A stretch of DNA of 64,000 nucleotides from contig JANXYU010000010.1 in NCBI GenBank assembly GCA_025355855.1, positions 1 through 64,000 on the forward strand, given 5' to 3'. This DNA is from Actinomycetota bacterium. GTDB taxonomy: Bacteria; Actinomycetota; JAHEXW01. Position numbers and translations under genes: made by a program. Under the pieces are notes generated by a model. That model did no database searches and had not been told where the DNA came from. It was given only the letters and a program-made list of their open reading frames with translations. Of the stretch, positions 1-64,000 are shown piece by piece (within the stretch, counting starts at the first letter, position 1; every line of letters begins with the position of its first letter).

Positions 1-509
1 ACAACGTCTTCTTCTTCGCCGATGACCTCGCGGGTCAATTCATCCATGCCGGCTTGGCCGACCTGGCTTTCCGCTTTGGCGTAGCGCGTTATCGCCGCGA
101 GAATCTCTTCCTTGGTGGCCACCACGGGTTTAACCTCGAAACCGGTCATCATTCTGAGATCGTCAAAGATGAAGACGTCGGTTGGGTTGGCTACGGCGAC
201 AATTAGTTTGCCATCCTCGAATCCAATCGGCAAGGCTGTGTTCTTTTTGGCGATCCGTTCGGGGACTAAAGACACAGCGCCAAGGTCAATGACGTACTCC
301 GACAGATCGACGAAGTCGAGACCTAACTGATTGGCCAGAATCTTTAACAAGTCTGCCTCTGTCACCAGGCCGATCTTAACCAAAACGCGTCCCAGCGGTT
401 CCCCGCTCTCCTTCTGCGCCTTAAGCGCTTCGGTCAGTTGTTCCGGCTTGATGACGCCCTGCGCGACCAACAAATCTCCTAGTTGACGGCGGTTCTCTTT
501 CATTGCCAT
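1..509 (-). CDS. GspE/PilB-like N-terminal domain protein, truncated by the left window edge; paralogue of the adjacent pilB
   Basis: Reverse-strand translation begins MAMKENRRQLGDLLVAQGVIKPEQLTEALKAQKESGEPLGRVLV..., colinear with the N-terminus of the 510..2186 product; ATG directly abuts the upstream stop. Confidence 0.8.
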   Translation of the reverse strand, partial: MAMKENRRQLGDLLVAQGVIKPEQLTEALKAQKESGEPLGRVLVKIGLVTEADLLKILANQLGLDFVDLSEYVIDLGAVSLVPERIAKKNTALPIGFEDGKLIVAVANPTDVFIFDDLRMMTGFEVKPVVATKEEILAAITRYAKAESQVGQAGMDELTREVIGEEEDV

Positions 510-2186
510 CTAAGCCACCACCCTGACAACTTCCTCAAGAGACGTAATGCCGGCCAGCGCTTTATTAAAACCGTCTTCCTTCAGAGTGCTCATGCCTTCT
601 TTTATAGCAGTGCGCATCAGCTCGTCCGAGCTGGCCTTCTTTACTGCCAGCTCGCCGAGGTTCTGACTCATCAACATTACTTCGTGTATGCCCATACGCC
701 CCCTGTAACCGGTGTTGTTGCACTTGGAGCAGCCGACTGGCTTATAGAATTCGTAGTCTTTCCCGTCCTCGACCGGGAAGCCGAGGTTGGCAACTTCCTG
801 AGCGGTCATTGTGTGCTTTTCCTTGCAGTGTTTGCAGAGTCTCCGACCCAACCTCTGTGCGAGAACGGCGTCAACCGCGGAAGCGATAAGGAACGGCTCT
901 ACGCCCATTTCAGTCAGCCGGGTTATGGCGGACGGCGCGTCGTTGGTATGTAAGGTCGACAGGACTAAGTGGCCCGTCAGGGCGCTCTCGATGGCAATTA
1001 GGGCGGTTTCTCTGTCGCGGATCTCGCCAACCAGCAAGCAATCGGGGTCACCGCGTAGAACCGCGCGCAAACCGGCAGCGAATGTCATCCCGGCCTTGGT
1101 ATTGACTTGCATTTGACTTAGCCCGGGCAAGCGGTACTCAACCGGATCTTCTATGGTCATAATGTTTTTCTCAGGTACGTTAAGAACGTTTAAGGTGGCA
1201 TACAAAGTTGTCGACTTGCCCGAACCTGTCGGGCCTGTGACCAGGATGGTCCCGTACGGCTTACCTATAGCGGCTCGGAACATCTCCAGCGTGCGAGGGA
1301 AAAACCCGAGGTCTTCCAGGGTCAGCATGATGCTTTCCTTCTCGAGGATACGCATGACAATGGATTCACCGTAGACACTGGGCAGACTGGCGACGCGGAA
1401 GTCGATAGCGCGGTCCGCGACGACCAAGCCGATCCGTCCGTCTTGCGGAACCCGCCGCTCGGCTATGTTCATGTCGCTCATGATTTTGAGCCTGGAGATC
1501 AAACCCGCCTGAATCTTCTTAGGGCTGTGCATGATCTCCCGCAGCACTCCGTCCACCCGGTAGCGAATACGCATGTCGTCTTCCTGGGGTTCGATATGGA
1601 TATCGGACGCGCCCTCGTCAACCGCCTGATTGATGATTAGGTTCACGAGTTTGACGATCGGGGCCTCTTCGGCCAACTCTTCCGCCTCTTGCGTCGCTTT
1701 GGCGGCGTCAGCGGCTGAACCGGTTTCCTCAATCGCTTCTTCCAGAACGTTCTCGCTCTGCGCGTAGCGATCGATCGCGGCCAGCAACTCTTCCTTCGTG
1801 CTGACAACCGGCTTGATCTCAAAGCCGGTCATGATCCTTAGGTCGTCAAACACGAATACGTTGGTGGGGTCGGCCGTCGCCACGACTAACTTGTTCTCGT
1901 CAAAGCCAATGGGCAGGACGAGATTCTTGCGGGCGACGTTATTGGGCAGCATCGCGACTGCGGACAAGTCTATTTTAGACTCGCCAATATCAATGAAATC
2001 CAAGCCCAGCTGTTCGGCCAGCATCTTTAGAAGGTCCGTCTCGGTTATGAAACCCGAATCGACCAACAATTGCCCTAATGGTTCGCCGTTGGCGCGCTGA
2101 CGGGCCAGAGCTTCTTCCAGTTGCTCAGGAGATATTTTGCCGCTTTCAACCAGCAGGTCGCCCAGCTGCTTCCGGCCTTCTCTCAT
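510..2186 (-). CDS. pilB: Type IV pilus assembly / type II secretion ATPase GspE/PilB
   Basis: Walker A GPTGSGKSTT, Asp box/Walker B LLVGEIRD, CKHC...CSKC zinc motif, GspE N-terminal domain. Confidence 0.93.
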   Translation of the reverse strand: MREGRKQLGDLLVESGKISPEQLEEALARQRANGEPLGQLLVDSGFITETDLLKMLAEQLGLDFIDIGESKIDLSAVAMLPNNVARKNLVLPIGFDENKLVVATADPTNVFVFDDLRIMTGFEIKPVVSTKEELLAAIDRYAQSENVLEEAIEETGSAADAAKATQEAEELAEEAPIVKLVNLIINQAVDEGASDIHIEPQEDDMRIRYRVDGVLREIMHSPKKIQAGLISRLKIMSDMNIAERRVPQDGRIGLVVADRAIDFRVASLPSVYGESIVMRILEKESIMLTLEDLGFFPRTLEMFRAAIGKPYGTILVTGPTGSGKSTTLYATLNVLNVPEKNIMTIEDPVEYRLPGLSQMQVNTKAGMTFAAGLRAVLRGDPDCLLVGEIRDRETALIAIESALTGHLVLSTLHTNDAPSAITRLTEMGVEPFLIASAVDAVLAQRLGRRLCKHCKEKHTMTAQEVANLGFPVEDGKDYEFYKPVGCSKCNNTGYRGRMGIHEVMLMSQNLGELAVKKASSDELMRTAIKEGMSTLKEDGFNKALAGITSLEEVVRVVA

Positions 2187-3058
2187 CTTGCCTCACCTGC
2201 CTCGTCAGCCGCCAGGTCTACCGCGCGCCGCATGACATCCAGCGGCGCGACTTGGCCGGTCCATATTTCGTAGGACAATGAACCCTGGTGAACGAGCATG
2301 CTCCGACCGTTTATAACGGTGCATCCTCGTCCTTGGGCGGCGACAAGGAATGCGCTGAGCGGAGGAACGGTGCTCAAATCGGCCGCTGTCGCGTCGGGAC
2401 CAAGCCCGTTCACCAGGTAGGTCAAACCTTCTAAGGAAGTCTTGCCAAGCGGAGTCGCGTTAATAACGATGTCCGCGTGAGAGGCGATTTCGGAAATGCC
2501 GGCGTCGTTTAAGGAATGGCCGGTGAACTCGATTGACGGGTTAAGAGATTTGACAATGTCCCCCAGGCGGTGAATTGCCTCGGGTCGGCGCGCCAGAACG
2601 TCTAACGAACTGATCTCGGCAATAGCCAGCGCCGCCGCTACAGCGCGTGCCGCCCCGCCAGACCCGGCGATCAAGACTCGCCGACCTTCGACGGGCACGC
2701 CGGCGTCTTCCAACGCCTTGCGAAAACCGGCGCCGTCTGTGCTATAGCCTTCTAAGCGCCCATCTTTGTTTACAATCGTGTTAACGCTGGCAATTACCTC
2801 AGCTGTGGGATCGACAAAATCAAGCAGCGGCAGCACGCTCGCTTTGTGAGGCATGGTGACGTTAACACCGGAGATATCAAGAGCGCGAAGGGCGGCAACT
2901 GCCGCTGTCAGCTGCGAGCGGGGTACGCGAAAGGGAATATAAGCCCAGTCAAGACCGGCTGCGGCAAAGGCCGCGTTATGCATTGCCGGCGATAGCGACT
3001 CGGTAATCGGATCGCCGAATATGCCGACCAGTTTGGTGTGTCCGGATATCATAGCCAC
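2183..3058 (-). CDS. aroE: Shikimate dehydrogenase
   Basis: GIFGDPITESLSPAMHNAAF, GVNVTMPHK and GSGGAARAV motifs. Confidence 0.95.
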   Translation of the reverse strand: MAMISGHTKLVGIFGDPITESLSPAMHNAAFAAAGLDWAYIPFRVPRSQLTAAVAALRALDISGVNVTMPHKASVLPLLDFVDPTAEVIASVNTIVNKDGRLEGYSTDGAGFRKALEDAGVPVEGRRVLIAGSGGAARAVAAALAIAEISSLDVLARRPEAIHRLGDIVKSLNPSIEFTGHSLNDAGISEIASHADIVINATPLGKTSLEGLTYLVNGLGPDATAADLSTVPPLSAFLVAAQGRGCTVINGRSMLVHQGSLSYEIWTGQVAPLDVMRRAVDLAADEAGEAR

Positions 3059-3128
3059 GTTCCTCCGCTTAACCGTTTGACGACGTTGTTTGTCTTTCGC
3101 CCAGGAACGCCGTCCGGTTCAATGTAAG

Positions 3129-3160
3129 TTTATACTTGCATTTAGCGCTATGACAAGTAT
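3129..3160 (-). promoter_or_regulatory. Candidate promoter/operator upstream of aroE
   Basis: Minus strand TTGTCA-16 nt-TATAAA overlapping an inverted repeat ATACTTG...CAAGTAT. Confidence 0.35.
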
Positions 3161-3180
3161 CGGCAGATTAGCGGAATACT

Positions 3181-3657
3181 TTATGGGCGGAAACGTCGCT
3201 CGAACAGCCGAACCAGGCGCGTGAGGAAAAATTCTCTGGGCGTCACGGGATCGACCAATATCGTTGCCACTCCCGCTCGATTGCCGCCCAATACGTCAGT
3301 AAATATCTGATCGCCTAGGGCTGATACGTCGGACGCCGGCATCTGCAGCAGCGCCAGCGCCTTTCTGTAACCTACAGACATCGGCTTCTTCGCCGGAGCG
3401 ACGACGGGGACACCCAAAAGAGCACCCATGCGTTCGCCGCGGTGCCCACCGGCATTGCTGACCAAGACAACCCGAATACCGGCGCCCCGCAACTCTTCAA
3501 ACCAGGTAATTGTCTCGGGAGTCGGTTCGTCGCCCCTCCAGGGCACAATCGTATTGTCGAGGTCAACGATCAGGCCGCGAAGCCCGCGCTCGGCCAGCCA
3601 GGCGGGCCGAACGGCGAGGATGTCAGGAAATATATAGTCGGGTGAGAAAACGCCCAT
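3181..3657 (-). CDS. YqeG family HAD IIIA-type phosphatase
   Basis: GLIVDLDNTIVPW, VLVSNAGG and GDQIFTDVLGGNRAG motifs. Confidence 0.88.
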   Translation of the reverse strand: MGVFSPDYIFPDILAVRPAWLAERGLRGLIVDLDNTIVPWRGDEPTPETITWFEELRGAGIRVVLVSNAGGHRGERMGALLGVPVVAPAKKPMSVGYRKALALLQMPASDVSALGDQIFTDVLGGNRAGVATILVDPVTPREFFLTRLVRLFERRFRP

Positions 3658-3658
3658 T

Positions 3659-4669
3659 CTAGAGGCCTTTTTCCGCTTTTACGTTGGAAAACTCTTCATA
3701 AGACGAGGTGAACGTATGGCTGCCGTTGTCTCCGGTCAAGACGAAGTAGAGATAGTCGACAGCGGCGGGATGCGCGGCCGCCTCGATCGATTTCAGTCCT
3801 GGCGACGCGATCGGTCCGGGTGGCAAGCCTTCGTGTTTATAGGTGTTATATGGCGATTCGACCTCGAGGTCCTTATAACTCAATGATTCCTTACGTTCCG
3901 GCAGAGCAAACTCGACAGTCGAGCACATCTGGAGTAACATACCGTGACTCAAACGATTATAGACAACAGCGGCGACAAGCGCCCGTTCATCGTCGAGCTT
4001 CGCCTCCATCTCTACCATCGACCCAATGATGACCACATCATTCAGAGTGTATCCTTTCGCCTTCGCGTCACTAAGGTTCAGGCCGGCGGTTTCCTTGGCG
4101 AATTGCCGCAGCATTAGAGTTACCAAGTCTCGCGCCGTCGTTCGGTCGGTGATCGTATACGTTTTGGGAAACAGATAGCCTTCCAGACTTACCACGTTTA
4201 GCCCTTTAAGAAACGGAAAATCATAGCCGTCGCTTACCGCGGCCGCCTCAAAAGCGTCTTTGGTTATAGGCGTTTTTTTCGCGACGATCGCGGCTGTCTC
4301 GGCGACCGTCAAACCCTCGGGAATAGTCACCGTGTAGAATTTCTTTGTCGGCCCGCGCCGCAGTGTGGCCAGAGCCTCGGCATAGGACATGCCGGTCCGC
4401 AAGTCATACTCGCCGGCTTGGAGATCATCCTGGGCGCCATTGTCTTTTATGTAGAGACGGAAAATCAGAGAGTTGGCGACAACGCCCCTTGCGGCCGCTA
4501 AGTTCGCGATCTCAGCGCTAGTCGAACCTGGCGCGATAGACAAACGTACTGGTTGACCGCCGCTCGGCCTAAATACAAATAGCGCGGCGCCGCCGCCGAT
4601 GATTATGATAAGGACGATTGCGGCAGTCGTCAGTAACGCCCGGTTAAGTCTGTTTTGCTTTCTTACCAT
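3659..4669 (-). CDS. mltG: Endolytic transglycosylase MltG
   Basis: N-terminal TM, VEMEAKLDDERALVAAVVYNRL and SPYNTYKHEGLPPGPIASPG motifs. Confidence 0.94.
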   Translation of the reverse strand: MVRKQNRLNRALLTTAAIVLIIIIGGGAALFVFRPSGGQPVRLSIAPGSTSAEIANLAAARGVVANSLIFRLYIKDNGAQDDLQAGEYDLRTGMSYAEALATLRRGPTKKFYTVTIPEGLTVAETAAIVAKKTPITKDAFEAAAVSDGYDFPFLKGLNVVSLEGYLFPKTYTITDRTTARDLVTLMLRQFAKETAGLNLSDAKAKGYTLNDVVIIGSMVEMEAKLDDERALVAAVVYNRLSHGMLLQMCSTVEFALPERKESLSYKDLEVESPYNTYKHEGLPPGPIASPGLKSIEAAAHPAAVDYLYFVLTGDNGSHTFTSSYEEFSNVKAEKGL

Positions 4670-5075
4670 TCTCTCCGTCCAAGTGGGCCTGCAGAATAAT
4701 GGCCGCAGCCATCTTGTCTATTATCTCACGTCGCTTGGCGCGCTTGACGCCTTGTGCCAGTAATACCCTTTCGGCCTGCGCGGACGTTAGTCTTTCGTCT
4801 TGAGCAACCAGGGCTACTGACGTCTTGGCGCGTAATAGCTCGATGAATTTTTCGGTGGCGCGCGCTTGCGGACCAATGCTGCCGTCCAGGCGGCGCGGCT
4901 GCCCATAAACGATCCTATCAGCCTCTTGGTCGTGCAAGATGTCCAAAATGGCCCTAATGGCTAGATCGTCATCGGTCCGGGCGACAACTGTTAAGGGAAA
5001 CGCGGTTGTTTGATCGGGGTCGGATATGGCGACGCCGATGCGGACTTCTCCGACGTCAAGGCCGATGACTCTCAT
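4644..5075 (-). CDS. ruvX: Holliday junction resolvase RuvX/YqgF
   Basis: MRVIGLDVGEVRIGVAISD N-terminus; DERLTSAQAER motif. Confidence 0.93.
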   Translation of the reverse strand: MRVIGLDVGEVRIGVAISDPDQTTAFPLTVVARTDDDLAIRAILDILHDQEADRIVYGQPRRLDGSIGPQARATEKFIELLRAKTSVALVAQDERLTSAQAERVLLAQGVKRAKRREIIDKMAAAIILQAHLDGENGKKAKQT

Positions 5076-7699
5076 GCCAGCCGGTGGGCTATCTCTTTTC
5101 GGGCAGTCTCCACGGCTTCGGCCAAGCCGTCTGTCTTTTTTCCACCAGCTTGCGCCAGGTCTCGACGTCCCCCGCCACCGCCGTCAATCGCTGTTGCCGC
5201 TTGGCGTACAATCGCCGCCGCGTCTAGCTGGGACCCGTCCAAAACACTGCCAAACGCAACAATTAAATTAGCTCCATCGGCGGTGCTGCTGCCTAGGACT
5301 ATCGCGGCGGTCCCGTTACGATTCCGAATCTCGTCAACGACCGCGCGTAACTGGTCCAAAGATTTGTTGGGCAAAACGCCGGCGATAATGAGAGCCGGAC
5401 CTGCGGGTGTACCACCAGTCACCAATTCGGCCGCCTCGGACGAACCGAGGCGACTCTGCAGCGCCGCAATGTCTCGCTCCAAAGTCTTTTGTTCTCTCAA
5501 GAGATGCTCGACTCTGCCGGGGAGTCCGGCTATATTAGTCTTTAGCTGGCGCTCGACCTCACGCAAAACCACCTCGTTCTGATGGGCCAGGCGCAGTGCG
5601 CCCAGTCCCGTGACTGCTTCGATACGACGCAGGTTAGATCCGACTGAAGACTCGCTAGTTATTCTGATTTGCCCAATGTCGCCGGATCGGGCGACGTGCG
5701 TACCGCCGCACAACTCGCGCGAAAAATCCCCGATCTCCAAGACACGGACGTTCTTCCCGTACTTTTCTCCGAACAAAGCCAACGCGCCGCTCTCCGTCGC
5801 GTATTTATAGCTGGTCGTATAGGCCCGCACCGGGTGATTCTCAAGTATCTTCTTGTTCACTAGGAGCTCGATATGCTCAAGTTCCGGGGCCGACAGACCC
5901 TTCCCGTGAGTGAAGTCAAAACGCAAACGGTGTTCATCAACGTGGCTGCCGCCTTGGCGGACATGCTCGCCAAGGACCATGCGCAAAGCCCAATGCACAA
6001 GATGGGTCGCTGTATGATTGCGCCGTATGGCGGCTCGCCGTTCGTTATCTATTGCCGCGGTGGCCGGCTGGCCAGTGATGACATTACCAAACACCACCTT
6101 ACCTCGATGCGCCGTTAACCCCCGCACCGGCGGATAAGTCCAGCTTATATCTATTACGCCCGTGTCCGTCTTAACGGTGCCGGTGTCGCCCACCTGTCCG
6201 CCCAGTTCCGCGTAGAATGGAGTTTGGCCCAGGACGATTTCGACGTCTTCCCCGCTTGTCGCTTTCTTCACCACTGTCCCGTTATGTACGATGGCGCCGA
6301 TTACGGTCGTCAACGAAATGTCTTTATACCCCAAAAACTCGGTTGGACCTGCCTCGTCAAAGATTTTCGCGAAGACACCCTGCTCCTCTTCCCCGCGTTC
6401 CATCCCTGCGGCGTTCTTGGCGGTCTGGCGTGCTTTCTCGGTCAAGGCCGCGAAACCTGATTCATCGACGCCCAGTCCTTGCTCCGCCGCTATCTCAACC
6501 GTCAGCTCAAGTGGAAAACCGTAAGTGTCATACAGCTTAAAAGCGGTCGCGGCGTCTATTGCGGTCGCTCCCGCGGTCGCCACGTCTTCCAGAAAACCAT
6601 CCAGAACAACGAGGCCCGCTTTGAGTGTATTGCGAAACCGGTCTTCCTCATCTTTGATTATCTCTTTAATGAAAAGCTCATTTTTACCGACATCTTCGTA
6701 GGCCGTGCCCATCAGCTTGACAACCGTTTCTACCAACTCAGGAAGAAAGGCCCTGTCCAGCCCCAATATCCGTCCGTGCCTGACCGCGCGTCGCAGTAAC
6801 CGTCTCAATACGTAGCCGCGCCCTTCGTTACCTGGCAGAATTCCGTCATTGATCATAAACGTTATCGCGCGGGTATGGTCGGCGACGATCTTGAGCGAAA
6901 TATCTGTGCGCGCTTCTTGCTTGTAGGCAACGCCTGAAATCTCAGCTACCTGTTCTATCAGTGATTTCAAGACATCCGTTTCGAAATTGGTTTTGACATT
7001 CTGTAGGACGCTGGCGACGCGCTCCAGGCCCATCCCTGTGTCGATATTCTTCTTGGGCAGAGGATGCATTTCGCCGGCCTCGTCCCGGTTATATTGCATG
7101 AACACGAGGTTCCAAATCTCCAGAAACCGGTCGCAGTCACAACCGACCCCGCAATCAGGACCGCAGGCCAGTTCGGGGCCGAAGTCATAATGAATTTCCG
7201 AACAGGGGCCGCAAGGGCCTGTCGGACCCATGCTCCAAAAGTTCTCTTCTTCGCCTAGCCGGACAATGCGATGTTCCGGTACACCGGCTAAGTTACGCCA
7301 GATATCGAATGCCTCGTCGTCATCTAAGAATATGCTTACCCAGAGGCTGGCGGGATCAATGCCGAGTTCCTTGGTGACAAACTCCCAGGCCCACGGAATG
7401 ACTTCTTGCTTGTAATAGTCGCCGACGCTGAAGTTTCCTAGCATCTCAAAGAATGTTAGATGGCGAGCGGTGTGACCGATCTTGTCGATATCCGTAGTGC
7501 GCAGGCAGCGCTGCACCGACGCCAAACGGGTATGTTCAGGTCTGCGATCCCCGCGAAAATACGGAATGAACTGGACCATACCAGCCGTCGTCAACAATAA
7601 AGAAGGTTCGTCGGGAACGAGGGATGATCCCGGCACGACCGTATGACCGCGCTCTTCAAAGAACCGCAGGTACTTATCTCGGATGGCCGCGCTCTTCAT
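5072..7699 (-). CDS. alaS: Alanyl-tRNA synthetase
   Basis: Full-length family architecture including RNHTATHLVHWALR and CGGTHVARSGDIG. Confidence 0.98.
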   Translation of the reverse strand: MKSAAIRDKYLRFFEERGHTVVPGSSLVPDEPSLLLTTAGMVQFIPYFRGDRRPEHTRLASVQRCLRTTDIDKIGHTARHLTFFEMLGNFSVGDYYKQEVIPWAWEFVTKELGIDPASLWVSIFLDDDEAFDIWRNLAGVPEHRIVRLGEEENFWSMGPTGPCGPCSEIHYDFGPELACGPDCGVGCDCDRFLEIWNLVFMQYNRDEAGEMHPLPKKNIDTGMGLERVASVLQNVKTNFETDVLKSLIEQVAEISGVAYKQEARTDISLKIVADHTRAITFMINDGILPGNEGRGYVLRRLLRRAVRHGRILGLDRAFLPELVETVVKLMGTAYEDVGKNELFIKEIIKDEEDRFRNTLKAGLVVLDGFLEDVATAGATAIDAATAFKLYDTYGFPLELTVEIAAEQGLGVDESGFAALTEKARQTAKNAAGMERGEEEQGVFAKIFDEAGPTEFLGYKDISLTTVIGAIVHNGTVVKKATSGEDVEIVLGQTPFYAELGGQVGDTGTVKTDTGVIDISWTYPPVRGLTAHRGKVVFGNVITGQPATAAIDNERRAAIRRNHTATHLVHWALRMVLGEHVRQGGSHVDEHRLRFDFTHGKGLSAPELEHIELLVNKKILENHPVRAYTTSYKYATESGALALFGEKYGKNVRVLEIGDFSRELCGGTHVARSGDIGQIRITSESSVGSNLRRIEAVTGLGALRLAHQNEVVLREVERQLKTNIAGLPGRVEHLLREQKTLERDIAALQSRLGSSEAAELVTGGTPAGPALIIAGVLPNKSLDQLRAVVDEIRNRNGTAAIVLGSSTADGANLIVAFGSVLDGSQLDAAAIVRQAATAIDGGGGGRRDLAQAGGKKTDGLAEAVETARKEIAHRLA

Positions 7700-8853
7700 T
7701 ATTCGACCGTGATGCCTTCCGCCTTGATGGCGGCCGTCCGTTCCTCTTCAGTCATTAAGGTAAAGGCCGCTAGTTCGTTGATGATCGCCGCCGCGGGGAC
7801 CGCCAAAACGACGCCCCAGAAGCCAAACAACGAGCCAAATAGCAGCAAGATAAATATAACCAAAACCGGATGGACGCCGATCCTGTCCTTCATCATCACC
7901 GGCGCTAGAACGACGCTGGCCACCTGAGTAAGAATTATGAAGTAGACGCCGACACCCAGTGCATACCAGCCGCCTTTAGTCACCCAGGCAACAATGATTG
8001 CCGGAATCGTGCCTGCGACCGGGCCAATATATGGAATGATCTGCAAGAAGCCATTTATTACACCAAGCAGAAGCGCATATGGAACACCCGCGATCAAAAG
8101 GCCGATGCTGCCCAAGACGCTGACGATTATTGCCAGAATCAGCATTATGCGCAGCACGTCCTGGATAACGACATTCATGCGGTAGGTAAGATATTTACTT
8201 TCGGGACGCCAGGCCTCGGGCACCATGCGGAAAAATCCCCGACTGATGGAAGCTCTATCCTTAAGCAAGAAGAACGCGATCAGAGGCGCCAGGACGAAAT
8301 CGAGTAAAAGCGAGATGAAACTGATGGTATAGCTGGGAATATGGCTCAAGGCGCTGAGCGCGGTGGCTTGCGCGCTCTTAACAGTGGCGTCCAAGGCCTT
8401 GGTGGCCTGGGGCGGCAGGCTGAATGCCCGGTAACTATTCTGCCAGTTGTTCATGGCGTCAGTAACACTTTTTTGATACTTCGGCCATTCTTTGATTAGT
8501 TGATTGACTTCGGTAACGCCCATCGGAACCAAAAACAACAGAAAGATTGTCAGCAGAGCAAAGAAGAATAAATAGGTCAACGCGAGCGCCATCACACGAT
8601 TCATCCCCCGCCCTTCCAAGAATTCTAGAATTGGCTTGAGCAGAAGCACTATTATGACCGCGAAAAGAAAAGGCCGCAGGATTAGGCTGACCTGGCCAAC
8701 CGCCAGCGCGGCAAAATAGAGAAGGCCGATGACGCCAATAACGCCCCAGCTGACGATTGCGGCGACCCTAAACTTGTCGACTGTCCTGTCGGTAAAGAAC
8801 CTCTTATTTATGCTAACGCCTCCGTTATTTCCTTTTCGCGCGCCCTCGCGCAA
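7699..8853 (-). CDS. AI-2E family transporter (YdiK/PerM-like)
   Basis: Multi-TM; GVPYALLLGVINGFLQIIPYIGPVAGTIPA motif. Start uncertain (see finding on possible ATA start at 8811). Confidence 0.88.
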   Translation of the reverse strand: MREGARKGNNGGVSINKRFFTDRTVDKFRVAAIVSWGVIGVIGLLYFAALAVGQVSLILRPFLFAVIIVLLLKPILEFLEGRGMNRVMALALTYLFFFALLTIFLLFLVPMGVTEVNQLIKEWPKYQKSVTDAMNNWQNSYRAFSLPPQATKALDATVKSAQATALSALSHIPSYTISFISLLLDFVLAPLIAFFLLKDRASISRGFFRMVPEAWRPESKYLTYRMNVVIQDVLRIMLILAIIVSVLGSIGLLIAGVPYALLLGVINGFLQIIPYIGPVAGTIPAIIVAWVTKGGWYALGVGVYFIILTQVASVVLAPVMMKDRIGVHPVLVIFILLLFGSLFGFWGVVLAVPAAAIINELAAFTLMTEEERTAAIKAEGITVE

Positions 8854-9160
8854 AGCCCCGCAGAGCTCCCGTTAACCCGGCGCCATAGCCGGCTACCTTA
8901 ATTAAGGGAGACGAAACCGTTTGTTCGATCAGGCCGCCTATGGTATCGATCCGAGCCACCGCCTTCTGAATCGAATCAGTCGCCTCGTTTACCTTTGACA
9001 TCTCGTTGTTGACCTCGTCAACCGTCGTTTTCAGCTTACCCAACAGCTGGTCAACCTGATCGACAGTCTTGCTAAGGCGCAACGCGGCCGGAACAAACGA
9101 ACCGATCAGAACGGCCAGGGCCAAAAGCGCGATAGCTCCCGCGATTTGCACATAGATCAT
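8825..9160 (-). CDS. DUF948 domain-containing protein
   Basis: Short protein with one N-terminal TM and a coiled coil (LRLSKTVDQVDQLLGKLKTTVDEVN). Confidence 0.75.
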   Translation of the reverse strand: MIYVQIAGAIALLALAVLIGSFVPAALRLSKTVDQVDQLLGKLKTTVDEVNNEMSKVNEATDSIQKAVARIDTIGGLIEQTVSSPLIKVAGYGAGLTGALRGFARGRAKRK

Positions 9161-9174
9161 GGGAAATAACCCCC

Positions 9175-10515
9175 TTATTCGTCCTCACCGTCGCCCGTTT
9201 GGGCGCTTTCGTTGATTTTATCACACTTGCTCGGGTCCATTCGGCTCTTGATGTCGGCTTCCTGCCCTTGACCGCTCGGTTCGTAGTACTTCTTATCGCG
9301 TACCGCCGCCGGCAAGTAATCTTGGTCGACAACGTGTCCGGGATAGTTGTGCGGATATTTGTAACCTTGTCCATAACCGTGTTCTTTCATGCCCGGGTGG
9401 GGGGCGTTACGGATGTGTTTGGGCGGGCTGGCGACCATACCGCTCCCGACGTCCTTCAGCGCCTGTTCTATAGCGCGATAGCTAGCGTTGCTTTTCGGCG
9501 CGGTCGCCAGATAAGTAACCGCCTGCGCCAAATTGATCCGGGCTTCCGGCAGACCGATGCGTTCGACCGCTTGAAACGCGGCCGTTGCCACTACCAACCC
9601 CATTGGGTCGGCATTCCCAACGTCTTCCGAAGCGAATATAACCATTCGTCTAGCAATGAACTTTGGATCCTCGCCGCCGTAGATCATTACGGCCAACCAG
9701 TAGATGGCGGCTTGCGGGTCGCTGCCGCGCAGACTTTTGATAAACGCTGAGGCCACATCGTAATGAGCCTCGCCCTTCATGTCGTACACCAGAGCGCGGC
9801 GCTGCATTGCCTCTTCCGCTTCTTTCAGAGTAATGCGCCTGTTTCCCGTTTTGTCCGGCTTGACGGCGAGAACCGCCATTTCCAAGCCGTTTAGTAGGGA
9901 TCGAGCGTCGCCCGCAGCCATGCTAAGGAGATGCTCCCTCGCCGCCGCGTCCAGACTGACGTGAGTATTGCCTAACCCTGCCTCGGTATCGGTCAACGCG
10001 CGCTGCAATATGCGTCCCAAAGCTTCTTCCGTCAGACCTTTAAGCTGAAAAACTCGAGAGCGGGAGATAAGGGCCGAATTTACTTCGAAATAAGGATTTT
10101 CGGTTGTCGTTCCGATCAGCACAATCGAACCGTCCTCAACGGCGGGCAGCAGGGTGTCCTGCTGAGCTTTATTAAACCGGTGCACTTCATCCAGAAGCAT
10201 GATTGTCCTGCGGCCATACGCGATTTTGCGCTCCCGAGCGGCCGCGATCACCTTCCGAACATCCCCAACCGTAGCAGTTACCGCGCTGACCTTGGCGAAC
10301 TCCGCTTTGGTAACGTTGGCAATTATTTCTGCGAGGGTTGTTTTGCCGCATCCGGGCGGACCCCAAAAAATCGCTGAAGACAAGGTATCGTCCTCGATGG
10401 ACTGGCGTAACAAGGTTCCCGGTCCGACTATAGCGTCTTGACCGGCGTAGTCTTCCAAGCGGCGGGGCCGCAGACGGAGGGATAACGGAGCGTTAGTAGC
10501 CGCGGTTGACGGCAT
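9175..10515 (-). CDS. rarA: Replication-associated recombination protein A (RarA/MgsA AAA ATPase)
   Basis: LRPRRLEDYAGQD, FWGPPGCGKTTLA, LLDEVHRFNKAQQD; C-terminal HPGMKEHGYGQGYKYPHNYPGHVVDQDYLP. Confidence 0.95.
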   Translation of the reverse strand: MPSTAATNAPLSLRLRPRRLEDYAGQDAIVGPGTLLRQSIEDDTLSSAIFWGPPGCGKTTLAEIIANVTKAEFAKVSAVTATVGDVRKVIAAARERKIAYGRRTIMLLDEVHRFNKAQQDTLLPAVEDGSIVLIGTTTENPYFEVNSALISRSRVFQLKGLTEEALGRILQRALTDTEAGLGNTHVSLDAAAREHLLSMAAGDARSLLNGLEMAVLAVKPDKTGNRRITLKEAEEAMQRRALVYDMKGEAHYDVASAFIKSLRGSDPQAAIYWLAVMIYGGEDPKFIARRMVIFASEDVGNADPMGLVVATAAFQAVERIGLPEARINLAQAVTYLATAPKSNASYRAIEQALKDVGSGMVASPPKHIRNAPHPGMKEHGYGQGYKYPHNYPGHVVDQDYLPAAVRDKKYYEPSGQGQEADIKSRMDPSKCDKINESAQTGDGEDE

Positions 10516-11104
10516 CGTAAAGCGCTTGATCCAAGCGGGCCTTATCGGAATAGCCGGTGTAGCTGCGGATGATTGTAGACTTGTTGTTGAAGATGAAGAC
10601 TTGCGGAACGTACTGCACTGGCAACTGTTCGCTTAAGGCGCCGTAGGTCTGCGGCTTATCCGCGTTAAGTAAGATAAACGTGACTTGACTGGCGTATTGT
10701 GTTTGCAGTTCAGCGATGCCTCCCGCCATTTGGTCACTAATGGCGTCGCCCTCGCCGTAGAACTCGACAAAAATCGGTTTCTTTGCTTTTAGCGCATCGG
10801 CGAAGAACGCCGGAGTGTCGACGTTAGGCGTAAACAAAATGTTAACCGTATACTGATCAGGGTATTTGTTTACCGATGTGTCGACCGACTTGACTGTTAA
10901 GGTCGAGGGAGTCGGGATTTTTTTTAGCCCGGCTGGGCTCGTTGTCGTGGCTGTCGTCGTTGTCGTGGTAGTGCCGCTCGTTGACGTTGTTGTTGTGGCA
11001 GTGTCCGTGCCGCCTCCGCAGCCGGTCAATAAAACCGAGGCTGTGACCAACAAAAGACTCAGAGAGGCGGTTCTTCCTAGAACTCGACTATATTTTGGCT
11101 CCAT
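10493..11104 (-). CDS. Thioredoxin-fold lipoprotein lacking the CXXC active site
   Basis: Lipobox-like LLVTASVLLTGCGGG, Thr-rich linker, thioredoxin-like IFVEFYGEG...VTFILLNADK...VQYVPQVFIFNN. Confidence 0.7.
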   Translation of the reverse strand: MEPKYSRVLGRTASLSLLLVTASVLLTGCGGGTDTATTTTSTSGTTTTTTTATTTSPAGLKKIPTPSTLTVKSVDTSVNKYPDQYTVNILFTPNVDTPAFFADALKAKKPIFVEFYGEGDAISDQMAGGIAELQTQYASQVTFILLNADKPQTYGALSEQLPVQYVPQVFIFNNKSTIIRSYTGYSDKARLDQALYDAVNRGY

Positions 11105-11158
11105 ATGACTGTCCTTTGTTTACATCAACGGCAGATTTTGCCTAACCGATATCGTATT

Positions 11159-12925
11159 CTATCTAAGCTTAATGTTCAATTCCCTCAGCTGTGTTTCATC
11201 CACAGTGTCCGGCGCTCCTGTCATTAAATCGGCTCCTGTCTGTGTCTTGGGAAACGCTATGACGTCGCGGATCGTATTTCGTCCTGCCAGGATCATAACC
11301 AACCTATCCAAGCCGAAGGCCAGTCCGCCGTGCGGCGGCGCGCCATATTTAAAGGCGTCCAGCAAGAAGCCAAACTTGGCTTGCGCGTCTTCCGCCGAGT
11401 GACGCAGTATCCCGAACATTTTCTTTTGCAGCTCGGGTTCGTGAATGCGCAGACTGCCGCCGCCCACTTCGACCCCATTTATTACAAGATCGTAGGCGTC
11501 AGCTGTCGCCGCCAGCGGATCTGAGTCTAGCAGGGGCAGCGATTCCTGGGTCGGCATGGTGAACGGGTGATGCACCGCCTTCGGCCGGTTCTCAGCTTCG
11601 TCCCATTGCACCAGCGGAAAATCGAGTACCCACGTAAGATTGAACGCTTTTGGATCAATCAGGTCTAGGCGGCGCGCCATTTCCAGCCTCAGGTTGCCGA
11701 TCGCGTTCTGCGCCATATCAGTTTTGTCGGCAATCATCAGCATCATATCGCCCGGTTTGGCGCCTAGCCTTTCCGACAGCTCAGCGAGTACTGCGGGCCC
11801 AAAGAACTTCTCGATCGGGCCTCCATAAGAACCATCATCGTTGACGGGTATCCAGGCCAGGCCTTTAGCGCCGTACCGGGACACGTATTCAGTTAAGCCG
11901 TCTAAGTCCTTCCGGGAAAGCCCAGCGCAATCCGGAGCGGACAACCCAAGAATCGAACCCCCAGCCGCGGCTACTGACGCAAAAACCTTGAATTCGGCGT
12001 CGGCGACGATATCTGTGGCGTCGCCTATCAGCATCTCAAAACGCGTGTCAGGGCGATCCGTCCCATATGCAGCCATTGCGTAAGCGTAGGACATCCGTGG
12101 AAACGGGCTCGGCAAATCGACGTTTAACGTAGAGGTAAATATCTCGGCGATCATGCCCTCCGTAACATCCAATATGTCATCCCTGGTCACAAAGGACATT
12201 TCCATGTCGATCTGGGTATGTTCCGGCTGTCGATCGGCGCGCAGGTCTTCATCCCGAAAACAGCGGGCCAGCTGGTAGTATCTTTCCATCCCAGCGACCA
12301 TGAGTATCTGCTTAAACAATTGAGGCGACTGCGGTAGCGCGAAGAAATGCCCGGCTGAGAGCCGGCTGGGGACGAGAAAATCACGGGCGCCTTCCGGTGT
12401 GCTTTTCGTCAGATAAGGCGTTTCCACCTCGATAAATCCATTCCTGTCCAGGTACGTATGCACCGCGCTGACAACGCGATGACGCAACTCAAGCGCCTCT
12501 CGCATCACGCCCCGGCGTAAATCCAGATAGCGATATCTTAAGCGCAGCGCTTCGTCGACATTGATTTCGTCGGCAATCTCAAAGGGCGGGGTTTCAGCCC
12601 GGCTCAAGACGGTAAGTTCAGTGACAGCGATCTCGACTTCGCCCGTTGGCAACTTCGCGTTGATGTTTGCCGTGGGCCGTTTGTTGACCGTGCCGCGAAC
12701 AGTGATAACGAATTCGCTGCGGAGAGCCTCCGCTTGGGCGTGCGCTTCACTTTCAACCGCCGGGTTGAAAACAATCTGGGCGATACCGCTTCGGTCTCTA
12801 AGGTCGATAAAAATCAATCCGCCATGGTCGCGGCGCGTCGCCACCCAGCCCGACAGCGTTATTTCATTTCCCGAGTCAGATGCGCGAACCGCTCCGCAAT
12901 CGATATCTTTATACTTGTGCCCCAC
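11159..12925 (-). CDS. aspS: Aspartyl-tRNA(Asp/Asn) synthetase
   Basis: Class II aaRS; RYLDLRR, FLVPSR, HGGLAFGLDRLVM motifs. Confidence 0.97.
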   Translation of the reverse strand: MGHKYKDIDCGAVRASDSGNEITLSGWVATRRDHGGLIFIDLRDRSGIAQIVFNPAVESEAHAQAEALRSEFVITVRGTVNKRPTANINAKLPTGEVEIAVTELTVLSRAETPPFEIADEINVDEALRLRYRYLDLRRGVMREALELRHRVVSAVHTYLDRNGFIEVETPYLTKSTPEGARDFLVPSRLSAGHFFALPQSPQLFKQILMVAGMERYYQLARCFRDEDLRADRQPEHTQIDMEMSFVTRDDILDVTEGMIAEIFTSTLNVDLPSPFPRMSYAYAMAAYGTDRPDTRFEMLIGDATDIVADAEFKVFASVAAAGGSILGLSAPDCAGLSRKDLDGLTEYVSRYGAKGLAWIPVNDDGSYGGPIEKFFGPAVLAELSERLGAKPGDMMLMIADKTDMAQNAIGNLRLEMARRLDLIDPKAFNLTWVLDFPLVQWDEAENRPKAVHHPFTMPTQESLPLLDSDPLAATADAYDLVINGVEVGGGSLRIHEPELQKKMFGILRHSAEDAQAKFGFLLDAFKYGAPPHGGLAFGLDRLVMILAGRNTIRDVIAFPKTQTGADLMTGAPDTVDETQLRELNIKLR

Positions 12926-12927
12926 TC

Positions 12928-14193
12928 TTACGTCCCTTCTGATCTTTGGCTTCTAAGCCACGACTCTAATGATTCGGGGTCAAGAGCCGTTTGCTCTCCG
13001 CTACCCATATTCTTGACGACATAAGCGCCGCTGGCCAGTTCCTCGTCACCCACGATTAAAACAAAGGCGGCCCCTGCCTTATCCGCGTAGTTGAGCTGTT
13101 TTTTAAGTGCCTTATCGGAAAAATCGACGGCGACCGCGAAACCGCCGCGCCGTAGTAATCTCGCGGCGGCCAGGCCCGCCCGGCGTGCCTTTGGGCCCAA
13201 AGTCGCGACGTATACGTCGGGGCGCGTGGCCGGTTGTTCAATCGTCTCTGTTGCGAGCAAGACTCTTTCGACACCGACCGCGAAGCCGATGCCGGGCGTC
13301 GGGGGTCCTCCGAGCTGCTCAACCAGACCATCATAGCGGCCGCCGGCCGCAACAGCGTCTTGCGCCCCCAAGGCGGTGCTTTTGATCTCAAAAGCAGTTT
13401 TAGTGTAGTAGTCCAAACCGCGTACCAAACGCGGATTCGGCTCGGCCGCGACACCAATGAACTGCAATGCCGTTAAGACGGACGCGAAATGATCGGCGCA
13501 GTCGGTGCAGAGATAAGCGGTGATTAGCGGAGCTTCCCGCAGTGCGACCGCGCAACCCGAATTCTTGCAGTCAAATACCCGCAGAGGATTGGTCTCGGCT
13601 CGGTTCAGACACGTCTGACAAAATTTGTCAGGAGCTGCCTGAACATAGGCCCTTAGTAACTTTGTATAGCCGGGCCGGCACGTCGGACAGCCAACACTGT
13701 TTATATGCAACGTTAGGTCTTCCAGACCTGCTGCCCCGAGGCTTTCCAAAGCGCAATCGATTACCTCAGCGTCGAGCGCGGGGTCCGCGCTGCCCAAAGC
13801 CTCGACTCCGACCTGCCAGAACTGGCGTTGGCGTCCGCCTTGAGGTCTTTCGTATCTAAACATCGGTCCCTTGTAATAAACCTTAACAAGTGGATTGGAG
13901 CGTCCCAGATCATGCTCGAGGTAGGCGCGCACGACGCCGGCCGTTTCCTCCGGACGTAAGGCGATCTTCCGCCCGCCTTTGTCGACAAACGCGTACATCT
14001 CTTTGTTGACTATGTCTGTTCCGTCCCCTATTCCCCGGGCAAATAGGTTCTCTTTTTCGAATATTGGCGTATCTATCCGGCCGTAGCCGTAGTTCTTATA
14101 GACTGCCTCAACGGCCGCGAAAAATCTGTCCCAGCGCGGTGAGTCTCCGGGCAGAATATCCTTGGTGCCCTTGGGGGCCGTAAACTCGCCCAC
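12928..14193 (-). CDS. hisS: Histidyl-tRNA synthetase
   Basis: APKGTKDILPGDS, ALRPEETAGVVRA, LVRGLDYYTKTAFEI motifs. Confidence 0.97.
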   Translation of the reverse strand: MGEFTAPKGTKDILPGDSPRWDRFFAAVEAVYKNYGYGRIDTPIFEKENLFARGIGDGTDIVNKEMYAFVDKGGRKIALRPEETAGVVRAYLEHDLGRSNPLVKVYYKGPMFRYERPQGGRQRQFWQVGVEALGSADPALDAEVIDCALESLGAAGLEDLTLHINSVGCPTCRPGYTKLLRAYVQAAPDKFCQTCLNRAETNPLRVFDCKNSGCAVALREAPLITAYLCTDCADHFASVLTALQFIGVAAEPNPRLVRGLDYYTKTAFEIKSTALGAQDAVAAGGRYDGLVEQLGGPPTPGIGFAVGVERVLLATETIEQPATRPDVYVATLGPKARRAGLAAARLLRRGGFAVAVDFSDKALKKQLNYADKAGAAFVLIVGDEELASGAYVVKNMGSGEQTALDPESLESWLRSQRSEGT

Positions 14194-15473
14194 TATTCAC
14201 GCCCCGATTCACCCGGCGGCTTGGCCAGGCGCTTGATCGTGACCGTTCCGACTCTGTTGCCGACAACCTTGTCGACAATAAACGTCAAATCAGCCGTCTG
14301 AATAGTCTCGCCTCTCTTTGGTAACCGCCCAAAAAGCTCAAGCATCAAGCCGCCAACACTATCCACCTCGGGAAAGTCCAGCTTCACGTCGAAATATTCG
14401 TTCACGTCATCGATAGGTACGCGTGCGTCGACTTTGACGGCGTTTTCCCCAAGAGGCTCCAATTGCTTCTCTTCTAGATCATACTCGTCGTAAATCTCGC
14501 CGACGATCTCTTCCAGCAGGTCTTCGATAGTTACCAGACCCGCCGTACTTCCGTATTCGTCGATAACTATGGCCATGTGGATCTTCTCTCGCTGGATCTC
14601 GCGCAACAACTCGGCGACCCGCTTGGTCTCCGGCACGAACATGGCCATTCGCATGATCTTCTTGACCTCGAAATCATTCTGTCCCGTAGCCATTACGCCC
14701 AGCAAATCGCGAGCGTAGAGAATGCCGGAAACGTTATCAATGGTGTCTTTATAGAGCGGTACGCGCGAATGGCCCTCGCGCATGATTATTTCGAGCGCCT
14801 CGTTCGCTGTCGCGGTTACCGACAGGCTAACCATGTCGGGCCGCGGCGTCATGACCTCGCGCACGATTGTATCGCCGAATTCAAAGATGTGGTGAATCAA
14901 CTGTTTTTCTTCTTCCTTTATAACGCCTTCTTCCTCGCTGATCTCAACCGCGGTCAAGAGCTCTTCCTCAGTCATATATGGTCCAGGCGTCGTTGTCTTT
15001 ATGCCTACGATGCGAGTTGAGAATCCAGCAATGCGCGTGAGGAACGACACGAGGGGATGAAAGACTTTGGTCACGCCTAGTATTGGTCCCGCGATACGCA
15101 GAGCCGTCTGCTCAGCGTTTTGCACAGCATAAGTCTTGGGCGCGACCTCGCAGTAGATAAATATGACCAGCGTCATGAGGGCAGTCGCTACAACCGATCC
15201 CCAGCTGCGAAAATACTCGTAAGCTAGGGTGCTGGCGATACTAGTTGCTGTCAAATTGGTAACCAGCGTCAAGAGGAGAATCGTGGTCAGAAAGCGGCTG
15301 CGGTCTTCCAAAAGCCGCAACAGCGTATCGGCCCGGGCGCCATGTTCTTCCGCCATCCGGCGGGCTTGGACAAGAGTTACCGTCAGTAAGGCTGTTTCGC
15401 TCATTGCGAAAAAACCCGCTAAAAACAACAGAACCAGCAAGGCTGTAATCGCCATAAGCGCCGTTACGGACAC
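14193..15473 (-). CDS. Hemolysin C/CorC-type CNNM + CBS domain membrane protein
   Basis: N-terminal TM domain, CBS pair, IDEYGSTAGLVTIEDLLEEIVGEI motif. Start placed at GTG after the dgkA stop. Confidence 0.9.
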   Translation of the reverse strand: MSVTALMAITALLVLLFLAGFFAMSETALLTVTLVQARRMAEEHGARADTLLRLLEDRSRFLTTILLLTLVTNLTATSIASTLAYEYFRSWGSVVATALMTLVIFIYCEVAPKTYAVQNAEQTALRIAGPILGVTKVFHPLVSFLTRIAGFSTRIVGIKTTTPGPYMTEEELLTAVEISEEEGVIKEEEKQLIHHIFEFGDTIVREVMTPRPDMVSLSVTATANEALEIIMREGHSRVPLYKDTIDNVSGILYARDLLGVMATGQNDFEVKKIMRMAMFVPETKRVAELLREIQREKIHMAIVIDEYGSTAGLVTIEDLLEEIVGEIYDEYDLEEKQLEPLGENAVKVDARVPIDDVNEYFDVKLDFPEVDSVGGLMLELFGRLPKRGETIQTADLTFIVDKVVGNRVGTVTIKRLAKPPGESGRE

Positions 15474-15475
15474 TT

Positions 15476-15853
15476 TTAACTCCCCTTCAATCGGCTGACA
15501 ATAAAGATAGTCGCAATGATTACGGCGTTTCCGCAAGCCACCAAGACGGCGGCCGCGGCAACGTCTTTGGCCGCCTTAGCAAGGCGGTGATAGTCCTCTG
15601 TCACCAAGTCGATCGCATATTCCAGACCAGAGTTAATCAGTTCGGTAATAATCACCACAGTGACCGTTAGCGCCAGAATCATATACTCGGTCATCGATAA
15701 CCCCAGCCACGGGCTGACGGCGGTCACGCCTATAGCAATCAAAGCGAGATAGCGGCTGTTTTTTTGGTGCCGTAGAGCGAATAAAAGGCCGGAAAAGGCC
15801 GTCGCAACGCTCTCGCCGACGTTTTTATGCTTCACGCCGTGGCCCCGCATCAT
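15476..15853 (-). CDS. dgkA: Diacylglycerol kinase family membrane protein
   Basis: ELINSGLEYAIDLVTEDYHRLAKAAKDVAAAAVLV motif. Confidence 0.92.
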   Translation of the reverse strand: MMRGHGVKHKNVGESVATAFSGLLFALRHQKNSRYLALIAIGVTAVSPWLGLSMTEYMILALTVTVVIITELINSGLEYAIDLVTEDYHRLAKAAKDVAAAAVLVACGNAVIIATIFIVSRLKGS

Positions 15854-16331
15854 CAGTCGGCATCAACCGTTCAACCAAGAATGTCTGCCTGGCTGTCATG
15901 GCTGCGTCTTGCGCATCGTCAGCGTGGTCATAGCCCAAAAGATGGAGTAAGCCGTGTAAAACCATTTCCATAGCTTCCCTCTCCGCCGAATTGCCGTTGC
16001 GCGACGCGTTTGCGGCGGCGACTTCGGGGCAAACGATGATGTCACCCAAAATAGCTACAGGAGACACGAATTTGTTGTCTCCCGTAGTCTCGGTCAACGC
16101 GAACGATAAGACGTCCGTCGCTTCATTTCTATCGCGGTACGCTGAGTTTAAGCTGGTCATCTCGTTTTTGTCAACAAAACTGACTGTAATTTCGCCAGAC
16201 CCATGACTTTTCTCAAGTGCTAGCGCCTGCTCGACCAAGGACGTGACAGCCTGCTCATCGATCACAATCACGTCTTGTCGATTTGCGACGAAAACCTCAC
16301 CCGCGCCGGCCGCGTCCGTCTCTATTGTCAT
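15825..16331 (-). CDS. ybeY: Endoribonuclease YbeY
   Basis: TDVLSFAL and HGLLHLLGYDHADD motifs. Confidence 0.95.
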   Translation of the reverse strand: MTIETDAAGAGEVFVANRQDVIVIDEQAVTSLVEQALALEKSHGSGEITVSFVDKNEMTSLNSAYRDRNEATDVLSFALTETTGDNKFVSPVAILGDIIVCPEVAAANASRNGNSAEREAMEMVLHGLLHLLGYDHADDAQDAAMTARQTFLVERLMPTDDAGPRREA

Positions 16332-17302
16332 TTAGGTCAGTCCCGCTTGCCGGTACGCCTCAACAATCTGTTGGACAAGCTTGTGGCGCACAACATCCTT
16401 AGCGTCCAAGTGGATAAACGCGACGTCTTCGACGCCCGCCAAAACTCCTTCAATCACCGTCAGGCCCGATTCTTGTCCGGTCGGCAAATCTACTTGCGTA
16501 TCATCGCCGGTGACAACCGCCTTACTGCCGAAACCCAGCCGTGTTAGAAACATCTTCATTTGTTCCGGGCTGGTATTCTGCGCTTCGTCTAAAACTATAA
16601 AGGAATCGTTCAGGGTTCGGCCGCGCATATAGGCGAGGGGCGCCACCTCGATCGTCCCCCGATCCATGAGATAGCGGAAGTGATCCGGATCCATCATGTC
16701 GTAAAGGGCGTCGTAGAGCGGCCGCAGGTAGGGATCGACTTTTTCGTACAAGGTACCGGGCAAAAATCCCAGCTTCTCGCCCGCTTCAACCGCCGGGCGC
16801 ACCAGGATGATACGGCCGAATTGTTTATTGGCCAGCGCGGCGGCAGCCAGCGCCATCGCGAGATACGTCTTTCCCGTTCCCGCCGGCCCGATGCCAAAGG
16901 TGATCGTGTGGCTGCGAATGGCGTCAACATAGTCCTTTTGTCCAGGCGTCTTCGGCGTGATGGTCTTGCCTCGGTGCATCAGGAGAACATCGGAGAAGAC
17001 CTTACTGGGCTGGCGCGACCCGTTCTTCACCATATCAATGGCCACATTGACCTTGTCCGCTGAAAGCGGCTGACGCTGCTGGAGAGTCGCCGCCATCTCC
17101 TCGAAAAGTCGGGCCGCTTGATCGACCTCATCAACATTGCCGCTAATTGTGATTTCATTGCCTCGAACGGATATCTTGCATTTAAAACGGGGTTCTATCA
17201 GTCTGAGCCATTCGTCGTTTCGCCCAGTGATATCAACCATCGACACATGGGCCGGCACGGCCAGCTTGGTTTCTTTGTGCTCTACAGTCAAAGTTTGCCT
17301 CA
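16332..17302 (-). CDS. PhoH family protein
   Basis: GPAGTGKTYLAMA, DEAQNTSPEQMKMFLTR; start set to GTG just after the YqeY stop (ORF extends to 17360). Confidence 0.92.
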
Positions 17303-17310
17303 CGCCTCGC

Positions 17311-17754
17311 TTACGACAACAATCCGCGGGCGATCTCATTGATTTTCTTGCCGTCGGCACGCCCTTTGGTGCGGGGAATAATCTGCCCCATAATCTTGCC
17401 GATATCGCCAGGTCCGGATGCTCCGGTCGCGGCGATTACCTCTTTGACCAAAGCTTCTACTTCCGCGTCTGTCATTTGTTCCGGCATATAGACAGACAGT
17501 ACGTCAGCTTCCGCTTGCTCCTTGTCGGCGAGGTCAGTCCGGCTGGCTTTGCTGTATTCCTCGATCGCTTCGCGTCGTTTCTTAACCTCGCGTATTACGA
17601 CCCCCGTCAATTCTTCATCCGTTAGATCGCGCATTTTTTCTTTTTCCATGTAGGTTATGGCTGACGACGCGAGCCTGAGGGTCGCCAAGCGAAGTTTGTC
17701 TTGCTCTTTCATCGCCGTCTTTAGATCTTGGTTGATACGTTCCTTCAGGTTCAC
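17311..17754 (-). CDS. GatB/YqeY domain-containing protein
   Basis: MNLKERINQDLKTAMKEQDKLRLATLRL and C-terminal GKIMGQIIPRTKGRADGKKINEIAR. Confidence 0.92.
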   Translation of the reverse strand: MNLKERINQDLKTAMKEQDKLRLATLRLASSAITYMEKEKMRDLTDEELTGVVIREVKKRREAIEEYSKASRTDLADKEQAEADVLSVYMPEQMTDAEVEALVKEVIAATGASGPGDIGKIMGQIIPRTKGRADGKKINEIARGLLS

Positions 17755-18296
17755 GCGATTGTCTCCTCAACGGCTTCCGTAAGCAGGGATACCTCTTGAA
17801 CAATATACACCAAACCGCTGGTGAGATAAAGGACAACGCCAATATAGAAGAGCCAGCTAAAGACGGGTAGATCCAAAAACGCGACACTGAAAAGAAGTAG
17901 CACGATCGCCGCCATTAGATAAAAGTTTGTGACCCTGCCAAATTGGTTGACGCGAACCAAAGGTTTCTTTAGATATATCCCTAGCATATAGCCCAAGACC
18001 ATAATCGCATCGCGGCCTGCTAACGCAGCCAGTGCCCAGGCTGGTATTGCGCCCTTAATGAAAAGCCCGATAATCGCAGCGAATATCAGGGCACGGTCGG
18101 CAAAAGGATCGGCCAAGCGGCCGAATTCCGTGACGCCGGAAAACCGGCGCGCCACATACCCGTCCACTAGATCACTAAGAGCGGCGACAGCGAAAAGGAA
18201 AAAGGCAGCCGCCTCAGAATGGCCGCCTGGCCAGACGAGCAGAACAAAAAAGATTGGGATCAGCGTTAGCCGAAAACACGTGATAACATTTGCCAT
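17751..18296 (-). CDS. pgsA: CDP-alcohol phosphatidyltransferase (PgsA-like)
   Basis: Motif DLVDGYVARRFSGVTEFGRLADPFADR (CDP-OH-P family). Confidence 0.88.
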   Translation of the reverse strand: MANVITCFRLTLIPIFFVLLVWPGGHSEAAAFFLFAVAALSDLVDGYVARRFSGVTEFGRLADPFADRALIFAAIIGLFIKGAIPAWALAALAGRDAIMVLGYMLGIYLKKPLVRVNQFGRVTNFYLMAAIVLLLFSVAFLDLPVFSWLFYIGVVLYLTSGLVYIVQEVSLLTEAVEETIA

Positions 18297-18349
18297 CGTG
18301 TGACTATTGTATTAGAACTAGGGCGTCCCTGGCTACACCGACGTTTCGG

Positions 18350-19555
18350 CTAGGCTTGGGCGGCGTTCCGCAGAGTCTCCGCCTTGTCGGTTTTCTCCCA
18401 CGTGAAATCGGCGTCATCGCGCCCAAAATGCCCATACGCGGCCGTCTTTTTGTAGATGGGGCGCCTGAGGTCAAGGTTTTGAATAATCGCGGCCGGTCGA
18501 AAATCAAAATTCTCTTTGACGAGCTCCTCGATCTTTTTCAGCTCGATCGTCTCCGTACCGAACGTATCGACCAGCACACTGACGGGATGGGCCTTACCGA
18601 TCGCGTAAGCGACTTGGATCTCGCACTTGGCCGCTAGTCCCGCCGCCACTACGTTCTTCGCGGCGTACCGCGCGTAATAGGCGCCGGACCGATCGACTTT
18701 CGTCGGGTCCTTACCGGAAAAACAGCCTCCCCCGTGCCGGGCCATGCCGCCGTATGTATCCACTATGATTTTTCGGCCTGTAACTCCGGTATCCCCCTGA
18801 GGTCCGCCGATTTCGAAACGTCCGCTAGGATTGACGAAAAGATTCAGGTGCTCGTAGTCAACCATGTTGGCCGGCAAAACCGGACGCACCACGTGTTTTA
18901 AGATATCGTTTGTCATTTGTTCGTTGCTGACCTCGGGGCTGTGCTGGGTTGACACCACTACGGTTTCAATGGCAACCGGCCGCCCGTCCTCGTATTCCAC
19001 CGTTACTTGCGTCTTGCCGTCCGGGCGCAGATACTCAAGGGTGCCGTCTTTGCGCACCTCGCTTAACCGCCACGCCAGTTTGTGGGCCAAGATTATCGGC
19101 ATGGGCATCAATTCAGGGGTCTCGTCACAAGCGTAACCGAACATCATTCCCTGGTCGCCTGCTCCCAAAGTGTCAAGCAATCCGTGTTCGGCCGATTCGC
19201 CGGTACGTTCTTCAAGCGCGTGGTTAACACCTCCAGCGATGTCGGCCGACTGCTCGTCAATCGCGGTCACGACTCCGCAGGTCTCATAATCGAAACCATA
19301 CTTGGCTCTCGTATAGCCGACGTCGCGGATCGTTTGCCTGACAATCTTAGGGATATCCACGTAGGTCGATGTGGAAATCTCGCCGGCTACAACAACCAAC
19401 CCCGTGGTTACGAGCGTTTCGCAGGCAACTCGACCCGCCGGGTCGTCACTTAGGATTGTGTCCAGTATCGAATCCGATATCTGGTCGCAAATCTTGTCCG
19501 GATGCCCCTCGGTCACTGACTCCGAGGTGAACAACTGTTTCTGATGATTCATCAA
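18350..19555 (-). CDS. metK: S-adenosylmethionine synthetase
   Basis: [51 protein letters not shown] motifs. Confidence 0.98.
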
Positions 19556-19617
19556 AATCCTCCTTGGCCATGATTTTGGCCGCCTTGACAGGCAACTGTT
19601 TTGCCCTTTTTAGCAAA

Positions 19618-19645
19618 TAAAAAGCCCACGTCAGTTAACATGGGC
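19618..19645 (-). terminator. Terminator/expression platform of the metK SAM riboswitch
   Basis: Minus strand GCCCATG-ttaactga-CGTGGGC followed by TTTTTA, immediately 3' of the aptamer. Confidence 0.75.
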
Positions 19646-19662
19646 AAAACGAAATTCTCGTT

Positions 19663-19770
19663 TTCTCCTATCTGCCCGTGAAACCGGCGGGAATTGGCAC
19701 CTTGGCTCGTTTTCGAGCTAGGTTGCCGAGGTTTCACAGGGCCCGTTCCCTCCACCTCTCTTGATAGCGT
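19663..19770 (-). ncRNA. SAM-I (S-box) riboswitch upstream of metK
   Basis: Minus strand CGCTATCAAGAGAGGTGGAGGGAACGGGCCCTGTGAAACCTCGGCAACC...AAGGTGCCAATTCCCGCC...CAGATAGGAGA, matching the S-box core. Confidence 0.93.
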
Positions 19771-19785
19771 CGCTTAACGCTTGTT

Positions 19786-19822
19786 ATTTATTTTACTATA
19801 CTGGAGCATAGGCCGGCAAGGA
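19786..19822 (-). promoter_or_regulatory. metK: Candidate metK promoter
   Basis: Minus strand TTGCCG-18 nt-TAAAAT just upstream of the S-box 5' end. Confidence 0.45.
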
Positions 19823-19830
19823 TTAGCAAA

Positions 19831-19860
19831 ACTCCCTCGGGACATATCCCGAGGGAGTTA
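19831..19860 (-). terminator. Rho-independent-like terminator downstream of the ytxH-like gene
   Basis: Inverted repeat AACTCCCTCGGGA-cata-TCCCGAGGGAGTT followed by a short T run on the minus strand. Confidence 0.7.
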
Positions 19861-19901
19861 AATTTAATGACTCTATTGGTTATTCGCCTAAGGTTTAGGC
19901 C

Positions 19902-20294
19902 CTAAGACGCGCTGGCTTTCGCGTGCTTGGTTTTTGTCTCGGTTTCTTGGCTGATCTTTTTCGCGTCATGGGCCATTGACTCAGCCTTGTCCAAGACTCG
20001 GTCGCGCCCGCTGTCAACCGCTTCCATCGCTCGTTGGCGGGTGTCACCGATCATTTGTCGGCTTCGGTCGTACATATCCCCGGCGCGTTCCTTGGTTTCC
20101 TCAAACATTGCCTTGGTTTTTTCTTGCACTTCGTTCGCCTTTTCCATAATATCCTCACGCGTTTCTTTGCCGGCTTTGGGCGCCAGCAACATACCCGTTA
20201 CCCCGCCTACCGCCGCTCCTACCAGCAAACCCCCGCCAACTTTGTAAACGTCATTCAAAGTCATCATAACAACCCGCTCCCTTCTATTGGACAT
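19902..20294 (-). CDS. YtxH domain-containing protein
   Basis: GGGLLVGAAVGGVTGMLLAPKAGKETRE followed by a charged helix; the start may be 20267. Confidence 0.85.
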   Translation of the reverse strand: MSNRRERVVMMTLNDVYKVGGGLLVGAAVGGVTGMLLAPKAGKETREDIMEKANEVQEKTKAMFEETKERAGDMYDRSRQMIGDTRQRAMEAVDSGRDRVLDKAESMAHDAKKISQETETKTKHAKASAS

Positions 20295-20419
20295 TCACCA
20301 CTCTTTGGAATCATAGAAGCAAGGCGCCTTCTGCGGTAACTAGGCTTTGTGCTAGTTTGGCTGCAAGATGCGTAAGAATATTAAAAACTCGTGCTATTTA
20401 CGATTTTATGATCTTCGGC

Positions 20420-23400
20420 CTACTTCGTCTTCCCTTCGAGGTAGGCAACCATCGGGTCCGTCACCAGCGGTACGACATCGCCGATCATGTGCGGCATCAG
20501 CTCGTCCATGACCTTCGGCATCAAGGCCGGCATCTGGTCGGCCATATACTGCGGCATCGGCACCCTGTCGGCCACGCGGCTCAACATGGTATTCATCACC
20601 TTCGGCAGCATCATTGGCAACAAGCGCGGGAACAAGACCGGGAACATCGGTTTCATCAGGTTCAACGCACCCGGGATTTTGCCCATACCGCGCATCATTG
20701 CGCCCATTCCGAAGGGCATGGCATCGATCAGCTCAGGCCACATCGTGCCCATCAGGTCGGCAAAGCCCTGCGGAGTCATCAATGAAATCATCGCTTCGAA
20801 GACCGCCCACTGAGCCTTCACCTCAGGATGCGGATCGGGAAAATCGTATCCCAGAGCGGACGCGGCGTAGCGGGCCAAATCGACAACCTCGATATCGACG
20901 TCCCGCTTATCCGCTGCGGTACGGAACTGAAATTCGCAGCATGGACACAATGCCAGCAGCTTGGTGGCCCCGGCGTCCAACGCCTCGTCTAGTCGACCTT
21001 TGCCTAGATCATAGGCAATCTCCGGATCGGCGATCAAGGTAAGTACGCTGGCACAGCAGTGAGCTTCTTCGCGACAGTGCTCCATCTCTACCAGCTTGGT
21101 ATTGGGTACGGCCTTGATCAGGTCACGAGGCGGATCATAGACTCCGCTGGCGCGTCCCATATGACAAGAATCGTGCCAAGCTACGGTGACTTCTTCCCCC
21201 TCCTGCTCGGGGAATTTGAACTCACCGGCGTTGATTTTCTCCGCTAAAACCTCGCTATAGTGCTTGACCTTTATGTCATAGTCTATGCCTAGCTTCCTGG
21301 CCCAGACCGGATAAACGTGGCGCCACATCATGTCGCAAGCCGGACAACTGGCGATAATCGTGTCGCCGCCCAAGTCTTTGACATGCTGAATATTTTCTTT
21401 CATGTTGTCGGCGAAGACATCCCACTGCCCTGCCACGAGCATCGGTGTCCCGCAACAGTTCTCTTTGTTGCCTATGGTTGAGAAATCGACCCCGGCCTCG
21501 TCTAACAAGCGGACGCTAGCTTGGGCAATATCATGCTCAACATAACTGGCGGTACAGCCGGCGAAATAGACATTCTTGTTCTTTTGTCCCGGTCCATGTT
21601 TAGCGATCATATCCTCCGGAAACCAATCCCAGCGGTGTTCTCGCTTACCGGCCCATATGTCGCCTTGCGCCTGCAAGGCCTCGCTCATCATCGAAAATGG
21701 CGGAATAGTCATCCGCTTCTCATCGTTGATCAGGATTCCGCGCAACTTCATCCAAGATTCCTCGATGGGCAGATTCTCAGAGCAACGCGTGTTACAAAAC
21801 TCACAGGTGGTGCAGGCCAGAATGGTCTTCACCATAGTCTGGTTCCATTCTTCCTTGCCTTCCATATATTCGCGCAGCCAGTACCATTTGCCGCGCGGAC
21901 TCTGGCTCTCCCAGCCGCGCCCGTAGAACTGGTCACACTCTTCAACGCAATAGCCGCACTGCGAACACGCATAGGCATACCAGGCAACATCGGCCGGAAT
22001 GTTACGCACCGGTTTGTGCGGCCTCTCACCGATGTCTGTAGTCGCGGCGTTGCCGAAACGGCGAGCTAATGGTTCCATGCTAATAGCTAAACCCATGACG
22101 GTGTTAAGCAGGCCCATGCCAGTGACCTTGCCTGGGTTCATAAAGCCGTCCGGGTCCACCTGTCTTTTGAACGCCTTCAGTCTCTCGAAGCGTTCCGCAC
22201 CCAGAATCTGCGGCGCTCGTTTGGCAAAGAATACGCCGGTCGCGTAAGCGCCACCGCCGAATTTCTCAGCCGCCCGCATAATTGTCAACGAAAGCGCGAA
22301 AACAAAGTTGTATTTGAATTTTCTTTGGTCGGCCGGGATGAAACCGAGAATGACGACTTCAGGCTGCCCGGCTTTGCCGTCTTTAATGACGACGCCCTCT
22401 TTGACCAAGGGCTGATCAACGGTTCTTGAGATCTCGTTCATGCCGTCGGCCAGATTCTCAAGCGGGATGATGACCTCAGCCGGCACCAGGCTCGGCCCTA
22501 ACCGCTTAACGGTCATTGTCTTAAATCGGTTCTTCCATTCGTGTTCCGCCATCTCCGGCGGCAAATAATCGCCGTTATGCTGGCTGGCCAGTCTATCCAA
22601 GCCGGGCTTGACCGCCGCCTCATCCTTTACCCGGTAAGTGATAATCACGAGATAGGCTTCCGGCAGCATGACGCGATGTTCGGCCTCATGGTCCCAGTGA
22701 ACTGTCAGCGGGCTTTTGTTCTTAAGCGCGGCCATTTGGGGATTGATAAACAGAGTCGACCAGATGGGCAGGTCGGAGACAACTAAGTCTTGGAGAAACT
22801 TCTGCAGGTCGGCCGGATCCTTAATAGCGACGGCAACGACCTTTTCGTCCTCCAGCAACCTTAGCTTAACCGTTACTTCCGTGATAAAACCGGTGATGCC
22901 TTCTGCCTCGCTGATCATTTCCAGATCGGCGCCGTTGAATTCCCGAACGGTGCCATCTGGCAGGACTGCCCGCGCGCTGACGACATTGTCGACGAACCAG
23001 CCCGCTTCATAGGAGCCGATGCCCGCGCCGCCCTGGGCCAGCCAGCCGCCAACCGTCGAGGACATGTAGCTGGTTGGATAAAGGCGCAGAGTCAAACCAT
23101 CTTGGGCCAGCTTCTTGTCTAAGGTTTCCCAGATGATGCCGGGCTCGACTGTAACTGTCAGTTCCTGCCTGTTAATGGATTTAATCTTGGCCAATCGATA
23201 GGTATCAACGACGATGCCTTGCTTGATGGGAACCGCTCCCGCGTATCCCGACGTTGCCCGGCCGCGAGGCGTGAGCGGCACACTGTTGGCCCGAGCCCAG
23301 TTCACTAGGCTGACAACCTCGTCTTCATTCACCGGCTGGACGACGGCGTCAGGGGTTGTATTGCCAATCAGGGGTTTAATCAGACTGGGAATCTCAGCAA

Positions 23401-23500
23401 TATCGTGACCGTACAAACGGCGCTCAAGCCGTTCAAAATTCGCTCTATCTCCAAAGGTTTCTTGCAGGAATTCTTTGTCCTTGGTGCTAATACTTGACAT
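20420..23500 (-). CDS. FAD-linked oxidase fused to a GlpC/LutA/HdrD-like Fe-S reductase, with a Met-rich C-terminal tail
   Basis: FAD_binding_4 region (PLTPRGRATSGYAGAVP), CSQCGYCVEECDQF and CTTCEFCNTRCSENLP Fe-S motifs, CCG domains (ENCCGTPML, REEAHCCAS). Confidence 0.85.
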   Translation of the reverse strand: MSSISTKDKEFLQETFGDRANFERLERRLYGHDIAEIPSLIKPLIGNTTPDAVVQPVNEDEVVSLVNWARANSVPLTPRGRATSGYAGAVPIKQGIVVDTYRLAKIKSINRQELTVTVEPGIIWETLDKKLAQDGLTLRLYPTSYMSSTVGGWLAQGGAGIGSYEAGWFVDNVVSARAVLPDGTVREFNGADLEMISEAEGITGFITEVTVKLRLLEDEKVVAVAIKDPADLQKFLQDLVVSDLPIWSTLFINPQMAALKNKSPLTVHWDHEAEHRVMLPEAYLVIITYRVKDEAAVKPGLDRLASQHNGDYLPPEMAEHEWKNRFKTMTVKRLGPSLVPAEVIIPLENLADGMNEISRTVDQPLVKEGVVIKDGKAGQPEVVILGFIPADQRKFKYNFVFALSLTIMRAAEKFGGGAYATGVFFAKRAPQILGAERFERLKAFKRQVDPDGFMNPGKVTGMGLLNTVMGLAISMEPLARRFGNAATTDIGERPHKPVRNIPADVAWYAYACSQCGYCVEECDQFYGRGWESQSPRGKWYWLREYMEGKEEWNQTMVKTILACTTCEFCNTRCSENLPIEESWMKLRGILINDEKRMTIPPFSMMSEALQAQGDIWAGKREHRWDWFPEDMIAKHGPGQKNKNVYFAGCTASYVEHDIAQASVRLLDEAGVDFSTIGNKENCCGTPMLVAGQWDVFADNMKENIQHVKDLGGDTIIASCPACDMMWRHVYPVWARKLGIDYDIKVKHYSEVLAEKINAGEFKFPEQEGEEVTVAWHDSCHMGRASGVYDPPRDLIKAVPNTKLVEMEHCREEAHCCASVLTLIADPEIAYDLGKGRLDEALDAGATKLLALCPCCEFQFRTAADKRDVDIEVVDLARYAASALGYDFPDPHPEVKAQWAVFEAMISLMTPQGFADLMGTMWPELIDAMPFGMGAMMRGMGKIPGALNLMKPMFPVLFPRLLPMMLPKVMNTMLSRVADRVPMPQYMADQMPALMPKVMDELMPHMIGDVVPLVTDPMVAYLEGKTK

Positions 23501-23624
23501 AAAAACAGCCTCCTACGCCGACATATAATAATATCCTTATATCATTATAGCAGGAAGGAGGCCGTTTATCAATATCTATTTATATATCCCGCAAGCCAGT
23601 GTTTCGCGTTATTCCTCGACGCGT

Positions 23625-24101
23625 TTACGGGCTGGTCGTCGTCCCGCCCATGCCGGCTGGGGCGCTTGTCGAACCACTCGTCGAGCCGCCCATAGCGCCG
23701 CCCTGACCACCGAATTGAACGACGAGGCTGGCCGCTTTGTCCAGAACCGCTTGGCCGCCGATGTCTTTAAACGGCTGGGCCATTTGCGCTTCCTGGACGC
23801 CAAGCACTTGCTGCAGCATCTTCGACGATATGCCTGTTTTAGTCGCGACAGCCGCCGGCGTCGTATCCAGCGTGATCCAGCTTACGTCCACATTCGACTG
23901 GGTCGCCGTCGTTCCGCCTGTAGTTGTCCCCGACGCGGCCTGATTTGGCGGGGTCGTACTGTTTTTGTTATTTCCGACGGCCGCCATGACGGCGATCAAA
24001 GCGACGATAACCGCGACAATCGCCACCGGAATCCAAGGATTGATCTTCCGCCCCATAGAGCTTGCTGAGTCTTGCTTGGTTGTTTTCTTGTCTTCCGCCA
24101 T
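23625..24101 (-). CDS. Hypothetical membrane-anchored protein with low-complexity Gly/Ser/Thr tail
   Basis: Single TM (WIPVAIVAVIVALIAVMAAV) then a Thr/Gly-rich linker; no family recognised. Confidence 0.6.
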   Translation of the reverse strand: MAEDKKTTKQDSASSMGRKINPWIPVAIVAVIVALIAVMAAVGNNKNSTTPPNQAASGTTTGGTTATQSNVDVSWITLDTTPAAVATKTGISSKMLQQVLGVQEAQMAQPFKDIGGQAVLDKAASLVVQFGGQGGAMGGSTSGSTSAPAGMGGTTTSP

Positions 24102-24215
24102 AAATCGTTACCTCCGAGTTGGTTTGCCAAAAGCGCGAGCCCCTGGCCAAGTGTTATCACATTCCATTATAACCGATTATCACTTGGTCTTCAGGCAATC
24201 TCTCGGGTCGTCGTT

Positions 24216-25904
24216 CTAGAGAGTGATTGAGCGGCCCGGTTCGGGAATAATCACTTGGTGTCGGCCGCCGAGTATTTCGTCGAACATCCCGGGGTGTTCG
24301 GTATGAATCGGGATTATGGCCCCCGGCTTGACTTCATCGATAAACTCCACCAGTTCGCGCGACGAAATATGGCCGGAAGCGTGATAGCCCGCGACGAATT
24401 CAACTTCGCATTCCTCCGGGCGAGCGCCCAACCGCGTGAAGTTTATGCCGACCGTTTCCAGACCGAACCGGGTCAACCAGTTCCCCAACCGCCAGACGTC
24501 GATCTCCATCTCTTCGCTGAATGCCTCGCAGGTGGAATATATGTAGACGCCGCCATAAGGTTCCAAACTCAGGAGTTCCTTGATGTCCCAAAAACTGAAG
24601 GCCAAAATATAGGCAGCCATGTCTTCTCGCACATCGGCGCAGGTAATATAGCAGGCGCCGTAGAGCTCCTTGAGACGTTTCTCCCATTCGAACTCCGTAC
24701 CTTTGGTCTTGGCATAAACAACCAGGTGCGGGTCGTTTAGAGCGGCATTGATGGTCTCGTCGGCGTGGCCCATCGCATGCAGGAAGAATAAGTCTTTGGT
24801 GGTAACGGCCAGTCGGCGGCCCGTTTCCTTGGCTATTTCCAGGAATATCAGCAAGCGCTCAATGTTGCGTAGACCGAAATCGGCCAATACCAGCTTGCCC
24901 GTCGCGACCCGCACGGCCGTAAGACAGTTCTGGTGGACATCTTCCTCGCTGGCTCGTTGCTGCACGTCGGTGTCGTTACCTTTATGGCCGCCGACGTTTG
25001 TCCCTTCTATGATTAGATAGTCCGGCCTGATCGTGACAAGCCTTTCTTTAAAAGCGGCGCTGACCTGTGGACGCCAGCCATGCATGCGGAAATCGCCCGT
25101 ATAGCAGACGCTCTTCCCGTCAACCTGGAAAACATAAGCGGTTGCCCCGTAGACGGAATGGTCGACCGGAATCGCTTCAAACTCGATGCTGCCGACCGCG
25201 GCGGGCGCGGCGACCAAGCCGGTTGTTTCGCAGATGTAGTTCTTGCTGTCTTTGGTCCGCTGTGAGACAAAGGTATCCGCCCAGAAGCCTTTGACGTTGC
25301 CAAGCCGGTCTGTGCAGTTCACAGCCAAATACGGCCGCTGGTGGTACTCCGAGCGGGTCTTGGTGAGCTTCGGCTCGGTGCCGTCCGTATCGACAAGGCG
25401 GGGCGTTGTAAAAACGTTCTCGGCTTCCAGGCCGGCGGCCCCGCTGTCCTGAGTGGCCTTAATCATCATTGCGGTCATTTCGGAACAATAGACCGGCGTG
25501 TTTTCCTTTAAAAGGCCGAGGTAACCGACATGATCGGCGTGGGCATGCGACAGGAAGACAGCGTCAACGCGAGTATCCGGTTCCCCCTTCAGCTCAGGCG
25601 CGAAGAAGAGTGAATCCTCGCGATATACGCCCTTTAGAGGGGGCACCAATCCTAGATTAAGCAGGTCATATATGCCGTGGGTCGCAACCCTCGGTGTTAG
25701 GAACTCTTCGAAGTACTTGCCGTTTTCCGAGAAATTCATTCCGAAATCTAGCAAGAGCCCGGTATCGTCATTTCTTAGGTACAGTTTGTTGCCGCCTATG
25801 CAGCCGGCGCCGTCGTAGACGGTAAGTTCGGCGCTAATCCTTCTTCCCCCAGAACGCGTAGGCTTCTTCTTCCATCTTGTCCAGACGGGTATAGTAATCG
25901 GCAA
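24216..25904 (-). CDS. MBL-fold metallo-hydrolase, RNase J/beta-CASP-like exonuclease family
   Basis: FLSHAHADHVGYLG, CYTGDFRMHGWRP, SGHISSRELVEFIDEVKPGAIIPIHTEHP motifs. Start uncertain; overlaps the upstream ORF by 71 nt unless ATT at 25838 is used. Confidence 0.83.
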   Translation of the reverse strand: MPITIPVWTRWKKKPTRSGGRRISAELTVYDGAGCIGGNKLYLRNDDTGLLLDFGMNFSENGKYFEEFLTPRVATHGIYDLLNLGLVPPLKGVYREDSLFFAPELKGEPDTRVDAVFLSHAHADHVGYLGLLKENTPVYCSEMTAMMIKATQDSGAAGLEAENVFTTPRLVDTDGTEPKLTKTRSEYHQRPYLAVNCTDRLGNVKGFWADTFVSQRTKDSKNYICETTGLVAAPAAVGSIEFEAIPVDHSVYGATAYVFQVDGKSVCYTGDFRMHGWRPQVSAAFKERLVTIRPDYLIIEGTNVGGHKGNDTDVQQRASEEDVHQNCLTAVRVATGKLVLADFGLRNIERLLIFLEIAKETGRRLAVTTKDLFFLHAMGHADETINAALNDPHLVVYAKTKGTEFEWEKRLKELYGACYITCADVREDMAAYILAFSFWDIKELLSLEPYGGVYIYSTCEAFSEEMEIDVWRLGNWLTRFGLETVGINFTRLGARPEECEVEFVAGYHASGHISSRELVEFIDEVKPGAIIPIHTEHPGMFDEILGGRHQVIIPEPGRSITL

Positions 25905-26106
25905 ACTCGTTTAAGTGCGCTAGCGCGATTTTGCCGGTTATCACGGGGTCGTCATCGGTAACATTGGTGTGGGGATCGACGGTGCCGTGCTCCAGCTCGA
26001 CATCCATGCCCCGTCTGAACTGCTCAACGTCCCACTTGCTCCAATCAATGCCCAAACGTTCTCCGACCTCTTTGGCTTTCTCTGCGGTAAATACCTGCTT
26101 ACCCAT
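25834..26106 (-). CDS. DUF5661-like small protein
   Basis: ELEHGTVDPHTNVTDDDPVITGKIALAHLNEFADYYTRLDKME resembles DUF5661. Confidence 0.7.
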   Translation of the reverse strand: MGKQVFTAEKAKEVGERLGIDWSKWDVEQFRRGMDVELEHGTVDPHTNVTDDDPVITGKIALAHLNEFADYYTRLDKMEEEAYAFWGKKD

Positions 26107-26115
26107 TTGCCCTCC

Positions 26116-26151
26116 TCGTAATCCTTGTACTCTTCGTAACCCTTGTACTCT
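26116..26151. repeat. Two-copy 18-bp tandem repeat filling the intercistronic gap
   Basis: TCGTAATCCTTGTACTCT + TCGTAACCCTTGTACTCT (one mismatch). Confidence 0.85.
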
Positions 26152-26771
26152 TAGCTTACCGCTTTGCGCATCGGCTGCCGGACGATTGTCTTCAGTTTTT
26201 CCGGCGCCGTGCGGTTCGGGTCGCTTAGATAGATTTCGTGATGCTTGCCGTCTCGCGCGTAGCCGTTCGCCTTAATCCAATCATGGACTTTCTTGATGTT
26301 CTCGGCTTCCTCGGAGTATGGTCCGATGTGCATGATCTGCGCGGCCAGGCCCTCAGCATACGGTTCCAAGCGGACTTTTGGCAGCGCTACCAAGGCTTTC
26401 TTGTCGGACGCAACCGCTCGCGCCGCCGTGAAATCGTCCTCGGTAACGAAGTCCGGCATTCTGATCATCATAGTCCAATACCAGTCGTCCTTGGCTTCCG
26501 CCGAGAAATCACGCATATCGGGAACCCACCAGAGCCCCTCGAGCGGTATGACCGCGAAGTCCGCGGCCCGCGAGTTTTTAAGCGTGAATTTAATCGTATA
26601 CGCCAAACTATATAAGGCCTGCATGGCGTCCGGGTATTCGGGTGTAGTATTCGGATTTCCCCGGCCGTCGATCTGCAGGAAGTTGCCGGCCGGTACGTCC
26701 ACCGGGACGACCTTCCCGACCGGCGCGGTATAGAACTCTTTCATCGTTTTCTTCATGTCTAACTTGTCCAC
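26151..26771 (-). CDS. GyrI-like small-molecule-binding domain protein
   Basis: Similar to GyrI-like proteins: FLQIDGRGNPNTTPEYPDAMQALYSLAYTIKF, LEGLWW, HIGPYSEEAENI. Confidence 0.85.
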   Translation of the reverse strand: MDKLDMKKTMKEFYTAPVGKVVPVDVPAGNFLQIDGRGNPNTTPEYPDAMQALYSLAYTIKFTLKNSRAADFAVIPLEGLWWVPDMRDFSAEAKDDWYWTMMIRMPDFVTEDDFTAARAVASDKKALVALPKVRLEPYAEGLAAQIMHIGPYSEEAENIKKVHDWIKANGYARDGKHHEIYLSDPNRTAPEKLKTIVRQPMRKAVS

Positions 26772-26797
26772 CGCTATCTGACCTCCTCAACAATCTA

Positions 26798-26817
26798 TAC
26801 TCCATTTAAATGGAGTA
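26798..26817. promoter_or_regulatory. 20-bp perfect palindrome, candidate operator upstream of the GyrI-like gene
   Basis: TACTCCATTTAAATGGAGTA equals its reverse complement; 27 nt from the GyrI-like start codon. Confidence 0.5.
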
Positions 26818-26830
26818 CCGTATTCGAGAC

Positions 26831-27496
26831 TTAAAACAGGGTGTCTTTCGGTTCTGATTTTGATTCGGGCAAGGTCTTCGGTTCGGGTTCCGGCTGTGGC
26901 ACGGCCGGTTGCTCCACTTCTTGGCTCGGCGCGTGTAAGGCTGACTCAGCCGTCGACCCACCCATCTCCGCGCGTAGCTCGTCCAAGAATCGGATTTCGG
27001 CGCTGATGGCCGCTAGCGTTCTGTTGAAGATAGCGGCGACGAATATATCGCCTCTGGCCTGTCTTTTCTTACCCTCTAGCTGTGCGGCTATATTGTTCAA
27101 CGCAACTTGCCGAGCTGCCAGCAGCGGTTCCGCCGCGCTCTTCTCCAGCATCTTGACGTTCGCTATGCCCAGAAGGAACGAATCAGCCGTCGGCACCGGG
27201 TCGCTGATCAACCTGACGACCTCCCCTTTGAGGGTTCGCTTTCCGGCTTTCGTGACGGAATACAAGCGGCGGGCACGATTACCGGCGAGCTCGGTTTTCG
27301 ACTCTACGAGCCCTTTCTTCTCCAGCGTCCTTAACACGGCATAAATCGACGAAAAGGCTATGTTTGTCCACTCCCTCATTCCTCTCTCGGCAATCAATTT
27401 GTCGATCTCATAGCCATAGCGGGGCCCTTCGACGAGCAATCCCAGCAAAACTATTTCGTTATCATTCAACAACGTGTCATATGCCATGTCGGGCAA
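26831..27496 (-). CDS. PadR family transcriptional regulator
   Basis: Winged helix: EIVLLGLLVEGPRYGYEIDKLI...IYAVLRTLEKKGLVESKTE. Confidence 0.9.
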   Translation of the reverse strand: MPDMAYDTLLNDNEIVLLGLLVEGPRYGYEIDKLIAERGMREWTNIAFSSIYAVLRTLEKKGLVESKTELAGNRARRLYSVTKAGKRTLKGEVVRLISDPVPTADSFLLGIANVKMLEKSAAEPLLAARQVALNNIAAQLEGKKRQARGDIFVAAIFNRTLAAISAEIRFLDELRAEMGGSTAESALHAPSQEVEQPAVPQPEPEPKTLPESKSEPKDTLF

Positions 27497-27698
27497 AATT
27501 CCTCCCTATCTAATTGTGGAAGTATATTATAGCCCCAGATTATATCCGGACCATGTGCTCTGTCAATAGCATAATAAAAAGTTCTCTAACCCTATAGGTT
27601 AGGTTAATGTGGCCGATAATATATAGGTGGCGCTGGCTGCGAGCGGGGCATGTGCCACTTGAAGTGCTCGTTGTAGTCGTGATATATTAAGAGGCGGT

Positions 27699-29699
27699 AT
27701 GTTAAAGAGAATCTTTAGTACGACAGCGTTCATACTTTTCGTCTTCTTGCTGGCCGCATTCGGAAGCTGGCCGGCTTTGGCTGCCGACAGCTACACAGTT
27801 AACAGCAGCCTCCGCTTTAACCCGCATGTTTCCGGCGCGCAATTGGACGCGTATATCGCCGGCGTCTACCCCGACAGCCCTCTGGTGGGCTTAGGCCAGA
27901 CATGGGTAAAAGTCGGCGCCAAGTACAACATCGATCCTGTCTATTTAATGTCTCACGGCATCCTGGAATCAGGCTGGGGGTTTAGCTGGCTATCCGCCAA
28001 CAAGTTCAACATTTACGGCTGGAACGCGTATGATAGGGACCCAGAAGGAATGGCTTCCCCGTATACGTCCTACGCGCAATGTATTGAAGCGGTGGCTTCC
28101 AACATAAACAGCATGTATCTAACTCCCGCTGGAGACTACTATACCGCTCTAGGGCCGACGCTGCGCGGCATGAACACTCACTACGCGACGAGCAAGACTT
28201 GGGCTGCCAGCATCGCGGAGCTAATGAACGACTTTGCCGCGACAGTTCCCGGTTATGTGTTTCCGCCGCCGTTTCGAGAATATGACGCCAGCTACGCGGC
28301 AGTCGACGTTCCAAATACCATCCAACCGGGCACGACGCACGACTTTATCGTCAAAGTGACGAATTCCGGCGACGCCGCTTGGCCCGCTCACGGGACGTGG
28401 CGGTTAAACTACTCTGTGGCGGATTCCGCCGGGAACACATTCTCAGGCGGTTCCATCGACATGCCGGCGGAAGTACGCAGCGGAACGTCGATTCTTCTGG
28501 ATGTGCAACTGCAAGGGCCGCCGACGCCCGGACTCTACAAAGCCGTGTTTGATATAGCCAGAACAGGTGCGACCGCTTATTCAGCTATCGGTATCGCGCC
28601 GCTCTCGCTTTCCTTTACCGCCGTTAGTTCCAACCCATATTACCAGGCCGCCTTTAACCTCGCTCAACCGATGGCCGACACCGTTTACAGTGGCACCTCT
28701 TTGGACACCTATGCCGTGATCTCCAACCTTAGCCCCTCCACGTGGCCGGCCGATTTAACGACCTGTGGCTACCAATGGATCGACGCCGATACCGGGCAAA
28801 TCATCGCCGTTAACGCGCTGGCGGGACGACCGTCTTATTATGTATTTCCGGGCAATACCGCCCAAGTGCCCGTAAAGATCAACGTTCCCGAGCGGCCGGG
28901 CCGCTACATCTTCAAATCGGGGCTGGTCGATAACGGCCTAGCCTGGTTTACCTCCAACGGATCGCCCGGTCTGACCTCTTTGGTAACCGTCGTTCGTGAT
29001 TTCGCCGTCCGCTATCGCCTGATCGGCGAGCTAGGACCGCTCTGGGCCGCGACGCCTAAAGGGATCAATATCGAACTTACCAACACGTCTCGCATGACTT
29101 GGAACGCGCACGGCGCCGTTCGCCTAGCTTACAGCTTTAGCGACGGCGGCGGCCATGAAGGCTATTCGACGCCGCTCTCGCTGCCGCGCGACGTTAAACC
29201 GGGCGAGACAATAGTCCTGCCCGTTACGCTTTCCACCCCGATTACGGCGGGCGCCCGAACGTTATCGTTTGATCTTTTCTATAACGGCGTCGGGTGGTTT
29301 TCGCAAGCCGGGGCTGCGGCCGGACAATTCGCGGCCGAGCCGCGTTGGGACATGCAGGTAAGCTACGGCGAGGTTGAAACAGGCACGGTTTCAACAGGCC
29401 GCTACACTTCCGTCCGCCTAAAGGTAACCAACACGTCGCGGATGACTTGGCCGGGCGGAGGCCGCCTGCGAGCCGGATACAGGCTCGGCTACAAACCGGG
29501 ATACGAAGGCTTTGTCGAGGCGGCTCCGGTTCTTACGCCCGTAGCGCCGGGGCAAACCACCGTGATTGAGTTTTCCATTTCTGATCCTGCGCGAAACGGC
29601 GTATACAACGCTTCTTTTGACCTCCACCTTGATGACGCCGGTTGGTTCTCGCAATTTGGCAACACGACTCCCTCGCATATGCTTATTACCGGTTCATAG
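27699..29699 (+). CDS. Secreted glucosaminidase-domain protein with repeated Ig-like domains
   Basis: Signal peptide; YNIDPVYLMSHGILESGWGFSWLSANKFNIYGWNAYD (glucosaminidase-like); several beta-rich repeats (LTNTSRMTWNAHGAVRLAYSF / VTNTSRMTWPGGGRLRAGYRL). Confidence 0.85.
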   Translation: MLKRIFSTTAFILFVFLLAAFGSWPALAADSYTVNSSLRFNPHVSGAQLDAYIAGVYPDSPLVGLGQTWVKVGAKYNIDPVYLMSHGILESGWGFSWLSANKFNIYGWNAYDRDPEGMASPYTSYAQCIEAVASNINSMYLTPAGDYYTALGPTLRGMNTHYATSKTWAASIAELMNDFAATVPGYVFPPPFREYDASYAAVDVPNTIQPGTTHDFIVKVTNSGDAAWPAHGTWRLNYSVADSAGNTFSGGSIDMPAEVRSGTSILLDVQLQGPPTPGLYKAVFDIARTGATAYSAIGIAPLSLSFTAVSSNPYYQAAFNLAQPMADTVYSGTSLDTYAVISNLSPSTWPADLTTCGYQWIDADTGQIIAVNALAGRPSYYVFPGNTAQVPVKINVPERPGRYIFKSGLVDNGLAWFTSNGSPGLTSLVTVVRDFAVRYRLIGELGPLWAATPKGINIELTNTSRMTWNAHGAVRLAYSFSDGGGHEGYSTPLSLPRDVKPGETIVLPVTLSTPITAGARTLSFDLFYNGVGWFSQAGAAAGQFAAEPRWDMQVSYGEVETGTVSTGRYTSVRLKVTNTSRMTWPGGGRLRAGYRLGYKPGYEGFVEAAPVLTPVAPGQTTVIEFSISDPARNGVYNASFDLHLDDAGWFSQFGNTTPSHMLITGS

Positions 29700-29726
29700 A
29701 AGCCCGTAATCTGCTATTCTTTAATT

Positions 29727-31139
29727 ATGAAACGTAACTCATTCCTTCTGGCCGGACTGCTTTCGGCCAGTCTGTTCATTGTCAGCGGTTGCAGCCTCCT
29801 ACGGTCCTCGTCTTTGTCTGACGCGCAAGCACTGCGGGGCGGCATTAAGCTCGCGCGGTCAGACCGCGTCCTGGTTATAGCGCCTCATCCGGACGATGAA
29901 TCACTTAGTTCAGCCGGCATCATACAAATCGCGCTGGCCCATAGTGTGTCCGTCAAGGTCGTGGTAATGACGTCGGGTGACGGATACAAACGGGCTTGCC
30001 AAACAGCGTTTAACGTCGCCGATCCCTCCTATGCCGACTACCGACGACTGGGCAATCTCAGACACCTGGAGAGCGTGACAGGGATGAGCCGTCTGGGGTT
30101 GAACCGTAAAGACCTGATATTTCTGGGCTATCCGGACGGCGGAACAGATGCCCTGTTCACTAAGGATTGGGACTATAACCATCTTCATCTGGGAGCGAAT
30201 GGCGCGCGCCGGTCACCTTATCTGTTCGCCTTTGAGCGCAATGCGCCCTATTGCGGCGCTAACGTCACCAAGAATCTGACATCGATAATAGAGGAGTTCC
30301 GGCCCACGGTCATAGTCTACCCGGGCGCCGAAGACGTCAATCACGATCATTGGGCGACTAACGCTTTTGTCGAATATACTCTGACAGAGATGCGATACCG
30401 GTGTCGAAATTTGACGTATCTGGTCCACCGAGGCAGGGCGTGGCCCTCACCGACGCACTACGCGCCGTCCGACAGGCTAATGCCTCCGAGACAGTTGACT
30501 GACGTTGGAGCGCACTGGTTTACGGTACCCCTGTCTGATCGCCAGGAACACGGCAAGATGGCCGCCGTCGCGTCCTATAAAAGTCAGTTGCGCTTGACCC
30601 CGGCATATCTGGACGCGTTTGTCCGCAGAAACGAGCTGTTCGCCGTTTATCCCGATATTACGGTCGGGCCGAGCCCCGGTGACCCCGCCCTCTTTAATGG
30701 TACCGTCACGGCCGGCCGGGTCCTCCTCGATCCTAGCAACGATACTTTCGCCAACGACTTGTCAGGTTACGGGGATCTCTTGGGAGTTTCTTTTGCCTAT
30801 GACAATGACAAGGTCTGGTTCACGATTAACACAGCCGACGGCATGAGCCCCGGGGTTATCTATGCCTACCACCTAAGGATATTCAACAGAGACAAAACAG
30901 TGAGCCGCGTTGACGCGCAGGTGCTGGACGGAAAGGTCACCTATCCACGCTTCGCCGCTAACACCCTGAATCTCAAATATACGACCCGGTTGCGCCAGAA
31001 AAGCACTCGAATGGTTCTGGAGCTGCCCGGGAAGATTGTCAATGATGCCGATTACGCGATGCTAAGTGCTGACACGTATACCAAAATGGAAAGCAAGTGG
31101 ATCGACCGGACCGGCTGGCGCCGGCTGGTCTTGCATTAG
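29727..31139 (+). CDS. PIG-L family deacetylase, lipoprotein
   Basis: LIVSGCSLL-type lipobox; VIAPHPDDESLSSAGII and VNHDHWATN motifs. Confidence 0.9.
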   Translation: MKRNSFLLAGLLSASLFIVSGCSLLRSSSLSDAQALRGGIKLARSDRVLVIAPHPDDESLSSAGIIQIALAHSVSVKVVVMTSGDGYKRACQTAFNVADPSYADYRRLGNLRHLESVTGMSRLGLNRKDLIFLGYPDGGTDALFTKDWDYNHLHLGANGARRSPYLFAFERNAPYCGANVTKNLTSIIEEFRPTVIVYPGAEDVNHDHWATNAFVEYTLTEMRYRCRNLTYLVHRGRAWPSPTHYAPSDRLMPPRQLTDVGAHWFTVPLSDRQEHGKMAAVASYKSQLRLTPAYLDAFVRRNELFAVYPDITVGPSPGDPALFNGTVTAGRVLLDPSNDTFANDLSGYGDLLGVSFAYDNDKVWFTINTADGMSPGVIYAYHLRIFNRDKTVSRVDAQVLDGKVTYPRFAANTLNLKYTTRLRQKSTRMVLELPGKIVNDADYAMLSADTYTKMESKWIDRTGWRRLVLH

Positions 31140-31732
31140 GTTTTGGTCTTGCCGTTTGGTTTACTGAGCGCGGCCGCGAACAATTCTGCGCATGTTTCCA
31201 CGTAAACCGAACGGTCCTTCGCCCCCCGCTCATCATGCTCGAAGACGTACGCGGCCAACACATATTGGAACAACATATTATAAAAGACCTCGCTGAGGCG
31301 ATCGAAATTCGCTTTAGCCACGACCCCGTCCTCAAACATTTTGAGAAAATATTCGTTGACGTTAGACGCCATGTGCACGGGGATAAGGGCGACTAAACGG
31401 GCCAGCTCCGGGGTGCGCGGCAACTCGATTATCGACATTCTAATATACGGCAATTGTTCCAGCGCGGCGTCTAGGTAGCGGTTGGCGATTCCCGTAAGGT
31501 CTTTCTTTACGTCACCGGTTACGTGATCGCTAAGCGCCTTGGGCATTATGGACGGCGGAGTGAATCGCTGCAGACTCTCCTCAAACAGGTTTTCCTTGTT
31601 CCCGAAATGGCGAAACAGCGTCACTTCGTTGCAGCCGGCCTTTTCGGCGATTTCCTTAGTTGTCGCGCCCGTGTAACCTTTGTCGCTGAATATCTCCATC
31701 GCGGCGTGGACGATCGCCTCTCTGACACTCAA
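31136..31732 (-). CDS. TetR family transcriptional regulator
   Basis: AAMEIFSDKGYTGATTKEIAEKAGCNEVTLFRHFGNKENLF HTH. Confidence 0.92.
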   Translation of the reverse strand: MSVREAIVHAAMEIFSDKGYTGATTKEIAEKAGCNEVTLFRHFGNKENLFEESLQRFTPPSIMPKALSDHVTGDVKKDLTGIANRYLDAALEQLPYIRMSIIELPRTPELARLVALIPVHMASNVNEYFLKMFEDGVVAKANFDRLSEVFYNMLFQYVLAAYVFEHDERGAKDRSVYVETCAELFAAALSKPNGKTKT

Positions 31733-31777
31733 TCTTGAAATCTCCTTGTCTTTAAACAGAGGTTGTTAGACTTAAAT

Positions 31778-31793
31778 GCAAGTGTTCACTTGC
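31778..31793. promoter_or_regulatory. Candidate TetR-family operator
   Basis: GCAAGTG-TT-CACTTGC inverted repeat 46 nt upstream of the tetR-like gene. Confidence 0.6.
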
Positions 31794-31855
31794 TTATTAT
31801 ATCGACCCGTCGACCGGTTGGCTATAGGTAGCTTCTAGCACGCGTTTGGGCCGGT

Positions 31856-32152
31856 CTATTTCGGTTGAGTTTTGGCCAGGTATCCCGCGATGGCGGCCTG
31901 GTCCGCGTCGGTAAACTGCGCTCCGTGAGTGCGCATGCGATTCGTCAAGGTTATCCAGCCGGCGAAGTCGTCTTTATGACTGTGAACCTTGCTGAGCGGG
32001 TGGCAACGCGTGCAGACATCGGGCACCAGCTGCGCGCCGCGGGCGATTTGCTCGGCCGTAGGCGCCGCCCAGCACCCGACAATAACTAAAGCGATGGCGT
32101 GGGACACGAAAAATACTGCTATCGCTTTTGTTTTACTGTTTCTTACGGCCAT
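31856..32152 (-). CDS. Small membrane-anchored monoheme c-type cytochrome-like protein
   Basis: N-terminal hydrophobic anchor, PDVCTRCHPLSKVHSHKDDF (CXXCH), FTDADQAAIAGYLAKTQ. Confidence 0.8.
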   Translation of the reverse strand: MAVRNSKTKAIAVFFVSHAIALVIVGCWAAPTAEQIARGAQLVPDVCTRCHPLSKVHSHKDDFAGWITLTNRMRTHGAQFTDADQAAIAGYLAKTQPK

Positions 32153-32184
32153 GTCGTTTTTGTACTCCTTATAACCTTCGTACT

Positions 32185-32934
32185 CTAAAGAGGTTTATAT
32201 GCTTTGTGTATCGCCACGGACCCCAGGCCTAGCTTGCGGTAGGTGACGTTTTTCCAGCCAGATGATTCGATGAATTCAGCAAATTCTCGAGCGCCTGGGA
32301 ACGCTCTGATGGAGCGGCCGAGGTATTGGTAAGCTTGAGGGTCGGCCCCCAGCAAACGGGCAATCAACGGCACGATATACAGCATATATAAGTAGTACCC
32401 GGATTTCAAAACCGCCGGAGGCTGGCTTACTTCCAGACACACAAACATCCCACCCGGTTTCGTGACCCGCAAGAAATCTCGCAGGGCTTTCTTGCGATCT
32501 TGAATATTGCGAAAACCGAACCCGATAGTAACTACGTCGAACACCTCGTCCTCGAAAGGAAGATGCATTGCGTCGCCTTCAATAAGGTCGACATACTCGC
32601 TTAACCCAAGAGCTTTGACTTTCTGTTGCCCCAGAGCAACGGCGGCTCGCGAAAAGTCAACGCCGTTAACGTGGGCTTGGCCGTGCTTCATACGGGCCAG
32701 CTCAATGGCCAGATCACCGGTACCGGTGCAGACATCTAGTATCTGGTCCGCTTCGACCGACCGGGTCGCGCGCGCCACGCGGCGCCGCCATCCGACGTCA
32801 AGACCTAGACTTACGATCCGGTTCAAGCGGTCGTAACCCGGGGCGATGGTGTTAAATAGTCGCTGGACATCCTCGGGAGCCCGCTTATTGTGATCGTATC
32901 CCGGCGGTCCGGCGGCTGTCTTACCCTCCGTCAA
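32185..32934 (-). CDS. menG: Demethylmenaquinone methyltransferase
   Basis: VQRLFNTIAPGYDRLNRIVSLGLDVGWRRR; DVCTGTGDLA; UbiE/MenG family. Confidence 0.94.
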   Translation of the reverse strand: MTEGKTAAGPPGYDHNKRAPEDVQRLFNTIAPGYDRLNRIVSLGLDVGWRRRVARATRSVEADQILDVCTGTGDLAIELARMKHGQAHVNGVDFSRAAVALGQQKVKALGLSEYVDLIEGDAMHLPFEDEVFDVVTIGFGFRNIQDRKKALRDFLRVTKPGGMFVCLEVSQPPAVLKSGYYLYMLYIVPLIARLLGADPQAYQYLGRSIRAFPGAREFAEFIESSGWKNVTYRKLGLGSVAIHKAYKPL

Positions 32935-32949
32935 GTTTGTCTCCTTTTG

Positions 32950-33549
32950 TTATAACCCGTATTTAAAAATCCCTCGCAGGCCTACCGCGGCTCGCGCCAA
33001 TGAGTAACTGAAGGATTTCCCGCGCACCGGCGCGGTCTCATTCAACACCCAACCTAGTAGGATCCCCTGAGCCGCGCCGAAAATAACCATTTTTGCCACT
33101 TTGGTATCAAGATCACGGCGGTACAAACCTTGCGCCTGGCCGTCCTTGAGGATATCTTCAATCATATCGATAAAGTCCATGACCCGGTTGACCGTGTAGT
33201 TGTTTAGAAACATCGAACTCTGCTTCACATCAACGAGAAATATCTCCGCCAGCTCCCGGTCCTTCTTAAAGAGTTTAATGACTGTCGAGAACATAACTTT
33301 CAGCTTATCGTTCGGATCCGGCAGTCGACGAACCTTGATTCTCAATTCGTCGATCATCCCGCCCCATTTCTCGTCGAACAAGGCCAAGAGCATTTCCTCT
33401 TTGCTGCCAAAATAGTTATACAGAGTGCCTTCGGCCACGCCGGCTTGCGCCGCGATGTCACTGACACGAGTCGCGGAGTAACCGTTCTTAACAAACGTCT
33501 TAAGAGCGGCGTCCAGAATGATTTGGCGATTGTGCTTTTGTCGCGCCAC
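32950..33549 (-). CDS. TetR family transcriptional regulator
   Basis: AALKTFVKNGYSATRVSDIAAQAGVAEGTLYNYFGSKEEML HTH; start set at GTG after the coaBC stop. Confidence 0.92.
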   Translation of the reverse strand: MARQKHNRQIILDAALKTFVKNGYSATRVSDIAAQAGVAEGTLYNYFGSKEEMLLALFDEKWGGMIDELRIKVRRLPDPNDKLKVMFSTVIKLFKKDRELAEIFLVDVKQSSMFLNNYTVNRVMDFIDMIEDILKDGQAQGLYRRDLDTKVAKMVIFGAAQGILLGWVLNETAPVRGKSFSYSLARAAVGLRGIFKYGL

Positions 33550-33550
33550 G

Positions 33551-34732
33551 CTACCCCTTCGGGGTGAACTCGTCAAAAATTAAGGCTGCCAGCGCCGGTT
33601 TACTTAACCGGGCCGTGTCTTCTACCCTGCCGTCCGCGGTGAGAATGGTCGCTTGATTGAAGTCCGAGCCGAGGCCGATATCGCTCCGAGATATGTCATT
33701 GGCGACAATCACATCAATCTTTTTGTTCTCAAGCTTAACTTGAGCGTTATGAATAAGGTCGGATGACTCGGCACTGAATCCGATTAGCCATTGATGCTTC
33801 TTCTTCGCGCCCAATTCGGCTAATATGTCCGGAGTTGCTTCCAATTTTAACGTCGCTAGCTGGCCTTTCTTAATCTTCCCACTGGCTGCCTCAGTGGCTC
33901 TGAGGTCGGCCACAGCCGCCGCCATGACTACGATATCGGCCTTTGGATATCGCTTAACAACCGCCGCCCTCATCTCTTCAGCCGAGACAACTTTAACGAA
34001 ATCGACATCGGCTGGCCGTAGCAATTCGGTGGGAGCTGAAATCAACGTCACCTTCGCTCCCCGGGCAGCCGCGGCTGCCGCCAGCGCGTAACCCATTTTT
34101 CCTGAACTTCTGTTTCCTAGGTACCTGACGATATCTATCTTCTCCTGAGTACCGCCGGCGGTTATTATCACGCGCTTGTTCTGCAACGTCTGTTTGCCTT
34201 TGATCATCGTCAGCGCGGTATCGATTATGTCGCCTTCCTCGGCCATCCGCCCTTCCCCGTAACCTTCCGCCAACGGGCCTTCCGCCGGCCCTATGGTCCT
34301 GATTGCTCTTTCTTTGACCAGACGCACATTGTCTTGGGTGGCCTGATTCTGCCACATCCGAGTGTTCATCGCCGGTGCCAGCAGAACCGGGCATCCGGCG
34401 GCCAACACAGTCGCCGCCAACGCGTCGTTGGCCAGACCCGCGGCCATTCTTGCGATGAAGTCGGCGCTAGCCGGGGCCACAATAATTAGGTGCGCGCTGT
34501 TAGTAGCGCTAATGTGGTAAATGGGTTCGTCGGAAGAGTCGAAAAGTGTGGTTATTACGCGTTGGCCGGTTACGGCCGCGAACGTGAGCGGAGTGACAAA
34601 TTCAGTGGCTGCTTTGGTCATGACCACTTGCACGTTGGCGCCTTGCTCCACCAAACGGCGGGCGATGCCAACCGACTTATACGCGGCTATGCCCCCGGTA
34701 ACACCGAGGATGATGTTTTTGTCGCGCCACAC
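33551..34732 (-). CDS. coaBC: Bifunctional phosphopantothenoylcysteine decarboxylase/phosphopantothenate-cysteine ligase
   Basis: ILGVTGGIAAYKS, APAMNTRMWQNQATQDN, TAGGTQEKIDIVRYLGNRSSGKMG motifs. Confidence 0.96.
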   Translation of the reverse strand: MWRDKNIILGVTGGIAAYKSVGIARRLVEQGANVQVVMTKAATEFVTPLTFAAVTGQRVITTLFDSSDEPIYHISATNSAHLIIVAPASADFIARMAAGLANDALAATVLAAGCPVLLAPAMNTRMWQNQATQDNVRLVKERAIRTIGPAEGPLAEGYGEGRMAEEGDIIDTALTMIKGKQTLQNKRVIITAGGTQEKIDIVRYLGNRSSGKMGYALAAAAAARGAKVTLISAPTELLRPADVDFVKVVSAEEMRAAVVKRYPKADIVVMAAAVADLRATEAASGKIKKGQLATLKLEATPDILAELGAKKKHQWLIGFSAESSDLIHNAQVKLENKKIDVIVANDISRSDIGLGSDFNQATILTADGRVEDTARLSKPALAALIFDEFTPKG

Positions 34733-34755
34733 GAGAGCCTCCGTGACTGAAGAGA

Positions 34756-35172
34756 TCAGCCGGCGTCCGGGGTGTTTTCGGTCTCGCTTAGCTGGGCCTC
34801 GACGGCGGGTTCGACCGTTTCCTCCGGCTCGCCCTCGTCCTTGGTTACCTCAGGCGCCTTGACCGCCAGGATGGCGGCCGCTTCACTGGCGGCGCTGGTT
34901 TCGGCCATGGTCGTTATTTCCTCCGAAACAGGCTCGACATGAACGATGTCCACCTTGCCGTCCGCGATCTCATCCAACGCGATCATTAGAGGCTTCTTGA
35001 TCATGAGCTCACTGACAGGCGGCGGCACCGCATCGTCTTGGCTGGTCTCGCCCGGATTTCGGGCGTTTAGAAAATCGGTTATTTGCCGGGTTCGTTTCGA
35101 GGCTCCGACAACCAGAGCGAATTTACTTTCCGCTTTCTCTATGAGCTCGTCAATCCTCGTTTCTGTCATCAA
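34756..35172 (-). CDS. rpoZ: DNA-directed RNA polymerase omega subunit with acidic C-terminal extension
   Basis: RIDELIEKAESKFALVVGASKRTRQI and KKPLMIALDEIADGKV; downstream of gmk. Confidence 0.9.
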   Translation of the reverse strand: MMTETRIDELIEKAESKFALVVGASKRTRQITDFLNARNPGETSQDDAVPPPVSELMIKKPLMIALDEIADGKVDIVHVEPVSEEITTMAETSAASEAAAILAVKAPEVTKDEGEPEETVEPAVEAQLSETENTPDAG

Positions 35173-35189
35173 CGTCTCCTCGCGGTGCC

Positions 35190-35774
35190 CTAGCTCGTGT
35201 GGCTCTCTATGATCTGCTTCAGTTCCCCTGCCGCTTGCTCAATCTCCGTATTGACAATGGCGTAGTCATACTTGTCCATCTGAGCCATCTCGTCTTCGGC
35301 TGCTTCAATACGCCCGTTAATTTCGGCGTCACATTCCGTTGAGCGGCCGCGCAAGCGTTCTTCCAGTTCTTTGAACGAGGGAGGCGCAATGAATATTGTC
35401 ACGGCCTCCCCCATTTCATCTCTTATTGATTTAGCCCCTTGGATATCGATTGCCAGAATCAAGGATATTCCGTGAGCCAATTTCTCGCTGACAGCTGGCG
35501 CCGGCGTACCGTATCTGTTGCCGTGCACAACCGCCCACTCCAGAAACTCATTTGCCTTGATCCGTCTCTCGAACTCTTCGGCCGTGAGAAACCAGTAGTT
35601 GATCCCGTCACGTTCACCCGGTCGGGGCGGCCGCGTTGTCGCTGTGACCACTCTCTCCAGATTGGCCGGTCCGGGTAGGACTAAACCGACCAATGTGTCT
35701 TTGCCTACCCCGGACGGGCCAGAAATAACAAACAGCTTGCCTTTTTTTGGCACAAATACCTTGTTACTTAACAA
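35190..35774 (-). CDS. gmk: Guanylate kinase
   Basis: LFVISGPSGVGKDTL, TTRPPRPGERDGINYWFL motifs. Confidence 0.96.
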   Translation of the reverse strand: MLSNKVFVPKKGKLFVISGPSGVGKDTLVGLVLPGPANLERVVTATTRPPRPGERDGINYWFLTAEEFERRIKANEFLEWAVVHGNRYGTPAPAVSEKLAHGISLILAIDIQGAKSIRDEMGEAVTIFIAPPSFKELEERLRGRSTECDAEINGRIEAAEDEMAQMDKYDYAIVNTEIEQAAGELKQIIESHTS

Positions 35775-36075
35775 CCTTTTTCAAAAGGCCTTCGCTCTGA
35801 CGTACGCCTAGGCCCTGAACTCTTCTGGTCGGGCTGATGCCCAATTCCTCCAGAATAGCGGCCGCGCGCACTTTGCCGATACCCGGAAGTGACTCTAGGA
35901 CAGCGCTAACCTTCATACGACCGACGATCTTGTCGTCCGCCTTGTCTAAGCACTGCTTCAGGCTCATCGAGCCATTCTTCAGCTTAGCGCGCACTTCGGC
36001 CCGCTCGCGCCTGACCTGAAGCGCCTTTTGCAGCGCCGCTTGCCTGTCCGCAGTAGATAGATTCGGTAATGCCAT
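35764..36075 (-). CDS. mihF: Actinobacterial-type integration host factor (mIHF)
   Basis: MALPNLSTADRQAALQKALQVRRERAEVRAKLKNG...LPGIGKVRAAAILEELGISPTRRVQGLGVRQ. Confidence 0.93.
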   Translation of the reverse strand: MALPNLSTADRQAALQKALQVRRERAEVRAKLKNGSMSLKQCLDKADDKIVGRMKVSAVLESLPGIGKVRAAAILEELGISPTRRVQGLGVRQSEGLLKKVVK

Positions 36076-36166
36076 ACTACTCCCTCCTTGTGTGTGTGGA
36101 AATCCGATGACGGTGCTAATTATACTAACGCCCCTGTTCACAATGCAACCGCTTTTTATCACAATT

Positions 36167-36739
36167 TCAATTACGTCTGCTACCTGGGCTTTCTATGGCG
36201 TTTCCAACGGCGCAGAGCGGGCATTTCTTAGGTTCATATGCAATAGTCGCCACGGTGACCAGGGATTTCAAATCATGGTTGGCGACAGAGTCGAGGGCCC
36301 CGCGATTCATCAAGCACGCCGCGCCAACAACCCCTCCGCCTGATCTCTCCACCAGCTCGATGACTTCGGCGACCGATCCGCCCGTCGTGACAACGTCTTC
36401 CACAACCAAAACTCGCGCGCCTGGGTTGACGCAAAAACCGCGCCGAAACGTCATCGCGCCCTGGGCTCTCTCCGCCCAGATAAATCGGGTGTCCAGCGCA
36501 AGCGCGGTCGCGAACCCCAAGACGATGCCCCCCAACGCCGGGCTCACGACAAGGTCCACAGGCTGGCCGTCGTAGAGTCTCGCGATCTCGTCGCCCATTC
36601 TTTGTGTGAGGCGAGGACTCTCTAGCGCGGCGGCGCACTGGTAATAGGTGTCCGCGTGCAATCCGCTCGTCAGTTGGAAGTGACCTTTCTTAATGGCACC
36701 CGCGTCGTGCAGGATTTCGAGGATTTCCTCTTCGTTCAT
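36167..36739 (-). CDS. pyrE: Orotate phosphoribosyltransferase
   Basis: MNEEEILEILHDAGAIKKGHFQLTSGLHADTYYQCA; VLVVEDVVTTGGS PRPP motif; start trimmed from the ORF. Confidence 0.95.
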   Translation of the reverse strand: MNEEEILEILHDAGAIKKGHFQLTSGLHADTYYQCAAALESPRLTQRMGDEIARLYDGQPVDLVVSPALGGIVLGFATALALDTRFIWAERAQGAMTFRRGFCVNPGARVLVVEDVVTTGGSVAEVIELVERSGGGVVGAACLMNRGALDSVANHDLKSLVTVATIAYEPKKCPLCAVGNAIESPGSRRN

Positions 36740-37458
36740 GTCTTCTCCTTTAAATCCATGTCTTGCAGAATTGCCGTGGCGGCCTGCTTCGGATCCGCAG
36801 CCGCCGTAATAGGCCGGCCCACGACAAGAAAATCGGCGCCTTGCGACCGCGCGAAGCGGGGCGTTGCGACGCGTTTCTGATCGTCTCTGCCGCTGCCGGA
36901 CGGACGGATCCCGGGCACGACCGTCAAGAAATCGTCGCCGCAGGCTGTCTTGACGCTGGCGCACTCTAACGCCGAACAAACGACCCCGTCCAGTCCCGCC
37001 TCGCGAGCCGCCGCCGCCAGTAAAGGTACCGTTTTGCCCGTGCCCGCTAACCCGATCCTTGTCAGCCAAGTGTCGTCCAAGCTGGTCAAGATGGTTACGC
37101 CGACAATCAAAGGCACTGTGACTCCCTGCCGCTCAGCTTCTTCCCGGGCCGCTTTTTTGGCGGCTGCCATCATCTCCGGGCCGCCTAACGTATGGACAGT
37201 CATCATGAAAACACCCAAGCGGGTCATCGCGCGCACCGCGCCGGCCACTTGCTCGGGAATGTCAAACAGTTTCAAATCAAGAAAAACACGCAAGTTAAGT
37301 TTGGCCAGCGCCTGGACGACCATCGGGCCGCTCGTATTAAACGCGGTCGATCCGATCTTTACGGTCGCCGCGAACTCACGCATCGCGTTGGCGGTGCGCA
37401 TCACACCGGCCAACCCGGGCTGATCGATGGCAATAATCAATCTGTCATTGGCTTTCAT
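36736..37458 (-). CDS. pyrF: Orotidine 5'-phosphate decarboxylase
   Basis: LIIAIDQPG, VFLDLKLFDIPEQVAGAVRA motifs. Confidence 0.95.
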   Translation of the reverse strand: MKANDRLIIAIDQPGLAGVMRTANAMREFAATVKIGSTAFNTSGPMVVQALAKLNLRVFLDLKLFDIPEQVAGAVRAMTRLGVFMMTVHTLGGPEMMAAAKKAAREEAERQGVTVPLIVGVTILTSLDDTWLTRIGLAGTGKTVPLLAAAAREAGLDGVVCSALECASVKTACGDDFLTVVPGIRPSGSGRDDQKRVATPRFARSQGADFLVVGRPITAAADPKQAATAILQDMDLKEKT

Positions 37459-38357
37459 AACCTCGCCTTGCCGATCAGTTGAGTGACGTTGTCATAGTTG
37501 TGCTCCCGCAAATAAGCGTCTATCCCGGCTACAACCTTTTCCCCTGTTTTCGGCTCGACAAAAGTCGCCGTGCCGATTTGTATGGCGGCAGCGCCTGCCA
37601 GCATGAATTCGATGGCGTCACTAGACGTTGTTATGCCTCCCAGACCTATTACGGGAATATCGACAGCCCCGGCTGCCTCATAGACGAGGCGCAGGGCAAT
37701 CGGCTTGATCGCCGGACCGGACAAGCCGCCAACCACTCGGCCCAACGCGGGCTTCTCCGCGGCGATATCGATTGCCAGGCCCAGGACGGTGTTAATTAGG
37801 CTGACCGCGTCGGCGCCGGCCGCCTCAACCGCCTTCGCCACTTCAGTGACGCTGGTAACGTTGGGTGTTAGTTTGACAATCACAGGTTTGTTGGCGATGT
37901 TTTTTACCGCTGTTGTAACGTCGGCCGCTAAGCGCGGACGGCAGCCGAATTGGATGCCGCCGCGGTCGACGTTGGGACAGGAGACATTGATTTCCAGACC
38001 TGAGATGCCTTCAACTTCACTCAAGACCTCTGCCACGCGAACGAACTCTTCGATTGTCTCTCCCGCAATCGAGGCGATCACGGTCGCTCCCAGGCTTAGC
38101 CAGAGCGGGAGTTCTTCTTCGACGAAATACGTAACACCCCTGTTTTCCAAGCCTATCGAGTTCAGCATGCCGGCCGTTGTTTCCCAAACGCGTGGCGCGG
38201 GATTGCCGCTTCTGGCCTCAAAAGTTACGCTTTTAGGTATGACGGCCCCCAGTCTAGCCGGATCTGTCAGGCGGGCGTAGTCAAGCCCAAATGTGCCGCT
38301 GGCCATGATGACCGGATTCTTTAGTTTTATACCGGCAATATCTGTGTCTAGATTCAT
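37455..38357 (-). CDS. pyrD: Dihydroorotate dehydrogenase, catalytic subunit (PyrD type 1B)
   Basis: MNLDTDIAGIKLKNPVIMASGTFG; EINVSCPNVDRGG; adjacent PyrK. Confidence 0.95.
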   Translation of the reverse strand: MNLDTDIAGIKLKNPVIMASGTFGLDYARLTDPARLGAVIPKSVTFEARSGNPAPRVWETTAGMLNSIGLENRGVTYFVEEELPLWLSLGATVIASIAGETIEEFVRVAEVLSEVEGISGLEINVSCPNVDRGGIQFGCRPRLAADVTTAVKNIANKPVIVKLTPNVTSVTEVAKAVEAAGADAVSLINTVLGLAIDIAAEKPALGRVVGGLSGPAIKPIALRLVYEAAGAVDIPVIGLGGITTSSDAIEFMLAGAAAIQIGTATFVEPKTGEKVVAGIDAYLREHNYDNVTQLIGKARL

Positions 38358-38794
38358 CTTTTCAGAATGTTCACTCGTCGCGCCTTGTTTACTGGACCTA
38401 TAAAGACCGCGACTCTTTGCCCGGCCTTGATATCGGTAAATGTCAGGCGTTCTTGGCCGGTTATAGTCTTGTTTCCAATGACCAGTCCCAGCCAAACGGG
38501 CGCTGTTTCGGGCAAGAAGAATGTTAGCGATTGCTGGGTAACATCCGAGCGGACACTTATTTTCGGCCCCAAAATGCTCTGTTCGTTCGAGATCACGAAT
38601 CCAGTCGCGTATCGTGATATCTCGCCGCCGGGTTCGATATATTCGTTCTTAAGAACCGGCTCGATATTGTAACCGGGCAGTCTTTCGATTCCGAACCACC
38701 AGATGCCTGCGGCCAGCAATAGAACCGCTATAGCCGCGCCCACGGCAAGTACGTAGCCCTTATGGTAGTACCACAGGTCGCCTAGCCAATCCAT
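38354..38794 (-). CDS. Unknown single-pass membrane protein embedded in the pyr operon
   Basis: Single TM (YVLAVGAAIAVLLLAAGIWWFG) plus beta-rich domain; overlaps pyrD by 4 nt and pyrK by 13 nt. Confidence 0.75.
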   Translation of the reverse strand: MDWLGDLWYYHKGYVLAVGAAIAVLLLAAGIWWFGIERLPGYNIEPVLKNEYIEPGGEISRYATGFVISNEQSILGPKISVRSDVTQQSLTFFLPETAPVWLGLVIGNKTITGQERLTFTDIKAGQRVAVFIGPVNKARRVNILKR

Positions 38795-39573
38795 ACAACC
38801 TCCTCAGCGCTGAAGACCGGCCCGTCGGCGCAAACCCGGCGGTAGCCCGCTGTCGTCATGACAGCGCAGCCGAGGCAGGCGCCTATACCGCAGGCCATCC
38901 TTTCTTCCAGCGAGACCTCGCAGTGGACATCATATAGCGCCGCGATAGTGGCCGCTCGCCGCATCATGACTGTCGGCCCGCACGCGAATACAGCGACCGG
39001 GCCGGGGCCGGCCGAAATCTGTTGTTCCAGAATATCCGTAACGTAGCCGCGGTGACCCTCGCTCCCGTCATCGGTTGTCACAGTCACCTGGCAACCGAGT
39101 GACTTGAAGTCCGCCAAGCAGGTCAAGCAGTCTTTAGAGCGAGCGCCCAAAAGAACTGTCACAGCCGTTCCCTTGGCGCGGTAGGCCTGCGCCAAAAACA
39201 TTAGCGGCGCTACTCCTATTCCGCCCCCCACTAGAATTGTTCGCTTGTAACGGGCGTCCACTGTGAATCCGTTGCCCGCCGGCCCGATGGCGTCGACAGC
39301 CTCTCCCGCTCGCATCGCGGCCAGCGCGGCGGTACCGGCGCCTTTGGCTTGGTAGAGAAACGCGACCGCGTCGCGATCATCCAGCCCGTGGATGGATATG
39401 GGACGGCGCAATAGAGGCTCCAGGCCCGTTCCTACCCGGATGTGCGCGAATTGGCCGGGGCGCGCGGTTTTGGCCCAGCTATGGCTGCGGACGGTTAGAC
39501 GGTAGAATCGGTCCCCCACCACCTTATTTGAGATAATCTCCAGCTTATCTTGCGTCAAGTGTCTTTCTGTCAC
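38782..39573 (-). CDS. pyrK: Dihydroorotate dehydrogenase electron transfer subunit
   Basis: PLLRRPISIHG, LVGGGIGVAPLMFLA, ERMACGIGACLGCAV 2Fe-2S motif. Confidence 0.95.
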   Translation of the reverse strand: MTERHLTQDKLEIISNKVVGDRFYRLTVRSHSWAKTARPGQFAHIRVGTGLEPLLRRPISIHGLDDRDAVAFLYQAKGAGTAALAAMRAGEAVDAIGPAGNGFTVDARYKRTILVGGGIGVAPLMFLAQAYRAKGTAVTVLLGARSKDCLTCLADFKSLGCQVTVTTDDGSEGHRGYVTDILEQQISAGPGPVAVFACGPTVMMRRAATIAALYDVHCEVSLEERMACGIGACLGCAVMTTAGYRRVCADGPVFSAEEVVWIG

Positions 39574-39611
39574 GTCATCCTCGTACTCGTCGAGCTGTTT
39601 GTAGTTTCCGC

Positions 39612-42808
<3,197 letters not shown>

Positions 42809-42809
<1 letters not shown>

Positions 42810-43930
42810 CAGCGCATCAACTCGATAAACTCGTCAAACAGATACAAGCTGTCATGCGGCCCCGGGGCCGCTTCCGGATGGTATTGGACTGAAAAGGCGG
42901 GAATGTCGCCGCAGCGGATCCCTTCAACTGTCTTGTCGTTCAAATTTATGTGCGTAATCTCGACGCCGGTGTCGCCGTAAGCGCTTTTACCGGGGAATGA
43001 TTCCGCGTCGACCGCGAAGCCGTGATTCTGGCTCGTAATCTCCACGCGGCGCGTCCGCAGATCCATAACCGGATGATTGGCGCCGCGATGACCGAATTTG
43101 AGCTTAAAGGTGGAGCCTCCCAAGGCCAGTCCGAGCAACTGATGTCCTAGACATATGCCGAACAACGGAACCCTCCCCAATAGGCCGCGAATCGTCTCAA
43201 TACCGTAGGTGACAGCGGTCGGGTCGCCTGGACCATTGGCTAGCATCACGCCATGCGGCTTTGTCTTCAAGATGGCGGCGGCCGGCGTAGCGGCCGGAAC
43301 AATCGTAACTTTGCAGCCGCGCCGCGTCAGCTCTCGCGGGATGTTAAACTTGGCGCCGTAGTCTATCAGGACAACATTTAGATCGCCGCCCTCGCTGCCC
43401 GGCCAGACATACGATTTGTCGCTCGTGACGCTCCTGACTAAATCCAGACCGACAATCGACGGATAGGCGGCCAGCTTGCGAGCCAGAGACCTTTGGTCGA
43501 ATTCCACACTCGATATGGCGGCTTTCATCGCGCCCGCAGTTCGGATGTGTTTGGTCAGGGCTCTGGTGTCGATGTCCTGGATACCGACTATCTCGTGGCG
43601 GCGTAGCATGTCGCCCAAAGTAAACGCGCCGCGATAATTAGAGAACATACGCGACTCTTCCCGCACGATAAACCCGTTCAAAAAAGGCTGCCGGGACTCT
43701 TTGTCCTCCATGTTCAACCCGTAGTTTCCGATATGCGGGTAAGTCATGGTCACAAGCTGACCGGCGTAAGATGGATCCGTCAAAATCTCCTGGTATCCCG
43801 TCAAGCTGGTGTTGAAAACGGCCTCGCCGAAGGTTTCACCTTCCGCCCCCATGGCCGCTCCCTCAAACGAAGTGCCGTCCTCTAGCAACAAAATCGCCGG
43901 TTTATAGTCTGACAAGCTTGCCTCCCACAA
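42809..43930 (-). CDS. carA: Carbamoyl phosphate synthase small subunit
   Basis: [22 protein letters not shown]; glutaminase [10 protein letters not shown]. Confidence 0.97.
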
Positions 43931-45188
43931 TTACATCCGCCGCGCGTCCAGTAAGTTCCCAGCCGCCGTACGGGGTGTTCTTCGATTTTGATTGCAGTTT
44001 ACTCGGGTCAACCGTCCACTCCCGCTTCATGTCGATCAAAGTAATGTCGGCGACCGAGCCAACGCTTAGCGTACCGCGCCCCGTTTTGTCGAGACCCAGC
44101 AAGCGCGCCGGAGCGCAGCTCAGTTTGTCGATCAAGACCGGCAGGCTGATAACATCCTCTTTAACTAACGCCGTCAACATCACGCCCAACGTGCTTTCCA
44201 GACCTATCTTGCCGCAGGCAGCGTATGCCCATTCACATTCCTTTTCCTGAACGGCGTGCGGCGCGTGGTCGCTAGCGATGGCGTCGATCGTGCCGTCTAC
44301 CAGACCCTGCCGCAACGCGAGAACATCCGCTTCTCCTCGCAGTGGCGGATTGACCTTATAATTTGTATCGTATCCAACGCAATCTGAGTCGTGCAGTGTC
44401 AGATGATGCGGGGTGACGTCGCAAGTCACGGGTATGTGCTGCAATTTGGCGATCTTGACCATCTCCATGCTGCCCTTAGTGGAAATATGAGTCAGGTGGA
44501 CGCGGCTTTTAGTCAGCTCGGCCAGCCGGATGTCCCGGGCAACTATGACCTCCTCGGCTTGCGCCGGGATCGGTTTTAAACCTAGCAACGTCGAGTAGTA
44601 TCCCTCGTGCATTTGACCGTCGCGCGACAGGCTGTGGTCTTCCGGGTGAACAATCAGCGGCACGTCCAGCATCTTGACGTATTCCATTGCGCGCCGCATC
44701 ACTTCCGCGTCCATGACCGAGCGCCCGTCGTCGCTGAACGCCACGGCTCCGAATTTCACCATGTCGCCCATGTCAGAGATTTCCTTGCCGTCCAACGCCT
44801 TGGTGATTGCGCCCGTGACATAGACGTTTACCAAGCCGACCGCTTCCGCGCGGTCGCGCAGCATCCGGACAACCGAAGCGTTATCAATTACAGGATCGGT
44901 ATTAGGCATGCAATTAACGGAGGTAAAACCGCCCGCCGCCGCGGCCCGTGCTCCCGACTGGACCGTTTCTTCGTCTTCTCGCCCGGGTTCACGCAAATGC
45001 ACGTGCATGTCGATTAGGCCCGGCGCGACTATCAAACCCTTAGCGTCATATACCTTAACTTTAGGTTCAGCTTTCAGTTTGGGACCGATTGCGGCTACGA
45101 CGCCGTTTTCGATGAGCACGTCGGCCGGTCCGTCAAAATTTCGGGACGGGTCAACAACCCGGCCGCCTCTGACAAGCAACCTAGCCAT
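43902..45188 (-). CDS. pyrC: Dihydroorotase
   Basis: [29 protein letters not shown]; start trimmed to MARLLVRGG. Confidence 0.96.
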
Positions 45189-46119
45189 TGGCGCCGCCTC
45201 CCAGCAGTAGAAAAAGTACCGCCATCCGTACTGCCACGCCGTTGGCGACTTGTTCGGTGATGACCGCTTGGGACATGTCGGCAACCTCGCTGGCAATCTC
45301 CACGCCGCGATTCATTGGGCCCGGGTGCATGATTAAAGCCTCGGGATTCATCAAACCAACCCGTCGCTCCGATAGTCCGTAACGGCCGGCGTATTCGCGC
45401 AGACTCGGCAGGAGACTTTCCGATTGTCGCTCGAGCTGCAACCTCAATAGGTAGACGACGTCCACTTCCGGCAAGACGTCGTCCAGGCTGTACGAAACCT
45501 GGCAGCCAAGTCCCTCCACCTCGGCCGGAATCAGCGTCGGCGGGCCCACGACGGTAACCGCCGCGCCCATCTTCGTCATCCCCAAAATATTGCTGCGAGC
45601 GACGCGCGAATGCGCGATATCTCCAACTATGGCTATCTTCAGGCCGTCGGTACGTCCCAACTTTTCTCTAATGGTGTAGAGATCCAGCAGCGCCTGTGTT
45701 GGATGCTCGTGCGCCCCGTCACCGGCGTTCACAACGCCTAAACGGCTAACCCGACTTAGGAAGTGCGCAGCTCCGGCTGCGCTATGACGAATTATGGCCA
45801 AATCGGCGTTCATGGCTTCCAGTGTCGCGGCCGTATCTTTTAGGCTTTCGCCCTTAACTATTGAAGACGTCGAGGCCGAGAAGTTGATCACGTCGGCACT
45901 CAGGCGCTTGGCCGCCAGCTCGAAGCTAGTGCGCGTGCGGGTACTTGGTTCCAAGAAAAGGTTGACCACGGTGCGTCCGCGCAGCGCCGGGACCTTCTTT
46001 ATCTCGCGGCCGCTGACTTCCTTGAAGGAATTCGCGGTCTCCAATATCAGTTCGATATGCGCGCGCGACAGTTCGCGGATGCCCAGCAGGTCCTTACCGT
46101 CAGTCAGCATCGGGCTCAC
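45181..46119 (-). CDS. pyrB: Aspartate carbamoyltransferase catalytic subunit
   Basis: [38 protein letters not shown] motifs. Confidence 0.97.
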
Positions 46120-46648
46120 CCACCACTACCTCGTCAACTCCGTCTATATCGGTTAACCGCACTCTTACGTCTTCCTTCCCGGCGGTCGGAATGTTCTTGC
46201 CCACATAATCTGCTCTAATGGGAAGTTCGCGGTGGCCGCGATCAATCATAACGGCCAGCTGGATGGAGGCGGGCCGCCCGAAGTCCATAATCGCGTCAAG
46301 CGCGGCCCGGACAGTGCGCCCGGTATAGAGAACGTCGTCAACAAGGATAATGTCCCGGTCGGTTACGTCAAAGGGAATATCAGTCTGAAAGGCTTCGGGA
46401 CGCAGTTTCTTACCTATGTCGTCCCGGTAAAAGGTAACGTCCAGGGAGCCAAGGGGTTGAGCGAGCGGTTCGATCGCCGCAATCTTATCCTGGAGGCGTT
46501 CGGCCAGATGATGGCCGCGACTCCGCAGTCCGATAATTGCCAGGGCGGCGGCGCCTTTGTTCTTCTCGATCACTTCGTGCGCAATGCGGGTCAACGCCCG
46601 ATCCATATCATCAGCCGAGAGAATTTTGGCTCGTACTTTGAACCCCAT
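46100..46648 (-). CDS. pyrR: Bifunctional pyr operon regulator/uracil phosphoribosyltransferase PyrR
   Basis: [39 protein letters not shown]. Confidence 0.96.
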
Positions 46649-46753
46649 TGGCGCCTCCCGTATTTAGCTTACAAAAAATGCCCTCTTGGTCTCAACGTGC
46701 GAGCGCAAGAAAGCATACCATACCGCTGTATGTTTTTGATCTTTCTCCTTGCC

Positions 46754-46767
46754 GGCCTCGCAGGACC
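46754..46767 (-). promoter_or_regulatory. PyrR-binding loop in the pyr operon leader
   Basis: Minus strand GGTCCTGCGAGGCC fits the known PyrR-binding consensus (ARUCCNGNGAGGYU) at most positions; lies upstream of pyrR. Confidence 0.75.
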
Positions 46768-46785
46768 GAACTTAAAGGTCTTGAA

Positions 46786-48105
46786 CTATCCTATCAACCC
46801 AGCTACTGATGTGTCAAACTTTCGGACGCGTTGCCACGTATGGTTTATAGCTTCCCCGATAAGCAGTAAAAAGAAAACGCCATATTCTATCTGACCCGGC
46901 CAATTCAGGCCCGCGCCGTTCTTCATGTAGATAACATACATCAACATGACGCCGCCTGACAGCCAGAGAAAAGCCGGCGAAGGACGCCACGCAAGGAACG
47001 GGATTATAAGTAAGACATACCATTGCGGCAAGTACGGCGTGACGACCAAAAATAGGGCCGCCATCAAAAACAGTCCGTCCATCGTTGCCTTATCACTGCC
47101 GTCTTGACGCAGCCAGACAACTAGCGCGCCTACGGCAAGCGCAACGATCGCAGCCGCGTCGTAGACGTTGTTCAAGCCAATGCTGCGGCCAATGATCGCC
47201 TCTATAGCACCCTTTATTCCCGAGTTGAAATATGGTTGATTCCCAGCTTGAGTCTTTAGCCCAAACCACGTTTCCGCGGCGCTCAGATATGGCAGACAGG
47301 TCACAGCCAGCGTCAGTATGAAGGCTAAAGGGAAACGCCAGTCTTTCTTCCGATATAAAGCCGGCAACATAACGGCGGGCGTGATCTTTGCGGCGAATGC
47401 CAGCGCGCCGAAAACCCCGCCCAATACGTCCTTGCCGCGCAAGACCGCCAGCACCGCGGCCAGGACGAACAGGATGGCCAGGCCGTCAATGTGACCGCTT
47501 TGACTGATCTCCAAAACCGCCAACGGACTCCAGGCGTAGATAACGGCTCGCAAGGGATTCAATTTAAGCCGTCTCAAAATCAATACCAAGAGCCAAAGCG
47601 AACCGATGTCAGCCAAACCAAGGAGCAGTTTGATCAGCCAGACGGGTGCGATTCCGGGCAAGGCGCCAAGCCAAAACACTGCCTCGGCCGCCGGCGGGTA
47701 GACAGCCGCCTGCAGCGTGTAGCGCGGGCAAAGCTGCTTATATAGGGGGTCGTTCCACAACGATTTCAATGACGCGTCCACAGGTGTGTGATTATAAGGA
47801 TTTAGACCAGCCGTCTGAATCTTGCCTTCCCACGCGTAGCGGTAGACATCGTCTGATAAAGTAGGCGAACAAACAACCATCATCATCCGAATAATGACCG
47901 CAACCAAAAGGATGACCGCCAGGCTGCGTTTATCGTCGGTGCGCGTCCGCCAGGCGATACGGACGCCAATCAAATAGATGACAAAGACTAGCCAGAAGAT
48001 GATTTGAAACGCCACCGGCAGCTCGCGTTGGTCACCTAAACCGGCGATGGCGCCGTAACCTAAGATCGTCAGTATTCCCAGGCCGAAGAGTTTGTTAGAA
48101 GGCAT
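46786..48105 (-). CDS. Polytopic membrane glycosyltransferase (GT87/DUF2029-like)
   Basis: Many TMs; SDDVYRYAWEGKIQTAGLNPYNHTP motif typical of polyprenol-dependent transferases. Confidence 0.8.
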   Translation of the reverse strand: MPSNKLFGLGILTILGYGAIAGLGDQRELPVAFQIIFWLVFVIYLIGVRIAWRTRTDDKRSLAVILLVAVIIRMMMVVCSPTLSDDVYRYAWEGKIQTAGLNPYNHTPVDASLKSLWNDPLYKQLCPRYTLQAAVYPPAAEAVFWLGALPGIAPVWLIKLLLGLADIGSLWLLVLILRRLKLNPLRAVIYAWSPLAVLEISQSGHIDGLAILFVLAAVLAVLRGKDVLGGVFGALAFAAKITPAVMLPALYRKKDWRFPLAFILTLAVTCLPYLSAAETWFGLKTQAGNQPYFNSGIKGAIEAIIGRSIGLNNVYDAAAIVALAVGALVVWLRQDGSDKATMDGLFLMAALFLVVTPYLPQWYVLLIIPFLAWRPSPAFLWLSGGVMLMYVIYMKNGAGLNWPGQIEYGVFFLLLIGEAINHTWQRVRKFDTSVAGLIG

Positions 48106-48727
48106 CGTCCGTCAGAGCTTTGATCTCATTTGCGATCCGATCTAGGATCGCCGTCTGGCGAGCTCGCTTCTCAGCTCCCGTTTTGGCCGCGGCGCGCGGC
48201 GCGAAATCCGCGACCATAAATGTTTGACCAAATCTGACGCGCACCTTGGGCAGGCGGGGCAGTCTAGCTCCTTTCGGCCAGATCAGGCCCGGACCCTGGA
48301 GCCCGACCGGCAAGATCGGCACGTTCGCCATATCCGCGAGAAAAACGACTCCCGGCTCAAGGGGACCCAATCCGGGCTCCCGAAACCGGCCGCCTTCGGC
48401 GAACACTATCACGGCGCTGCCCTGGTAGAACAGGTCGAGGATCTTTTTTAAGCCCTTGCGGTCCGGCTGGCCACGCTTGATGGGATACGCCCCAAGGTGT
48501 AGATAGAACCAGCGCGATATCGGGTTTACAAACAGCTCCGCTTTCCCCATCGCGTACAGCCGCCGCGGGTTGCCGGTAGATATGAAGAATGGGTCAAGAT
48601 TACTTTGGTGGTTGCCAACCACCATAACCGGTCCCGCCATTGGAATATTTTCGGCGCCGGCAACCGTCGTCCGAAACAGAAGTCGCCCCAAAGGTACAGC
48701 GATCGAGCGAACAAGCCAGAAAAACAT
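48095..48727 (-). CDS. 1-acyl-sn-glycerol-3-phosphate acyltransferase (PlsC-like)
   Basis: VGNHQSNLDPFFI (HX4D), FAEGGRFREPGLGPLEPGVVFLA. Confidence 0.9.
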   Translation of the reverse strand: MFFWLVRSIAVPLGRLLFRTTVAGAENIPMAGPVMVVGNHQSNLDPFFISTGNPRRLYAMGKAELFVNPISRWFYLHLGAYPIKRGQPDRKGLKKILDLFYQGSAVIVFAEGGRFREPGLGPLEPGVVFLADMANVPILPVGLQGPGLIWPKGARLPRLPKVRVRFGQTFMVADFAPRAAAKTGAEKRARQTAILDRIANEIKALTDDAF

Positions 48728-49438
48728 CTATACCTCCGGGCCGGCCAGGCCGGCTTCCTTTGCGAGTTCGACGACCGCCTCAACAGTCGCGGGGATCGTC
48801 ATGTTGCTGGTGTCGATCACATGAGCGTCAGCGGCGATTTGCAGCGGAGACGCGACGCGTGTTGAATCGAGCTTGTCTCGTGTGGTTATCGCGTCCGCCA
48901 CGTCTGCCAAGTCGACGTCCACGCCTGAGGCCTGCATGTCTATTAGACGGCGCTTCGTTCGTGTCGCGGGACTAGCGTCCAGATATATCTTAACCGTCGC
49001 GTCCGGAAACACAACCGTTCCGACGTCGCGGCCTTCGATAACGGCGCCCTTCTCAGCTTGACCGGTCAAGTACCGTTGGCGCTCTACCAATATGCGCCGC
49101 ACCTCCGGGTGGCTGGATACGGCGCTAACGGCTCCGGTGACGTCGGGCAGTCTAATTTCGCAGGAGACGTCTTCGCCGTCCAGAAACGTAACAACATCCG
49201 CGCCTTCCAGGTCAGCCTCCTGTTCGATCACGGTTTGCGCGGCCAGTTCCTTGATGCTTGGTCCGTTCGCGACGTCTACCCCGTTATGTAAAACCTTTAA
49301 CGTCAGAGCCCGGTACATCGCGCCCGTGTCGATATAATCAAAACCGAGGCGCTGAGCCGCTTGCTTGGCCACAGTACTCTTGCCCGAGCCGGCCGGTCCA
49401 TCGATTGCGATCACCACGCGCCCGCTAGACCGCGGCAC
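48728..49438 (-). CDS. cmk: Cytidylate kinase
   Basis: VIAIDGPAGSGKSTVAKQAA, GFDYIDTGAMYRALT, GRDVGTVVFPDA. Confidence 0.96.
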   Translation of the reverse strand: MPRSSGRVVIAIDGPAGSGKSTVAKQAAQRLGFDYIDTGAMYRALTLKVLHNGVDVANGPSIKELAAQTVIEQEADLEGADVVTFLDGEDVSCEIRLPDVTGAVSAVSSHPEVRRILVERQRYLTGQAEKGAVIEGRDVGTVVFPDATVKIYLDASPATRTKRRLIDMQASGVDVDLADVADAITTRDKLDSTRVASPLQIAADAHVIDTSNMTIPATVEAVVELAKEAGLAGPEV

Positions 49439-50711
49439 CGGTCAGCATCCTCTCAAAGCCTGGAAACGATATGTCGATGCAGGCTTCGTTATCGATGACC
49501 GTCTCGCCGGCGGCGATGACGCCCGCGACGATCATAGCCATGGCCATGCGGTGGTCACCCAACGATTTTACGGCCGCACCGTGTAAAGGAGTCGGCCCCT
49601 TGATGACGAGGCCGTCGGCTGTCTCTCTGATTTTGGCGCCCATTGATCGGAGATTGGCGGTAATGACGCTCAACCGGTCGGATTCCTTAACGCGCAGTTC
49701 GGCTGCGCCTTTTATACTCGTCTGTCCAATCGCCTGAGTCGCCGCGACAGCCAAAATCGGTATTTCGTCCACCAGGCGCGGTACCGTCTCCGCACTGACC
49801 GTGGTGGCGCGTAACGGCCCCGACGTAACGATGATATCTGCCCGCGGCTCTTTGTTTTTGATCGTCATGGCGTCGTAGGTTATCGGCGCGCCCATTGTTT
49901 TTAAGACATCCAGCAACCCGATGCGCCCGGAATTCATGCCGACTTGCCTGATTACCAACCTTGACGACGCTGTCAATATAGCGGCGACAATAAAGAAGGC
50001 GGCGCTGGATATATCACCCGGCACGCTGATGGCGGTTCCAGTTAGCGTCGTGCCGCCCGTCACAGTCACTCCCCCGCCCTCCGCCGCAACGGCCGCACCC
50101 ATTACCTCCAACATCCTCTCGGTATGGTCTCGTGAGGGATAGGGCTCTCGGACCGTGGTCCGGCCGGCGGCGTATAGGCCAGCCAACAGAAGAGCCGATT
50201 TTATTTGCGCGCTGGCCACCGGCGTGTCGTATTTGATTCCTTGCAGCGCGGACCCGGTAATCGTCAACGGAAGCTTATCGTCCCCGCTCGGTCCGGATAT
50301 TTGCGCTCCCATGGCCGTCAATGGCGCGACTACCCGGTCCATCGGCCTGCTCCGCAAGGATTCGTCGCCTGTAATCGAGCTCGAGAATGATTGGCCGGCC
50401 AGCAGACCGGTCATAAGCCTGGCTGTAGTGGCTGAGTTGCCGGCGTCCAAAACACTTTCCGCCGCCCGCAGCCCGTTTAGGCCGGCGCCGTGGACCACTA
50501 CGACTTCTTCTCCAACGCCGTCAATGCGAACGCCTAGGGCGCGCAAAACAGCCGCCGTGCTTAAGCAATCGCCTGTGTTAAGGAAGTTATCAATGTGTGT
50601 CTCGCCGTCAGCGATCGCGCCCAGCATTAGCGCGCGGTGTGATATGGATTTGTCGCCCGGCATTGTCAGCTCGCCGCGCAGACCGTTAATGGCCGTAACG
50701 GTCAAGCTCAT
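49425..50711 (-). CDS. aroA: 3-phosphoshikimate 1-carboxyvinyltransferase
   Basis: LTMPGDKSISHRALMLGAIADG, DAGNSATTARLMTGLLA, ELRVKESDRLS. Confidence 0.97.
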   Translation of the reverse strand: MSLTVTAINGLRGELTMPGDKSISHRALMLGAIADGETHIDNFLNTGDCLSTAAVLRALGVRIDGVGEEVVVVHGAGLNGLRAAESVLDAGNSATTARLMTGLLAGQSFSSSITGDESLRSRPMDRVVAPLTAMGAQISGPSGDDKLPLTITGSALQGIKYDTPVASAQIKSALLLAGLYAAGRTTVREPYPSRDHTERMLEVMGAAVAAEGGGVTVTGGTTLTGTAISVPGDISSAAFFIVAAILTASSRLVIRQVGMNSGRIGLLDVLKTMGAPITYDAMTIKNKEPRADIIVTSGPLRATTVSAETVPRLVDEIPILAVAATQAIGQTSIKGAAELRVKESDRLSVITANLRSMGAKIRETADGLVIKGPTPLHGAAVKSLGDHRMAMAMIVAGVIAAGETVIDNEACIDISFPGFERMLTGAAV

Positions 50712-51826
50712 TTCAACCGCCGTTCCAGGCTGGCGCTGTAACCGTGCCCGGTCAGGGTTTCTTCGACGCGGCGGGCTTCTGATTCTCCAAGTACTGAAAG
50801 ACGCAGTAGACCGTTGTCGGCCTCGGTTGAATGAACGATCTGAATGTCCTCGATATTGATCCCGGCGTCAGCTACGAGAAGCGTGATTTCGCTTAATACC
50901 TTGGGTCGGTTCGGAACTACCACGGTCAGTTCGTAGACTAGAGGCATTTCTGCCTCCTGCAGTCTAGGCAGGTCTTGACGCACCGCTCGCGCGTTGGCCA
51001 ATTTCAACCGCACGCCCTCGGCGTCGCCTTCCCGCAGCAGTTGAGAAAATGTCTCAAGCTCATCCTTATATTGATCTATGAGCAATTGAATCGCTTCCCT
51101 GTTTTCTAGGCAGATGTCGACCCAAATGCCCGCCGGGCTACCCGCTATCCTGGTCATGTCGTAAAACCCGCCGGCCGCTAGCTTAAAGATATTGGCGAAA
51201 TCACGTTTCTCGGCCGACGTCACGTTTACCAGACTGGCTGAGAGGATGTGCGGCAAATGGCTGATCGCACCAACGACTCGGTCGTGCGCCGTCGGGTTCA
51301 GTGTAAACACACGGGCCCCGATCCTTCCCAGTAGATTATGCAGTGATTGCAGCGCGTCCGGGTCGGTTGCGGCCGTTGGAGTCAAAATGTAAGGGGCATT
51401 CTTGAACAAGTCCGGACTGGCGGCGTCGACGCCCGACAATTCGCTGCCGGCCATCGGATGTCCGCCGACAAAACGAGCCCGTGTCTCCGCGACTATTTCA
51501 TCTGCGGCGGTCACAATGCGGGCCTTGACGCTGGCGGCGTCGGTGATGATAGCACCCGGCTTGGTCGAGCCGGCGATCCGCCGGACCTCCTCGACAATCA
51601 GAGAGGCCGGAGTCGCAACGAAAACTATATCGGCCCCGCGCACGGCGTGACCGCAATCCAGGTAACCCGTGTCGATGGCGCCCATGGCGATTGCGCGATC
51701 AAGAGTTGCTTGGGTGCGAGCGCACCCGCTAACGTGCTCCAGTCCGGCTAGCTTCTTCAGTGCCAAGCCCAACGAGCCGCCGATCAAGCCGGTGCCGACA
51801 ATGGCGGCGGAGCGAATCTCGTCCAC
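50708..51826 (-). CDS. tyrA: Prephenate dehydrogenase with C-terminal ACT domain
   Basis: AIVGTGLIGGSLGLALKK, FVGGHPMAGSELSG, ACT-like C-terminus. Confidence 0.93.
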   Translation of the reverse strand: MDEIRSAAIVGTGLIGGSLGLALKKLAGLEHVSGCARTQATLDRAIAMGAIDTGYLDCGHAVRGADIVFVATPASLIVEEVRRIAGSTKPGAIITDAASVKARIVTAADEIVAETRARFVGGHPMAGSELSGVDAASPDLFKNAPYILTPTAATDPDALQSLHNLLGRIGARVFTLNPTAHDRVVGAISHLPHILSASLVNVTSAEKRDFANIFKLAAGGFYDMTRIAGSPAGIWVDICLENREAIQLLIDQYKDELETFSQLLREGDAEGVRLKLANARAVRQDLPRLQEAEMPLVYELTVVVPNRPKVLSEITLLVADAGINIEDIQIVHSTEADNGLLRLSVLGESEARRVEETLTGHGYSASLERRLK

Positions 51827-51834
51827 CGGTCGGC

Positions 51835-52887
51835 CTACATGCCTTTGCCGAAAACCCGTACGGCTTGTTTGACGTTCTTCATCAAGGTTTCAAAATTGTC
51901 ATATTTCAAAGACTCGTACCCGTCCGACAAGGCTTCTTCCGGATTCGGGTGCACCTCGATCATCAAGCCATGCGCTCCGACCGCAACTGAAGCGATGCTC
52001 ATCGGTTCGACAATATCCCAACGACCGACTCCGTGCGACGGATCGACAATGATGGGCAGATGGCTCAGTTTCTTGACTATAGGCACACAGCTTAAGTCAA
52101 GCGTGTTGCGGGTGTAGGTCTCGAATGTCCGAATGCCGCGTTCGCATAGGATGACGTCGTTGTTTCCCCCGCTGACCACGTATTCAGCCGCCATCAGAAA
52201 TTCCTCGATCGTTGAGGATAATCCTCGTTTGATCATCACCGGCTTGTTGGACTGTCCGACGTATTTTAGCAATGTGAAGTTCTGCATGTTGCGGGCGCCG
52301 ATCTGCAGTATATCGGCGTACTCGACGACCAGGTCGACATCGCGCGCGTCCATAACCTCGGTTACAATTGGCAAACCCGTTATGTCCCGGGCTTCCGCCA
52401 TTATCTTCAGACCTTCTTCCCCCAGGCCCTGGAAGCTATACGGAGAACTTCTCGGCTTGAAAGCGCCGCCGCGCAGAATCTGCGCCCCGGTCTTGGCGAC
52501 GAACTTGGCTATATCAAGGTAAACTTCGCGGCTCTCCACCGAACACGGGCCCGCCATCACGGTAAAATTGTTCCCACCGACCTTGACCCCGCGAACATCG
52601 ACAATCGTGTCAGACGGATGGAACTCCCGGCCGACCAGCTTGAAAGGTTTAAGTATCGGGACTACGCGCTCGACACCAGGGAATGTCGCCAGCGGCAAGT
52701 CCCGAGCCTTCATTGTATCGCCGACCAGGCCGATAACAGTCGCGAACGCGCCCTTGCTGACATGGACGTCAACCCCGACCTCTTTGACCTTCTCTATTAG
52801 ATGGTCAATGTCGTTGTCTGTCGCGCTTTCGCGCATGATTATCATCACGTGCGCGTCACCTCCCCTTGTGAAGTGCGTTTTTATCAT
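51835..52887 (-). CDS. aroF: 3-deoxy-7-phosphoheptulonate synthase
   Basis: VMAGPCSVESREV, RGGAFKPRSSPYSFQGLGEEGL, CERGIRTFETYTRNTLDL. Confidence 0.96.
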   Translation of the reverse strand: MIKTHFTRGGDAHVMIIMRESATDNDIDHLIEKVKEVGVDVHVSKGAFATVIGLVGDTMKARDLPLATFPGVERVVPILKPFKLVGREFHPSDTIVDVRGVKVGGNNFTVMAGPCSVESREVYLDIAKFVAKTGAQILRGGAFKPRSSPYSFQGLGEEGLKIMAEARDITGLPIVTEVMDARDVDLVVEYADILQIGARNMQNFTLLKYVGQSNKPVMIKRGLSSTIEEFLMAAEYVVSGGNNDVILCERGIRTFETYTRNTLDLSCVPIVKKLSHLPIIVDPSHGVGRWDIVEPMSIASVAVGAHGLMIEVHPNPEEALSDGYESLKYDNFETLMKNVKQAVRVFGKGM

Positions 52888-52896
52888 TCAATACTA

Positions 52897-54309
52897 TCAA
52901 AACGCCGCCAAGTAAGCGAGAGCGGTCGTCTCCCATGAAAATTCGCGTATTGCTGTTTTGTGCAGTCTCTGGCGGTGCCCCTGATCCATCGTGTCATAAA
53001 GTGACAACACTCTTGTTACCGCCGCCGCCATCTGGCGCGTCAGGTTCCCGTTCGGCCGCAGAGCGGTCAACCCAGAGTCGCCCAGTTCTGCCGCTAGGAT
53101 GTCCAAAGGGGCACGCAAGCCGGTCTGGTAGGTAGCGATTGGAATCGCTCCGGCAGCCGCCGCCTCGATCGCGCTCAATCCGTAGGCCTCTGGATATACG
53201 CTGGGCATTAGTGATACGTCCGCCGCCGCGAAGGCCGGCGCCATCTCGTCGTGCGCCAGGTGTCCCAAAAATGTCACGTGCTTGGCCAGTCCGCGCGCCG
53301 CTGCCAGGTACAGCGCGCTTTCCTGTTCGTTCATTACCGGTATGACCTGGCCCCAGTCGCCTGCCTCTCCCATGTCCGGCGACTCGCTAACATACGCTGC
53401 CGCACCTGCTACGTCCCCGGCCGACAATAACTCGATTATGCGGCGCAGGCTTGGCTCCAGCGGTCCGTCTCCCGCTAATCGCAGTTCAAAATCCGGGTTA
53501 TCTCGCAATATCAGAGGTAAAGCAGCGATAAGGTATTGAGGCCCTTTTGTCCACAATAGCCGGCCGGCAAAAATCCCGACCGTTTGCTTTCGTGCTGTAA
53601 CGCACGAAAGCGGCCGAAACAGCATTGTGTCGACGCCAGGCGGGATAACGATTGTCTTGCTGCCTATATTCAGGCCCGTGGAGTCGGAGAAATCAATCAC
53701 GTCCGCCACACTCGAGTCGCTGAGAGCGGTGATCGAATGCGCGTCGCGCGCGGCGCTGATAAAATATGGAACCAGCCGCGGATCAGCCTTAAGACTGAAG
53801 TTGAGCGCGCTGCCGTGAATGGTCATCGTATATGGCACTTCTTCCAGACCGGCTTCGCTTAATGCTTGTCTTACCTCATATGGCTGCATAATAGCGTGGT
53901 TGGCCTGGACTGCCTCAGGCGGCCAACGTCGAAAGATTGTCGCGAGCGCCACGATATTGTCATCAAGATAGGCGTCAATTTTTTCTGTCGCAGCCTCTTG
54001 GAAGGTATGATTTTCGAAGGATTTGTCGCCGGAGGCGACGTAGGTCAGTAGCAGCCCGTGAATGTCCGGCCGGACGCAACGGCAGGCGCCCGCGTATTGT
54101 CTGTCTCGTTTGAATATAGTCGTCAGGCTGTGGTTAGCGGAATCAAGCGCGTACGCCGCGTCGACAAAATCGTATTTTTCGGGAGTCTTCTCCTGGCAGA
54201 CCAGGGTAACGTCATGTCCCAAGCTAGTAAATGCTCTGGCCAGCTCACGAACGTAAATGCCGCTGCCGGAATCAGCCAGGAAATATCCGTGGACAACCGC
54301 TATCCGCAT
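52897..54309 (-). CDS. Glycosyltransferase family 4 protein
   Basis: MRIAVVHGYFLADSGSGIYVRELARAFTSLGHDV; GIFAGRLLWTKGPQYLIAALP; SVYPEAYGLSAIEAAAAGAIPIA. Confidence 0.88.
   Translation of the reverse strand: MRIAVVHGYFLADSGSGIYVRELARAFTSLGHDVTLVCQEKTPEKYDFVDAAYALDSANHSLTTIFKRDRQYAGACRCVRPDIHGLLLTYVASGDKSFENHTFQEAATEKIDAYLDDNIVALATIFRRWPPEAVQANHAIMQPYEVRQALSEAGLEEVPYTMTIHGSALNFSLKADPRLVPYFISAARDAHSITALSDSSVADVIDFSDSTGLNIGSKTIVIPPGVDTMLFRPLSCVTARKQTVGIFAGRLLWTKGPQYLIAALPLILRDNPDFELRLAGDGPLEPSLRRIIELLSAGDVAGAAAYVSESPDMGEAGDWGQVIPVMNEQESALYLAAARGLAKHVTFLGHLAHDEMAPAFAAADVSLMPSVYPEAYGLSAIEAAAAGAIPIATYQTGLRAPLDILAAELGDSGLTALRPNGNLTRQMAAAVTRVLSLYDTMDQGHRQRLHKTAIREFSWETTALAYLAAF
53586..53611. repeat. 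26-nt hairpin element (10/6/10) inside the glycosyltransferase CDS
   Basis: GCTTTCGTGC-TGTAAC-GCACGAAAGC; matches the architecture of the elements near 57.0-57.25 kb. Confidence 0.8.
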
Positions 54310-54320
54310 TTTTGTCAGAC

Positions 54321-55142
54321 CTAGTCGCGCAACTTGCCTGTCATTGCGAGGCGCATCATCCGCGTCATCCCCCGCCACCGCCGCGCCCCGCTGAAGGCAT
54401 TATAGAACCCGCCGGTCGTATGGCCCGGCTCCTGCGCCGCAATCGCGACGACCAGACGTCCCGTCTCCTCCGGAGGCACTCCTATGGCGTCTAGAATAAT
54501 GGGAACTTTGGCCGCTCTCGCCTCCATGTTCTTGCCAACCCGCAAGTCGCGATAGAAATCGGTTGCCACCATACCGGGACTCAGCAAATGAACCGAGACA
54601 GGATAATTCTTGTTCTCTTCCGCCAAACTTCTGGTGAGACTGGTGACCGCGGCCTTGGTCATCGCGTAAACAGAGGTGTACGGGCTGGCCTTGCCGTCAT
54701 AGCCCTTGCCTGTCATGTTGACCAAGATACCGCCGTTCTCCTTGAAATAGCGCAGCGCGACGCGCGACCCGTTGACCACGCCCAACACATTGACCCGCAC
54801 AATATCCTCCGCTTCGGCAGCCGTCATCTCGTCCAAAGCGATCACGCCCTGAGGCAAACCCGCGTTATTAACCCAGACGTCGACCCGGCCATAGGCAGCG
54901 ATGGCCTCTTCCATAAGACGCTCAAGGTCACCCGGTTCGGTAACGTCACACTTGACGCCTGTGGCGCTCAGATTACGGGCCGCCAGATCCGCGACCGTCT
55001 CTTCCACCGCCAGCTTATTACGGCTGGAAACAACCTGGGAGGCTCCCGCGACAGCGCATGCCTCCGCGATCGCCCGGCCAATACCGCGTGTCGAGCCGGT
55101 AACGACAACGACTTTTCCCGTCAAATCGATCTTGTCGCTCAC
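54321..55142 (-). CDS. SDR family oxidoreductase
   Basis: VVVTGSTRGIGRAIAEA, WVNNAG, YTSVYAMTKAAV. Confidence 0.92.
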   Translation of the reverse strand: MSDKIDLTGKVVVVTGSTRGIGRAIAEACAVAGASQVVSSRNKLAVEETVADLAARNLSATGVKCDVTEPGDLERLMEEAIAAYGRVDVWVNNAGLPQGVIALDEMTAAEAEDIVRVNVLGVVNGSRVALRYFKENGGILVNMTGKGYDGKASPYTSVYAMTKAAVTSLTRSLAEENKNYPVSVHLLSPGMVATDFYRDLRVGKNMEARAAKVPIILDAIGVPPEETGRLVVAIAAQEPGHTTGGFYNAFSGARRWRGMTRMMRLAMTGKLRD

Positions 55143-55786
55143 TTCATCTCCTTCATCATCGCGGCACGAGCCGGGGCAAGGGTTTTTGTCAGCAGCGCGA
55201 CATAGCGGCCCTGGTAACGAGCTCCGTCCAGCTCGTTGTCGGTCGGCATATGCTTATTGTCATGTCCGACGACTGTCGAGGCCCCGTAGGGGGAGCAACC
55301 TGTAACTTCGTCGAATCTGGTCTGTCCCGCGAAATTGTACGGTAAGCCGGCGATTATCATGCCGTGATGCAGCAAAGTCGTGTGAAAACTGAGAATCGTC
55401 GCTTCCTGGCCGCCATGTTGGTTGTTCGAACTGGTGAAAACGCCCCCGACTTTGCCGGTTAACTTCCGAGCCGCCCAGATCGAACCGCTAGTATCCAAAA
55501 ATTGCCGCATCTGCGCCGCCATCATCCCATAGCGAGTCGGCGTGCCGAAAATCACACCATCTGCTTCGCCCAACTCATCAAGCAGGCACTCTGAGTAGAG
55601 GGAGCACGCTTGATGCGCCTCCCAAGCGCCGGCTTTCTTGAGCACTTCCTCGGGAACTGTCTCCGGTACTCTGCGGATGCTGACCTCAACGCCGTCCACG
55701 CTGTTTGCTCCCGCTGCTTCCGCTTCCGCCATCTTCAGGATGTGTCCGTACATGGAGTAGAAAACAACCAGCAGTTTCATCAACAA
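55139..55786 (-). CDS. wrbA: NAD(P)H:quinone oxidoreductase, WrbA-like flavodoxin-fold protein
   Basis: VVFYSMYGHILKMAEA, GTPTRYGMMAAQMRQFLD, TSSNNQHGGQEATILS. Confidence 0.92.
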   Translation of the reverse strand: MLMKLLVVFYSMYGHILKMAEAEAAGANSVDGVEVSIRRVPETVPEEVLKKAGAWEAHQACSLYSECLLDELGEADGVIFGTPTRYGMMAAQMRQFLDTSGSIWAARKLTGKVGGVFTSSNNQHGGQEATILSFHTTLLHHGMIIAGLPYNFAGQTRFDEVTGCSPYGASTVVGHDNKHMPTDNELDGARYQGRYVALLTKTLAPARAAMMKEMK

Positions 55787-55813
55787 CAGCCTCCTTTAAT
55801 GCCTTGTATCTGA

Positions 55814-56296
55814 CTAGATCGGGTTCCCCGACCCGTCTTTCATTACGAGTTTCTGCGGCGTTTTGACGGCCGTATATTCCGCCCCCGCCTGGTCGGTGTA
55901 GATGAGGGTAAACGAATCATTCGTGACAGCGGTAACTGCTACCTTGCCTTTTTCAGGACCCCCGATAGCCCACTGGGTCGCCGCGTCAATCTCGGCCATC
56001 GTGGTGCCGTCCATACCGGAATAGGTGCCGTCATGCGTGGCCGCGTAGGCGTCGGTCGCGGAAACCGCCCCCGTCAGAATGGCCTTCGCCATAATCGCCG
56101 TGGGTTTGGAACCGACCACATTGAGTATTGATCCCCCACCAGACAACCCCAGCAGATAATCAAGCCCAAACGACGCCAGCGTGCCGACAACGAGAATCAT
56201 AACGCCTATCAGGGCCCAGTTGCGTCTTTTGATATCCTTGCCGACCGCCTTGATGACCGGCGGTCTGGACTGTCTTTCCTGTTCCTCTTCTACCAT
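55814..56296 (-). CDS. Hypothetical membrane-anchored protein, pseudopilin-like periplasmic region
   Basis: Single TM (WALIGVMILVVGTLASFGLDYLL); AVSATDAYAATHDGTYSGMDGTTMAEIDAAT resembles small pilin-type C-terminal domains. Confidence 0.6.
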   Translation of the reverse strand: MVEEEQERQSRPPVIKAVGKDIKRRNWALIGVMILVVGTLASFGLDYLLGLSGGGSILNVVGSKPTAIMAKAILTGAVSATDAYAATHDGTYSGMDGTTMAEIDAATQWAIGGPEKGKVAVTAVTNDSFTLIYTDQAGAEYTAVKTPQKLVMKDGSGNPI

Positions 56297-56748
56297 CGTT
56301 TCCCCAAACTCTGACTTAGTTTTTTGTGTTGGGCCTGGGTCAGCAAGCGCCGGCTTTTGGCCTGCTGTAATATCCAGGCCGCGTCACGCACGGTTATCCC
56401 CGATCCGATCAGCTCGTGGCGGGCCATACGATCGTTGGTAACCATAGTGTACAAATGAGTCAGCGCGATGGCCGCCGTGTCCCGCTCGCCGCGATGCAAG
56501 AAGGTTGTATTGAACCCGGCGCTTTCATTGGCTTCCGGCGGCCCCGCTTCGACGACCCGGACCGCGCCTGCCGCCACGTCACCCCGAAAAATCTCCCGGC
56601 CGATGCCGCGCGCCACGCCCTCCATCTCGCGCCGTACAGTTTCGGAGACCACAACGCCCTCTTCACACACGGCGTGCAAAACGTCGGGCCGCTCCAAACG
56701 GCAATAGAATACTATTAGTACATCCGTATCGATAATGAACTGGCTCAA
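56290..56748 (-). CDS. PIN-like (DUF3368-type) nucleic-acid-binding protein
   Basis: FIIDTDVLIVFYCRLERPDVL, RGERDTAAIALTH, MVTNDRMAR. Confidence 0.7.
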   Translation of the reverse strand: MSQFIIDTDVLIVFYCRLERPDVLHAVCEEGVVVSETVRREMEGVARGIGREIFRGDVAAGAVRVVEAGPPEANESAGFNTTFLHRGERDTAAIALTHLYTMVTNDRMARHELIGSGITVRDAAWILQQAKSRRLLTQAQHKKLSQSLGKRW

Positions 56749-57001
56749 ATGATTCCTTAGAGTCCCTGGTCGATCCGCTAGAATGGTCGATTAGGCCGGA
56801 ACTTCGGCCGATAACCCAGCGTCCGCCGGTATCTTTTTCGCAAGAAGACAGCGCTGACGGCCGCCAAAGACAGAATCCCAGGAAAGCCCAGGAATGGTTC
56901 GCCGCACTCTACCCGCGTCCCGTCGCGTTACCAGTGGCCTCGTGTATCTCTAAACCCCAGTATATTGGTTTCTCGGCGCGCGGTATAGGTCCCGCTCGCC
57001 T

Positions 57002-57027
57002 GCTTTAGCGCTTTAACGCGCTAAAGT
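57002..57027. repeat. 26-nt hairpin element copy 1
   Basis: GCTTTAGCGC-TTTAAC-GCGCTAAAGT. Confidence 0.85.
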
Positions 57028-57090
57028 GTCTCCAGTGTAAATAGCTCTTTTGCCAATGTGTTCGCGACGACCAGACAGGAGTTTGCCGTT

Positions 57091-57126
57091 GGACCACTTC
57101 AGCGCTACGTAGCGCTGAAGTGGTCC
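57091..57126. repeat. 36-bp perfect palindrome (hairpin element copy 2)
   Basis: GGACCACTTCAGCGCTACGTAGCGCTGAAGTGGTCC equals its own reverse complement; core ACTTCAGCGC-TACGTA-GCGCTGAAGT. Confidence 0.95.
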
Positions 57127-57224
57127 TGAGTCAAAAAACATTCGGAGGGAAACAATTATGCAAGGCTCGTCGCCAGAAAGCATACAACCATGTGAACGCG
57201 TATGTTGTTTGAGGCGCGCTTCTT

Positions 57225-57250
57225 GCCTTGGTGCTTTAAAGCGCTAAAGT
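57225..57250. repeat. 26-nt hairpin element copy 3 (wobble-paired/degenerate)
   Basis: GCCTTGGTGC-TTTAAA-GCGCTAAAGT; right arm identical to copy 1. Confidence 0.65.
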
Positions 57251-57265
57251 GTTCTTTATATATGA

Positions 57266-57718
57266 CTAGTTACTGGAGACATAGGGTTTAACCCGGGCCA
57301 TACCGGTGACCGTAACGGTAGACATAGGGCGGTTAATAAGACCGCTAAATAGCAGCGGCACTTCCGCCCGACACGTCACCATGACGTGCGTTTTGGTACT
57401 GATGACGGTTACGCCGACAACATGCATCCCTCGAGCTGTGTTTAGATTCTTTTTAATGAATACTTCGACTTCATCGATCGCGACATCGCGCTTCTGGTTA
57501 CCGGTTGCGCTGGCCTCAACCACGTCAATCCGTCGAGCCGTTTCACGCGCCGCAATATCGCAAGCCTTGTAAAGCTCCGCCTTGGAAGCTAATATCCGCC
57601 CAACATCAATGCTTAACCCTAACATCAACAGCAGGACAGGCAAGAATGCGACTACCATAATCGTCACAGATCCTGTTTCTGCCGCCATTAGATAGGTTTT
57701 CTCAGATCTCATCTTCAC
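57266..57718 (-). CDS. TadE/TadG-like pilus assembly protein
   Basis: ETGSVTIMVVAFLPVLLLMLGLSIDVGRILASKAELYKACDIAARETARR. Confidence 0.8.
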   Translation of the reverse strand: MKMRSEKTYLMAAETGSVTIMVVAFLPVLLLMLGLSIDVGRILASKAELYKACDIAARETARRIDVVEASATGNQKRDVAIDEVEVFIKKNLNTARGMHVVGVTVISTKTHVMVTCRAEVPLLFSGLINRPMSTVTVTGMARVKPYVSSN

Positions 57719-57720
57719 GC

Positions 57721-58800
57721 CTAGAATTCAATTTCGCCAACGTCCTGTAACGAGCGCGCGAAAGGTATACTCGGAAGATTTTCAGTCGCCTCGGAATTGT
57801 TGATAGAACGATAACCGTTTATCGGGATATCGCAGTAGAGAGACGCGGTCGAGCCATCTGACGCCGTGAAAACAAAATAGTGGCGGCCCGAGCCGGCATG
57901 GGGATAATAAACCTTGTTCTTGAGAGACACAAGCGTTGACGGGTTCTGCAGACTACGGCTGACGATCTTAATTTGGTCAAGGTCTCGACCGGTATTTGTT
58001 CTTTGAACAATCGCATATTCGTTAACTGAGGCAATCGGTTTACTAAAGGAACCGGTCACAGCTAGCGTCAGATGCGCTTGTTCGTCTTGGCTAGTATGTT
58101 GCTCACCGTCTGAGGTCATAAAATGCCAGCGCGTAAAGACAAAAGGCGGAGCTTTCGAGACCTTCACGGTGCCGTGCAGCGGCTCCGCCCAGTGTCCTTC
58201 CACTATCCAAGCCTGATAGTTTTCCCAATACCCCGATCCTATCCAGACATTTATGATTTGCCATTCGTAATGGGAGGTGTCTTGCCAACCCCAGTAGCCA
58301 TAATCGTGCCTAACCCACCATATGGAACGCCAGCCGGCACCCGGACAATATGTATCTTGGTGGTGAGAATGCGCACCCCACGTCCAATTTGAGTAGCATT
58401 CTAAACCACCGTAATATTGCGGACACCGGCGGTCGGCATATTGATACCACCATCTGCCTCCCCACGCCGGCCAGCCCCATGTTGGATCGCTAACCATCCA
58501 GGCGATTACCGTGTCCTCATGGCTGTTGTCTATCCAGTAGCAGTAACCAGTCGATACCCATGTATATTGACCTCGCTGTTCCCAATGAGAAGTGTCTATC
58601 CACCGTTGTTGGCTCACGTAATGCGACGTGTCGATCCACACTTGTTGACCAAGGCTGTTGCCCGTCAACCAGGCGTCACCCCTTGCTTGTCCGCACAATG
58701 CGAAGAAAATCGCGAAGACAAGAGCGAAGCAAAAAGTAGATCGTATTATGCTATTTATGAATGTTTCATAAAACGGCGTCCGCGTCATCGACTGATTCAT
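57721..58800 (-). CDS. Secreted Trp/Tyr/His-rich repeat protein of unknown function
   Basis: Signal peptide (FCFALVFAIFFALCGQARG), repeats VWIDTSHYVSQQRWIDTSHW...WQDTSHYEW...WIGSGYWENYQAWIVEGHW; start trimmed to MNQSMTRTPF. Confidence 0.75.
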   Translation of the reverse strand: MNQSMTRTPFYETFINSIIRSTFCFALVFAIFFALCGQARGDAWLTGNSLGQQVWIDTSHYVSQQRWIDTSHWEQRGQYTWVSTGYCYWIDNSHEDTVIAWMVSDPTWGWPAWGGRWWYQYADRRCPQYYGGLECYSNWTWGAHSHHQDTYCPGAGWRSIWWVRHDYGYWGWQDTSHYEWQIINVWIGSGYWENYQAWIVEGHWAEPLHGTVKVSKAPPFVFTRWHFMTSDGEQHTSQDEQAHLTLAVTGSFSKPIASVNEYAIVQRTNTGRDLDQIKIVSRSLQNPSTLVSLKNKVYYPHAGSGRHYFVFTASDGSTASLYCDIPINGYRSINNSEATENLPSIPFARSLQDVGEIEF

Positions 58801-58858
58801 GTATGGCGAACAGTTACAGCTTCGAAAGACGCCGACACAACCCAGCCGCACTGATTTT

Positions 58859-59560
58859 TCACCTTGTTGCAGCTATCTGCGTCGCCTTAAATGTCCCATC
58901 AGCTTGCTGCTCACCTAAGACGGTCACTTGGATACCCGCGGTTAGCGTCGAATAATCAGCACTAGATAAAAGCCCACCTGCTGAACCTGACACCATTGGT
59001 GTATCTTTATTAGCCAGTACCGAAATCTGTCTACCGTTCATATCGTCAAGCATGAAACCTGTCCCCAATAACTCTCTGACCTTGCCCGCAACTAATGACT
59101 CGCGCCCGTGATCAACCTCCCTCGCCTGGCCTGCCTTATTTGGTTCAGGTGACACTGTGATTGTGGTGGCAATAATTCTAGTCTTTCGTCCGATTGCTAA
59201 TTTTGCTTCGATTGTAATGATATTGCCTGACTTAATGACTGTCCGAGGCGCCTTCCTAGGTACCATGTCGCCCGTCGGCTCTTGAGTCACGCTTAAATAT
59301 TTAGTACCCGAATCGGTCTCAATGAAATTGCCGGATGCTAACTTTGGTTTTCTGCTAAGTTGGCTTGGATCAATTACCATAACCGAGAGGCCCGTCGTTT
59401 GGACGCTAGACACACGTCCTACCAGCGTCACGGGCGATAATATTTTTAAATCTTGTTCAACCCCTGACGTGTTTTTGATATCTCCGCGCGAACATCCGAC
59501 AGTAAAAACAATCATTAAGCCGACAACGACGCACACATGAATTTGTTTTTGTCTAAACAT
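58859..59560 (-). CDS. Lipoprotein with DUF5666-like beta domain(s)
   Basis: VVVGLMIVFTVGCSRG lipobox; VAGKVRELLGTGFMLDDMNGRQISVLA...QVTVLGEQQADGTFKATQI. Confidence 0.65.
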   Translation of the reverse strand: MFRQKQIHVCVVVGLMIVFTVGCSRGDIKNTSGVEQDLKILSPVTLVGRVSSVQTTGLSVMVIDPSQLSRKPKLASGNFIETDSGTKYLSVTQEPTGDMVPRKAPRTVIKSGNIITIEAKLAIGRKTRIIATTITVSPEPNKAGQAREVDHGRESLVAGKVRELLGTGFMLDDMNGRQISVLANKDTPMVSGSAGGLLSSADYSTLTAGIQVTVLGEQQADGTFKATQIAATR

Positions 59561-59568
59561 TCTTCTCC

Positions 59569-59751
59569 TTATTGGGCGAGCGCATCGATTAGAGACTGCA
59601 AATTGTTCATCAATACACCACGTAGTTGTGGAAGTAACATAATCACGGCTAAGATTATCAGCCCGATCCAAAAAACCTGTTCGGTTATCTCCGAACCAAC
59701 CTCTTCAGCTAATGCTTTTATGGCCTTATTAAAAAGTAGCAACTTTCTCAC
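59569..59751 (-). CDS. Small Flp-pilin-like protein with candidate prepilin peptidase site
   Basis: 60 aa; ...EEVG|SEITEQVFWIGLIILAVIMLL: Gly(-1), Glu(+5), then hydrophobic segment; sits directly upstream of tadC's neighbours. Confidence 0.65.
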   Translation of the reverse strand: MRKLLLFNKAIKALAEEVGSEITEQVFWIGLIILAVIMLLPQLRGVLMNNLQSLIDALAQ

Positions 59752-59757
59752 CTCCTA

Positions 59758-60570
59758 TTACGTAAGATTTTTGAAGTTCATAATTGCGGGTAAAAGATAC
59801 ACCAGCAAAACAGGGGGAATAATGAACAGAAATATCGGCATCAACATAGTGGTCGGCAGACGGTTCGCGCGCTGTTCGAATTGAAGCTGTTGTTTCAGGC
59901 GAACCGAATCCGCTAAAGTGAGGACTGCATCGCTTACTGGCTTTCCTTGTCGCTCTGCTTGCAATACGGTCTCAAGAAACTGTCGTAACTCCGGGGGACC
60001 ACCTTTACTGATTGAGGTGTATGCATCTTCTCGTCGGACACCTGCGGCGGTTGTCGACCTTGCCTTCGCTAGCAGCGTGCCAAGTGCGCCTGGCACTTTC
60101 TCCACGACATAGTCAACTGCTGAATCAAAACTCATGCCAGCCTGCAGGGCCAATGCTATTATTTCCATTATGCCCGGCAGTTCGCAGCTAATATCTCGCG
60201 TCCTTGACCGCGCTCGGCGCTCTAGTCCGATGACGGGCAAGTATGCCCCGCTCACGAGCGCGAGGGCCGCCCAAAGAAAGCGTGCCGGACTACTAGGATT
60301 CAAGAGAATCAAACTAATCGCGAATAGACCGCCAATCACTAATTGGACGTAAAAAACATCCCCCGTGTTTTTTAGAATTGAACCAAGACGGCAAGGTAAG
60401 GGGCTAGCCGCTCGCAATGTTGTGTCTAGAAATGCTTTGTATCGGTCGGGCAAAAAGTACAGGGGCTTTCTGCCGGGCACTCCAATCCATTTTGATGTAG
60501 CCCTTTGGGTAATAATCGACGCCGCTATTCCCGCCGTCAGAGCGCCCAGTATAACGACATATTCACTCAT
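59758..60570 (-). CDS. tadC: Type II secretion system F family protein, TadC-like
   Basis: ELPGIMEIIALALQAGMSFDSAVDYVVEKVPGAL; LQAERQGKPVSDAVLTLADSVR; TM segments. Confidence 0.88.
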   Translation of the reverse strand: MSEYVVILGALTAGIAASIITQRATSKWIGVPGRKPLYFLPDRYKAFLDTTLRAASPLPCRLGSILKNTGDVFYVQLVIGGLFAISLILLNPSSPARFLWAALALVSGAYLPVIGLERRARSRTRDISCELPGIMEIIALALQAGMSFDSAVDYVVEKVPGALGTLLAKARSTTAAGVRREDAYTSISKGGPPELRQFLETVLQAERQGKPVSDAVLTLADSVRLKQQLQFEQRANRLPTTMLMPIFLFIIPPVLLVYLLPAIMNFKNLT

Positions 60571-61406
60571 CGCCGCCCTCCGTCTGGAGCCATAGATGTC
60601 ATTCTGCTTAACACGTAGAAACCTGTGCCTACTGATATCGCCGCATAAACTAGAGCAGCCATGCCCACACTTGTTCTTAGATAGCCGGCATACAGAGGAT
60701 TAAGCGAATAGACAGCAAACAGAAAGCAGATGGGTATGAGCGTCACAAACTTAGCGGTGGTTTTTTGCTGCGCGGCAAGGGCCATAACTTTCTCGGAAGA
60801 CAGAATCCGACTACCAGCCAGCTTTGCCACTCGATCGAGAACGGCGCTTATGTCTGCGCCAGTGGCTCTGCAAACAACGATTGCGTCAACCGCGAAAGTG
60901 AAGATTTTGTCATCGATGCGCCGTGCCGCCGCCTGCAGCGCATCATCAACGCCTCTTCCATGAGCAATTTCTGCCCCAATCAATAAAAGTTGCTGACGCA
61001 TCGGGTCTTCGGTTCTGGTGGCAACTTCAGCTATCGCGTTACTCAACGACGGATTACCATATAAGGCGCAACCTAAACTACTAAGAACCGGTTCCATCTG
61101 CCGTTTCAGTTTTGTCCGACCTCTGGTTTCCATATATCTGCGAATCATCAAAGCGAAGGCTGGAGCGATAATTGAGACTATTATGTTTGTAGCGAGCGGG
61201 TATCCGAGACCTGCTCCGAGGATAAAAACACCTGCGTGTACAGCAAATGAAAGATAGGCGATGGAGATGCTGGTCGTTTGCCGCGTGTTTTTAGTCCTAA
61301 GGGCCAGCTCCTGAAAGTCTCTTTTCTTCTTGTCCTGTCTTGATAAGGCGGCAAGTGCCCCAAAGGTCACCGCCAGGAACACGAGGTAGGCAGTAACCGC
61401 GGTCAT
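60567..61406 (-). CDS. tadB: Type II secretion system F family protein, TadB-like
   Basis: T2SF-like core with TM segments; AVDAIVVCRATGADISAVLDRVAKL; between tadA and tadC. Confidence 0.85.
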   Translation of the reverse strand: MTAVTAYLVFLAVTFGALAALSRQDKKKRDFQELALRTKNTRQTTSISIAYLSFAVHAGVFILGAGLGYPLATNIIVSIIAPAFALMIRRYMETRGRTKLKRQMEPVLSSLGCALYGNPSLSNAIAEVATRTEDPMRQQLLLIGAEIAHGRGVDDALQAAARRIDDKIFTFAVDAIVVCRATGADISAVLDRVAKLAGSRILSSEKVMALAAQQKTTAKFVTLIPICFLFAVYSLNPLYAGYLRTSVGMAALVYAAISVGTGFYVLSRMTSMAPDGGRR

Positions 61407-62575
61407 TCACCCTCCCCACTATATTGAACGTCCAATTGATATTCTTCATCGGTGCCCAAACCAGAAGCCAGCTTGCAAATTTCTACGACTCGCCTGGCCT
61501 TGTAGCGACCACCCTCAAGCTCGATGCCACGAAGAAAAACAACCAAGTCAACAACGCGAGATACTTGGCGTCTTATGGCAGGCAAACTGCTGTTCTGTTT
61601 CGCCATGGCCGCTAGCGTCTCAAGGCGCCAGAGCGCGTCAATAACGCTATTTGCGTGGATCGTGGAAATCGAACCTCTATGGCCGGTGTTTAGCGCATGC
61701 AAAAGATCATATGCAGCCTCGTCTCTCACTTCACCCATTATTAGCCGGTCCGGATTCATTCTCATGGCATTCTTAATAAGGAGACTAAAGGATATTTCGG
61801 TATGGCTTTCAGTATTTCTCGACCTCGTCAATAGGCGACGCACATGCGGTCTATCGATTCGGAGCTCGTAGGTATCTTCCAGCGTTATAATTATTTGGTC
61901 TGGTTCAATCAGCTTGGCGAGGCTGTTAAGCAAGGTCGTTTTGCCTGCCCCAGTGCCGCCGGCGATTATTATGTTGCTCTTACCACGCACCGCTTCGCTC
62001 AGCAACTCAGAGCCGGACGCGGTGATAATTTTTCCGCTGACCCAATCAGATAAAACTAGATCCATGCAGCCAAGTTTTCGAATCGTCACGTAATAGCGAT
62101 CGGCCGCTGGCGGGACTATTATGTGACATCGACTCCCCTCATAAAGATCGCAATCACAGGTTGGATTCATGACATCCACTCGTTTGCCGACTCTAGCTGT
62201 GATCCTATCAATGACTCGAAGAACGTCGTTTACCGACCCAAACCCTTCCTGTACTTTGCGACGCGAGTCCCCGGTTACTATGAAAATGTCGACATCTTCA
62301 ATCAATATGTCCGTGACTTTTTCGTTACGCAGCAATGGTTCAATAGGCCCGAGTCCAAACATATCGTCGGAAACGTACTCTAGTAACGCGCCGTATGTAT
62401 CGTTGCCGCGTCTTCCGGCAAAATCTACAAGTTCGTCGCGTACCGTTTTTTCAGCAATGTTTCTCGACATTGCTTCGTAATTGCCGTCTTCGCCTTCGAA
62501 CGACTCCAGCGCGATTTGCACGCGGTTTTTGATGTGCTTAAGGACCGTCTGTCTATCGTGCGCAAGTGTTCTCAT
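61403..62575 (-). CDS. tadA: CpaF/TadA family secretion ATPase
   Basis: IIAGGTGAGKTTLLNSLA, MNPDRLIMGEVRDEAAYDLLHALNTGHRGSISTIHANS; start trimmed to MRTLAHDRQT. Confidence 0.94.
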   Translation of the reverse strand: MRTLAHDRQTVLKHIKNRVQIALESFEGEDGNYEAMSRNIAEKTVRDELVDFAGRRGNDTYGALLEYVSDDMFGLGPIEPLLRNEKVTDILIEDVDIFIVTGDSRRKVQEGFGSVNDVLRVIDRITARVGKRVDVMNPTCDCDLYEGSRCHIIVPPAADRYYVTIRKLGCMDLVLSDWVSGKIITASGSELLSEAVRGKSNIIIAGGTGAGKTTLLNSLAKLIEPDQIIITLEDTYELRIDRPHVRRLLTRSRNTESHTEISFSLLIKNAMRMNPDRLIMGEVRDEAAYDLLHALNTGHRGSISTIHANSVIDALWRLETLAAMAKQNSSLPAIRRQVSRVVDLVVFLRGIELEGGRYKARRVVEICKLASGLGTDEEYQLDVQYSGEGE

Positions 62576-62585
62576 CGCGGTCCCC

Positions 62586-63224
62586 TCAGTCGTTGACATG
62601 ACCGGCCACGGCGATGCTAATCGACCCTGTATCCAAAGCCTCCGCCAATCGTTCACTTTCAATTTTTGTCACTTTAACCAAAACTCCTTGCATATCTTTT
62701 AAGCCGCCACGTTGCGTATTATAAGTAGTCTTAATTACTTCAACGTTCGCCAGAATCGTTTGGCTTTTGAACGTGTCTTGGCTGGCCTGCGACGGAATAG
62801 CGATAATATTTATCTTTGCGCCTGGGCGAAGAAACCCAGCGAATGCACTTGCATTAGAAATAGGGATAAGAAAAACATATTTGTCTGTTTCTATCGAATT
62901 AGCTCCACCCTTTCTCGTTGTGCCGCTACGAAAGCAATTGGGTGACAAATAATCGCCGGGCATCCTCGTCGTTGAAACAGTCTTACCAATTACTTCATCC
63001 GGCTTGCGAAGTATATTTTTGCCAAGCGTGCTAGAAGGAACGTCAATATTTTCGATCATTGCGGCTGTAACTTTGGATCCGGCCAAAATCGTTGTTCTAG
63101 CCGCAATAACTGTTGTCGTACTAAAAAAGGATTGCAAGATAATTAACGCTACAACCATGGCCGCGAAGCCAGCTAGCGCAGCGTAGGCAAACGTTTGACT
63201 CGGCTTTTGTCCTTTCCTTAGCAT
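62586..63224 (-). CDS. cpaB: CpaB/RcpC-like Flp pilus assembly protein (SAF domain)
   Basis: TM then TTILAGSKVTAAMIENIDVPSSTLGKNILRKPDEVIGKTVSTTRMPGDYL; C-terminal RcpC-like region. Confidence 0.85.
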   Translation of the reverse strand: MLRKGQKPSQTFAYAALAGFAAMVVALIILQSFFSTTTVIAARTTILAGSKVTAAMIENIDVPSSTLGKNILRKPDEVIGKTVSTTRMPGDYLSPNCFRSGTTRKGGANSIETDKYVFLIPISNASAFAGFLRPGAKINIIAIPSQASQDTFKSQTILANVEVIKTTYNTQRGGLKDMQGVLVKVTKIESERLAEALDTGSISIAVAGHVND

Positions 63225-63380
63225 TCGCTCTCCTTTTTGTGTCTGTTGCTTTTTCTTTACGTTCTAGGTTTGCTTATAGTGTGTGCCCATTTCCTTGCAA
63301 AGGTAAAAAAGGGTGGCGGCGGGGATGCCCCGCTGCCACGCCTTGCGCAAACGGTAATATATTGGTTCAACAGGCTATAT

Positions 63381-63854
63381 TTACTTGCCCAACGACCTTT
63401 CACGCTGTGACACAATGTATTCATCCAAATCGCTTTTTTGGACTCTCCACGACCCGGCGCCGGCACCGATCCTAAACCCAAGCAGGATCTTCTTGTTGAG
63501 CATGTCGTAGACCTGCGCCTCCGAAAACCTTAGCGAGTAGGCAACCTCTGACACAGTCAATAGGCGTTTCGGATCAGCCATCCTGGCTTCTTCCTCGGCC
63601 GCGGCTTTCTCGTGGTAATTCTTGACGTCGTCGGCGTGAATGAACTTACGGCGACCGATGCGACTAGTCCTGAATTCGCCCCGCCGCATCATCTTGCGAA
63701 CCGTGTTTGGCTCCAGTTCCATGATATCGGCAGCTTCTTCCACACTGATATACCCTGATTTGCCAGGTGTCATCGTGCTGCTATGTGATTCTTGCTTGTC
63801 TTCCATCTCGCGAATGAGGCTTCTGAGATCGTCGTTTTTTGTGACTTTCGCCAT
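63381..63854 (-). CDS. Tandem excisionase/MerR-like helix-turn-helix DNA-binding protein
   Basis: Two HTH_17-like units: YISVEEAADIMELEPNTVRKMMRRGEFRTSRIGRRKFIHADDV and LLTVSEVAYSLRFSEAQVYDMLNKKILLGFRIGAGAGSWRVQKSDL; GGAGGTG SD upstream of the ATG at 63854. Confidence 0.85.
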   Translation of the reverse strand: MAKVTKNDDLRSLIREMEDKQESHSSTMTPGKSGYISVEEAADIMELEPNTVRKMMRRGEFRTSRIGRRKFIHADDVKNYHEKAAAEEEARMADPKRLLTVSEVAYSLRFSEAQVYDMLNKKILLGFRIGAGAGSWRVQKSDLDEYIVSQRERSLGK

Positions 63855-64000
63855 TTCGGGCACCTCCTTAACCGGTCATCCCCGCTATCGCGCCACGAAT
63901 TCTTTTAACAATCGTCCTACGCGGTTGGTGGGACACCAAATCTAGCCCAAACAATAGCTTCAAGATATCACTAACTGCCGGATATGTCATTTCACACCAA

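Follow-up and report, generated by a model that had tools for sequence, protein, structure and literature searches.

We found that a gene in the window (the whole stretch of 64,000 nucleotides analysed here) encodes a member of a real, Tad-linked secreted repeat-protein family. The family has no name so far, because no relative above noise was found in Pfam, NCBIfam, PHROG or PDB, and because literature searches for the repeat strings WVDTSHW and WVDTSH found no paper. The initial annotation had likewise failed to recognise the family, and no characterised domain in these four databases matches it. We marginally favour the reading that the protein is a Sec-exported, non-pilin subunit of a Tad (type IVc) pilus in a probably monoderm host, and that it gives the pilus an adhesive surface as an adhesin or tip subunit.

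The protein consists of a signal region, a first repeat block, a Trp/Cys-rich middle, a second repeat block and a C-terminal domain ending in Phe (Table 1). The coordinates in the initial annotation fit the open reading frame, which lies on the minus strand, the strand having been left unstated there. Alternative ATG starts exist at residues 18 and 22, and the start of the N-terminal extension is uncertain. The signal peptide claimed for the protein is consistent with a Sec-type region and an SPase I-like site, both read by eye. In relatives, too, a hydrophobic stretch is followed by A-x-A-like ends (YADADDW, KIFAEEE), and a low-confidence model places a helix at residues 27-53, over this region. 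The C-terminal half is non-repetitive, as had been described; that it is also beta-rich is a prediction at low confidence. Its final Phe is invariant in the aligned family members.

Both repeat blocks are built of WxDTSH/WxSGY units. The motif W[VIQ]x[TSE][SG][HYR] occurs six times in the 164-residue mature N-terminal half, compared with 0.023 expected from composition-preserving shuffles (none of 20,000 shuffles reached six), and WxD[TN]SH occurs four times, compared with 0.00065 expected. The gene has the highest Trp content among the 83 frames of at least 150 aa in the window. The closest relative (G001) is 67% identical in the alignment and other members about 26-34%, and the repeats are conserved in relatives at 67% and at about 27-34% identity. 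Thus, the W/Y/H-rich repeats quoted in the initial annotation are present, at a density far above that given by composition. The three cysteines of the middle, which could possibly form a disulphide, are kept in the 67%-identical relative and missing from the other families aligned; this middle is special to the genus of the window.

Table 1. Coordinates of the repeat gene, its segments, the surrounding Tad locus and two further loci (positions in the window unless a contig or locus is named).
Feature	Position	Strand	Details
WIDTSHY repeat gene	57721..58851	-	376 aa from GTG; family conserved in 24 genomes
Sec-type signal region	58678..58755	-	residues ~33-58, ending CGQARG/DA, SPase I-like site; read by eye
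Repeat block 1	58516..58644	-	residues 70-112; motif W72, W84, W98, W106; spacings 12, 14, 8
Divergent Trp/Cys-rich middle	58291..58515	-	residues 113-187; C143, C152, C169
Repeat block 2	58186..58290	-	residues 188-222; motif W189, W203, W215; spacings 14, 12
Conserved C-terminal domain	57724..58185	-	residues 223-376 (~155 residues); EPLHGxVxVxKxPxFVFTRWH ... PINGxxxIN ... F-COOH
TadG/TadE-like short Tad-domain protein	57266..57718	-	150 aa; Pfam Tad PF13400 9.8e-9
DUF5666-like lipoprotein candidate	58859..59671	-	PF18914 5.1e-5, below Pfam cut-off; lipobox TVGC by eye
Candidate Flp major pilin	59569..59751	-	60 aa; G/SEITE prepilin-like motif with E5, read from sequence
TadC (T2SSF)	59758..60570	-	PF00482 9.8e-15
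TadB (T2SSF)	60567..61406	-	PF00482 3.2e-8
TadA ATPase (T2SSE)	61403..62662	-	PF00437 6.3e-41
CpaB/RcpC	62586..63224	-	PF16976 6.9e-11
Double HTH_17 regulator	63381..63863	-	PF12728 1.1e-19; also in L006 and L007
comM-dprA-MEMO region	window contig 65136-68818 (L009 9136-12818); L006 24-3463; L007 11692-15793		
G343 homologue locus	L053, C99 1-8485		homologue at contig start, then VirB4/TraG-like ATPase, M23 peptidase, YdjM, VirD4/TraD-like, Replic_Relax

We scanned 398 Actinomycetota genomes for the family. A four-sequence profile matched in 26 genomes and a profile of the C-terminal domain (A3) in 24, while a scan of the genome contigs with the single window protein returned one relative. 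The A3 matches reached E-values down to 4e-80 and were single copy in nearly every carrier; one genome (G306) had a second, fragmentary match. The C-terminal domain, which has no match in Pfam, NCBIfam or PDB, always occurred together with the repeats, except where the frame or contig was broken (G276, G222, G255). The family comes from some groundwater actinobacteria. Breaks in or close to the repeat gene are common among the draft contigs (L014, L020, L022, L027, L028 and others), and the family may therefore be under-counted in metagenome assemblies. Searches of plasmids and phages returned only weak Acinetobacter matches over the repeats, in stretches without a listed gene (CP040041.1 370981-371376 and two other Acinetobacter baumannii records; 30% translated match, E = 9e-3). 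They are probably due to chance.

The minus-strand operon of the window runs in the order HTH_17 regulator, CpaB/RcpC, TadA, TadB, TadC, Flp-like frame, DUF5666-like gene, repeat protein and Tad-domain protein. The presence of TadA, split TadB/TadC and CpaB identifies it as a Tad (T4c) locus, and the same order was found in about 10 related loci. The neighbours named in the initial annotation are in place by Pfam matches, a TadE/G-like gene 2 bp downstream of the repeat gene and a DUF5666-like gene upstream, the latter match being below the cut-off. The DUF5666-like neighbour is probably a lipoprotein, because a lipobox is present (TVGC in the window, VSGC in the sister locus L006). Its called start overlaps the Flp-like frame, and the true start is probably internal to the called frame. 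The Flp-like frame matched nothing above noise in Pfam; it has a counterpart in another family (L003 2616-2843). A TadE-like protein carries a G/SATIE prepilin-like site, read by eye. The double HTH_17 protein is conserved within the tad operons of two families. On the same contig beyond the window we read CpaE-like, TadE-like, MEMO-like, DprA, ComM and YraN genes by eye from sequence and order. In three genomes, which belong to two families, the tad operon is directly preceded by comM, dprA and MEMO, and in two of these by yraN as well. Two consecutive PlsY-like acyltransferase frames follow the operon in a sister genome (L006 11766-13035).

A second locus order was CpaE-CpaB-ParA-TadA-TadB-TadC-TadE-(U243)-repeat protein-TadG; the window version has the HTH gene and lacks ParA. 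The U243 gene of the f5 loci showed no detectable relation to the DUF5666-like neighbour.

The association of the repeat family with Tad genes is strong. The repeat gene directly adjoins them in 23 of 24 carriers from four families; within the limits of each contig, a TadG-like gene lies downstream and/or TadE/TadC upstream. The possibility that homologues lie mostly away from Tad loci, which the initial annotation had raised against its own proposal, was thus not borne out, and its suggestion of a surface component of the pilus system is well supported by this adjacency together with the lack of a match to any characterised domain. Its more specific proposals, a pilus-tip adhesin or a carbohydrate binder, are still inferred.

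We also investigated co-occurrence with tadA, as had been suggested there, in family f5. The repeat gene was found in 16 of 22 genomes with a close TadA (E ≤ 1e-120) and in three of 13 without (Fisher’s test, p = 0.006, relatedness ignored), which leaves six genomes with TadA only, three with the repeat gene only and ten with neither. Each of the six genomes that have only TadA is cut off before or right at the slot: between 40 and 2,677 bp of contig are left downstream of TadA, and in intact loci the repeat gene is reached about 2.4-3.2 kb after TadA. Only G201, with 2,677 bp left, could show the start of the repeat gene. Of the three genomes with the repeat gene alone, two carry it close to the start of a contig or on a contig of 2.5 kb, and the third (G255) has a broken repeat copy and a TadA fragment of 167 aa. 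Every Tad locus of the richest family that is assembled through the slot contains the repeat gene.

Two broken loci deserve mention. In G255 (L054, C4 17524-18300) one frame runs on from the end of the repeat protein into the TadG-like gene, which is probably a frameshift and not a true fusion. In G276 (family f67; L055, C36 9901-10846) a C-terminal remnant stands with a TadG-like gene and no other tad gene was detected on the contig; this locus has possibly decayed.

The spacing of the repeats follows a simple rule. For the motif W[VIQ]x[TSEDN][SG][HYRF], with successive spacings of up to 40 residues counted, all 101 spacings were even (6, 8, 10, 12, 14, 20, 24, 26, 28, 34 and 38 residues). 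Trp-Trp pairs within 16 residues in 14 f5 members were even in 253 cases and odd in one, compared with 145:145 for TadA aromatics, 426:368 for tyrosines of the same repeats and 197:246 for aromatics of the C-terminal domain; these pooled counts come from related sequences and are not independent. Values from single proteins are safer, and successive Trp gaps were even in 22 of 23 (p = 3e-6), 26 of 27 (p = 2e-7) and 20 of 24 (p = 8e-4). The divergent middle makes the parity weaker over the whole N-terminal half of the window protein (30 even, 15 odd), and none of the five short spacings between its motifs is odd.

It may be explained that side chains alternate along a beta-strand and that hairpins change in length by one residue per strand, so that only even steps result. 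The even spacing would therefore fit a ladder of beta-hairpins in which differences in length come as whole cross-strand pairs. AlphaFold models of the window protein and one relative gave a pLDDT of 41.5 at full length and 54 for a fragment. The fragment model has strands at 24-27/30-33 and 39-42/45-48 (fragment numbering) around the motifs with pLDDT ~60-74, which weakly suggests two hairpins at the motifs of block 1. We had considered the motif as a 3-residue turn with W0 and W6 facing each other, and dropped it since the fragment model shows 2-residue turns. With such turns W0 and W6 would point to opposite sides, so that a single face made up of all the Trp is uncertain.

No secretin (PF00263) or Omp85 match was found in the genome carrying the window, which is 91% complete, while among 14 control genomes the secretin profile detected matches in 6 and the Omp85 profile in 7. 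Therefore, the host is probably monoderm. The RcpA secretin, a feature of diderm Tad systems, was accordingly not found in this genome, as expected of a monoderm one.

Under the reading that we marginally favour, the C-terminal beta domain would dock the protein to the pilus machinery, the likeliest partners being the co-expressed short TadE/TadG-like minor pilins. The Trp-rich repeats would form a ladder of short beta-hairpins presenting indole rings outward, and polysaccharide, another cell, mineral or organic matter are candidate targets. The Tad-domain proteins of repeat-carrying loci are short (~150 aa) and have no grafted adhesive module. Because such a protein of 150 residues has no room for one, and because no other sizeable exported protein keeps its place in the cluster from family to family, the repeat protein is suggested to be the contact module in separate form. 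It is also possible that the repeat protein guides or assembles the pilus.

A cell-wall component of the pilus machine is an unlikely alternative. The aromatic repeats would attach to peptidoglycan or wall glycans and thereby keep the protein at the base of the pilus as an anchor or conduit, like choline-binding hairpin repeats, whose modules are beta-hairpin solenoids (PMC4471590). The likely monoderm host has no secretin match, so the pilus must cross the wall unaided, and the association with the Tad locus looks obligatory. However, no Pfam cell-wall-binding repeat matched in 17 members, and the number of repeats varies 2-3 fold among relatives, a variation that suits a segment facing outward better than a fixed conduit.

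The comM-dprA-MEMO genes bear on another reading, in which the protein is a DNA-capture subunit of a Flp/Tad-type transformation pilus. The window-order operon stands directly after these genes in all three genomes mentioned above (the two with yraN being of two families), and ComEC is present; together they may mark a transformation pilus. Transformation of Micrococcus luteus is known to need Tad pili (PMC4322843). However, no comM or dprA match flanked the f5 loci examined, and the mature repeat half is acidic (pI 5.3 in the window, pI 4.6 in L003), unlike a DNA binder. We therefore consider this role improbable.

Slightly less probable still is that the protein is not part of the pilus and is a released substrate of the Tad apparatus, like TcpF of the TCP pilus. 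It would be soluble after signal cleavage and has an invariant C-terminal Phe; having neither a pilin N-terminus nor an anchor, it could be released. Yet a monoderm can release a Sec substrate without any filament, and the gene is embedded between pilin-like genes. Finally, the compositional bias of the repeat half might indicate low-complexity aromatic sequence without specific function, which is highly improbable given the parity rule, the conserved C-terminal domain, the invariant residues and the fixed gene position down to about 27% identity.

The one carrier of 24 without Tad adjacency is G343 (family f6, contamination 5%), where the homologue lies beside conjugation genes on what looks like a conjugative or integrative element. 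This homologue is itself one of the rows of the C-terminal profile, which it matches with E = 4.9e-54, and it was first found with a profile not containing it (E = 1.6e-27). The repeat homologue was absent from four other genomes of the same order, and misbinning of the contig is possible. A conjugation apparatus likewise depends on contact, and in plasmid TP114 pilus adhesins select recipients (PMC9045228); the setting of this homologue thus speaks for the adhesive reading. A bolder extension of the pilus-subunit reading, which we hold as doubtful, is that a new Trp-zipper-like ladder of beta-hairpins (with Trp-Trp distances almost always even) and a dedicated docking domain form an exchangeable contact module, which the Tad pilus of deep-branching actinobacteria would share with an unrelated surface machine, a conjugative element.

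Some known systems resemble the repeat family. The WXXGXW repeat (PF12779) is superficially alike in its Trp/Gly repeats, but its aromatic positions are five residues apart, compared with six in the W-x3-[SG]-x-[WY] unit here. Choline-/glucan-binding repeats (PF01473), which form a beta-hairpin solenoid (PMC4471590), are likewise short, aromatic-rich and hairpin-like, whereas the repeat family has a different motif and the even-spacing rule. Neither PF12779 nor PF01473 matched at E ≤ 1 in 17 members. Neither Pfam nor NCBIfam contains the protein family defined here, and its putative Trp-hairpin repeat is a natural one that lends itself to structural study.

Other type IV filaments have non-pilin tip effectors, PilC/PilY1 among them (PMC10191384), and these are likewise secreted proteins encoded with pilus genes. 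However, PilY1 belongs to diderm T4a pili and is large and modular, being described with a vWA domain (PMC12607857), and no Pfam match to a vWA domain or a C-terminal beta-propeller was found in the repeat family. In other Tad systems, contact or tip function has been proposed for a large TadG (PMC12075869) or a vWA minor pilin (PMC12607857). These TadG/KilN-type and CpaL proteins are also encoded with tadE in the tad locus, and they are pilins with large C-terminal modules or vWA. On the repeat-protein chain, in contrast, no Tad, TadE or pilin domain matched in 17 members; here the proposed contact module is a separate Sec-type protein with a short TadG-like partner. The repeat protein is thus a concrete candidate for target contact by Tad pili without a large TadG.
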